DNA of 38,475 nucleotides, taken from the IMG/VR virus record IMGVR_UViG_3300017971_000499, positions 1-38,475 of that record. One strand, written 5' to 3'. Below, one piece after another: positions 1-38,475 of the stretch (positions are counted from its first letter, which is position 1; each line of letters opens with the position of its first letter). Under the pieces are notes generated by a model, which was given only the letters and a program-made list of their open reading frames with translations, was not told where the DNA came from and did not search any database. The position numbers and the translations under genes are program-made. Origin of the DNA: a virus.

Positions 1-795
1 CCCTACTTCGAGGAGGACCGCCCCGCGTTCCGGACGCGGAAGGCGGCGGTGGAGGCGATCGAGGCGGAGGAGGAGCGGAGGGCGGAGGAGCGTCGGATCC
101 AGCGCGCGCGTTGGCTGGAGGAGCGGGAGCGGAAGGAGGCCGCGGCGCGGGAGGAGGCGAAGGATCCCCGCTGTGTGGAGCGCTACGTGGAGCGGATCCT
201 CGCCGCGGCTCCGGAGGGCTGGACCGCGGAGTTTCTCCCCGGGGTCTACCTCTACGGGCGGGAGAGCTACGCTCAGCGCGGGGAGGCGTCGGACGGGACC
301 GGGACCGTGGTTCTGAAGTCCGAGGCGGAGGAGCTTCACTGGAGGCTCGATCGCGTGAACCTGAAGCACGGCTGCGGGCTGGCGGACGGTGCCGTCAACG
401 CGGACGGATCCACCTACTACCGGACGGAGAGCGGGGGTTGGGCCTGCTTCGATCGGATCGGGGTGGACTCCTCCTTCTACGGGGGGAGCGCGGAAGACCC
501 GGCGGAGACGGTCCGGGAGGAGCTGGAGCGGATCGAGAAGGCGCGGGAGGTCTCCAAGAAGATGGTCTCCGTCCCTAAGTTCGGCTGGAGGGTGCATCAG
601 GACGCGCTGGAGGAACTCCGCGCGAAGATCCAGCGCGGGGGGAGTCACTCCTTCTCCCCGCGGGGGTTCGGGACCGGGAAGCGGATCTCCGCGCGCCGTC
701 CCGCCGGTCGCTACGGGGTAACGCGCCTCCCGGCGGAGACCGCGGAGTTTTTCGGGGTTCCGGTCCTCTGGTCCGAGGACTTCGACTGCGACTAG
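1..795 (+). CDS. hypothetical protein, 5'-truncated by window edge
   Basis: The reading frame is open from base 1 with no stop upstream, so the gene begins outside the window. The GTG at 49 is the first possible internal start but has no need to be the real one. The visible N-terminal part is a highly charged Glu/Arg segment (about the first 65 residues) that should form a long helix or coiled coil. It is followed by a mixed globular part with many Gly, Tyr and Trp residues and two Cys. I do not recognise the family. It lies on the same strand as the small genes that follow, and an AT-rich promoter region separates it from them. The codon use matches the rest of the phage, so it is very likely a genuine phage gene. 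Confidence 0.7.
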   Translation, partial: PYFEEDRPAFRTRKAAVEAIEAEEERRAEERRIQRARWLEERERKEAAAREEAKDPRCVERYVERILAAAPEGWTAEFLPGVYLYGRESYAQRGEASDGTGTVVLKSEAEELHWRLDRVNLKHGCGLADGAVNADGSTYYRTESGGWACFDRIGVDSSFYGGSAEDPAETVREELERIEKAREVSKKMVSVPKFGWRVHQDALEELRAKIQRGGSHSFSPRGFGTGKRISARRPAGRYGVTRLPAETAEFFGVPVLWSEDFDCD

Positions 796-825
796 GGTTT
801 TTTTCGGGAAACCTCATTTTACCCC

Positions 826-853
826 TTTACATCTTCTTACTATCTGTTAAGAT
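826..853 (+). promoter_or_regulatory. probable sigma70-type promoter
   Basis: TTTACA (826-831), a 16 bp spacer, then TAAGAT (848-853) preceded by TG at 845-846, so the -10 is of the extended TGn type. This sits in the most AT-rich gap of an otherwise GC-rich window. Transcription would start near 860, immediately before the SD of the gene starting at 881. It would serve the run of small + strand genes from 881 to 2781. Seen directly: the hexamers and spacing. Activity is inferred. Confidence 0.6.
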
Positions 854-880
854 ATTATTATGAGCAACGGAGGAAAGAAG

Positions 881-1420
881 ATGAGTAACGATAACAGCGC
901 GGAGGACTTCCGGAACGCCGTTAACGCCGCTTATACGCGGTTGTCGGAGATGAAGGCGGAAAGGGAGCGCGCGGAGAACCCGCCCCCTCCCCCGCCTCCG
1001 TTCTCCGCGGAGGGGAGCCGGGACGGGGAAGACCTCTCCGCCCGTCGGTATACCGCGGACGGTTCCCCCCTCCAGATCCTGGAGGAGGACGGGGATGTTG
1101 TTTTGGCGGTCCTCCTCGGGGAGGAAGTCGTCCTGGACGCCGCGGACGTCCTCCCGCTCTGCCGCCTCTCCTACGCCGCCGCGTTCCGGGCGCTCCGTAT
1201 CTCGGAGGGTTCCCGGGACCGCCGGCATACCCCGGACTACGCCCTCCGCGGGAAGTCCGGGCGCAGCGTCGTGGTCTTCGCCGGTCGTCTCTGCGTTCCG
1301 TTCCGGAAGCGGCGCGGGCGGGTGACCTACTACGCCCCGGTGAAGGAGGAGGAGGCGGAGCGGATCCTGAATGGGACCGCCTCCGTTTACTACTCCGGGA
1401 ACCGGATTGAAATTAAGTAA
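881..1420 (+). CDS. hypothetical protein with poly-proline segment
   Basis: A 179 aa protein of unknown function. The start at 881 is preferred because GGAGG (869-873) lies 7 nt upstream. An in-frame ATG at 860 would add seven residues but has no SD and sits where the predicted transcript begins, so it could only be used as a leaderless start. The N-terminal 25 residues are helical and charged, followed by a run of seven prolines near residue 31 and then a compact domain rich in Val, Leu and Arg. It is the first gene behind the promoter at 826-853 and is followed after 24 nt by the next small gene. No catalytic motif is visible. Position suggests an early or accessory gene, but this is inference. 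Confidence 0.75.
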   Translation: MSNDNSAEDFRNAVNAAYTRLSEMKAERERAENPPPPPPPFSAEGSRDGEDLSARRYTADGSPLQILEEDGDVVLAVLLGEEVVLDAADVLPLCRLSYAAAFRALRISEGSRDRRHTPDYALRGKSGRSVVVFAGRLCVPFRKRRGRVTYYAPVKEEEAERILNGTASVYYSGNRIEIK

Positions 1421-1444
1421 ATCCCTGGAAGTTAGGAGGAAATT

Positions 1445-1675
1445 ATGAAACTGCTAACCGCCGCCAAACTACTTAACCTACTTGCCTCCGCAGTCCCGGC
1501 GGACCTCTCGGAGAGCGACGACGAGGACCGGGAGGGTCAAGTCCGGTTCGCCGCCCTCTTTGAGTCCCTGGGTAAACTATCTGAGGAGTACGGGGAGGAG
1601 CTGGAGGACGTTCTCGCGCACCTGGAGGATACGGATCGAATGATAGTCCTGCGGGAGAGGGGGAAGGGATGCTAA
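1445..1675 (+). CDS. small acidic hypothetical protein
   Basis: A 76 aa protein with an excellent SD (AGGAGG at 1435-1440). The first 20 residues are hydrophobic and helical (KLLTAAKLLNLLASA), followed by a strongly acidic stretch (DLSESDDEDREG) and a helical, Leu/Glu-rich C-terminal half. The hydrophobic part is too short and too Lys-interrupted to call a signal peptide or membrane anchor with confidence. The 3' end overlaps the next small ORF by 7 nt, which suggests translational coupling. I do not recognise the family. It belongs to the same transcription unit as the genes from 881 to 2781. Confidence 0.7.
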   Translation: MKLLTAAKLLNLLASAVPADLSESDDEDREGQVRFAALFESLGKLSEEYGEELEDVLAHLEDTDRMIVLRERGKGC

Positions 1676-1842
1676 CGGAACTGGAGACGCTAGAGGAGAC
1701 GCTCCCCGGGATCGGGGGCCTGGAGGCTCTGGATACGGAGGTGGACCCCTTCCCCGCGGGGAGGCGGGCGCGGGCGCTGGACCCGGAGCGGACCCTTCCC
1801 CCGGAGGGGTTCCTGGACGGGAGGAGGCGGTCAGATGGCTAA
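1669..1842 (+). CDS. 57 aa overlapping small ORF
   Basis: An ATG at 1669 opens a 57-codon frame ending in TAA at 1840-1842. It overlaps the previous gene by 7 nt and the next gene (start 1835) by 8 nt, so it exactly fills what would otherwise be a 159 nt gap in a tightly packed operon. GGGAGAGGGGGAAGGG just upstream can act as an SD. The product is rich in Glu, Leu, Pro, Gly and Arg (starting MLTELETLEETLPG) and has no recognised motif. Support comes from the overlaps and codon use. A purely structural gap is the alternative. Confidence 0.55.
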   Translation: MLTELETLEETLPGIGGLEALDTEVDPFPAGRRARALDPERTLPPEGFLDGRRRSDG

Positions 1843-2551
1843 GGCTCACTGCCCCCCCACTTGGAGCAAGCGGCAGACCTACTACGTCAGTCAACACGCT
1901 CAGGAGCGCCTCCGGGAGCGGGTTCAAGTCCCGGCTTACCTGGGGAACGCCGCCCTTGTTCGCGCCGCGGACGACGCGATCCGGAAGGCGGTGGAGGTCG
2001 GTTCCTTCCGGACCCTCCCCGGGGGTACGAAGTTGGTGAAGATCTCCCCGGAGGAGACGGACGATTTGACGATCCCGAGCACCTTCTTCGCGGTCCTTAA
2101 GCCCAATGACAAAGAGGACGGGACTTACCCGGAGGTGGTGGTCACGGTCCTGACCCCGGAGATGGCGGCGCGGAACTACCCGTCCGCCGCGGACTTCACC
2201 TCCGGGTCCACGGAGGGTTCCGGGACTTTGACCTCCTCCCCCTTCTCCGAACTCTCCAGGTTCTCCCCCTTCTCCGAACTCTCCGGGATCGGAGAGGCGG
2301 ATAGGGCGGTGGAGGACGGTGGAGAGGAGTTTGAGGAGTCGGAGGGGGAGGAGGAGCCGGAAGACTGCGGAGAGGAGCAGGAGGATCCCTTCGATGGGGA
2401 GGAGTTTTACCTGATACTGGACGGGGAGGAGGAGGTCCTCCGGGGGACCGCGGAGGAGGTGAAGGAGCACCTCCGGAGCTACACGGATCGACTCCCGGAG
2501 GTCCTTCGGTGTAGGCCGGTTCGGGTCCGCGTCCGGGTCGAGTTGGAGTGA
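1835..2551 (+). CDS. hypothetical protein, HxxxRxxxR domain with acidic tail
   Basis: A 238 aa protein with a clear GGAGG SD about 10 nt upstream. Residues 1-115 form one domain that begins with YVSQHAQERLRER, giving H21, R25 and R29 in an HxxxRxxxR pattern, and continues through Val-rich strands. This layout resembles DUF4258/BECR-type small RNase-fold domains, but that is an inference from pattern alone. Residues 125-210 are low-complexity: a 9-residue direct repeat (SPFSELS twice) and then a long Glu/Asp-rich stretch. The C-terminal end turns basic and strand-like (RPVRVRVRVELE). It lies between the 57 aa ORF and a helix-turn-helix gene. Function unknown. Confidence 0.7.
   Translation: MAKAHCPPTWSKRQTYYVSQHAQERLRERVQVPAYLGNAALVRAADDAIRKAVEVGSFRTLPGGTKLVKISPEETDDLTIPSTFFAVLKPNDKEDGTYPEVVVTVLTPEMAARNYPSAADFTSGSTEGSGTLTSSPFSELSRFSPFSELSGIGEADRAVEDGGEEFEESEGEEEPEDCGEEQEDPFDGEEFYLILDGEEEVLRGTAEEVKEHLRSYTDRLPEVLRCRPVRVRVRVELE
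2236..2284 (+). repeat. 22 bp direct repeat, two copies
   Basis: The copies lie at 2236-2257 and 2263-2284 with a 27 bp period, so the reading frame is kept and each copy encodes SPFSELS. The repeat is inside the gene at 1835-2551 and looks like a slippage or duplication event in its linker. Confidence 0.85.
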
Positions 2552-2565
2552 GAGGAGGTGTCAAG

Positions 2566-2781
2566 ATGAGGTTCTTGAGCGTCGCGGAGGCGGCGAAGTT
2601 GAAGGGGGTCTCCAGACCCGCGATCTGGTATGCAATCAAGCGGGGGGCGCTCCGGGCGCGTCGCCTGGGGCGGGTCTGGATGATCTCGGAGGAGGACCTC
2701 GCGGAGTACGTCCCGCGGGGCTCCGGTCGAATCTGCTCCGTTTGCGGGGAGTCCCGCTGCTACGGGAGGTGCGGAGACTAG
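2566..2781 (+). CDS. excisionase/MerR-like helix-turn-helix protein with Cys cluster
   Basis: A 71 aa DNA-binding protein. The start at 2566 is chosen because AGGAGGTG (2553-2560) lies 5 nt upstream; the GTG at 2548 in the same frame lacks an SD. Residues 1-50 match the HTH_17/excisionase pattern: LSVAEAAKLKGVSRPAIWYAIKRG is the helix-turn-helix and the following RRLGRVWMISEEDLAEY is the typical wing. The C-terminal end adds CSVCGESRCYGRC, four Cys spaced like a small zinc-binding knuckle, which ordinary excisionase-like proteins lack. Known members of this fold regulate promoters or recombination directionality; no integrase is visible here, so a transcriptional role is more likely. The gene ends by sharing CTAG (2778-2781) with the stop of the convergent gene. 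Confidence 0.8.
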   Translation: MRFLSVAEAAKLKGVSRPAIWYAIKRGALRARRLGRVWMISEEDLAEYVPRGSGRICSVCGESRCYGRCGD

Positions 2782-3506
2782 GACTTCTTGGCCAGGCGCT
2801 TGACCCGGGGTGTCTTCTCCGGCTCCGTCTCCACGCCCTCCGCTTCCACCGCGTCCTCCTTCTTAGGGGTGAGGATCCGGTTCAGGACGGAGTTGGCCAG
2901 CTTACTCGGGGCCGGTTCCGCCTGGAGGAGGTCCCGGACCTCCGACATCTCCGACTGGAGGTGGACCCGGAGTTCGTTGACGCTCATCGCGCGGAAGTCC
3001 ACCTTGGCGTTGACGTTTACCTCCCGGGCCGCGCGCTTCAGGATCCCCAGTTCCTGCCCGGTCTTGATCACCTTGTCCAGGATCTCGGAGCGGGTCTTCA
3101 CCGCGGAGACCAGGGCGGTGAACTGGCGACTGCTTCGGAAGATCTCCGCGAGGTCCTCCAGCTCCTGCGCCGCCTGGAGTTGCTGGAGGCGGTACTGCGC
3201 GAAGACCTGCCGGGGGTCCGCCTCCTTGGTCAGGCGGAGGTCCTCGTCCTGTACGTAGCGCTCCACCGCCATGAACTGCTGGAGGCTCCACCCCGTCTCC
3301 TGGAGGATTCTCTCCCGGTCCCAGATCAGGGCGACCCCGGCCCGGTACTGCGCCGCCTCCTTCTTCCGCTTGTTGATCTCCGCGTTCGCCGGGAGCGCCG
3401 GTAGACCCTCCCGGACGATCCGGACCGCCCTCCCCCTCGCCCCGGCCCCTTTGAGTTCCTCGAAGGTCGCCTCCATCTCTTCTCGCTGCGCTTTTCCGAT
3501 TCCCAT
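2778..3506 (-). CDS. probable terminase small subunit
   Basis: A 242 aa protein and the only gene on the minus strand, with AAGGAGAT about 8 nt upstream of its ATG. It lies directly beside and divergent from the large terminase, the usual neighbour of terS. The N-terminal third is basic and helical, and the segment around IWDRERILQETGWSLQQFMAVERYV could form a helix-turn-helix. The middle is a long helical region (QYRLQQLQAAQELEDLAEIF) followed by ALVSAVKTRSEILDKVIKTG QELGIL, a pattern frequent at the end of the TerS oligomerisation helices. The C-terminal tail is charged (EKTPRVKRLAKKS). Small terminases bind the packaging site and regulate TerL. The identity rests on position, size and architecture, not on a signature motif. 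Confidence 0.6.
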   Translation of the reverse strand: MGIGKAQREEMEATFEELKGAGARGRAVRIVREGLPALPANAEINKRKKEAAQYRAGVALIWDRERILQETGWSLQQFMAVERYVQDEDLRLTKEADPRQVFAQYRLQQLQAAQELEDLAEIFRSSRQFTALVSAVKTRSEILDKVIKTGQELGILKRAAREVNVNAKVDFRAMSVNELRVHLQSEMSEVRDLLQAEPAPSKLANSVLNRILTPKKEDAVEAEGVETEPEKTPRVKRLAKKS

Positions 3507-3544
3507 GTAGATCTCCTTCCCCTAGCTTAACGCCTCGGAGGCTC

Positions 3545-5125
3545 ATGAGAGTAGGATTTTTACGCGGTCCCCCTATTATCCCCGTAATGAGCGCGGATTC
3601 TGCACCCACTGCGGCGGATCTTCAGGCGGACCTTCAGCGCGTGATGCAGATGAAGGCGGAGGCGCAGCGGAAGTTGATCCTGGAGGAGCGCCGCCTAGAC
3701 GTCCTAGCCACCGTCTTAGGGTACCGCGTCCTCCCCTTCCACTGGATTCTGATACAGGCTAAGCGAAGGACCCCGGGACCCTGGCGGATGTATCTGGCCC
3801 CGCGGGGTGCCGGGAAGAGCACCATCCTGACCGTCGTGGACTCCGTGGGGATCCCCCTCTGGGAGCCGGACGTCCGAATCCTCCTCGCCTCCCGGGTCAA
3901 GGACCAGGCGAAGGACCTCCTAACGGAGATCCAGGGCTGCTTCGAGGTCCCCCGCTTCTGTGAACTCTTCGGGGACCTGAAGGGCTCGAAGTGGGGGGCG
4001 GGGGAGGCTACCATCTCTACGCGCCGGAAGAAGTGGAAGGAGCCGACCTGGCTCGCTTGCGGGGCGGACGGTCCGGTGACCTCCAAGCACTTTGACTACA
4101 TCAAGGCGGACGATCTCGTCGACGAGAAGAACTCTCGGACGGAGGGGGAGCGGGAGCGGATCCGGGTCTTCTTCTACAAGACGCTGGTCCCGACTCTGAT
4201 TCACGTCCGGGAGGACGGGAGTCCCGGGGAGATCGACGTAATCGGGACGCGCTACCACCCGGAGGACATCTACGCGCACCTGGAGGACGACCCGAAGATC
4301 CGCCGGGGGAACGTCTGCGAGATCCCCGCGTTGGTCGATCCGGAGACGGGGGAGCGGGACGAGACCGGGGTCTCCGTCGTAGAGGAGATCCTCCCCGCGG
4401 AGGACCTGAAGGACCTCCGGATCTCGATGGGGAGCGCGCACTTCGACTCCCAGTACCAGCAGAGCACCAAGCGGATGAAGGGGGACATCTTCAAGGATGA
4501 GATGTTCCAGTACTTCGACGAGCCTCCGTTCGACCTCATTCAGCGCCTGGAGTTGAAGGTCTGGGGGGCCTGTGACCTCGCGGTGACGGAGGAGCAGATC
4601 AAGAAGAACGACGAGTACGCGGACTGCGTGATTGGGGTGGACGACCGGGACCCCTCCTCTCTGGAGGTCTACGTTCTGGAACTCTTTCACGGTCAGATCC
4701 CCTACCACGTTCAGATCGCGCGCGCCGCCTACCTCTTCGAGAAGTGGGATCTCATCCGCTTTGGGATAGAGGCGAACGCGTTCCAGAAGTCGCGTCTCTT
4801 CTCCGTCTATCGGGAGCTGGGAGCGGAGATCGGGGACCGCTGCATCCCGGTCATCACCCTGACGGACAAGGTCACCCGGGCCTGGAAGCTTTCCGCGCGG
4901 TACGAGGCGGGGCGGGTCTACCACCGGAAGGGGGACAAGATGACGAACGACCTCGAGGAGCAGCTCCTCGGGTTCCCGAAGCTGAAGCGGGACGACATCT
5001 TTGACGCGGAGGATCTCGCGATCCAGCTCGGGTGCGTCTACCGCGCCAGGAAGAAACGGAAGCGGAAGGTCGGGCTCTTTGGCGGGCGGAGCAGTACCCG
5101 GCGTCGGGCCTTCTCGCTGACCTGA
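3545..5125 (+). CDS. terL: terminase large subunit (packaging ATPase/nuclease)
   Basis: A 526 aa motor protein that pumps DNA into the prohead and cuts concatemers. The N-terminal ATPase has Walker A APRGAGKS at residues 85-92 and a Walker B-like hydrophobic strand ending in Asp (FDYIKADD, 183-190), followed by the conserved GTRYHPEDIY segment. The C-terminal RNase H-like nuclease shows an acidic first residue in CDLAV (D344), FGIEANAF (E409) and a late acidic cluster DDIFDAED (483-490). The start at 3545 has GGAGG only 3 nt upstream, which is tight. An in-frame ATG at 3587 is an alternative, since TATTAT (3574-3579) lies 7 nt before it and the first 14 residues look unlike a TerL N-terminus. 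A basic tail (KKRKRK) ends the protein. Confidence 0.95.
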   Translation: MRVGFLRGPPIIPVMSADSAPTAADLQADLQRVMQMKAEAQRKLILEERRLDVLATVLGYRVLPFHWILIQAKRRTPGPWRMYLAPRGAGKSTILTVVDSVGIPLWEPDVRILLASRVKDQAKDLLTEIQGCFEVPRFCELFGDLKGSKWGAGEATISTRRKKWKEPTWLACGADGPVTSKHFDYIKADDLVDEKNSRTEGERERIRVFFYKTLVPTLIHVREDGSPGEIDVIGTRYHPEDIYAHLEDDPKIRRGNVCEIPALVDPETGERDETGVSVVEEILPAEDLKDLRISMGSAHFDSQYQQSTKRMKGDIFKDEMFQYFDEPPFDLIQRLELKVWGACDLAVTEEQIKKNDEYADCVIGVDDRDPSSLEVYVLELFHGQIPYHVQIARAAYLFEKWDLIRFGIEANAFQKSRLFSVYRELGAEIGDRCIPVITLTDKVTRAWKLSARYEAGRVYHRKGDKMTNDLEEQLLGFPKLKRDDIFDAEDLAIQLGCVYRARKKRKRKVGLFGGRSSTRRRAFSLT

Positions 5126-5138
5126 TAAGGAGAAGAAG

Positions 5139-5672
5139 ATGAGCACGATGGGTCAGAAGCTCTTGGGTTTGAAGAAGGCCTTGGACAGTGGGGAAAGACT
5201 CTCGGACGAAGAGGTCGCCCTCCTCGCTACCCTGAAGCGGGAGCAGAACGTGGGGAAGCGTCACGTTGCGGTCTCCAAGCTTGCCCTCCGTGAGGGGGAG
5301 GAGCTGTGGGACTTCATGTGGACGATGGTGGAGGCAGTTCAGACGAACAGAATCATCCTCGCGGACGGTTCCCTGGACGCGTGGCTCCAGGGGATCTACG
5401 ACGACCACGTGATCGTCCAGGACGGGAACACCGGGAGGATGTTCAAGGCGAACTTCACCCGGGACGCGAACGGGGAGATCTCCTTCTCCGACCCGGTAGA
5501 GGTCCGGATGGAGTGGGTCCCCGTGGAGTCCGCCGCTCCAGAGATGGGGGGAGAGGACGTTCAGCGCGTGGAGAAGCGCGCCGCCCCGGAGGTGAAGTAC
5601 GTCGAGGTGATGAAGCGGAGTGGAGGGAAGTGGGGCGGGATCCTCCCGGAGCACTTCCAGAGCAGGAGGTAA
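5139..5672 (+). CDS. hypothetical virion-associated protein
   Basis: A 177 aa protein with AAGGAG upstream, 13 nt after terL. The first half is helical (QKLLGLKKALDSGERLSDEEVALLATLKREQN). The second half contains VIVQDGNTGRMFKANFTRDANGEISFSDPVEV, a beta-rich segment like those found in proteins of the phage head protease/scaffold region. This suggests a head-assembly role but does not identify a family. The C-terminal end is basic. Its position between the large terminase and the portal fits a minor head component or assembly factor. Confidence 0.75.
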   Translation: MSTMGQKLLGLKKALDSGERLSDEEVALLATLKREQNVGKRHVAVSKLALREGEELWDFMWTMVEAVQTNRIILADGSLDAWLQGIYDDHVIVQDGNTGRMFKANFTRDANGEISFSDPVEVRMEWVPVESAAPEMGGEDVQRVEKRAAPEVKYVEVMKRSGGKWGGILPEHFQSRR

Positions 5673-5675
5673 CTC

Positions 5676-6089
5676 ATGACCGCCGTGATCGAAACGCCCC
5701 GCGTCTCCTGGGCTCCGGACCAGCGCATCGCTCGGATTGTCAAGGCGAACGACGCCGCGCTCCCCGCGAAGAAGAGCGAGGGCCTGAACTGCGCGGACTT
5801 CGACGATCTGTTTGTCTACGTCACCCTCTTGAACGGGGCGACCGCCGCGACCGTGGAACCCCACTTCTGGAGTTCCTTCAAGGACGGGACTCCGAACGGG
5901 GGGTTCGTCCCGGAGGCGACCCCGCAGGTGATCACCGCCACCGCGGCCGGGGTGGTAAAGCGCATCAAGGTTCACCATCAGGGGTCCGTCTTCTTCGAGG
6001 TGACCGGGATCGCCGGGGGTCTAGCAACGGACGAGCGGGTCCGGGTGGAGGTCTCCGGGGTGCCTGTCTACGGTCAGGCCGGAGGTTAG
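5676..6089 (+). CDS. small beta-rich putative head protein
   Basis: A 137 aa protein with AGGAGG 7 nt upstream of its ATG. It contains alternating strands and turns (VYVTLLNGATAATVEPHFWS, VVKRIKVHHQGSVFFEVTG, RVRVEVSGVPVYG), the look of a beta-sandwich. It sits between the 177 aa protein and the portal and is co-transcribed with both. Small beta-sandwich proteins here could be decoration or accessory head proteins. There is no recognised family signature, so the function is left open. Confidence 0.7.
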   Translation: MTAVIETPRVSWAPDQRIARIVKANDAALPAKKSEGLNCADFDDLFVYVTLLNGATAATVEPHFWSSFKDGTPNGGFVPEATPQVITATAAGVVKRIKVHHQGSVFFEVTGIAGGLATDERVRVEVSGVPVYGQAGG

Positions 6090-6092
6090 TCC

Positions 6093-8114
6093 GTGGGGAA
6101 CGGTAAGCAGGGCGGGAACGCCGCCACCGTGGAGATCCGGCGGGACTACGCGGACTCCCCTACGACGAAGGAGATCGTCAAGCGGAACGTACACGCGCTC
6201 CGCGCCACGGTGATCGGGCTCTCCCGCGTCAGGAAGCAGGGTCTGAAGAAGCAGGCGGGATCCGGGACCTCCGCGGGGGAGAGCAAGGCGAAGGAGGTTG
6301 ACCCCTGGACCACTCTGGAGCGGGAGAGGAAGATCGTCCCGCCGCCCTACGACCTCCTAACCCTCGCGGTGATGCCGGAGAATAACACGGAGTTGGGTCC
6401 GGCGATCGACGCGATGACGATCAACGTCGAGTCCTTCGGTTACCGCATGGAACCGCGCGTCCCAGTGAACGAGGATACCCCGGTGGAGATCCTGGAGGAA
6501 CTCGTTCAGGAGGAGGCGCGGACGCAGAACTTCTTCGAGAACTGCTGCGCCGGGGAGGACGAGTCTCTGGAGGACCTCCGGGAGAAGTGCCGGAAGGACC
6601 TCGAGGCGACCGGGAACATGTACGTGGAGTTCGTCGAGTTCCCGGGCTCGAACCGACTGGACGGTCTGAATCACCTCCCATCCTGGACGATGCGGATCGG
6701 GCGGATGGACGAGAAGCCCACCGCTTACGTGGACAGACAGGTCCGGAAGCAGGTTCGCCTCCGTCCGCTGGAACCGGAGGTTTCGGAGTCCGAGGTGACC
6801 CCGGAGCGGACCTCCCTGGAGAACGCACCGGACCTCCCCGTCTCCGAAATAGCGAAGCAGCGGTTCGCGGAGGAGGTCTCCTACGAGATCTCGGAGGTGG
6901 TTCGCTATCGCCGGTTCCGAAGGTACGTCCAGATCGTGGACGGGTGCTCCACGTGGTTCAAGGAACTGGGGGACCCCCGGCTCATCTCCTGCAAGGACGG
7001 GCACGTGGTGACGCGGGAGGAGCTGACTACGGAGGCCCGGGACGGTTCGGAGGAGCCGCGCTTCGTCCTCCGCGGGGCCAACCTGGAGATCCGGATCGGG
7101 AAGCTGGGCTTCCCCGTGGCTTACGCCGCGAACCCCGTTCGTCATCGTCGGATTTACTGCACCCGCTCCCCCTACGGGCTCCCGCGCTACGGGGGGCACC
7201 TCTTCTGCATCTTCGGGTCCCGGGCCGCGGAGGAGATCAACTACACGACGTTCAAGAACAACAACGTCCCGAGCATGGCGATCTCCGTCTCCAACGGGAA
7301 GTTGGACGACGAGTCCCTGGAGCGGATCGAGGAGTTTGTCGAGGCTCAGATCCAGAGCGACGACAACTACTCAAAGTTTCTCCTTCTGGAGGCGGAGCCG
7401 GTGATGGAGGGGATGCGGGATCCGGGGTCGATGAAGATCGACATCGTCCCGCTGACCAAGGAGCAGCACACGGACGCGCTCTTTGTCAACTACCAGGAGG
7501 CGAACGACGACCGGGTCCGTCGCGCTTGGCGCTTCCCGCCCATCTTCGTCGGGAAGAGTGAGGACTTCTCCGGGAAGACGATCGAGGCGTCCCGGAAGCT
7601 CGCGGACGAGCAGGTCTTCCAGCCGGAGCGGAACAAGATAGACCGCTTCTACACCCAGGATGTCTTGGTCCGGTACTTGGACGTGGTTTGGTCTACGTTC
7701 AAGTCACAGTCCCCGAACGTGACGGAGAACGCGGACCTGGTCAAGCTTCTCGCTCAGGGCGAGAAGACCGGAGGCTTGACCCCGCGGATCGCCCGGAAGT
7801 TGATCGGGCGCGTGGTCAACGAGAAGCTGGGGGAGATCGACCCGGACTTCCTCAACCCGGACCAACCGTTCTCCTTGACCCTGGCGCAGCTGATGAAGTC
7901 GGACTCCGCCACTGAGGCGGAGGGGGGTGGGGAGAGCACGAGTCAGGGGAGAGCCGGTCTTCAAGTCGGGGGACCGGACCGGGACCGCACGGAGGAACCG
8001 GCCGCGGAGGACCTCGAGGAGGCGGAGGTGGAGCGCCTCTCGGAGCAGATTCGGGAGGAGTGCCGCGCCCGCTTCGGCGGGTTCGTACCCCCCACCTTTG
8101 CGGAGGAGGAGTAG
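6093..8114 (+). CDS. portal protein
   Basis: A 673 aa protein starting at GTG 6093, with GGAGG 7 nt upstream and only 3 nt after the previous stop. Twelve copies form the DNA entry and exit ring at the capsid vertex. Diagnostic segments include VPPPYDLLTLAVMPENNTEL and PAIDAMTINVESFG near residues 75-115, the YGLPRYGGHL segment around 360, and the long stem-helix region EEINYTTFKNNNVPSMAISVSN. After this come the clip/wing part (FRFPP-like RAWRFPPIFVGKSEDFSGKTIEASRKLADEQVF), which is typical of PBSX-family portals. The C-terminal 70 residues are acidic and probably flexible. The gene sits between TerL and the minor head protein, the standard order. It is longer than most PBSX-type portals, mainly at both ends. 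Confidence 0.93.
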   Translation: MGNGKQGGNAATVEIRRDYADSPTTKEIVKRNVHALRATVIGLSRVRKQGLKKQAGSGTSAGESKAKEVDPWTTLERERKIVPPPYDLLTLAVMPENNTELGPAIDAMTINVESFGYRMEPRVPVNEDTPVEILEELVQEEARTQNFFENCCAGEDESLEDLREKCRKDLEATGNMYVEFVEFPGSNRLDGLNHLPSWTMRIGRMDEKPTAYVDRQVRKQVRLRPLEPEVSESEVTPERTSLENAPDLPVSEIAKQRFAEEVSYEISEVVRYRRFRRYVQIVDGCSTWFKELGDPRLISCKDGHVVTREELTTEARDGSEEPRFVLRGANLEIRIGKLGFPVAYAANPVRHRRIYCTRSPYGLPRYGGHLFCIFGSRAAEEINYTTFKNNNVPSMAISVSNGKLDDESLERIEEFVEAQIQSDDNYSKFLLLEAEPVMEGMRDPGSMKIDIVPLTKEQHTDALFVNYQEANDDRVRRAWRFPPIFVGKSEDFSGKTIEASRKLADEQVFQPERNKIDRFYTQDVLVRYLDVVWSTFKSQSPNVTENADLVKLLAQGEKTGGLTPRIARKLIGRVVNEKLGEIDPDFLNPDQPFSLTLAQLMKSDSATEAEGGGESTSQGRAGLQVGGPDRDRTEEPAAEDLEEAEVERLSEQIREECRARFGGFVPPTFAEEE

Positions 8115-9128
8115 ATGAACCTCCGGACCGTCCGGGGCGTAACCCCGGAGGTTCTAGCTGGGCTCTCGGACTCCGAGTTGATCACCCTTGCGGACGCCGT
8201 CTCCGGGGTCACTGGGGAGGAGTTCGTTACGAAGGGGGAGCGGGAGGACGCGGCGGAGCGGACTCTGGCACAAGAGTTAGAGGACGACTACCTCGGGGAC
8301 CTCTACCCCGCCGCGGAGGCGGAGTTGGAGACCCTCCCGGAGACCGCGGTGGAGACGGAGGAGGTCGCTAGAGCGCTCCTGGGGATAGGAGAGCGGATGA
8401 ACGCCCGGGACGTTACTAGAACCCGAGAAATCCTCTCCGCCGGGGTTATAGCGCTAGCAGCGCTCTCTCGTGGGACGTTACGGGAGCGGTTCCCAGAGGG
8501 GACACCCCGGACCTCCCCCTCCTTCTCTGCGCGGGACGTCTCCTCCCTGGAGCGGATCGGGGGTCAACAACTCTGGTGGATTGGGGACCTCTGGGGGGAG
8601 CACCTCTCCCGGCGGATCGCCTTGACCGTGGAGCGGGCCGCGGAGGGGATCGGACTCGGGAGGGTTCAGGTCGGGGAGATCCTCCGCGGGGTGGTCCAGA
8701 ACGGGACGGGGGCTCAAGTACCGGGGACCTGGAACGGGTCCGTCGGGGGGTATTTTCAGATGCTGGCCGGTACGGTCCGGGCGCGGTCCTCCGCCACCGG
8801 GGCGATCTTCACGATGCGGGACGCGGAGTTCCTCAACTACCGGATCTCCGCGGTGATGGACGAGCGGACCTCTGAGGTCTGCCTCAGGATGGACAACCGG
8901 ACATTCCGAGTCCGGGACGCGGAGCGGCAGATAGAGCGTGCGGAGGCCGCGGAGAATCCGGAGGAGTTCAAGGGGGTAGCCGGTTGGGTCAGCGCGGAGC
9001 GGGTCTCGGAGATAGCCGGGACCGGAACCGCGGCGGAGCAGTCTTCCAATCTATCGGACGCCGGATTAGCGCTTCCTCCCTACCACGGAGGATGCAGGAC
9101 CGTGGTTATCGAGGAGGGGCGCGCGTGA
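8115..9128 (+). CDS. minor head protein, SPP1 gp7/Mu F-like
   Basis: A 337 aa head morphogenesis protein whose ATG abuts the portal stop codon, with a GGAGGAG SD inside the portal 3' end. The signature of the family is at the C-terminal end: DERTSEVC (D249 to C256) followed by PPYHGGCRT (321-329), with H324 and C327 in the conserved positions. The N-terminal 130 residues are helical and acidic. Members of this family bind the portal and are packaged in few copies, possibly interacting with DNA. The gene's end overlaps the next start by GTGA, so the protease gene is translationally coupled to it. Confidence 0.9.
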   Translation: MNLRTVRGVTPEVLAGLSDSELITLADAVSGVTGEEFVTKGEREDAAERTLAQELEDDYLGDLYPAAEAELETLPETAVETEEVARALLGIGERMNARDVTRTREILSAGVIALAALSRGTLRERFPEGTPRTSPSFSARDVSSLERIGGQQLWWIGDLWGEHLSRRIALTVERAAEGIGLGRVQVGEILRGVVQNGTGAQVPGTWNGSVGGYFQMLAGTVRARSSATGAIFTMRDAEFLNYRISAVMDERTSEVCLRMDNRTFRVRDAERQIERAEAAENPEEFKGVAGWVSAERVSEIAGTGTAAEQSSNLSDAGLALPPYHGGCRTVVIEEGRA

Positions 9129-10957
9129 GCAAGGAGCGAGAGATGAGCAGCGACGAGCAGAAGAAGCAGGAGGCGGTGGAGCGCGGGGCGGACCTCCTCC
9201 TCCCCCTGAACCTCGAACCCCGTCAGGTGCAGGCGTTCGAGTTTGCGGTGGACAAGTTCCGGTCCGCCGCCGCGGCGAAGAGCTGGGCGAAGAACCACGG
9301 GTTCTCCCCGAGTGAGACCCCGCGGCAGTTCCGGAAGTCCATTTGCCTCCGCGTCCGCGCGGAGGAGGAGTTCGAGGACGGGACCCTTCAGCGGTCACGG
9401 TTGACCCGGGACGTCTTCGTCACCGCGGGGGAGCCGCTCTCCCGGGAGGTTCCGGTTCAGCGGGCGGTCCCGGCGGCGGACGCCTCGAACGAAGAGAAGC
9501 GCGAGGCTCAAGCGGCGCGCTCCGAGCGTTGGGGGATCGAGGCCCTGGAGGGGAAGGGGGAGAACCTCTCCTTCCCCGCGGACGGTCCGACCTCCGAGGA
9601 GGACTACGCGGATCCCGTGAACCTGAAGTACCCGGTGGAGACGGAGGCGCGCGCCGCGAACGCGCGGGTCCGATTCAAGCAGAACGCGGACGTCTACGAG
9701 GAGGAGAAGTCGAAGGCGGTCATTCACGAGCGGATAATCCGCGCGGAACTCTCGTTCGGGATCGACCCCTCCTTCGACCCGGGCGACCCCCTGGACGCCC
9801 TCCTCCCCGCGGACCTGAAGGACCAGATCTCCAAGACGGTGAAGTTCGCCAAGCGTGGGGAGCTGATTGTCCGGAAGGCGAATGAGGGGGATCCGGAGGA
9901 GTCCGTCCGGATGTTCGGGATCGTGATGAAGCCGGAGGTCCCGGACTCGGACGGGATTGTGACCTCGAAGGAGGAGATCGAGAGCGCGAACCTGGGGTTC
10001 ATGAAGGACTTCGGGATCACCGGGTTTATGCACAAGAAGGACATCTCCGAGCAGGTCTCGATCATCCAGAACGTGATCGCCCCGATCGACTTCGAGTTTC
10101 CCCTCCCGGACGGAACTACGAAGGCGATCTCGGCGGGGACTTGGTACCAGGAACTCTACTCCGAGGCCCCGGAGATCGTGGAGCGGGTTAAGGTCAAGAA
10201 GACCCTGAACGGGCTCTCCATCGGGGGGTTCGCGCAGACGGAGGAGATCACGGAGGCGGCGGAGGGGGGTGGCTTCACCCTCCGCCCGGACCTCCCGTAC
10301 TCCGAGACCCAGAAGCGGGCGCTCCTGGAGCACATCAACAGAGCGGAGGGGGATCCCACCCTCGGCCGCTTTCACAACCTTCGCGTTCAGGAGGTGTCCT
10401 TGGTCGACGCCGCCGCCAACGAGGAGGACTTTTTCATCGTAAAGAGGAGGAAAGACATGGGAACTGAGAAAACTCAACCGGCGGCGGATCCTAAGACCGG
10501 GGGCGTCGCACCTGAGGAGAAGCAGCAGCAGAACGAACCTTCGACCCCCGAGCCGGAGGCACCCCCGGCCGCTCCGGAGGTGACCCCGGAGAGCAAGAGT
10601 ATCGCGGAGCAAGTCGCGGAGGGCGTCTCCGCCGGGATCAAGGCCGCGATGGAGAGCGGTACCCTGGCCTCCGCTGAGAAGAGCGGCGGTTCCGAGGCCC
10701 CTACCGCCGCTCCGGAGACCCCGGAGGAAGGGCGGGAGTCGGAGGTGAAGAAGGGGATGTCGGAGATCTCTGAGGCTCTGAAGGGTATCAACCAGCGCCT
10801 TGACGCGCAGGAGGAGACCTTGAAGACGGTCACCAACGTGCAGGCCTCCGCGAAGGGTCAGGTCCCGGACGGGTCCACGACCCCGGAGCAGCCGGAGGAG
10901 AAGCCGACGAGCAAGTGGGCTGGGACCGCCGTCTCGAGGGTCTTCAGCAAGAAGTAA
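9125..10957 (+). CDS. XkdF-like prohead serine protease fused to scaffold domain
   Basis: A 610 aa protein starting at GTG 9125, which overlaps the previous TGA and has GAGGAGG 7 nt upstream. A second in-frame start (ATG 9143) with AAGGAG is also usable. Residues 35-110 (VDKFRSAAAAKSWAKNHGF) match a domain often linked to XkdF proteases. Residues 255-445 match the XkdF core: FGIVMKPEVPDSDGIVTSKEEIESANLGFM, then a His (H303) in FMHKKD, and LSIGGFA with S365, the likely catalytic pair. From about 445 onward the protein is Glu/Pro/Ala-rich and helical, the usual look of a scaffold. An internal start within this region is annotated separately. The protease cleaves scaffold and capsid during maturation. 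Confidence 0.88.
   Translation: MSKEREMSSDEQKKQEAVERGADLLLPLNLEPRQVQAFEFAVDKFRSAAAAKSWAKNHGFSPSETPRQFRKSICLRVRAEEEFEDGTLQRSRLTRDVFVTAGEPLSREVPVQRAVPAADASNEEKREAQAARSERWGIEALEGKGENLSFPADGPTSEEDYADPVNLKYPVETEARAANARVRFKQNADVYEEEKSKAVIHERIIRAELSFGIDPSFDPGDPLDALLPADLKDQISKTVKFAKRGELIVRKANEGDPEESVRMFGIVMKPEVPDSDGIVTSKEEIESANLGFMKDFGITGFMHKKDISEQVSIIQNVIAPIDFEFPLPDGTTKAISAGTWYQELYSEAPEIVERVKVKKTLNGLSIGGFAQTEEITEAAEGGGFTLRPDLPYSETQKRALLEHINRAEGDPTLGRFHNLRVQEVSLVDAAANEEDFFIVKRRKDMGTEKTQPAADPKTGGVAPEEKQQQNEPSTPEPEAPPAAPEVTPESKSIAEQVAEGVSAGIKAAMESGTLASAEKSGGSEAPTAAPETPEEGRESEVKKGMSEISEALKGINQRLDAQEETLKTVTNVQASAKGQVPDGSTTPEQPEEKPTSKWAGTAVSRVFSKK
10457..10957 (+). CDS. putative nested in-frame scaffold protein
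   Basis: An ATG at 10457, in frame with the protease gene, is preceded by AGGAGG (10445-10450) 6 nt upstream, as good an SD as any in the window. The site is encoded by a Lys-Arg-Arg-Lys stretch in which arginine is written AGG AGG although CGG is the usual codon here. The product is 166 aa: a Pro/Glu/Gln-rich linker, then helices (AEQVAEGVSAGIKAAMESG, EISEALKGINQRLDAQEETLKT) and a basic C-terminus, typical of scaffolds. Lambda C/Nu3 is a known precedent for a scaffold nested in a protease gene. Use of this start is inferred. Confidence 0.7.
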   Translation: MGTEKTQPAADPKTGGVAPEEKQQQNEPSTPEPEAPPAAPEVTPESKSIAEQVAEGVSAGIKAAMESGTLASAEKSGGSEAPTAAPETPEEGRESEVKKGMSEISEALKGINQRLDAQEETLKTVTNVQASAKGQVPDGSTTPEQPEEKPTSKWAGTAVSRVFSKK

Positions 10958-10960
10958 CGG

Positions 10961-11020
10961 AGAATCTGTAGAGAAGCAGAGAAAACCAACCCGGAGTAGC
11001 CGGGAGAAAGATTCTGGAGG
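10961..11020 (+). promoter_or_regulatory. structured 5' leader of the major capsid gene
   Basis: AGAATCT (10961-10967) is perfectly complementary to AGATTCT (11009-11015). Inside it, CCCGG (10990-10994) and CCGGG (11000-11004) form a hairpin with an AGTAG loop. The GGAGG SD (11016-11020) starts immediately after the outer stem, so folding leaves it exposed. A role in mRNA stability or processing is inferred; there is no U-tract, so it is not a standard terminator. Confidence 0.55.
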
Positions 11021-11028
11021 AATAGGAA

Positions 11029-12219
11029 ATGACAAACGAGGAACTGGTTCAAAAAGCGCTCATCGCCACCGCGGACCTGGTCGCCGCGGGAAAGCTGAAC
11101 GACATGCAGTCGGACATGTTCATCGACTTCGTGATCGACGTGACCGAGCTTCGCGGCTCCGTCCGGACCGTCCGCTTCCGGAACGAGAACATGGTGATCG
11201 ACAAGATCGGCGTCGGTCAGCGCGTCTCCGTCCCGAAGGAGGAGGCGAAGGACCCGGGGATCCGGAGGGGCGTCCGCACCTCGAAGGTGAAGTTGACCCC
11301 GCAGGAGATCATGACTCCGTTCGAGATCTCCGACACCTTCGCGGAGCACAACATCGAGGGCGAGGAGGTCGAGGACACCGTGATGCGGCTGATGGCCACC
11401 CAGACCGCGAACGACATGGAGGAGATGATGGTCAACGGCGACGTCCTGGGTCCGGCCCGGATCGAGGACGACCTCATCGACGGGGGAGCCACGGACAAGG
11501 TGATCAAGGACTCCTTCATCGCCCTGATCGACGGCTGGCTCCGCCTGATGGACGCCGGGAACATCTACGACGCGGAGAACGCGAACATCTCCACGAAGAT
11601 CTTCTCCGGGATGATCAAGAAGATGCCGGTGAAGTTCCGCCGGACCCGCCGGAACCTCCGCTTCCTGATGTCGATGGACCTGGAGCAGAACTGGCGCGAG
11701 AAGGTCTCCTCCAGGGCGACCCCGGAGGGCGACTCCGCGCTGACCACTTCCGGTCAGATCCCCGTCTTCGGCGTTCCGATGGTCCCGGTCCCGCTCCTGG
11801 AGAGCGAGCCCCGAATCGTCGAGCATGTGACCTTCGGCGCGCACCCGGACACCCAGGCGCTGCGCTACAAGCCGATCGGGGATGTCGTCTACATCACCCC
11901 GAGCAACCTGGGCAACACCCCGGTGACCCCCTACGTGGAGACCACGGACTACACCGTGGACCGTGCCAACGGGGAGATCTCGACCACCGCGGCGGGAGCC
12001 GTGGTCAGCGGGACCTTCAAGGTCACCTACCAGTCCCGGGCGCAGATCATGCTCTGCGACTACCAGAACCTGATCCTCGCGATCGGGCGGGACATCCGGA
12101 TCGAGACGGACCGCGATATCTTCAAGGGGGTGAACCAGTTCGCCATCACCACGAAGATCGACGCGGAGATCGAGGAGGTCACCGCCACTGTGAAGGGCGT
12201 TAACATCGGCCTCGACTAG
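11029..12219 (+). CDS. major capsid protein (HK97-fold)
   Basis: A 396 aa shell protein. It follows the protease/scaffold and has a strong SD (GGAGG at 11016-11020). The N-terminal region is helical and could be the scaffold-like delta part or N-arm. The middle (TPQEIMTPFEISDTFAEHNIEGEEVEDTVMRLMATQTANDMEEMMVNG) is typical of the spine helix and E-loop region of PBSX-type capsid proteins. NISTKIFSGMIKKMP and the VPLL segment belong to the P-domain. Near residues 305-345 there is an inserted beta module (YVETTDYTVDRANGEISTT) that resembles Ig-like or I-domain insertions. Codon choice is noticeably more biased to C-ending codons than in neighbouring genes, as expected for the most abundant protein. 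It is flanked by hairpins on both sides. Confidence 0.92.
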   Translation: MTNEELVQKALIATADLVAAGKLNDMQSDMFIDFVIDVTELRGSVRTVRFRNENMVIDKIGVGQRVSVPKEEAKDPGIRRGVRTSKVKLTPQEIMTPFEISDTFAEHNIEGEEVEDTVMRLMATQTANDMEEMMVNGDVLGPARIEDDLIDGGATDKVIKDSFIALIDGWLRLMDAGNIYDAENANISTKIFSGMIKKMPVKFRRTRRNLRFLMSMDLEQNWREKVSSRATPEGDSALTTSGQIPVFGVPMVPVPLLESEPRIVEHVTFGAHPDTQALRYKPIGDVVYITPSNLGNTPVTPYVETTDYTVDRANGEISTTAAGAVVSGTFKVTYQSRAQIMLCDYQNLILAIGRDIRIETDRDIFKGVNQFAITTKIDAEIEEVTATVKGVNIGLD

Positions 12220-12226
12220 GAGGTGA
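12218..12226 (+). promoter_or_regulatory. orphan perfect Shine-Dalgarno sequence
   Basis: AGGAGGTGA overlaps the capsid stop codon and is a full-length match to the 16S anti-SD. No ATG, GTG or TTG lies at a usable distance except a GTG that meets a stop after two codons. The next gene starts 40 nt later, beyond the hairpin at 12231-12250, and has only a weak GAGG of its own. Confidence 0.6.
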
Positions 12227-12230
12227 GATA

Positions 12231-12250
12231 GCGGGGGCGAGAGCCCCCGC
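12231..12250 (+). terminator. GC hairpin with GNRA tetraloop after major capsid gene
   Basis: GCGGGGGC (12231-12238), loop GAGA (12239-12242), GCCCCCGC (12243-12250): a perfect 8 bp stem starting 12 nt after the capsid stop codon. There is no U-run, so it may be a weak terminator/attenuator or an mRNA 3'-end stabiliser rather than an intrinsic terminator. Confidence 0.7.
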
Positions 12251-12265
12251 GGAAGGCGAGGCAAG

Positions 12266-12595
12266 ATGACAACCAAGAAGAAGACGCGCAAGACCAAGGC
12301 CCCGAAGAAGAAGGTCACGAAGTCCACGCCGCCGCCGGAGGAGAAGCGTCATACGGAGGAAACTCCCAAGACGCCGGACCCGGAGGAGAAGACCCCGGCG
12401 AAGGAACCTCCAAAGGCGGAAGCTTCACCCGCGGAGAAGCAGCGGACTTTGACCTACGTGGCCACGTTGATCGAGGGGAGCACCTACACGGTGCGCGGGT
12501 TCACGTTCCAGCGGAACAGACCCGTGCCTCTGAAGGACCCCAGGCTCATCGCGGCGGCGAAGTCGAACTCGAGGTTCAAGGTCGAACTCGTCTGA
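12266..12595 (+). CDS. Lys/Pro-rich small protein with C-terminal domain
   Basis: A 109 aa protein. The first 55 residues are almost entirely Lys, Pro, Glu and Thr and must be disordered (KKKTRKTKAPKKKVTKSTPPPEEKR). The last 50 residues form a small globular domain (LTYVATLIEGSTYTVRGFTFQRNRPVPLKDPRLIAAAKSN) with the look of a compact beta domain ending in a helix. Proteins of this type lie between capsid and neck genes in many PBSX-like phages, but I cannot name it. The basic tail could bind DNA or acidic capsid surface. The SD is weak (GAGG 4 nt upstream), and the stronger AGGAGGTGA lies upstream of the hairpin. Confidence 0.75.
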   Translation: MTTKKKTRKTKAPKKKVTKSTPPPEEKRHTEETPKTPDPEEKTPAKEPPKAEASPAEKQRTLTYVATLIEGSTYTVRGFTFQRNRPVPLKDPRLIAAAKSNSRFKVELV

Positions 12596-12607
12596 GAGGA
12601 GATGGAG

Positions 12608-13066
12608 ATGAAGAGACGAATTGTTACCCTCCGCTCCGCGCCCTCCGCAACCGTGGAGTTCCCCGAGACCGTGAAGGTTGGGAAGGAGGAGCAGAAGCTG
12701 GAGCGCAGTTGCTTCGGCGCGCTCCGGCTCTTCCCGGGACTCCCGCGCGCGGTGAGCGAGGACGAGTTGAAGTACATCGAGAAGAAGTACCCAGCCCTAT
12801 TCCGACGCCTGGCGGTTCAGGACTACGTGGAGAGCAAGCGAGTAGACCTCCGCGGGGTGACGGAGTCGGACCTGGACGCCTTGGCTGAGAAGGAGGGTCT
12901 CGGGCATCTTCCCCCGCGGGAGAAGATCCGGAGGCTGAAGGAGCGGGGGAAGCTCCAGGAGTCCGGTCCGCGGAAGGTGGAACCCCTCCGCGGGAAGGGG
13001 AAGAGCACTCCGGAGAAGCCCTCCCGCGCGCCGGATAAGGCGGAGAAGAAGAAACCCCAGGGCTGA
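12608..13066 (+). CDS. hypothetical protein of the head-neck region
   Basis: A 152 aa protein starting at ATG 12608, chosen over ATG 12602 because the GAGAGGA SD (12594-12600) lies 7 nt from 12608 and only 1 nt from 12602. The first 75 residues appear globular (RRIVTLRSAPSATVEFPETVKVG, then FPGLPRAVSEDELKYIEKKYP). The 70 residue C-terminal tail is Lys/Arg/Pro-rich and probably disordered. The pattern of a small domain followed by a charged tail is common in genes just after the capsid gene. No function can be assigned. It lies 12 nt after the stop of the Lys/Pro-rich protein and belongs to the same operon. Confidence 0.7.
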   Translation: MKRRIVTLRSAPSATVEFPETVKVGKEEQKLERSCFGALRLFPGLPRAVSEDELKYIEKKYPALFRRLAVQDYVESKRVDLRGVTESDLDALAEKEGLGHLPPREKIRRLKERGKLQESGPRKVEPLRGKGKSTPEKPSRAPDKAEKKKPQG

Positions 13067-13077
13067 CCTCTCTCCCC

Positions 13078-13428
13078 GTGATCTACGTCAACCTGAGCGA
13101 CGGGACCGCCCTCTCCCTGGATCTCCGGACCCGGGAGGGGCGCGGGCGCTGGGAGACCCTCTTCGCGAATCCGGAGTTTCACGCCTCCGTGAGAGGGGTC
13201 TCCCTGGCGTACAACGGGACCCGAGTGGACCTCCCCCTCCCGCGGAGATTTTCATCCGTTCGCTACTCCGCGGAACTCATCTCGGACCGGGAGGGGAGCC
13301 CGGTAGCGGAGGAGATCTCCGCGGAGGCCGGGGACGTCTACCTCTCCGTGAGGATATTCTACGGGGAGGTGGGGCGTCTCCGGGTGGACTTGGATAGGCG
13401 TGGGAAGCGGCGCTTCAATCCGTCATAA
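13078..13428 (+). CDS. hypothetical beta-rich protein
   Basis: A 116 aa protein beginning at GTG 13078, the only reasonable start. No SD is visible upstream, where the sequence is pyrimidine-rich, so initiation may depend on coupling to the previous gene 11 nt away. The product alternates short hydrophobic strands with charged turns (VNLSDGTALSLDL, SVRGVSLAYNGTRVDLPLP, VYLSVRIFYGEVGRLRVDLD), suggesting a beta-sandwich. It sits after two tail-like basic proteins and before the fibre-like cassette. The function is unknown; a capsid-associated role is possible by position. Confidence 0.65.
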   Translation: MIYVNLSDGTALSLDLRTREGRGRWETLFANPEFHASVRGVSLAYNGTRVDLPLPRRFSSVRYSAELISDREGSPVAEEISAEAGDVYLSVRIFYGEVGRLRVDLDRRGKRRFNPS

Positions 13429-13431
13429 CGG

Positions 13432-13461
13432 TTCAAATTAAGTTAGCTACACCGCTAGGCT
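13432..13461 (+). promoter_or_regulatory. possible weak promoter before the fibre cassette
   Basis: TTCAAA (13432-13437), an 18 bp spacer and TAGGCT (13456-13461) lie in a short AT-rich gap. The next ATG (13468) is 6 nt beyond the -10 and has no SD, so any transcript from here would be leaderless. Both hexamers are poor matches, so this is tentative. Confidence 0.3.
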
Positions 13462-13467
13462 TCCCCT

Positions 13468-13926
13468 ATGCCGTTCTCTCGGATCAGGCAGGACGAGGTA
13501 CACACGCGGGGATCTCAGATAGACGACGCTCGGGACCCGGTGGATCACGACGCGAACGCGCAGACCCTCCAAGACACGCTGGACTTCGCCCTGAGTCAGA
13601 TCCGAGAGATCACCGGGGAGTCCAAGTGGTTCTCCCCGGTGAGCAAGAGCCTGAAGGACGTCGAAGCGGGTCTCCCCAGCAAGTCCGGAGTCCTCATCCC
13701 GGGGAACTTCTCCGGGAACCCGAAGCGGGCGACCGTAACCTTCTCCGCTCCCTTTGGGGGGACGAACTACGCCGTGACCCTGACGGTGGAGGCAATTAAC
13801 GGCAAGAGTTTTGTGGCGACGATGGAGACTAAGACCGCCGCGGGCTTCGACGTGAACCTTGGAGTGAACAACATAGCCAACGTCGTAGAGGTTGGCTGGC
13901 ACGCAATAGAGAACGGAGAGACGTGA
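13468..13926 (+). CDS. putative capsid-associated fibre protein with lectin-like domain
   Basis: A 152 aa protein with no SD upstream. Residues 1-55 are helical (DDARDPVDHDANAQTLQDTLDFALSQIREI) and could form a trimeric stalk. Residues 75-152 form a domain beginning GNFSGNPKRATVTFSAPFGG and ending VGWHAIENGE. The pattern of two strands, a VTFS-PFG turn and a closing W-A resembles H-type lectin domains. The next gene has a homologous C-terminal domain (about 30 of 76 positions identical by eye). This architecture suggests a glycan-binding decoration protein. It lies after the capsid gene and before the neck genes, so head attachment is more likely than tail, but that is inference. Confidence 0.65.
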   Translation: MPFSRIRQDEVHTRGSQIDDARDPVDHDANAQTLQDTLDFALSQIREITGESKWFSPVSKSLKDVEAGLPSKSGVLIPGNFSGNPKRATVTFSAPFGGTNYAVTLTVEAINGKSFVATMETKTAAGFDVNLGVNNIANVVEVGWHAIENGET

Positions 13927-15098
13927 TGGGCTTTCGCATCTACGCCATTGAGTTCGACGAGTTGACCGCGGATCCGGGGAGTCCCGTCGAGGGGCAAATT
14001 TGGTATCACACCACCGAGAAGAAGCTGAAGCTCTACCGGAACGGGGTTACGGACACGCTCGTGGACAACGTGACGTTCACCGCGCACTCCAACTCGACTG
14101 CGAACCCGCACACGACCACGTTGGAGCAGGCGAGGACCGCCGGGAACCAGCTCTCCGGGGACGTGGACCTGAACGGGAACGACCTCCTGAACGTGGGCGC
14201 GGTCGGGGCCGGGAACAACGCCGCCTCACAGGCGTGGACCACGGAGCAGATCAACAACAAGCTGAAGGGCCTCGACTGGCAGAACTCCGTCCTGGACAAG
14301 GATCTGGCCACGCCGCCGGGGGTTCCCTCTCTGGGTGACCGCTACATTGTGGCGGCGGTAGCCACCGGGGACTGGACCGGGAAGGAGGACCAGATCGCGG
14401 AGTGGGACGGCTCCGCGTGGGTTTTCACCGTTCCTAACGAGGGCTTCGCCTGCAAAATCGAAGACGAGAATATCTACTACTTCTACAACGGGTCCTCCTG
14501 GGGGAGCTTTGGGAACGCGGTCCAACACTCCGCGCTGATCGGTCTCGGGAACGACGATCACGCCCAATACCTCTTGGTCTCCGGAGCCCGCGCGATGACC
14601 GGGGACCTGAACATGGGGGGGAACTCCGTTTCGAACGTGAATCTCGTGGACGGGGTGGACGTGAGCGCGCACGCCGGAAGGCACGAGAGGGCCGGCGCAG
14701 ACGAGATCGACGGGGATCACCTCGACATCGACTACACTCCAACGAACTACACGCCGGACACAACGCCTCCGGAAGCGGCGAACGTGGACGACTTGGCCGC
14801 GCACCTGGCCGGGATTGACAACGCTCTGGCGGCTCAGGCGCTGGACCAGAAGGCCGGTAGGATAGCGGGAGGAACCTTTGCGGGGAATCCGAAGAAGGCC
14901 ACGGTGACCTTCTCTACTGCCTTCGGGGACGCGGACTACGCGGTGGTGCTGACCGCGGTGGCGCAGAACAATAAGACGTTCGCTCCCGCGGTGGAATCCC
15001 AGGTGGCGGGGTCCTTCGTCGTAAACATGGGGAGCAACAACGTGACGGACCTCCTCTACCTGAACTGGATCGCGATGAAGAGCGGGGAGAGCAGCTAA
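13926..15098 (+). CDS. modular fibre protein with DUF2793-like and lectin-like domains
   Basis: A 390 aa protein starting at ATG 13926, which overlaps the previous TGA by one base and has GGAGA about 6 nt upstream. Residues 1-45 form a short N-terminal module (DPGSPVEGQIWYHTTEKKLKLYRNG) also seen in the next gene. Residues 130-200 (PPGVPSLGDRYIVAAVATGDW to YYFYNGSSWGSFG) match the DUF2793 fibre pattern. Next comes HSALIGLGNDDHAQYLLVSGARAMTGDLNMGG, a classic tail-fibre repeat, then the HAGRHERAGADEIDG segment common in fibres. Residues 310-390 are the lectin-like domain shared with the preceding gene. The domain set is that of a phage adhesin, yet the gene is beside the capsid genes. Confidence 0.8.
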   Translation: MGFRIYAIEFDELTADPGSPVEGQIWYHTTEKKLKLYRNGVTDTLVDNVTFTAHSNSTANPHTTTLEQARTAGNQLSGDVDLNGNDLLNVGAVGAGNNAASQAWTTEQINNKLKGLDWQNSVLDKDLATPPGVPSLGDRYIVAAVATGDWTGKEDQIAEWDGSAWVFTVPNEGFACKIEDENIYYFYNGSSWGSFGNAVQHSALIGLGNDDHAQYLLVSGARAMTGDLNMGGNSVSNVNLVDGVDVSAHAGRHERAGADEIDGDHLDIDYTPTNYTPDTTPPEAANVDDLAAHLAGIDNALAAQALDQKAGRIAGGTFAGNPKKATVTFSTAFGDADYAVVLTAVAQNNKTFAPAVESQVAGSFVVNMGSNNVTDLLYLNWIAMKSGESS

Positions 15099-15099
15099 C

Positions 15100-15600
15100 G
15101 TGGCTCTGCGCGTAGATAGCGTCAACATGAACGAGGTGACGACGGATCCCGCGTCTCCGGAGAACGGAGACGTGTGGCTCAACTCCGCGGCCGGGGTGAT
15201 CCGCGCTCGCGTCGGGGGATTGACGAAGGCGGTCAACTCGAAGACACTGGAGCTTTCGTTCTGGAGCGAGCTGTCTCCGTGGATAGAGATAGCAAGTATT
15301 TCCCCCGTAGTCGTGGCGCGCTTTGTCTTCCACGGTTCAGACTTCATGGGGCCTATCTGCGCGATCATGGCGCTGATTGAGAACGACTCCGGCGCTACGA
15401 CGCAGGTGGGGATTTACGACCTGACGAACGCGAATCAGATCTGCCAGGCAAGCAGCGCCGCGAACGTTCCTACGATTCTGGACCTCGGTACGCCGAGCAA
15501 CGTGCCGACGGGGGAGTCGATCTTCGAGGTGCAGGTTGCCAGGACCGCGGGCCTCGGCGGAAACAAGGCCAAGATTGGATCTCTGAGCGTGTGTTTCTAG
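15100..15600 (+). CDS. fibre-like protein, short N-terminal module plus beta domain
   Basis: A 166 aa protein starting at GTG 15100, two nt after the previous stop. GGGGAG about 10 nt upstream is a weak SD. The first 45 residues (NEVTTDPASPENGDVWLNSAAGVIRARVGG) repeat the N-terminal module of the previous gene. The remainder is a beta-rich, Ala/Ser/Val-rich domain (VARFVFHGSDFMGPICAIMAL, VQVARTAGLGGNKAKIGSLSVCF), probably a head domain of a trimeric fibre or a C-terminal receptor-binding domain. Codon use here has fewer GGG/GAG/CGG codons than surrounding genes, which suggests recent acquisition. Confidence 0.65.
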   Translation: MALRVDSVNMNEVTTDPASPENGDVWLNSAAGVIRARVGGLTKAVNSKTLELSFWSELSPWIEIASISPVVVARFVFHGSDFMGPICAIMALIENDSGATTQVGIYDLTNANQICQASSAANVPTILDLGTPSNVPTGESIFEVQVARTAGLGGNKAKIGSLSVCF

Positions 15601-15614
15601 GCTAGGAGTTATCG

Positions 15615-16229
15615 ATGGGTAACATCTGCAAGTGGCGCGTGAGGTGTGAGACGGACTCGAAGTTCGTCTACGCGTGGAGTGCTGAGAAGCCGACGGAGTG
15701 TCCGGAAGACGCTGCGCACTCCATCGACTCGAACGCAACCGTCGCGGTGAAACTGCGGCAGAAGTTGAACGTGATCACAGATCCATCGATGGAGGCCGTG
15801 CTTCCTGGCGCAGCGATCGTGGTCGCAAACGGGCGACCGGCGCTTGAGGTGCAGGCTGGAGATACTGGCTGGGGCGCAATTCAGGCGCGCTGGCCGCATC
15901 CGAACCTGAACGTCGCCAAGCTGTGCGTTTGCCTGAAGTTCATCCTCAAAGCCACGGGAACGGGTACGGTTGCGCGGATTGCGGCGAGAGCAAAAGCGGA
16001 GGGAGCGGGGGACGACTCCTCAGCGGATTGGGCGGACACGCAGTATCTCGACGTGCCTGTTTCCCACACCACGTTGGGGGAGGTTTTCGAGGGTACAGTG
16101 CAACTCGACGCGTCAGATTTCGACGAGGACGACGCTTTGGCTCTGCAGATTGGGCGGGACGGTTCACACGTAAACGACACGCTGGATCAGGCGCTCCAAA
16201 TAATTGGGGTGAAAGCGGAGGCCTTCTGA
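15615..16229 (+). CDS. adhesin-like beta-sandwich protein
   Basis: A 204 aa protein with AGGAG 8 nt upstream. The N-terminal 45 residues contain CKWRVRCETDSKFVYAWSAEKPTECPEDAAHSIDS with four Cys, resembling fibre N-terminal modules that carry W-rich and CP--H-I motifs. Residues 50-204 look like a jelly-roll (ITDPSMEAVLPGAAIVVANGRPALEVQAG to DALALQIGRDGSHVNDTLDQALQIIGVKAEAF), the type used for surface attachment. The codon usage is mixed and more balanced than in neighbouring genes. It overlaps the next start by one base. No enzymatic motif is visible. Confidence 0.65.
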   Translation: MGNICKWRVRCETDSKFVYAWSAEKPTECPEDAAHSIDSNATVAVKLRQKLNVITDPSMEAVLPGAAIVVANGRPALEVQAGDTGWGAIQARWPHPNLNVAKLCVCLKFILKATGTGTVARIAARAKAEGAGDDSSADWADTQYLDVPVSHTTLGEVFEGTVQLDASDFDEDDALALQIGRDGSHVNDTLDQALQIIGVKAEAF

Positions 16230-16642
16230 TGCCAGGAAACGAGACCGTAATCAAGAGCCCGCGAGCTTTCCTTCCGACCTCTTGGTTCGCCGTGAACCTC
16301 ACGGCTGGGGAGACTACCGGCGTCGAGATGAGTATGACCGGGCTCCCGTTCACCGCGATTCCGCTACCGAGTCAGTGCTCCCTCGTAGCGGTGGGGATAG
16401 TCCTCAGCGCGCCGGTAACCGTCGGACTGATCCGTTTCGAACTGACGAAGAACGGGGTCGGGACCGGGAAGACGGTGGACGTGAATTCTACGACCGGCGT
16501 AAAGCGGATTTGGGAATTCAAACCCGGGGAGCTGGTTGGAGATAAAGGGGACGAGATTGGCGTGAAGTGGGGTAGCAGCGGATCCTTGCTTCCGAGTGGC
16601 AGCATCGACGCAGTTGTTTTCCTGGAAGTGCAGGACGCGTAG
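16229..16642 (+). CDS. small beta-rich fibre-like protein
   Basis: A 137 aa protein starting at ATG 16229, overlapping the previous TGA by one base, with GGAGG 7 nt upstream. The frame stays open upstream of this ATG, but the overlap and SD make it the natural start. The sequence (FLPTSWFAVNLTAGETTGVEMSMTG, then ALVAVGIVLSAPVTVGLIRFELTKNG) is a series of strands separated by Gly/Thr/Asn turns, as in a compact beta-barrel or decoration protein. No family is recognised. It is part of the same capsid-adjacent cassette. Confidence 0.65.
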   Translation: MPGNETVIKSPRAFLPTSWFAVNLTAGETTGVEMSMTGLPFTAIPLPSQCSLVAVGIVLSAPVTVGLIRFELTKNGVGTGKTVDVNSTTGVKRIWEFKPGELVGDKGDEIGVKWGSSGSLLPSGSIDAVVFLEVQDA

Positions 16643-16864
16643 GTGGAGAAGTTTGTCCAAGCGGTGGGGGTGATTGACGGGGTGAATCGAGATTTCTCCA
16701 CTCAGACCCCCTACGTTTCACTCACGTTGCGGGTTCTCCGGAACGGGTTGGTGGTGAAACGGGAGTTGGAGGACGGGTTCCTGGAGATCTCCTCTAGCGA
16801 GTTCCAGATGAAGCGGGCTCCGGTTCTCGGGGACACTCTCTTCACCTTCTACGAGGAGGCCTGA
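16643..16864 (+). CDS. small GVIDGVN-motif protein (copy 1 of tandem pair)
   Basis: A 73 aa protein beginning at GTG 16643, directly after the previous stop. The motif AVGVIDGVNRDFSTQTPYVSLTLRVLRNG is the signature of a short beta module frequently found in phage fibre or baseplate-attached proteins. It is clearly homologous to the next gene, and much of the first 60 nt is identical, so the two result from a tandem duplication. The end overlaps the next ATG by one base. Role unknown; an adaptor between fibres and capsid or neck is an inference. Confidence 0.7.
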   Translation: MEKFVQAVGVIDGVNRDFSTQTPYVSLTLRVLRNGLVVKRELEDGFLEISSSEFQMKRAPVLGDTLFTFYEEA

Positions 16865-17238
16865 TGAGCGGTAGGATCGACGAGGCGGTAGGGGTGATCG
16901 ATGGATCGAACTTAGATTTCTCCACTCCTGATCCCTACGTGGCGGGGACATTAGTTGTCTTCCTCAACGGTCGTCAACTAACGGCGGCTCGAGATAACGG
17001 GTGGGTCGAAGTTGACCCGGACGCCGGGACCTTCCGGATGAAGATCCCCCCAAAAGCGGCGCTCCCCGGGGTGGTGGAGGACGGAGGAGACACGCTCTTC
17101 GCCTACTACAGGACGGAGGAGAGCGTGGGTGGGGCGGACGGCGGGGTTCCCCTGATGACCGGCGCGGAATTGGTTAGACCTATAGCGGCGGGGGCGGTAG
17201 AGTTGAGACCCGAGATGATCAGCGCGGAGGAGGAGTAG
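16864..17238 (+). CDS. GVIDGSN-motif protein (copy 2 of tandem pair)
   Basis: A 124 aa protein with GAGGAGG upstream of its ATG and a one-base overlap with the preceding stop. It starts with the same module (AVGVIDGSNLDFSTPDPYVAGTLVVFLNG) as its neighbour but carries about 50 extra residues at the C-terminal end (GGADGGVPLMTGAELVRPIAAG) that end in an acidic tail. The shared nucleotides show duplication followed by divergence. It is the last gene before the adaptor, so it may be the connection between the fibre-like cassette and the neck. Confidence 0.7.
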   Translation: MSGRIDEAVGVIDGSNLDFSTPDPYVAGTLVVFLNGRQLTAARDNGWVEVDPDAGTFRMKIPPKAALPGVVEDGGDTLFAYYRTEESVGGADGGVPLMTGAELVRPIAAGAVELRPEMISAEEE

Positions 17239-17240
17239 AC

Positions 17241-18251
17241 ATGAGCGTAATTAAAGTATCCTTCACCGTGGCGAAGTTGAGCAACGTCCTCAGTCTTTTC
17301 GACGTGGTCAAGGTCTACCGCTCCACCACTGGGGTGGGGGGACCGTACTCTGAGATCACCACTCCGGCGACCCGGATCCCGCTGCTGGCGGGGCAGTCCG
17401 TCTACGTCTACGACGACGTGGCGGGGGATCCGGCCTACTACTACAAGACGAGCTACTACAACTCCGTCAACTTCCTGGAGAGTTCCCTCTCCGAGGCGAT
17501 CCTGGGGAGTGCCTCCAACTATTACGTCTCGGTGGATGAGATCCGGGCGGAGGGGGTCCTGGTGTCGGTGGCGGACGACGCCCGGGTACTGAGCCTGATT
17601 AAGACCTGGCAGGCGTTCATCGAGCGGGTGACTCGGCAGTGGTTCGTTCCCCGGGCCGGAACCTGGGAGGTGGACGGGAGCGGCTCCACTCTGATGCAGC
17701 TCCCGGTTCCCATAGTCTCCGTCACCGCCCTCTACGTCAACTCCGATTTCGAGACCGCGCTTCCCGCGGACGAGTACGAGGTTTACAACGGGCGGGGGGA
17801 GGACGGGGGACGGGACGACCGGAAGAACCCGCGGATCAAGTTGGTCACTGGGGAGACCTCAATCTTCACCGGGACGGGACCTCTCCGGAACCGGCAGGTG
17901 GTCTTCGAGATCGGGGAGAAGAACCACCGGATCGTGGGGTCCTTCGGCTACGTGGAGGCGGACGGGACTACGCCGGAGCCCATCAAGTACGCGCTTCGAA
18001 AGCTGGTGGTTCGCTCCTCCACCCCAATGGCGGGTGTCAACGGAGGAGGAGCGGGTCCGGCGGGGCCGGTAATCGAGGAGGAGACGGATAGACACCGGAA
18101 GCGCTGGGCGGATCCCCTCGTGGGTTCCAAGGCGTTCTCCACCACGGGGGACCTGGAGTTGGACCAGATCCTGGCGCTCTACAAGTCCCCCTTCTCTATC
18201 AAGGCCCCGCGGACGATGTGGAGGCGACTCACCGGAGGGGCGGTACTCTGA
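17241..18251 (+). CDS. head-tail adaptor (gp6-like) with N-terminal Fn3-like domain
   Basis: A 336 aa protein with GGAGGAG upstream of its ATG. Residues 1-90 look like a fibronectin type III domain (VKVYRSTTGVGGPYSEITTPATRIPL, then a D-AYYYKTSYYNS strand and an SLSEAILG end). Residues 95-330 fit the gp6/gp15-like adaptor: SVDEIRAEGVLVSVADDARVLSLIKTWQAFIERVTRQWFVPR at the start, followed by a beta part with VTALYVNSD and a basic helical C-terminal end. Adaptors form a ring under the portal that extends the DNA channel. The Fn3-like extension is uncommon for this family and could reach outward from the neck. Confidence 0.8.
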   Translation: MSVIKVSFTVAKLSNVLSLFDVVKVYRSTTGVGGPYSEITTPATRIPLLAGQSVYVYDDVAGDPAYYYKTSYYNSVNFLESSLSEAILGSASNYYVSVDEIRAEGVLVSVADDARVLSLIKTWQAFIERVTRQWFVPRAGTWEVDGSGSTLMQLPVPIVSVTALYVNSDFETALPADEYEVYNGRGEDGGRDDRKNPRIKLVTGETSIFTGTGPLRNRQVVFEIGEKNHRIVGSFGYVEADGTTPEPIKYALRKLVVRSSTPMAGVNGGGAGPAGPVIEEETDRHRKRWADPLVGSKAFSTTGDLELDQILALYKSPFSIKAPRTMWRRLTGGAVL

Positions 18252-18712
18252 TGCTCCCCAATCTAATTCACCCAATCCCAATCAAGATCCAGCGGGTGAA
18301 CCCCGGGGTAACGGTGATAGACCCGGTGGCGCGGGAGCCGGTCCGGCAGCTCTGGAAGGCGGGGCAGGGTCCGGGGACCGGAACGGTCACGGAGTTGGTG
18401 GCTCAGGTCAACTGGAACCAAGGGCACGTGGCGAAGCCGAAGTTCCACCCGGGGGGTCCGGAGGAGGAGAGCATGGGTTACATCCTCTTCCGGGTCTTCG
18501 ACTTACTGACAGCGGGAGTAGCCACGGACAACGGGGACGGGACCGTGGAGGTCGGGATCGTTCGCGGGGACCGGATAGTCCAGATCGGGATCCGTCAGAC
18601 GAACCTCTACGTTCTCTTCTTCCGGGACGTGGCGGGGTACCCGGACCAGGGAGGGACAACCCTCCTGGAGGCGGACTTCTCCGACCGTCAACCGAGTTCG
18701 GTTCCGGGGTAG
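18251..18712 (+). CDS. probable head closure/stopper protein
   Basis: A 153 aa protein starting at ATG 18251, overlapping the previous TGA by one base. A longer frame exists upstream, but the overlap and length support this start. The content is largely beta (VTVIDPVAREPVRQLWKAG, TELVAQVNWNQGHVA, GYILFRVFDLLTAG, RIVQIGIRQTNLYVLFF), consistent with SPP1 gp16-like stoppers or related neck proteins. Gene order (adaptor, this, tail completion) also supports it. No diagnostic motif is present, so the assignment rests on context and size. Confidence 0.6.
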   Translation: MLPNLIHPIPIKIQRVNPGVTVIDPVAREPVRQLWKAGQGPGTGTVTELVAQVNWNQGHVAKPKFHPGGPEEESMGYILFRVFDLLTAGVATDNGDGTVEVGIVRGDRIVQIGIRQTNLYVLFFRDVAGYPDQGGTTLLEADFSDRQPSSVPG

Positions 18713-18716
18713 CGCG

Positions 18717-19301
18717 GTGGGCTTCAAGCTGAGGTTCAACCGGGGGTGGGGGAAGTTCATCTCCTACTTCTCGGAGCGGCGGAGACGGGACCTCCTATAC
18801 AGAGAAACTCAACGGAAAGTGAAGGAGCAGCTGGTCCTCCTCCGCCGGGACATTGTTCAGTACGTTCAAGACGAGCGGCACGGGGTGGAGAACTCCCCGT
18901 TAACCATCTTGACCAAGGGTAGCTCCAAGCCGCTGGTGGACCGGGGGGACCTCCGGCAGGGGATCAGCGAGGAGACGGCGGTCAAACCTCGGGGGGTGGA
19001 CGGGGCGGTCGGGGTCCTCCGGAGCAAGCGGAGTTCGGACGGTCAGAAGCTCTGGAACGTGGCGGCGGCGCTCCACGAGGGGTACACGGTGAGGGTCACC
19101 CCTAAGGTTAGAGCGGCGGTCTTCGCGGAGATGCGGAAGCGCCGTGGGCGGAGGGTGGAGGTCCCTAGCAGTGGAGCGGCTGGTGCCTCAACTTGGAAAG
19201 TCAGGGGGAGACCGTTCATTCAAGTCCCGTTCGACGACGCGGAGGAACGCATTAAAATGGCCCTGGGGGACGGGGTCCGCCTTACGCTTATGAGGGAATG
19301 A
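18717..19301 (+). CDS. tail completion protein, Mu gpG/HK97 gp10-like
   Basis: A 194 aa protein starting at GTG 18717. It contains features of the virion morphogenesis (Phage_tail_S) family: a helical N-terminus, the segment SPLTILTKGSSKPLVDRGDLRQGI (ligand: LVDRGDLR), then ALHEGYTVRVTPKVRAAVFAEM, a domain in which a His/Gly (heyG-like) is followed by V-TPK-R, and at the end RGRPFIQVPF, the conserved RPF motif. Family members join the neck to the tail. The stop overlaps the next start by ATGA. The protein is basic as expected for DNA-channel parts. Confidence 0.8.
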   Translation: MGFKLRFNRGWGKFISYFSERRRRDLLYRETQRKVKEQLVLLRRDIVQYVQDERHGVENSPLTILTKGSSKPLVDRGDLRQGISEETAVKPRGVDGAVGVLRSKRSSDGQKLWNVAAALHEGYTVRVTPKVRAAVFAEMRKRRGRRVEVPSSGAAGASTWKVRGRPFIQVPFDDAEERIKMALGDGVRLTLMRE

Positions 19302-20665
19302 GCTATGAGTCCCGCGTTATAACGGAGATCTGGTGGGAACCCGGGCAGGGGTTCGACCCGCGGACGGAGACCGTCTTCTCCGACGCCTCGAAGGTCCGTC
19401 TGGATCCGGCGGACTTCAAGCTGAAGCTGAAGCTCCAGTCAAATTCCCGCTACCCCGTAGACCCGAATCTCTCCGCGCGCTCCAAAACCTACAGACCCGC
19501 GGCGGTGAGGCAGCTCCTCATGCTGCAGTTGAACGCGGTCACCCCGGAGGATGAGGACGGAAACGCGGTCACCTCCGTGGGTCTCCGGCTTTACGACGGG
19601 ACGGACGAGCGGTTCTGGGACGGGGGAGCCTGGTCTCCCGCGGGACCGGGGGACTGGAACACGGAGGCGGAGGTCAACCAGAACATCGCGGCGTTCGACG
19701 TCCTGACCTCCCGGGAGTTCGCGGTGGTCCTGAACCTCTCCACCTCGGACGATCGGTTCACGCCGGAGGTGGAGTCCGTCTTCGTTCTCTGGAGGGGTCC
19801 GGTGGATTGGACTCAGGATGTCCTCATAGACTCCCTGACCGCGACGGTACAGGAGGAGGCGGTTTATCCGGTGGACTTCGCGCTCCCGCCCCTGGAGGCG
19901 GACTCCTCCGTCCTGAACCTCTCCGCTTACCAGGTGGAGGCCAACCTCCAGGTCTCCGGCGCGGAGGCGGTCTTTGACTACGACTCCGACCCGAACCTCT
20001 TGAGCAACCTCTTCGCCTCCTACAACCCGGGGACCGGGGACGTAACTTTGAGTTCTCCTATATTGGCTGGAAACCGCCCTTATCTCAGGCTCTTGTGTAA
20101 AGCCAGCGTGGCGTGGGATACGAATCAGGACTTCCAGGAGGTGGGGAGACTCCCCCAGGTGGTGCTCCGGGACGCGGAGGCGATGACCTCATCTCCGTAC
20201 CCGTCCAGATCCCGCTCCGCTATCTTGCGGAAGGATACGAATGAGGCGGTGGTAACCCCCGCCCCCTATCGGATGACGTACAACGTGACGATGGAAGTGA
20301 GAACGGACAGGAGCAGGGAGCAAGCGCGGGTGATGGACTCGCTGAGTACCCTCTTGTTTGCGGGACCCTCCTCTGAGGTCGGACCCTTTCTCCGGAGTCG
20401 CGCCACGGATCGAAGGTACCGCCTCTGGTTAACTCAGGAGTTCCGTGCGGAGGCCCCGGACCTGAAGATTGCGGACGTTCGTTCCTATCGTGCGGAGTTC
20501 CGACTCGTAGACGTTGCGCTGAATCTCAAACCGGCGGTGGATACCTTCGGGATCACCGCCTTCAAGGCAGGATTTTCCGCGGTATCCTCGCAGGCCGATG
20601 AAGCCGCTAAGTTGGCGAACGCTCCGGTGAAGCCCACCGAGGCGGAGGTCGTCGAGGTGAACTGA
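19298..20665 (+). CDS. probable tail terminator with additional N-terminal domains
   Basis: A 455 aa protein coupled by ATGA to the previous gene, with GAGGGA upstream. Residues 60-180 resemble a jelly-roll or discoidin-like domain (VRQLLMLQLNAVTPEDEDGNAVTSVGLRLYDGTDERFWDGGAW). The C-terminal part from about residue 290 (MTYNVTMEVRTDRSREQARVMDSLSTLLFAGPSSEVGPFLRSR to YRAEFRLVDVALN) matches the pattern of tail terminators, which are usually about 150 aa alone. It lies just before the sheath, the terminator position. The size, almost three times the usual length, is notable. The identification of the C-terminal part is tentative. Confidence 0.55.
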   Translation: MSYESRVITEIWWEPGQGFDPRTETVFSDASKVRLDPADFKLKLKLQSNSRYPVDPNLSARSKTYRPAAVRQLLMLQLNAVTPEDEDGNAVTSVGLRLYDGTDERFWDGGAWSPAGPGDWNTEAEVNQNIAAFDVLTSREFAVVLNLSTSDDRFTPEVESVFVLWRGPVDWTQDVLIDSLTATVQEEAVYPVDFALPPLEADSSVLNLSAYQVEANLQVSGAEAVFDYDSDPNLLSNLFASYNPGTGDVTLSSPILAGNRPYLRLLCKASVAWDTNQDFQEVGRLPQVVLRDAEAMTSSPYPSRSRSAILRKDTNEAVVTPAPYRMTYNVTMEVRTDRSREQARVMDSLSTLLFAGPSSEVGPFLRSRATDRRYRLWLTQEFRAEAPDLKIADVRSYRAEFRLVDVALNLKPAVDTFGITAFKAGFSAVSSQADEAAKLANAPVKPTEAEVVEVN

Positions 20666-20685
20666 ATCCCCAGAGGAGGAAGAGA

Positions 20686-23037
20686 ATGACAGTTCGCAGA
20701 TTCGGACCAGTACAGGGCGCTGGAGTGGCTTTGGAGGAAGAGCAGGGAGACCGCCAAATCATCCCCGCGCCGCTCGGGGTCACCCTCATGGTGGGGGAGT
20801 TTCCCAAGGGTCCGGTTGCCACTCCGGGGTTCCCCGCCGGGAAGATCGATTACAGGAAGCGTTACGGGAAGCGGAGGTTGGAGAACTCCGAAGCCCCGAC
20901 CGCTGCTTTCGACTTCTACAAGCTGGGGCGTGGGACGGGGGAGTTGATCCCCTGGCGTGTGACCGCGGGGGACGAGGCGAAGGCTTGGATGTACCTCTAC
21001 ACCCGGCAGGGGAGCGCGGCGTCTCCTGCTTCCGGAAGGAAGATCCTGGGACGTCTCTTCGCCAAGAACGGTGGGATCTGGGGCGGGCAACGGGACGTCC
21101 ACGTGGACGAGATCACCGGAGCCGGGGACCTGACGGAGACCTCCCTGGACACCGGGGACACGATGATCGAGAACGAGTGGGCGGGTGGGACCCTTCAGCT
21201 GAAGAAGGTCAGCACCAAGACCTACCGGATACTCGGGAATACCGCCGCCGGGGTAGTTCAGCTCGAGGCGGACCAGACGGTCCTCACTGACTGGAACGCC
21301 GGGGTCGGGACACCCGCGAACCGCTACGTCCTCTCCCGAGAGAACGTGGATCGCCTCGGGACGGACCAACACCTCGCGGTGGAGGTACGGGACGGGATCG
21401 AAAACCCCAGCACGGAGTTCGGGATCTACGTCTACGAGGACAACGCGCTGGTCAAGCGCTGGGAGAACCTGAACACAGATCCCACGAAGGCGAACTACTG
21501 GGAGAAGGTGATCAACGACGACAAGGGGAACTTCTGGGTGGAGGCGGAGGACGACTACGTGGGGGACAAGACGGTGGCGACGGTCCGTCCCGCCAACTTC
21601 TACGGGGTCTCCAAGACCCTGACCTCCTTGACTCTGACCCTCCCGGATCCGGACGTGACTATCGACTCCCCGGGGGCGGCGGATCCGACGGTGGCAATTG
21701 GTTCCCTCGGTTCCCTCGTCCTCTCCCAGGTGATCACCGGGACGGTGGAGAACGGCGGGGCGGACATCCGCTGGACCACTACCCTCGGTCCCCTGGAGGT
21801 GGTGCAGGCGGCTTTCACCGGGGTGGCGACGGACCTCGGGGAGGAACTCCTCTCCGTGACCGTGACCAACGGGGGAACCGCTCTCTCGGACGGGGACAAG
21901 ATCGTCATCGACGTCAACGTCATGGTTCCGGACGAGGCGAAGGGTGGGAAGGTCTGGCCGGACAAGGTCAACGAGCCAAACCTCTCCTTCCCGATCGACA
22001 GCAACACCCGGACGAGCGTCTCAGTCCGGACCGGCGTGGACCTGACGGACGGCGGAAGCATCTCAGCCGGGGAGGAGTTCATGCTCCAGTACCGGCAGGA
22101 GTTCGGGGGCGGTCACAACGGATCCGCGGTCACGGACTCGGACTACCTGGCGGCGTTCGACGCGGTGACCTCCACCATCAACAAGCTCTTCGGGAAGAAC
22201 AAGGGCCTGGTGAAGATGGCGGTCCCGGGGGTCACCTCCTCCGTAGTGGTGAAGGCGGGCTTGGAGTACGCCGCGGCGCGGAACTACCAGTTCGGTTACG
22301 AGATCCCGGCCTCCATCCTCGCGGAGGCGGAGGCGGTGGACCACGTCAACTCCACGATCGGTCGCTCGGACTACGGGTTCACCTACTTCCCGAGCTTCGG
22401 TTCGGTCCTGGACCCGGACGCAACTCCGGGGGCGACGGACGTCCCGCTGAAGCAGCAGACGCTCCTCGGGATGATCCTGGGGCGGCACGCCCTGACCGCC
22501 TACAACTTCGACGGGTATCACAAGGCCCCGGCGGACATCGAGACCACCCTCCCGGACGTCCTGGAGCTGACGACCGGGGACGAGGAGACGGCGGTCGCCC
22601 TGAACGAGGAGGTCCTGAACCCGCAGGGCTGCAACGTGGTGAAGTTCCGCCAGGGTGTGGTCATTGTCTTCGGGGATCGGACCACCTCCCCGACCGCGGA
22701 GTGGAAGTGGCTGCATCAGCGTTCCCAGATGAGCCACTACGAGAACCTCCTCCGGGAGAACTACGATTGGATCGTCTTCGCCATCAACGACCGGACCGCC
22801 TGGGAGCGGGTCGGTTCCTCGATCCGGGAGTACTTCTTCGCGGAGTGGGTGAAGGGCGCTCTTCGCGGGGAGACCTTCGAGAAGGCCTTCTCCCTGAAGA
22901 TCGACGAGGAGAACAACACGGACGCGACGGCGGCGGCGGGGGACCTGAACGCGGAGATCCGCCTCAGACTCGCGGAGACCGTGGAGCGGTTCAAGATCGT
23001 GATCGGGAAGGCGGGCATCTTCGACAGCGTCGAGTAG
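20686..23037 (+). CDS. tail sheath protein
   Basis: A 783 aa contractile sheath subunit with a GAGGAGG SD. The N-terminal part contains PAPLGVTLMVGEFPKGPVATPG, the typical start of sheath proteins where the extended N-arm meets domain I. The conserved C-terminal block is clear: NPQGCNVVKFRQGVVIVFGDRTTS (fold core), then NLLRENYDWIVFAINDRTAWERVGSSIREYFFAEWVKGALRG and the final LKIDEENNTDATAAAGDLNAEIRLRLAETVERFKIVIG. At 783 aa it is longer than most PBSX/P2 sheaths and close to or above T4 gp18; the extra length lies in the surface-exposed region at residues 290-470 (beta-rich, Thr/Val-rich). This is the main evidence that the phage is a myovirus. Confidence 0.95.
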   Translation: MTVRRFGPVQGAGVALEEEQGDRQIIPAPLGVTLMVGEFPKGPVATPGFPAGKIDYRKRYGKRRLENSEAPTAAFDFYKLGRGTGELIPWRVTAGDEAKAWMYLYTRQGSAASPASGRKILGRLFAKNGGIWGGQRDVHVDEITGAGDLTETSLDTGDTMIENEWAGGTLQLKKVSTKTYRILGNTAAGVVQLEADQTVLTDWNAGVGTPANRYVLSRENVDRLGTDQHLAVEVRDGIENPSTEFGIYVYEDNALVKRWENLNTDPTKANYWEKVINDDKGNFWVEAEDDYVGDKTVATVRPANFYGVSKTLTSLTLTLPDPDVTIDSPGAADPTVAIGSLGSLVLSQVITGTVENGGADIRWTTTLGPLEVVQAAFTGVATDLGEELLSVTVTNGGTALSDGDKIVIDVNVMVPDEAKGGKVWPDKVNEPNLSFPIDSNTRTSVSVRTGVDLTDGGSISAGEEFMLQYRQEFGGGHNGSAVTDSDYLAAFDAVTSTINKLFGKNKGLVKMAVPGVTSSVVVKAGLEYAAARNYQFGYEIPASILAEAEAVDHVNSTIGRSDYGFTYFPSFGSVLDPDATPGATDVPLKQQTLLGMILGRHALTAYNFDGYHKAPADIETTLPDVLELTTGDEETAVALNEEVLNPQGCNVVKFRQGVVIVFGDRTTSPTAEWKWLHQRSQMSHYENLLRENYDWIVFAINDRTAWERVGSSIREYFFAEWVKGALRGETFEKAFSLKIDEENNTDATAAAGDLNAEIRLRLAETVERFKIVIGKAGIFDSVE

Positions 23038-23084
23038 GACTCGGCGGTTTTGTAACTCAACTAACCTTTTTCTAGGAGGACGTT

Positions 23085-23399
23085 ATGAGCAGCGGAGTAT
23101 CAAGGAACATCAGCGGGTCCTACGTGGGGACCGGTGTGGCGCAGAACATCGAACTCGACAAGGTGGGCTTCGAGCCCAAGCGGGTCCGGATCTACCGGAT
23201 GGCGGCGGGCGCTTACGACGTCGCGGAGCACCTGAAGGGGATGGACGACGACTCCTTCCTCAAGACCAACGGCGCGGACGGCGTCCGCTCCCTGGTGGCG
23301 TCGGAGGGCGTGACCCTGCTGGATACCGGCTTCTCCGTGGGGACGGACGACTCGGTCAACAACGCGGGGGACACCTTCCGGTACTTCTGCGAGGAGTAA
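23085..23399 (+). CDS. small GF-VG-VN domain protein between sheath and tube
   Basis: A 104 aa protein with AGGAGG upstream. It contains VGFEPKRVRIYRMAAGAYDVAEH, then LLDTGFSVGTDDSVNNAGDTFRYFCEE, the GF-VG-D--VN--G motif seen as a repeated module in phage fibre and surface proteins. Only one unit is present here. Position between sheath and tube is unusual for such a module, so it may decorate the tail, or be a small tail component. Codons are C-rich, as in the capsid gene, suggesting high expression. Confidence 0.6.
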   Translation: MSSGVSRNISGSYVGTGVAQNIELDKVGFEPKRVRIYRMAAGAYDVAEHLKGMDDDSFLKTNGADGVRSLVASEGVTLLDTGFSVGTDDSVNNAGDTFRYFCEE

Positions 23400-23430
23400 G
23401 CCCGGAGGATCTCGCGTAACCCGAACTGAC

Positions 23431-23446
23431 CTCCGGTCAACCGGAG
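23431..23446 (+). promoter_or_regulatory. hairpin upstream of the tail tube gene
   Basis: CTCCGG (23431-23436), loop TCAA, CCGGAG (23441-23446): a perfect 6 bp stem. The SD AAGGAG (23451-23456) follows 4 nt later, so the hairpin sits just before the ribosome binding site of the tube gene. No U-tract follows. A role as transcript stabiliser or processing site is inferred by analogy with the capsid leader. Confidence 0.55.
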
Positions 23447-23465
23447 CTGGAAGGAGACGATTCCT

Positions 23466-23903
23466 ATGAAGATGACCCTGTTGCCGGATCATATCCCGGT
23501 CAACGACTTCGAACTCATCGTTCCCGGTGGACCCCCCATCCTGAACTTCATCACGATGGACGGGTTCGAGAACGAGTTGGAGACCGTCGACCTCCCGGAC
23601 CGGACAACCGCGAGCGGGGGGAACACGAAGCCAATTGAGTTTCCCGCCACGCACCCGAAGCATCACACCGCGGAGGACGTATTCCTCCACGCGTGGCATC
23701 AGCAGTCGGTTGCGGCTCTCCCGGGGTACAAGAAGGCCTGCACTCTGCTCATCCGTTCGGTCTCTGGGCTCAACGTCCGATCCTACAACCTGCTGGGGAT
23801 GTACCCCTTCAAGTGGAAGATCGCGGACAAGGACAGTGAGAACGAGGGCGAGATGGACGTCACGGAGTGGACGTTCAAGGCGGACCTTCCCATCGCGCTC
23901 TAG
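23466..23903 (+). CDS. tail tube protein
   Basis: A 145 aa protein of the T4 gp19/CIS tube family. It begins LLPDHIPVNDFELIVPGG, the classic P-N-F-l-V start, then NFITMDGFENELETVDLPDRT. VFLHAWHQQSVAALPGYKKACTLLIR and a final V-TEWTFKADLPIAL strand complete the fold: two beta-sheets that build the hexameric tube ring. Length is right for the family. It follows the sheath with one small gene between. The gene is bounded by hairpins on both sides and uses C-ending codons, fitting very high expression. Confidence 0.9.
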   Translation: MKMTLLPDHIPVNDFELIVPGGPPILNFITMDGFENELETVDLPDRTTASGGNTKPIEFPATHPKHHTAEDVFLHAWHQQSVAALPGYKKACTLLIRSVSGLNVRSYNLLGMYPFKWKIADKDSENEGEMDVTEWTFKADLPIAL

Positions 23904-23909
23904 CCGGAG

Positions 23910-23946
23910 GGCGCGGAAGCGCCGCCAACAGGCCGGAAACCCCGGC
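23910..23946 (+). terminator. tandem GC hairpins after the tail tube gene
   Basis: GGCGC (23910-23914), loop GGAA, GCGCC (23919-23923), then GCCGG (23932-23936), loop AAACC, CCGGC (23942-23946). The first starts 7 nt after the tube stop codon and has a GNRA tetraloop like the hairpin behind the capsid gene. There is no U-run, so termination or attenuation is tentative. The rest of the 119 nt gap (to 24022) has no ORF. It contains a further weak CCCT/AGGG hairpin and the SD of the next gene. Confidence 0.5.
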
Positions 23947-24022
23947 ACCTGGGGCGGGCGCGTACCCCCCGACTAGGTAAACCCTCACAAGGGCGAAGAG
24001 CCCACTTGGAGGAGTCAACTCA

Positions 24023-24952
24023 ATGAGCAACGTAGAAGAGAAACTGGAACCCGGAGCGGACGCGGAGCGGCGCGTCCTGGACCCGATCCTAGGGGAGATC
24101 CCCCCGGACCTTTTGAAGCTGGACGCGGAGGAGGACGCGGAGGACGCGGAGAAGCTCCCCACTCTAGCGGAGGTGGGGAGGGTTCTTCCGATCGGGTTCG
24201 AGGACCAGAACGGGGAGCGCCACCGGGACTTTGAATTGGTGGAGTGGAACTGGGACCTGGAGGAGGCCCTCGGGGAACTGGCGGAGAACGAGTCAGAGAT
24301 GCTCCTGAACCAGTACGTCTCGGAGCTGATCGGTCACGGGGTGAAGCGGATCGGGAGCGTGGACTTCTCCAAACTGAAGCGGAGTCAGCGCCGGACCCTG
24401 GTCCGGAACCTCTACTTCGCGGACGCCCTCTACCTCTACGTCTGGATCCGCATCGCCGCCCTGGGACACGGGCTCAAGTTCGAGCCCTTCAAGCACTGCC
24501 GGGGCAAGTACATCGAGCGCTACGTCGGGGACCTCCGGACCCTGGAGGTCCGGACGTTCGACGAGGGGGTTCCGACCCGGGAGGTGAAGCTGGAGCACGG
24601 GGTTCAGTACGCCGGGAAGCGGTTGACGGACTTCACGGTGGGGCCGATCCGCTGGGCGTTCATGGAGACGGACGACCCGGGACAGTTGACGAACCAGGCC
24701 AAGTACAAGAAGGCGGTCCTCCGTCAGGGAGTCGTGGGTTTGAAGGGCGCGCCGGAGGGTCCGGTCTACCTGACGCGGGAGCACCTCCGGAGTATGAAGC
24801 CGCGGGAGATCGACCGCCTCGTGGACGAGATCGACCAGTCCAACGGGGGTCTCGTGATGGAGGTCCGGGACAGATGCCCGCACTGCAAGAAGGAGTTTCG
24901 CCACCCGATCAACTGGAGACACGACGCTTTTTTCGCGCCGTCCTCCCACTGA
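24023..24952 (+). CDS. tail assembly chaperone, short form (gpG-like)
   Basis: A 309 aa chaperone that binds the tape measure protein before tail polymerisation. GGAGGAG lies upstream of its ATG. The N-terminal 55 residues are acidic. The middle (SELIGHGVKRIGSVDFSKLKRSQRRTLVRNLYFADALYLYVWIRIAALG) is helical. The C-terminal end carries CPHCKKEFRHPINWRHDAFFAPSSH, a CxxC with HPINW typical of tail chaperones in T4- and PBSX-type myophages. It is directly upstream of the tape measure gene with one -1 frame reading region between. The C-terminal end also encodes the slippery sequence for the long form. Confidence 0.85.
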   Translation: MSNVEEKLEPGADAERRVLDPILGEIPPDLLKLDAEEDAEDAEKLPTLAEVGRVLPIGFEDQNGERHRDFELVEWNWDLEEALGELAENESEMLLNQYVSELIGHGVKRIGSVDFSKLKRSQRRTLVRNLYFADALYLYVWIRIAALGHGLKFEPFKHCRGKYIERYVGDLRTLEVRTFDEGVPTREVKLEHGVQYAGKRLTDFTVGPIRWAFMETDDPGQLTNQAKYKKAVLRQGVVGLKGAPEGPVYLTREHLRSMKPREIDRLVDEIDQSNGGLVMEVRDRCPHCKKEFRHPINWRHDAFFAPSSH

Positions 24953-25125
24953 CCAGTAGGAACCAGCTCTGGGAGGAGGAGTTTGCGATAGTTCTCGGTT
25001 CGGAGGGGGCCTACTCCCCGGCGGACGTTCGGGAGATGACCCCGGAGAAGCGTATTTGGGTGCTACGGAGGATCGGGGACCTGGGGAAGAAGCGGAGGGA
25101 GGCGGCTAAGAAGAAGGGGTTCTAG
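24023..25125 (+). CDS. tail assembly chaperone, long form by -1 frameshift (gpGT-like)
   Basis: The -1 frame after the slippery site at 24928-24934 stays open to TAG at 25123-25125, adding 63 residues after residue 304: the frame-0 protein through HDAFF continues as RAVLPLTSRNQLWEEEF and ends in RRIGDLGKKRREAAKKKGF. The added part is helical and basic, as T domains of lambda GT and relatives. It has no usable start of its own: the first ATG in that frame (25037) leaves only about 30 residues, and there is no independent SD. This matches the conserved G/GT arrangement before the tape measure gene. The evidence is detailed in the frameshift feature. Confidence 0.82.
24928..24977 (+). promoter_or_regulatory. 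-1 programmed ribosomal frameshift signal
   Basis: T TTT TTC (24928-24934) fits the canonical X XXY YYZ heptamer exactly in frame 0 (gcT TTT TTC). After a 6 nt spacer, TCCTCCCA (24941-24948) pairs perfectly with TGGGAGGA (24970-24977) to give an 8 bp stem with a 21 nt loop; the loop is long enough to allow a pseudoknot. The frame-0 stop (24950-24952) lies inside the loop. Everything expected of a stimulatory cassette is present. Confidence 0.85.
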
Positions 25126-25145
25126 AACCCCGGGAGGAGCGGTAG

Positions 25146-27698
25146 ATGAAGAAGTTCGGGATCGCGGCGTACCTCTCCTTCGTGGACAAGGGAGCCACCG
25201 CGGCTATGGGCCGGGTAGGCCGTGCCGCGACCGTCCTCCAGAGTCGCTTTCGCGGGATAGGAACGGGGGTCTCCCAGGTCGGGACCGGGATGACCGGGTT
25301 GGCGATGACCCTGGCTCCCGCCGCCGCTGGACTCGGCCTAATGGCCAAGAAGGGGGCGGACTTCCAGCAGAGCGTGGCAAACCTCCGCGCCGTGACCCTG
25401 GACGTCACAAACAGCACCACCCCGGCGCTTCGGAGCCTGGCTAAGACGCTCGGGGCGACCACGGTCTTCTCCGCGACTCAGTCCGCGAACGCGATGACGG
25501 AGTTAGCGCGCGCCGGTCTGGACACCCAGCAGATCATGGGGGCGGTTCGGGGCACCCTGGACGCGGCAGCGGCGGAGGGGATCGACCTCGCGTCCGCGGC
25601 TCGGATGGTCTCCTCGAACATGAAGGCGTTCAACATGGACGCTTCGGAGGCCTCCAAGATCGCCGGGATGCTCGCGCTCGCCTCCGCCCGTACCAACACG
25701 AACATGACCCTGCTTCAGGAGTCCCTGAAGCTCGCCGCCCCCGCCGTGAAGGACTTGAAGATCCCGATGGCGGACACCGTGGCGCTCGTGGGGGCGATGG
25801 CGGACATCGGTCTGCGCGGGACGCTGGGAGCTACGGGGCTCCGGGCCGCGGTGGGTAAGCTCCTGAACCCCACGAAGGACGCCCGGAAGGCGATGTCCGC
25901 GATGGGGGTCTCCTTCGCGAAGGTCCAGGAGATGCTGGACCGGAAGGACTTGGCGGGGGTCTTCAAGATGGTGATGACCCAGCTCCGGGGGATCCCCAGC
26001 AACTCGAAGCGGGCGGCGCTGGCGGTGCGCCTCTTCGGGATCCGCGGTCGCTCGATGGTGGCGGCGATGGACCTCTCCGACACCGCGATGAAGCGGTTCA
26101 ACGTCACGCTGGAGAAGCTCCGTAAGGAGACCGGGCAGACCGCGACGGACATGAAGAACATCCAGCTGAACACCCTCCGCGGTCAGGTGACGCTCCTCTC
26201 CTCCGCATTCGAGGGTCTCTCCATCGAGATCTTCGACGCCTTCTCCACGGAGATACGGAGCGGGGTTGAGTCGTTGGGAAGTGGGATCCAAAACGTGGCG
26301 CTGGCGTTGCGGGTTATGAGCGGGGAGAAGATAATCGACCCGGACGCGGCGAAGCGGGTCAAGGAGATGAGTCCGGTCTTCTTCGAGATTGCTAGGGGGA
26401 TCAGGGAGGGACTTGGGGAGGTTAAGTCCGCGATCCGGAGCGTGGGGGAGTCCGTCGGGTGGTTGGGGGAGAAGTTCGGTCTAACCGGGGATGGGAGCGC
26501 GCAGAGCACGGCGCGGATAATCACCAAGGTGACCCTACTCGCGGCGGCGTTCGCTCCGGTGGCGCTGGCTATCGGTGGGGTGACCCGTCTCTTCGTCTCC
26601 CTAGGACAGGTGGCGGCGGGGACCGCGAAGATCGTGGGGAACACCTTGGCGCTCGCCGCGAAGGGGGCCGGGGGACTCCTTGGGGTTGTGGGGAAGCGGG
26701 TCCCGAAGCTGGGGGCGTTCCTCGGGAAGTTCGGCGGACTCCTCGGGAAGGCGGGGCGTTTGACAGAGCAGGTCACGGCGCAGCCGGTCCGCGTGGTGAA
26801 CTTTGGGGAGATGGGAATGGGGACCGCGGCGGCGAAGGTCCTCCCGGGGACCTCCTCCGGGGCGCGGGAGCTGGAGTTGGCAGGGAGTAAGGTGAAGGGG
26901 GTCCTCTCCAGGTTCGGGACCGCGGTCAACGGGGTGACCTCCAAGCTGGGTCAGTTCGGACTCCTGGGGGCCGCGGCCGGGTTGGGGGTGGCGATCGGGA
27001 CTCTGATAGACCGGATGACCGGGGCGTCCGATAAGATCTCGGACGCGGCGATGGAAGTCCGGAACTCCATCTCCAAGCCCGCTCAGGACGCCGCGAACTC
27101 GATGACTCGGACCCTGATAGCGGCGGAGTCCATCGAGAAGGCGGTGGCGTTGAGCAGGAGAGGGATCAAGACGGTGGGCGTAGCGGGGACCGACAAGCGG
27201 GTGGGGTTAGACCGGGCGGCGGTCCAGGCGCGTATCGTGGAGGGCTTTCGCCGGAACAACTTGACTCAGAAGCAGATAGCGCTGCAGCTCACGCGCCTCC
27301 AGCCATTCCTAGCGCGTCTACCCGCCGCTCCCACCGGGGTGAAGGTGAGCAAGCCGAAGGTGGCGCGGGACGCCATGATCGAGCGCGGGGGGCTGATCCC
27401 GGTCTCCGCCGGGGACGTGGTCCTGGACCGCGCCAGCCTGGCCAGGGCGGTCGTTTCCCAGATGAGGGGTGGCCTAGTACCCCGCGCCGTTTCGGAGGCC
27501 ACCGCGGGCGGATCCGGGGCTCCTAGGGGGTCCGGGGGTGGGGAGACGGTGGTAGCGGTGCCGGTCTCCATAGACGGGCGGGAAGTGGCGCGCGCCGTCG
27601 CCCGGGTGAAGCTGGACGAGCTGGAGCGGAGCGGGGCGCAGATGAGGCCCGGGGATCGAACCAACCTGCTGGAGCGCGGCTTCGAGGGGGTGAAATGA
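25146..27698 (+). CDS. tail tape measure protein
   Basis: An 850 aa protein that sets tail length and fills the tail lumen. GGGAGGAG lies upstream of its ATG. The TP901-type domain spans about residues 75-260: KKGADFQQSVANLRAVTLDV, then LGATTVFSATQSANAMTELARAGLDTQQIMGAVRGTLDAAAA and GLRGTLGATGLRAAVGKLLNP. A hydrophobic region around residues 460-530 (LLAAAFAPVALAIGGVTRLFVSLGQVAAG) fits a membrane-active segment used in DNA delivery. The C-terminal end has VSIDGREVARAVARVK, typical of the family. The gene follows the chaperone pair, as always. Its 3' end overlaps the next start by ATGA. Confidence 0.93.
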   Translation: MKKFGIAAYLSFVDKGATAAMGRVGRAATVLQSRFRGIGTGVSQVGTGMTGLAMTLAPAAAGLGLMAKKGADFQQSVANLRAVTLDVTNSTTPALRSLAKTLGATTVFSATQSANAMTELARAGLDTQQIMGAVRGTLDAAAAEGIDLASAARMVSSNMKAFNMDASEASKIAGMLALASARTNTNMTLLQESLKLAAPAVKDLKIPMADTVALVGAMADIGLRGTLGATGLRAAVGKLLNPTKDARKAMSAMGVSFAKVQEMLDRKDLAGVFKMVMTQLRGIPSNSKRAALAVRLFGIRGRSMVAAMDLSDTAMKRFNVTLEKLRKETGQTATDMKNIQLNTLRGQVTLLSSAFEGLSIEIFDAFSTEIRSGVESLGSGIQNVALALRVMSGEKIIDPDAAKRVKEMSPVFFEIARGIREGLGEVKSAIRSVGESVGWLGEKFGLTGDGSAQSTARIITKVTLLAAAFAPVALAIGGVTRLFVSLGQVAAGTAKIVGNTLALAAKGAGGLLGVVGKRVPKLGAFLGKFGGLLGKAGRLTEQVTAQPVRVVNFGEMGMGTAAAKVLPGTSSGARELELAGSKVKGVLSRFGTAVNGVTSKLGQFGLLGAAAGLGVAIGTLIDRMTGASDKISDAAMEVRNSISKPAQDAANSMTRTLIAAESIEKAVALSRRGIKTVGVAGTDKRVGLDRAAVQARIVEGFRRNNLTQKQIALQLTRLQPFLARLPAAPTGVKVSKPKVARDAMIERGGLIPVSAGDVVLDRASLARAVVSQMRGGLVPRAVSEATAGGSGAPRGSGGGETVVAVPVSIDGREVARAVARVKLDELERSGAQMRPGDRTNLLERGFEGVK

Positions 27699-28501
27699 CC
27701 GCTGGAATCGGGGGGCACGGGAAGAACCAGAAGCTCTGGAGCCTCTGGGACCAGGACCGGGACGAGGTGATCTACGGTCAGTTCACGGCGGAGGGGGTCC
27801 AACGGTTTCTGGGGGCCAACATCGCGCAGTCCTCCACGATGAACTCCCAGTACCCGATCCTCCAGTGGGTCTCCGGGGACCTTGAGGAGATCTCCTTCGA
27901 CGCCAGACTCTGGGCGAACGACGCGGGGGACTTCACGGTAGAGCAGCGTTTGGACCGCCTGGAGGATCTGATCCGCCGGAACTCGGACCTGGAGCGCCCG
28001 CCGGTCTGCACCTTTGGCTGGGGGGACGTTGCCTCCCTGGTCGTGGACTGCCTGGTTCGCTCAATGAGCGAGGGGTTCGACGAGGTGCGGGACGATGGGA
28101 CCCTCCGCGGCGTCTCCATTCGGATCTCCCTCGCGCGGTACGAGGCGGTGGAGTTCTCCCCCACGGACTCCTCTCTCCCGGAGCGGATGACCCGGATCCG
28201 GCGCGCCCGGAAGGGGGACACCTACGAGCGGATCGCCCTCCTGGAGTACGGAGATCCGGAGCTGGGGGTCCTCCTCCGGCAGCTGAACCCCCGCCTCCCC
28301 GGGATGCCCCTCGCGGACCTGAACCCGAAGGACCCGGTCCACGTCTACCCGGAGGACTTCCTCCTGAGCAAGCCGATAGAGCCGGAGTTCCACGCGTTCA
28401 AGAGCGGGCCGGGGTACGAGGCGGCGGAGGAGCGGCGGCGGGAGATCTTCGACGCGCGGGGCGGGGACACCTACTCCACGATCTACCCGAGGAGCGGCTA
28501 G
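27695..28501 (+). CDS. CIS tube/LysM-like baseplate protein
   Basis: A 268 aa protein coupled by ATGA to the tape measure gene. Residues 20-150 match the N-terminal domain of contractile injection system tube-initiator proteins: SGDLEEISFDARLWAND, PPVCTFGWGDVASLVVDCLVRSMSEGFDEVRDDGTLRGVSIRISLARYE. Residues 170-220 (RKGDTYERIALLEYGDPELGVLLRQLNP) resemble a LysM/XkdP module. In T4 the equivalent is gp53 and in PBSX XkdP; it joins the first tube ring to the hub. The long C-terminal end is acidic. Identification is by architecture. Confidence 0.75.
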   Translation: MTAGIGGHGKNQKLWSLWDQDRDEVIYGQFTAEGVQRFLGANIAQSSTMNSQYPILQWVSGDLEEISFDARLWANDAGDFTVEQRLDRLEDLIRRNSDLERPPVCTFGWGDVASLVVDCLVRSMSEGFDEVRDDGTLRGVSIRISLARYEAVEFSPTDSSLPERMTRIRRARKGDTYERIALLEYGDPELGVLLRQLNPRLPGMPLADLNPKDPVHVYPEDFLLSKPIEPEFHAFKSGPGYEAAEERRREIFDARGGDTYSTIYPRSG

Positions 28502-28502
28502 G

Positions 28503-28724
28503 ATGACCTCCCTGGAGTTCGACAGGAAGGACTGGGAGGCGCTCCACGAGTTCATCTCGGCGGCGAACGAGGCCCGTTTGGTTATAAAGCGGGCGTGTGA
28601 CAAGGGGAAGCAGCAGATCTCGACGAATCAGGAGGCGATCCAGAACCTCCTGAACCAGGACATCCCTCCCGCGGTCTGGCTCAAGCTCGGGGGGATCCTC
28701 TCAGACCGCTTGAAGGGGGACTAG
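28503..28724 (+). CDS. small hypothetical baseplate-region protein
   Basis: A 73 aa, largely helical protein (DWEALHEFISAANEARLVIKRACDKGKQQISTNQEAIQNLLNQ) with GAGGAG upstream. It lies between the LysM-like protein and the hub protein without gaps, so it belongs to the baseplate operon. It has no signal peptide or recognisable motif. A helical assembly chaperone or bridging protein is one possibility, which is inference. Confidence 0.65.
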   Translation: MTSLEFDRKDWEALHEFISAANEARLVIKRACDKGKQQISTNQEAIQNLLNQDIPPAVWLKLGGILSDRLKGD

Positions 28725-28725
28725 G

Positions 28726-29925
28726 ATGCGGAAGGTAAACGTCGATCACCTCGCTCCGCGCTACTTGATTCGAGTAGAGGGTACGAAGCTGAAGGCGGAC
28801 GTTACCCAGTTCATCCGGGGGGTGGAGTACCACGAGGACGAGGACTCCGCCTCCCGAATCTCCCTGACCGTAGCAAACCCTCGGTTTCGATTCCTAGAGT
28901 CCAAGATCTTCGCGGAGGGGAACCGGGTGGACCTCTGGATGGGTTACGTGGGGAGACCGCTCCGTTTCCAGAACCGCGGGATCATCGTCCGCCCCAACCC
29001 TCTCTTCCCCCGCGGGGGAATGCCCGTCTTGAACGTGGTCGCCCACGACGTCTCCCGGAAGTTGATGGAACCCGGGGAGGGGGATAAGGGGAAGCTGTAC
29101 CGGAAGAAGCGGGACTCGGATATTGCCTCTGAAATCTTCCGGGAGATCGAGGCGGCTCCCTTCGTTTACGAGACCCGGGCGATTCAAACCCGGGTTCGGA
29201 AGCGGGGAGTCTCGAAGTGGGAGTTCCTCCGCCGGTTGGCAAGGCTCCACAACTTCGTGGTCTTCACGCGCTACGACCCGACGCGGAACGTCACCTACGG
29301 GTTCTTCGGACCCCCGGATCAGGAGGACCAGCCGCGGAAGTACTCCTTCGTCTACGGGTCCGGGGAGCCGGACGCGACCTGCCTGGAGTTCTACCCGGAC
29401 CTCTCTCTGGCGTCCCAGGAGACGGAGTTGACGCTGGTCTACACGGACCCGAAGAAGCGGAAGACCTACTCCCTCCAGTTGAAGGTCCGGGGGAAGACCG
29501 CGGAGGTGACCAAGTTCTCCGGGGTCTCCGGGACTCGGGAACTGAAGAAGGAGATCCGGAACGGGACGGAGGTCCAGTTGACCGTCTTCGGGCAGCGGGC
29601 GGAGGTCGTCCCGGGGAAGCGGTTCTCCTCCGTCCGGGAGGCCAAGCGTTGGGCCGCGGCGTGGTGGGCGCGCCGGGAGTCCGAGTTCGCCTTCGCCACC
29701 GGCACCGTTCTAGGGGAGGCGGACCTCCGCCGCGGACAGGTCCACGCGTTCAGAGGACTGGGGAATCGCCTCTCAGGGGACTGGCAGTTGACTAGCGTCA
29801 CCCAGCGTCAAGACGGGCGAAGCCTCTTCGAGTCCTCCTTCTCCGCGCGGAAGGTGGTACTGGCCAGCGTGGTGGGGGCACCGGACTCCGTGAGCAACGT
29901 CCGGAGGGAGGAGGCGGCGCAGTGA
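28726..29925 (+). CDS. baseplate hub protein, gp27/gpD-like
   Basis: A 399 aa hub protein. Residues 1-110 (YLIRVEGTKLKADVTQFIRGVEYHEDEDSASRISLTVANPRFRF) match the first beta domain of late-control D/XkdQ/gp27 proteins. The middle (DSDIASEIFREIEAAPFVYETRA-IQTRVRKRGVSKWEFLRRLARLHNFVVF) is the characteristic helical segment. The end (REAKRWAAAWWARRESEFAFATGTVLGEADLRRGQVHAFRGLGNRLSGDWQLTSVTQRQDG) is the final beta domain of the family. The trimer forms the centre of the baseplate and holds the spike. Its 3' end overlaps the next start by GTGA. Confidence 0.88.
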   Translation: MRKVNVDHLAPRYLIRVEGTKLKADVTQFIRGVEYHEDEDSASRISLTVANPRFRFLESKIFAEGNRVDLWMGYVGRPLRFQNRGIIVRPNPLFPRGGMPVLNVVAHDVSRKLMEPGEGDKGKLYRKKRDSDIASEIFREIEAAPFVYETRAIQTRVRKRGVSKWEFLRRLARLHNFVVFTRYDPTRNVTYGFFGPPDQEDQPRKYSFVYGSGEPDATCLEFYPDLSLASQETELTLVYTDPKKRKTYSLQLKVRGKTAEVTKFSGVSGTRELKKEIRNGTEVQLTVFGQRAEVVPGKRFSSVREAKRWAAAWWARRESEFAFATGTVLGEADLRRGQVHAFRGLGNRLSGDWQLTSVTQRQDGRSLFESSFSARKVVLASVVGAPDSVSNVRREEAAQ

Positions 29926-30629
29926 AGCGGGAACTCCAGTTGGGTACGGTCTTGGACTCCGCGGATCCCTCCGCTCAGGGTGGGGCGCAGCTGCAGATAA
30001 ACGAGATCCTGGACGGTGCGGCGCTGGACCTCCCGGACTTCGTCCCCGGACGCTACCCCTTCGCGGGGAACGGGGAGGGCTTCTACTACGCGCCCCAGAG
30101 AGGGGCGCTCCTGGAGGTGGAGGTCGAGGAGGACCCGGAGGACGCGGTGGAGGAGTTGTCCCCCCGCTGGGTCGGGATGCTCTACTCTGACGAGGACCAG
30201 ATCCCGGCGGAGTTTCGGAGCGACCCGGTGAATCGCGGGGGAATCAAGTTTGGGGAGGAGGTCTTCCTCCAGGACAAGGTGAAGGCGTTGACGGCGCTCA
30301 TCTCCGCGGCGCTCCGCCTAGGGGAGGAAGGTGCGACGGAGGCGGTGATGAGGGGGGACGCCTGGAACTCCGCTTGGGACACCTGGGTCTCCGCCCTGGA
30401 TCAGTACCTTAGCGCGGAGGTCACGTGCGCCAACATAACGGCTACGAACTTCCAGGCCCTGGCGACGGCGTCCGCGGTCCCACCCCTAACGCCCCTCCAA
30501 CCTCTCTTCCAGGCGTTGGCCACCGCTTGGACGAACTTCGGGGCGGCTATCCCGGGGTTCCAGACCGCGACCTCGACCCGGAAGGGACAGAAGCAGACGT
30601 GGCTCTCAACCAAGGTGAAGACGGAGTAG
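29922..30629 (+). CDS. baseplate spike/OB-fold protein (gpV/gp5-like)
   Basis: A 235 aa protein starting at GTG 29922, overlapping the previous TGA. The N-terminal 100 residues match the OB-fold of phage spike proteins: LGTVLDSADPSAQGGAQLQINE, then PGRYPFAGNGEGFYYAPQRGALLEVEVEEDPED and RWVGMLYSDEDQIPAEF, the P-G-G---P--G--V-V motif. The remainder (residues 105-235) is a helical, Ala/Thr-rich tail without the repeats of a beta-helix needle, so the needle tip may be another gene. No lysozyme domain is present. It lies directly after the hub, as expected. Confidence 0.8.
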   Translation: MKRELQLGTVLDSADPSAQGGAQLQINEILDGAALDLPDFVPGRYPFAGNGEGFYYAPQRGALLEVEVEEDPEDAVEELSPRWVGMLYSDEDQIPAEFRSDPVNRGGIKFGEEVFLQDKVKALTALISAALRLGEEGATEAVMRGDAWNSAWDTWVSALDQYLSAEVTCANITATNFQALATASAVPPLTPLQPLFQALATAWTNFGAAIPGFQTATSTRKGQKQTWLSTKVKTE

Positions 30630-30632
30630 AGT

Positions 30633-31064
30633 ATGGCTAGAGGGATGGCAATTCCGGTGAGAACGAATCGGCGGGGCGGAGCCTTCCTGATAGAGGCGTC
30701 CCGCTACCTCCGGCAGGTGGTCTTCTACGGATTGACCCCAAACTTGAATATGAACCCGTTCCAGGCCGGGGGTGGCGTGGAGATTGGGATCTCCGAGCGG
30801 GTGATCTTCTCCAACCTGACCCCAGTGGCGCGGAGTCTGGCGCGCCGGGGGATAGGTCGGTTCTTCGCCAGGTTGAGGGCGGAGGACATCGCCCGCCTCG
30901 TACCCGGTGCGGAGGGTCTCTCCTTCGAGGACGCGGACGGGGAGCTGATCGCAAACGTCCGGTACCTGGATCTCGAGGCGGACGAGGAGAACGTGGTGAG
31001 GACCAACATGATCGGGGCGTTGGGGGGAACCGCTCCGAACAACACCAACCTCTCGGAGGGTTAG
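30633..31064 (+). CDS. baseplate wedge protein, gp25/gpW-like
   Basis: A 143 aa protein. Its size, its place between spike and gpJ, and the sequence (IPVRTNRRGGAFLIEASRYLRQVVFYGLTPNLNMNPFQAGGGVEIGI then a basic helix and a final V-NVRYLDLEAD strand) fit the gp25-like lysozyme-fold wedge family. No EPR core motif as in some gp25 members is visible, so the match is by context and fold pattern. In gp25 families the protein initiates sheath assembly on the baseplate. Confidence 0.6.
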   Translation: MARGMAIPVRTNRRGGAFLIEASRYLRQVVFYGLTPNLNMNPFQAGGGVEIGISERVIFSNLTPVARSLARRGIGRFFARLRAEDIARLVPGAEGLSFEDADGELIANVRYLDLEADEENVVRTNMIGALGGTAPNNTNLSEG

Positions 31065-31068
31065 CGGC

Positions 31069-33525
31069 ATGAGCACGAGCACAATCGTCGTACCGGACTT
31101 CCAGTTCTCCGGTTTCTACTACGGGGAGATCGTCCGGAGGATCCGGATCTTCAACCGGATCAACGCGCCGGAGATCACCGCGGAGGTCCCGGAGGAACCG
31201 TTTATCCAGCTGGAGCGGACCTTCGGCTTGGTGGGGCACTACTGCAACGTCCTCCTGGACCTCGCGGCAAACGAGGTCCTCCTACCGACCGCAAAGCTTC
31301 AGGACTCCGTTCGTCTCCTTCTGGCGCTGATAGACTACCAAATCAAGGACTACGCTCCCGCCTCCGTGGAGCTTCTCCTGAAGTTGGCCCAGGTCCCGAC
31401 TTCTTTAGTTCCTGTTCTAGAGGAGGACTCTCTCTTCGAGACGGAGCGGAACGATGACGGGGAGACCGTCCCCTTCGAGGTCGCGGACGCCGTCTCCGTG
31501 GGTCCCTCCAACGTCCTGGACGGGGTCTTCGGACTCCAGCTGGACCGGCAGGGTGCGGATGGCGCTACGGTAGTGGGAGACCCGACGGTCCTCCAGTCTG
31601 GAGCAATGGCGGTAACCGCCGCGGACCTGAACGCGGAACTGGAGTTGACGGGGAGCGTCCTGGGTAACAACGGGACGTTCAAGATTTCGGAGGTGATAAC
31701 CACCGGGGCGACCTCTCGGATCCGTCTCTCCGCCACGTTGGGCGGGGAGGAGCCGCTCTTCCTCTTCGAGACCGGGTTGACCTGGAAGATCCGGAAGTTC
31801 ACCGCAAACGGGGCTAGCGACGTGAACACCGGCGGGGTTCCGTACTTCACTCCCTGGACCGGGCGCGTAGCGGGGGACAAGCTCTATGTCGGCTCCAGCT
31901 GGGTGTTGTGGACCAAGTTGGAGTTGGCGTTCCGGACCCTCGGGGCTAACATGACCGGGGTCTGGGAGTACTACGACCCGGACCTCTCGGACGAGACCCC
32001 GGACTCCGTCTCAAATCAGGGCACGTACTTGAAGGTCCAGGTGGACGGACTCCTGGACCCGGACGGTGCTAGCCTGGACCGGAGCGGGGCGTTGGTTAAA
32101 GTGACCTACCTCCCAACCGGAGTGAGTGAGACCCTGGTCTCCTACTGGGATGGACCCGGGAACTACGTGGACACCTCCGCGTTCCTGGGTCAGAGCGGAA
32201 CCCCGAGCACGGCTCTGGAGGACTACGCGGTGGGGACGGACTGGAATCCCCTGGAGGGTGCGACGGACGGGAGCGCGGACCTCTCCGCGGACGGGGACCT
32301 GGAGTACACTCTCCCGCAGACGCTGCTCTCGAACTGGAGCAAGGTGGAGGTGGAGGGAGTGGAAGGCTTTTACCTCCGCTTCCGGGTGATCTCCACCTCC
32401 GGAGCTGGGGATCCTGAGATAGACACTCTCTCCATCGCGGGCGGGGACCAGTACCTCCTGGAGGACGGGGTCCAGGGGGAGACGGTCTCCAGCGAACCGC
32501 TCTACTCCTCCACCGGGACAGCGAAGCAGGAGGTGGAACTTTCCACGACTCCGGGCCTCCGCGATTCCGTTCGGGTCTTCGTGGACGAGGGAGGCGGGGA
32601 GATCGAGTGGACGAACCTGACCGCGATCGGGGAGACCCTCCTGACCTCCGGGAGCAAGGACCGGCACTTCGCGGTGAAGCAGGACTCCACCGGGACCCTA
32701 ACAGTGAGATTCGGGGACGGGACCCGGGGGAAGATCCCCCCGATCGGGGTGGAAAACGTCCGGTTCGAGTATCGGGTCAACGCGGTGACGGACGGGAACG
32801 TTGGGGCGGGGACAGTGGTGGTGAACTCCGGGGGAGCCGCGCTGGTCTCGGAGGTGACGAACCCTCGCCCCGCCTTTGGTTGGCGGGAGGCGGAGGGTGC
32901 CTCCCCGGAGTCCCTGGAGTTGGTCAAGGAAGCGGGTCCGGCTTCCCTCCGGACCGGGAACCGAGCGGTGAACCCGAGCGACTACGAGGACCTAGCGCTG
33001 GCCTTCACCGCCTCGAACGGAACCCGCCCGGTCGTTCGAGCTAAGGCAATCGAGGAGGGCTTCGGTCCGAAGACGATCAAGCTGGTGGTGGTGGGGACCA
33101 ACGGAGTGGCGATCTCCGCCACCGTGAAGGCGGAGCTGGAGACCTACTTTAACGGGAACGAGGCGGAGGGGATCGAGGGAGTGGGGCAGAGCAACACGGA
33201 GGTGACGGTGGTCAACTTCACCCCGCGGTTGATCGTTCTCTCCATGACCGTAGAGGCCACCTCCGCCCTAACGGAGACCCTGGTCAAGACGAGGATGGCT
33301 ACGCTCCTGAACCCCACCGCCGCGGAGGGGGGAACCTACGTCTGGAAGTTTGGGGGGAGAGCCCCGAACTCCAGGATAGCCTCGGAGGTCTTCAAGATCT
33401 CCCCGGGGAACGTCTTCGACGTGGACATCTCCCTCCCGTCCGCGGACGTCGAGTTGCTGGAGGACGAACTCCCGCTGCTGGACACCGCGGCTCTCAACGT
33501 AGCTATCTACCCCCCGAGCAACTAA
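31069..33525 (+). CDS. baseplate J-like wedge protein (gp6/gpJ family)
   Basis: An 818 aa wedge protein. Residues 60-120 are helical. Residues 130-490 comprise a long beta-rich insertion (several Thr/Gly/Asp-rich domains such as YVDTSAFLGQSGTPSTALEDY). Residues 530-620 show the J signature TVRFGDGTRGKIPPIG, then VRFEYRVNAVTDGNVGAGTV, GNRAVNPSDYEDLALAF and RAKAIEEGFGP. The C-terminal end has the final beta-alpha domain (KAELETYFNGNEAEGIEGVGQ ... IYPPSN). Typical J-like proteins are 300-500 aa; the insertion explains the length. The gene sits after the wedge gp25-like protein and before the gpI-like protein with one gene between. Confidence 0.85.
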   Translation: MSTSTIVVPDFQFSGFYYGEIVRRIRIFNRINAPEITAEVPEEPFIQLERTFGLVGHYCNVLLDLAANEVLLPTAKLQDSVRLLLALIDYQIKDYAPASVELLLKLAQVPTSLVPVLEEDSLFETERNDDGETVPFEVADAVSVGPSNVLDGVFGLQLDRQGADGATVVGDPTVLQSGAMAVTAADLNAELELTGSVLGNNGTFKISEVITTGATSRIRLSATLGGEEPLFLFETGLTWKIRKFTANGASDVNTGGVPYFTPWTGRVAGDKLYVGSSWVLWTKLELAFRTLGANMTGVWEYYDPDLSDETPDSVSNQGTYLKVQVDGLLDPDGASLDRSGALVKVTYLPTGVSETLVSYWDGPGNYVDTSAFLGQSGTPSTALEDYAVGTDWNPLEGATDGSADLSADGDLEYTLPQTLLSNWSKVEVEGVEGFYLRFRVISTSGAGDPEIDTLSIAGGDQYLLEDGVQGETVSSEPLYSSTGTAKQEVELSTTPGLRDSVRVFVDEGGGEIEWTNLTAIGETLLTSGSKDRHFAVKQDSTGTLTVRFGDGTRGKIPPIGVENVRFEYRVNAVTDGNVGAGTVVVNSGGAALVSEVTNPRPAFGWREAEGASPESLELVKEAGPASLRTGNRAVNPSDYEDLALAFTASNGTRPVVRAKAIEEGFGPKTIKLVVVGTNGVAISATVKAELETYFNGNEAEGIEGVGQSNTEVTVVNFTPRLIVLSMTVEATSALTETLVKTRMATLLNPTAAEGGTYVWKFGGRAPNSRIASEVFKISPGNVFDVDISLPSADVELLEDELPLLDTAALNVAIYPPSN

Positions 33526-33537
33526 GAGGTCCCTTCT

Positions 33538-34368
33538 ATGCGCTTTGAACTCCTCCCCCTAGACCCCCCGGACGGTTCTCTCCTGGTTCGAAAGGACGCT
33601 TGGATCGCTCTTAGAGTTCTGGGGGATGACCCGAACCTTCGCATCGAGATCTCCCGCGGGGGGAAGTGGGAGAAGGTCTGGGCTCACGGGGCTCCGCAAC
33701 CCGGTTACCCCACGTTTCGCCGGGAGGTCTCCCCGGGGGAGGTGGAGTTTCGGGTGAAACCGGCCCGGGAGTTCTCCGTCGGTAACCTGATCTCCGTTCG
33801 AGTTATCTCTAGAGAGGAGCGAGCGGGGTATGAGTTCGAGATCGGGGACCCCGCCAGCGTCCTGAACGTGGTTCAGACCGGAGCGGAGGAGGTCTCCCTG
33901 ATCTTCTCCACGCCCCTGAAGTTGGAGGGTGCCGCCGCGAAGGCCCTCTGGGACCGGGACTCCTACCTCGTAGAGGGCAGCGTTTGTCTCTATCCCACGG
34001 AGGTCTCCGTGGTGAGTCCGACCCTGGTTAGACTCCGGATCTCCGAGATCCCGAACGGGGAAGTGTTCCGCCTCTCCGTTCGCGGGGAACTGGAGACCTG
34101 GGAGGGACTCCCGCTGAAGGGAGCCTCTCGATATTGGACCTCCAGGATGGAGTCCCCGCGGGTGGCTCGAGTGGAGATGCAGGATCCCTGGACTTTGGAC
34201 GTCTTCTTCACCCGGGCAGTGGGAGCGCGGGCAACGGACCCGGAGATCTACAACTTCACAAACGGACTACAAGCGGAACGTGTTCAGAAGCTGGACTCCA
34301 ACTCCGTTCGCATGAAGTTGAAGACCGCCACGTTGCCGGGCGTTCAGTACGTCCTCAGCGTCTCGTAG
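33538..34368 (+). CDS. Ig-like baseplate accessory protein
   Basis: A 276 aa protein with AAGAGG upstream of its ATG. It is made of about three beta-sandwich units: residues 10-110 (ALRVLGDDPNLRIEISRGGKWEKVW), 110-200 (LNVVQTGAEEVSLIFSTPLKLEGAAAKALW) and 205-276 (VARVEMQDPWTLDVFFTRAVGARATDPEIYNFTNG). The latter two resemble Big_5/SbsA-like Ig domains by their V-LIFS-P and D-FFTRAV patterns. It is placed between gpJ-like and gpI-like proteins, so it is probably an outer part of the wedge. No enzyme motif is seen. Confidence 0.7.
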   Translation: MRFELLPLDPPDGSLLVRKDAWIALRVLGDDPNLRIEISRGGKWEKVWAHGAPQPGYPTFRREVSPGEVEFRVKPAREFSVGNLISVRVISREERAGYEFEIGDPASVLNVVQTGAEEVSLIFSTPLKLEGAAAKALWDRDSYLVEGSVCLYPTEVSVVSPTLVRLRISEIPNGEVFRLSVRGELETWEGLPLKGASRYWTSRMESPRVARVEMQDPWTLDVFFTRAVGARATDPEIYNFTNGLQAERVQKLDSNSVRMKLKTATLPGVQYVLSVS

Positions 34369-34377
34369 GAGGTAGAG

Positions 34378-36399
34378 ATGGCGACTTTGGACCAACCCAT
34401 AGACCCCTCCAGCGTCTCCTTTAGAGGGTTCTCCACCAGCAACGCGCCGGTCTTCCCGCACGACACCTACTCCTTCCTGATGGCGTCCCTCCGGGAGCAG
34501 GACGCGACGGAAGGAGAGGAACTACTCCTCCGCTGGCTTGCCTCAGAGCAGAGCGAGTTCGAGGACACCTACGCGCGGATAAAGACCCTCTTGACGTTTC
34601 CGGACCCGGAGATCTGTCCCGCGGAGGCTCTCCCCTATCTCCGCTGGATAGTGGGCCTGACCGCGAAACTGGACGGGGTGATAGGGGATATCTCGGAGGC
34701 GGACCTCCGACGACTGATCTCCGTAGCGGTCCGGATGTGGAAGTTGAAGGGAACGGAGAAGGGACTTGCAAACACGCTCCGAGCGCTGACCACGCGGACC
34801 GCGCGGATCCTCAACTGGTTCTTCTTCCGAATCATCCTCGGGGAGGCGGAGCTGGGACGCGCGGAACTCAGCGTGGATCCCTGGCTCCTGGACGAACTTG
34901 GGATGCAGACCTCTATCCTCCCGGACTCCGTGATCACGGGGGGTCCGTACCTCCGCGGGGACGTTCTCCCCTCCGCGGACACTCCCGCCTGGACTTACGT
35001 CAGCGAGGGGGAGTCGGAGGGAACTATCTTCGCGGTCTCCGGAGAGGCTCTATTTCAGTTTCAGAGCTTCGGAAACGCCTTTGGGGGTCGGTACTACCTA
35101 GACGCACCTTTGGACGCCTCCACGGCTGAAATAGGGGCCATCTGGACGGCATTGGATCTAACCGAGGTGGGGGGTCGTCCGTTCAGGCTCTTTCTGGAGG
35201 ACGGTTCCCGTGGTTACGTCTTGAGCTGGTCAGATACGGAGGTGGCGCTGGAGAGCGTCTCCGGTTCCGTGATAGTGAGTCCGCGGAGTCGCGGGTTCTC
35301 CGTGGGTAACTCCTACCGGATGAGACTCTACAAGGACGGGGCGGGATCCGTTCGCGCCTCCGCGGACGGAGTGGACCTCTTCGGGGAGGTGTCCTCCGCA
35401 CTCTTCCCGGTTAGTGTAAACTCTCGCTACGGATTTGGGTACCTGAACCTGGGGGAGAACCAAACCTGGACCGTTACTTGGGACGACGTGGGTCCCCTCC
35501 CGGAGTTGACTCTGAACCTGACCACGCTCTTGGGGGCAACGGAGGCGGTTCCCCACCGGATCCGTGTGAAGCACGTCCCGAGCAAGTCGGTCCGGACCGT
35601 CTACTCCTACTGGGACGGGTCCTCCAATCTCTGCCGCGTCTTAGACGCCTTCGGGAACGGAGCGCCGTTCACCGTCTCCCAGAACGACCTCCGGGTGGGG
35701 GTGGACCCGGACGAGTACGTCTCGGATGTTCGGATCGTGGACGACGGGACCGGGACTCTGGACCGGAACTTGATCGAGGGGATTATGTCCACGCTCCGGC
35801 CCTCCGGGGAGCGGTACTTCCTCCGCTACCTGGACTTCTCGGACGAGTTTCGACGGACCTTTGACTGGATTGCCGTTTCGGGGACGGCGGTTCCTAGTCT
35901 GGAAGAGGGACTCGTTACCCTGGGGGACCCCACTTTCGAGACCGTGATCAAGACGGACTACCCGAACGACGCGACGTGGGAGCAACCGCAACTGGTTGCG
36001 CAGTTCTCCCTAAAGGATCCCACTTCCTGGGGGGAGGTGAGGTTCAACTACCAGGACGAGTTCAACTTCTACGCGATGCGGTTGGACGCGGCGGGGAAAC
36101 AAGTTCTTCTGGACCGGATGTTGGGAGGGGTCCGGACGAACCTCTCCACCGTGGGGATCCTGGTCTTCCACCCGGAGGTGAACTACTACCTCCACGTTCA
36201 CGTGGAGAACTCCGTCACTCCCGGGACTTTGGTGATCAACTTTCACTTAGACGGGAACCTCCTAGGGACCGTGATCGACGCCGGAGGGAGTACCTCCGGG
36301 AAGTTGGCGGTCGCGGCCGGGATAGGGCAGGAACTGAAGTTAACTTTCTCGGAGATGTTCCAGCTTCCGCTGGACTCCGTTAGAATCGGACCACCTTAG
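34378..36399 (+). CDS. tail protein I-like (gpI) with C-terminal beta domains
   Basis: A 673 aa protein. Residues 60-150 fit the gpI/XkdT-associated family: CPAEALPYLRWIVGLTAKLDGVIGDISEADLRRLISVAVRMWKLKGTEKGLANTLRALTTRTARILNWF, with the conserved KGT motif at around 125. The remainder (150-673) is beta-rich, including two LamG/ConA-like units (GRYYLDAPLDASTAEIGAIW and the segment LVAQFSLKDPTSWGEVRFNYQDEFNFYAMRLDAAGKQVL). Classical gpI is about 200 aa, so more than two thirds is extra. The extra domains may attach fibres or bind glycans. SD GTAGGAGGTAGAG precedes the ATG. Confidence 0.8.
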   Translation: MATLDQPIDPSSVSFRGFSTSNAPVFPHDTYSFLMASLREQDATEGEELLLRWLASEQSEFEDTYARIKTLLTFPDPEICPAEALPYLRWIVGLTAKLDGVIGDISEADLRRLISVAVRMWKLKGTEKGLANTLRALTTRTARILNWFFFRIILGEAELGRAELSVDPWLLDELGMQTSILPDSVITGGPYLRGDVLPSADTPAWTYVSEGESEGTIFAVSGEALFQFQSFGNAFGGRYYLDAPLDASTAEIGAIWTALDLTEVGGRPFRLFLEDGSRGYVLSWSDTEVALESVSGSVIVSPRSRGFSVGNSYRMRLYKDGAGSVRASADGVDLFGEVSSALFPVSVNSRYGFGYLNLGENQTWTVTWDDVGPLPELTLNLTTLLGATEAVPHRIRVKHVPSKSVRTVYSYWDGSSNLCRVLDAFGNGAPFTVSQNDLRVGVDPDEYVSDVRIVDDGTGTLDRNLIEGIMSTLRPSGERYFLRYLDFSDEFRRTFDWIAVSGTAVPSLEEGLVTLGDPTFETVIKTDYPNDATWEQPQLVAQFSLKDPTSWGEVRFNYQDEFNFYAMRLDAAGKQVLLDRMLGGVRTNLSTVGILVFHPEVNYYLHVHVENSVTPGTLVINFHLDGNLLGTVIDAGGSTSGKLAVAAGIGQELKLTFSEMFQLPLDSVRIGPP

Positions 36400-36412
36400 C
36401 GAAGGGGACGAG

Positions 36413-38475
36413 ATGAGCAACCGAACTTTCTTCGAGGACAAGCGATTCCTCCCGCAGCAGAGGATCAAGGACACTTTCTTCGACTACCTCCTGGACCGCT
36501 TCTTGGACCTCGCCTCCCGGGTCTGGGGCGGACAACGCGGGGTCTTCGGATCCCTGAACCTGGTCTCCGGGGGAAACGACAAGTTCTCCGTTCAGACCCT
36601 CCCGGCGGAACTGCTGGACGGGGACGGTAACATCCTGAGCCTGGACGGTGCGGACGGGACGGGGATCCAGTTTGAGAACCTGGCGGCGACGGACTACTAC
36701 GTGGGGGCTCGTCACAACTTGATCCCCTCCGGGGTCCTCCGGAATCAGCGTAACAACGTGATCTTCTACGACACGGAGGAGGACCGGATCGGGGAGGTCG
36801 GGGACCCCACCTCCGTGACGGAGGTCGCCGGGACGCTGGAGATCGTGGTCGACTCCGTCTTCGAGGCGGGGGTCTCCCACGCCGGGAGGTTGGTTACGGT
36901 CTGGCTCCGGCGCGCGTTGACCACGGAGGAGTCCGTAGCGATCGAGCGGAACTTGACGGTGGTCTGGACCGGGGGCGTGAACAAGGTCGTTACCTCCGGT
37001 CTCCTGGGACAGGCCGGGGGGAGCGCCTCAACGGATCCTACGGACTACCAGGTCTTCGCTCAGGGGGTCACGGTCCGGAAGGCGGACCTCTCCCTCGTCT
37101 CCCCCTACGCGTACATCGGGAAAGTGACCGGCGGCGGCGCGGGGAACCCCCCGTCTGCCTTCTCCACCCTGGGACAGATTGACGTCTCGGACGGGATCAA
37201 CCCGGATCTCCAGGAAGCGTACACCGCGGGGCGAGAGATCTCCCCCTCCGGAGCTTACGGGGGCGCGGTGAAGATCGCCTCCGCGGACTCCGGGGACGCC
37301 CTGAGTTCCCTCCTTCACCTGGACCGGAAGGGTGCCACGGAGACAAATCCCGTGGACCTAGCTCTCGTGATGGACGAGGACGGAACCGGGCAGTTGAACG
37401 TCTACCCCCTATCTCACTCGACGGTGCTGCAGCTGGACGAACCGGCTCAAGTCAATGGGGGTACGGACGGACGCCTGGATCTGACCCGCGGCGGTGTGAA
37501 CGTAGGGACCGCTAAGGTCCGCCGGGACTGCGACCTAGTCCTCCTGACCGGGTTCGCCACCGCCGCTGTCAACGGGCTCTACAAGTTCGCGTCTCCCCCC
37601 AGCGGAGCAACGGTTTTCCTTACCCGCTGGGACGACGGAAGCGTGGCGGGTTACTGGAGCGGTGCCGGGGCGGAGGCGGGGAACGCGAGCTTCCTCCGCC
37701 TGGGAGTGGGGATCTCGAAGCGCCCGGAGGGAACCGGGACGGAACTCCAGCCCGGAAGACCTATGGTCGTAAACGGGTCGAACGAGACCGGAGACCCCGC
37801 CGCGGTCAAGCTCTACCCCAGGATGGGGTCCGCCGCGCTGGAGTGTTTCGAGGGAGACTCCGTAGTTCCCAGACTACAGGCGCTCCTTTCGAAGTTCGGG
37901 ACGTTCGAGGGGAGAACTACCGGGAGTCCGGGGACCCCGGCGAACGAACTCTACCTCGCGGACCGCCTGGACAACACGGATTACATGCAGCTCGCGTACC
38001 TCGCCCTCTGCGGGGACTCCTCCACCGCGCCGTTCGCGGCGTTGCAGCCGGTTTTAAACTCCCCCTACCTCCTAGCGGAGGAGGACGTAACGCTGGCCGG
38101 GGACATCGTGACCTTCACGCGCGGGGGGAGTTTGGACCTGACCCAGAAAGACGGGCGGATCAACTCGGACCTGAACCTGCTCCTCCTGACGGACGCGGCG
38201 AACGAGGCGGACAACGGGCTCTACCTGATCGGATCACTGGCCAGTACCTTCATCGCGGCGGAGGACATGGACGGGAACACCTCGAGTTTCTTGGGGGCCT
38301 CCGCCAAGGCCAGGTTAGTGATCCCCAAGTTCCTCGTTGGGGGCTCTCAGGCGACGGGCGGGGGGAGCGGAAATTGGCTCCGCGGAAGCACGTTCGTCCT
38401 TCGGGATCCCTACACTCAGGGCGCGGCACCGCTCAGGATCTTCACGGAGAACCAGGGCGGCGTGGAGGTCTACGA
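36413..38475 (+). CDS. large tail fibre/spike protein, 3'-truncated by window edge
   Basis: From ATG 36413 the frame is open to the last base (at least 687 aa), so the gene continues beyond the window. GAAGGGG lies about 6 nt upstream. The N-terminal part (FFEDKRFLPQQRIKDTFFDYLLDRFLDLASRVWGG) is helical and should bind the baseplate. Residues 55-200 are beta-rich. Further on, similar segments recur: LDLTRGGVNVGTAKVRRDCDLVLLTGFA (from about 37,470) and VTFTRGGSLDLTQKDGRINSDLNLLLLTDAA (from about 38,110), both followed by a -NGLY- strand, so the shaft is built from repeats of roughly 210 residues. Position after the gpI-like gene fits a fibre. No peptidase or depolymerase motif was recognised in the visible part. 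Confidence 0.8.
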   Translation, partial: MSNRTFFEDKRFLPQQRIKDTFFDYLLDRFLDLASRVWGGQRGVFGSLNLVSGGNDKFSVQTLPAELLDGDGNILSLDGADGTGIQFENLAATDYYVGARHNLIPSGVLRNQRNNVIFYDTEEDRIGEVGDPTSVTEVAGTLEIVVDSVFEAGVSHAGRLVTVWLRRALTTEESVAIERNLTVVWTGGVNKVVTSGLLGQAGGSASTDPTDYQVFAQGVTVRKADLSLVSPYAYIGKVTGGGAGNPPSAFSTLGQIDVSDGINPDLQEAYTAGREISPSGAYGGAVKIASADSGDALSSLLHLDRKGATETNPVDLALVMDEDGTGQLNVYPLSHSTVLQLDEPAQVNGGTDGRLDLTRGGVNVGTAKVRRDCDLVLLTGFATAAVNGLYKFASPPSGATVFLTRWDDGSVAGYWSGAGAEAGNASFLRLGVGISKRPEGTGTELQPGRPMVVNGSNETGDPAAVKLYPRMGSAALECFEGDSVVPRLQALLSKFGTFEGRTTGSPGTPANELYLADRLDNTDYMQLAYLALCGDSSTAPFAALQPVLNSPYLLAEEDVTLAGDIVTFTRGGSLDLTQKDGRINSDLNLLLLTDAANEADNGLYLIGSLASTFIAAEDMDGNTSSFLGASAKARLVIPKFLVGGSQATGGGSGNWLRGSTFVLRDPYTQGAAPLRIFTENQGGVEVY

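What the first reader, a model, noticed from the sequence alone, without database searches (positions are those of the whole stretch)
10441..10957. In-frame nested scaffold start inside the protease gene
AGGAGG (10445-10450) 6 nt before an in-frame ATG (10457) marks a start as strong as any in the window. The Arg codons that create the SD are AGG AGG where CGG is usual. The downstream 166 aa has scaffold composition. The layout mirrors lambda C/Nu3 but sits in an XkdF-type protease.
Basis: partly seen in the sequence, partly recalled or inferred. Interest (0 to 1): 0.6.

Follow-up and report, generated by a model that had tools for sequence, protein, structure and literature searches.

The report
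Nested scaffold start in phage protease
Inside the gene for a virus's head-cutting enzyme there is a second start signal that very likely makes the separate scaffold protein needed to build the virus head, and relatives of this virus from soil bacteria to archaea keep this hidden start even where the surrounding protein sequence changes.

Summary
In detail: AGGAGG (10445-10450), 6 nt, in-frame ATG 10457, inside the 604-aa ORF 9143-10957; the last 166 aa begin there. The interpretation (nested scaffold start, laid out like lambda C/Nu3, in an XkdF-type protease) is strongly supported by comparison. All seven other distinct relatives with the same fused gene keep a Shine-Dalgarno (SD) plus ATG at this junction although spacer codons differ; junction Arg codons are AGA/AGG in 15/19 cases against 21/287 elsewhere; the mRNA is locally unstructured. 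In a separate set of 41 fused genes found through the capsid protein, all have an internal SD (38 very strong) before the acidic scaffold region. Structure: an assemblin/T4 gp21-like protease ends at the junction; beyond it lie disorder, a long helix and a C-terminal helix. The kind is known (lambda, Mu), but this lineage was not described in the library searched. New by-product: in 24 relatives the protease ORF stops before its last strand, and the invariant Asp that matches T4 gp21 Asp168 lies on the scaffold's long form, so nested starts there may separate a protease-completing form from plain scaffold. No experiment was available; use of the start remains inferred.

The parts
9143..10957 (+). 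Fused protease-scaffold ORF, 604 aa (alternative start GTG 9125)
   Evidence: SD scores
9596..9766 (+). DUF6582-like module inside the ORF (PF20223, just below Pfam's cut-off); optional in relatives
9890..10246 (+). XkdF serine protease core, Peptidase_S78_2 (PF14550)
10031..10033 (+). Putative catalytic His297 codon
   Evidence: H in 105/105 aligned relatives
10217..10219 (+). Putative catalytic Ser359 codon (GLSIGG)
   Evidence: S in 108/108
10391..10408 (+). EVSLVD, last strand of the protease fold; Asp422 (10406-10408) is the putative third catalytic residue
   Evidence: D in 88/88; model and T4 gp21 match
10445..10450 (+). Internal Shine-Dalgarno AGGAGG, written in two AGG Arg codons
10457..10459 (+). 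Nested in-frame ATG
10457..10957 (+). Nested scaffold product, 166 aa, 17.2 kDa, pI 4.7
10727..10852 (+). Predicted long (coiled-coil type) helix of the scaffold
   Evidence: model residues 296-337
10913..10954 (+). Conserved C-terminal KWAGTAVxxV helix, possible capsid-binding end of the scaffold
11029..12219 (+). Major capsid protein (phrog_1623; XkdG-like), without an N-terminal scaffold extension visible in sequence

Best explanation
The gene 9143-10957 makes two proteins from one reading frame. Ribosomes starting at 9143 (or 9125) make a 604-aa fusion: an assemblin-type XkdF protease with a scaffold tail, which carries the protease into the procapsid. Ribosomes starting at the internal SD/ATG 10457 make the 166-aa scaffold alone, probably in excess. 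Scaffold directs assembly of the capsid protein encoded next, and the protease then degrades it. Shown here: the signal, its conservation, codon bias and lack of structure at the site, the domain border, the fold match. Inferred: actual initiation, the product ratio, scaffold function and its degradation.
For: Same-junction SD+ATG in all 8 distinct fused genes, with the ATG shifted by one codon together with changed spacer in L002, L009, L010. AGR codons at the junction 15/19 vs 21/287 elsewhere, Fisher 1.6e-12. mRNA -30..+30 weakly folded, in the weakest 7% of the gene in 8/8, and low GC3. 41/41 distinct fused genes of the separate capsid-retrieved set have an internal SD start downstream of the protease, -11.8 to -19.5 kcal/mol, 38 of 41 at -15 or stronger, with the runner-up usually -4 to -10. 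Split relatives keep the start 4-13 codons after the same motif while the encoded residues change (NQEEGD, KEGRG, LQEDT, NLQEVN). psiM2 (archaeal virus) has GAGGTGAT before KRGDK|M. Mean pairwise identity falls from 66% before the ATG to 31% just after it. Model: protease pLDDT mostly 80-90 ends at the junction, then disorder, long helix, C-terminal helix; T4 gp21 match Z 11.4. Positive control: Mu Z shows AGGAG before its in-frame ATG.
Against: No ribosome profiling, proteomics or mutant. The codon-shuffle test is strong for the window (0.7%) but not for many relatives taken singly, because the encoded residues themselves (Glu-Glu, Arg-Arg) favour SD-like DNA (combined p 4e-4). Sequences are related, so counts are not independent events. 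L039, L046 and PBP180 have weak sites and L044 none convincing at the ATG. The host and its anti-SD are unknown. The scaffold part has no family match.
Confidence: 0.84

Rival explanations
1. The scaffold is released only by proteolysis of the fusion at the junction; the SD-like DNA follows from a conserved Lys-Arg-Arg processing site and is not used.
For: KRR is invariant in the eight close relatives, at a sharp domain border.
Against: Arg codons there are the rare AGR ones; in most split and distant relatives KRR is absent but SD and ATG stay.
Confidence: 0.07
2. The internal start is a relic of two once separate genes that were fused and is no longer used.
For: Split relatives exist, so fusion or fission has occurred.
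Against: In split relatives the nested start lies inside the scaffold ORF, after the protease strand, and not at the gene border, so it is no border relic. Its position and spacer drift while the SD is retained.
Confidence: 0.04
3. The nested product is made but is not a scaffold, for instance a capsid chaperone or an internal head protein.
For: No family match for the 166 aa.
Against: Position before the capsid gene, acidic, few aromatics, long helix, conserved C-terminal helix, and no other ORF between protease and capsid genes.
Confidence: 0.05

Closest known systems
Phage lambda C/Nu3
   Same: One gene in the head operon; protease in front, scaffold as in-frame nested product sharing the C-terminus.
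   Different: Lambda C is annotated as an S49 peptidase, another family. The RefSeq nu3 start (codon 239) has almost no SD (-3.4); the best site in C is AGGAGG-4-ATG at codon 309.
Phage Mu I/Z
   Same: Scaffold Z starts inside protease gene I, in frame, directly before the major head gene; SD AGGAG at the start.
   Different: Whether Mu I is related to XkdF was not tested here; host and operon differ.
Herpesvirus UL26/UL26.5
   Same: Assemblin-type protease fused to scaffold with a nested in-frame scaffold (own knowledge).
   Different: There the nested product comes from a separate transcript, here from internal initiation on the same message (own knowledge; inference).
T4 gp21
   Same: Same protease fold, Z 11.4, 138 residues aligned, range covering the EVSLVD strand and Asp168.
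   Different: Scaffold gp22 is a separate gene; T4 gene 21 itself is annotated with an internal start that makes a shorter protease.
PBSX-type XkdF (Bacillus PBP180, Lactococcus 62501)
   Same: XkdF core, directly before an XkdG-like capsid gene; scaffold-like tail; Lactococcus 62501 has AGGAGG before an internal ATG.
   Different: The EVSLVD-like strand lies at the N-terminus, a permuted order; PBP180's internal SD is weak.

Membership tests
Peptidase_S78_2 / XkdF (PF14550) | Profile match above the curated cut-off | tested here: met
   51.8 bits against 24
Peptidase_S78_2 / XkdF (PF14550) | Conserved His and Ser of the active site | tested here: met
   H297 105/105, S359 108/108
Assemblin-type prohead protease fold (T4 gp21) | Fold match over the whole domain | tested here: met
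   5jbl Z 11.4, rmsd 3.4, 138 aligned, model 1-194 to chain 6-173; sequence profile alone gave no match
Assemblin-type prohead protease fold (T4 gp21) | Catalytic activity on scaffold | not testable with these tools
   needs biochemistry
Nested protease/scaffold gene (lambda C/Nu3, Mu I/Z layout) | In-frame internal start with ribosome-binding site after the protease domain | tested here: met
Nested protease/scaffold gene (lambda C/Nu3, Mu I/Z layout) | Two products sharing a C-terminus are made | not testable with these tools
   needs proteomics
Nested protease/scaffold gene (lambda C/Nu3, Mu I/Z layout) | Located directly before the major capsid gene | tested here: met
   capsid gene 11029-12219, phrog_1623 E 1.9e-72, related to annotated major capsid proteins
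Phage scaffolding protein | Acidic, low-complexity and helical, with a capsid-binding end | tested here: inconclusive
   pI 4.7, 1.2% aromatic/Cys/His, helices in model; capsid binding not tested

The most novel reading that the evidence does not exclude
In split relatives of this gene the maturation protease is incomplete alone: it holds the catalytic His and Ser, while the last strand with the third catalytic residue (the invariant Asp of SxVD) is at the N-terminus of the long form of the scaffold. The nested start then makes two scaffold kinds, one that completes and tethers the protease and one that is plain scaffold, so that proteolysis depends on assembly with scaffold. The fused gene in the window would be the covalent version, and PBSX-type XkdF a permuted one.
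Probability: 0.45. Interest if true: 0.78.

Novelty: new variant of a known kind. Interest (0 to 1): 0.56.

Why it matters
It gives a whole capsid lineage (XkdF/XkdG-type heads of Streptomyces, Rhodococcus, archaeal and many uncultivated phages) a likely scaffold and explains how it is made, where the annotations read here in cultured relatives name at most a protease and no scaffold. It shows that the nested protease/scaffold layout of lambda, Mu and herpesviruses also occurs with an assemblin-fold phage protease. The split form suggests a testable way in which a capsid protease could be kept inactive until it meets the scaffold.

Tried and rejected
tblastn of the whole ORF against 50,697 phage records gave nothing at 1e-5; relatives came from IMG/VR and through the capsid protein. 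No relative was found in genome contigs. Sequence-only hhalign of the family against T4 gp21 failed, so that link rests on structure. phmmer of the protease against PDB sequences: nothing. Herpesvirus assemblin was not among the listed structural matches, which excludes nothing. A first-ATG rule for the junction fails where a domain is inserted (L019-L022, L031, Streptomyces phages, PBSX type); these were kept in the count, which still gave p 2e-5. Frameshift or readthrough joining protease and scaffold in split loci was considered: relative frames are 13/6/5 among the three possibilities and L025 has no overlap, so no common recoding. Literature searches for XkdF scaffolds or nested starts found nothing relevant in the held library, which omits most subscription papers.

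Full report
Observation. The ORF starts at ATG 9143, or at GTG 9125 where it overlaps the stop of the gene before; both have an SD. The gene uses CGN for 30 of 34 Arg codons; two of its four AGR codons form the SD. The anti-SD score is among the best in the window though not the very best.

Setting. Upstream lie terminase, portal and a Mu F-like head protein; downstream is the major capsid gene 11029-12219. The ORF matches Peptidase_S78_2 (XkdF) with 51.8 bits. The 166 aa after the ATG match no Pfam family, are acidic (pI 4.7), rich in Glu, Ala and Pro, and almost free of aromatic residues. The capsid protein begins directly with the conserved region and shows no HK97-like N-terminal scaffold domain by sequence, so a separate scaffold is to be expected.

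Close relatives. Seven other distinct IMG/VR relatives have the same fused gene (L002, L003, L008, L009, L010, L011, L030; L014 and L016/L017 repeat two of them). All keep an SD and ATG at the end of the stretch EVSxVDAxANEExxFxxKRR. The ATG moves by one codon in L002, L009 and L010, and the SD is kept by different codons: AGG AGG, CGA AGG AGA, CGG AGG, AGA AGG AGA. AGR codons make up 15 of 19 Arg codons at the junction and 21 of 287 elsewhere (Fisher 1.6e-12). The 60 bases around the ATG are among the least folded of each gene, and GC3 dips. Identity falls from 66% to 31% across the ATG. These are the marks of a used start.

A separate set. A capsid-protein profile brought in many more loci that were not chosen for this signal. 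An HMM of the protease region, built from 12 fused genes, finds 41 distinct fused genes in the more distant part of that set. Each has an internal SD start downstream of the protease, in most 70-90 codons after the EVSLVD motif; 38 of 41 score -15 kcal/mol or stronger, mostly as AAGGAGGTAA, and the next best internal site is usually far weaker. I took the best site in each gene, so the score alone is selected; the constant position and the gap to the runner-up are not. Cultured members show it too: Streptomyces Jay2Jay and Moab (a GTG in Moab), Rhodococcus Weasels2, Lactococcus 62501, Stenotrophomonas DLP5, and the archaeal virus psiM2 with GAGGTGAT. Exceptions with weak or unclear sites are L039, L044, L046 and PBP180.

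Controls. The same score gives -9.9 for Mu Z, an annotated nested start, and -3.4 for the RefSeq nu3 start of lambda, where AGGAGG-4-ATG at codon 309 scores -13.4. The per-gene synonymous-codon shuffle gives 0.7% for the window and a combined p of 4e-4; it is weak where the protein itself reads Glu-Glu or Arg-Arg. Junction ATGs have better SDs than other in-frame ATGs of the same genes (p 2e-5, related sequences).

Structure. AlphaFold2 on window 9842-10954 with 34 sequences gives a mostly confident protease domain up to the junction, then disorder, a helix of about 42 residues and a short C-terminal helix (mean pLDDT 64, so only the protease part is firm). The closest solved structure is T4 gp21 (5jbl), Z 11.4, model residues 1-194 on chain 6-173. 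If the last aligned residues run without gap, Asp422 falls on T4 Asp168, in VGVD of T4 and SLVD here. The H-S-D triad of T4-type proteases is described in PMC5694885; that Asp168 is the T4 catalytic residue is from my own knowledge. His297, Ser359 and Asp422 are invariant in all aligned relatives (105/105, 108/108, 88/88).

Three architectures. The same HMM shows fused genes; split genes, where the protease ORF matches positions up to about 130 and the next ORF begins with positions 155-188, the EVSLVD strand; and permuted genes in PBSX-type phages, with the strand first. In 24 split loci the relative frames are mixed, each scaffold ORF has its own possible start (most before the strand, after the protease stop), and the nested start usually follows after the strand. 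The L025 protease model matches T4 gp21 only to residue 151 and so lacks the part with Asp168 (Z 9.1). Conservation of that Asp on the scaffold ORF implies that the long scaffold form is made and matters. I infer, without proof, that it completes the protease.

Conclusion. The feature is a nested scaffold start of the lambda C/Nu3 and Mu I/Z layout in an XkdF protease gene, conserved across a large lineage. Use of the start and the scaffold function remain to be shown by experiment.

Noticed in passing
L025, L026, L034-L048, L018-L022 and others (split loci): Protease ORF ends before its last strand; the strand with the invariant Asp is at the N-terminus of the separate long scaffold ORF.
   Followed up: partly
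L108 (PBP180), L116 (Lactococcus 62501): PBSX-type XkdF carries the EVSLVD-like strand (VSYVDKAAN) at the N-terminus, a permuted order of the same domain.
   Followed up: partly
9596-9766; L019-L022: DUF6582 module is mobile: before the protease in the window, absent in L008, L010 and L011, inside the scaffold ORF in L019-L022.
   Followed up: no
L121 (lambda 4000-8000), codon 309 of C: The strongest internal ribosome-binding site of lambda C is 70 codons after the RefSeq nu3 start, before MTKETQSTT.
   Followed up: no
L019-L022, about codons 184-202 of the scaffold ORF: A further GGAGG-4-ATG internal start (KQGGQ|M or KQGGP|M) lies between the long and the short start, so three products are possible.
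   Followed up: no
L113, L114, L115, L117, L118, L120: Proteobacterial split proteases carry an extra C-terminal region with GHxH-like motifs after the XkdF core; in DLP5 the motif Asp is Gly (VSLVGRAAN), and in FBPa45 and L338C I see no clear motif.
   Followed up: no
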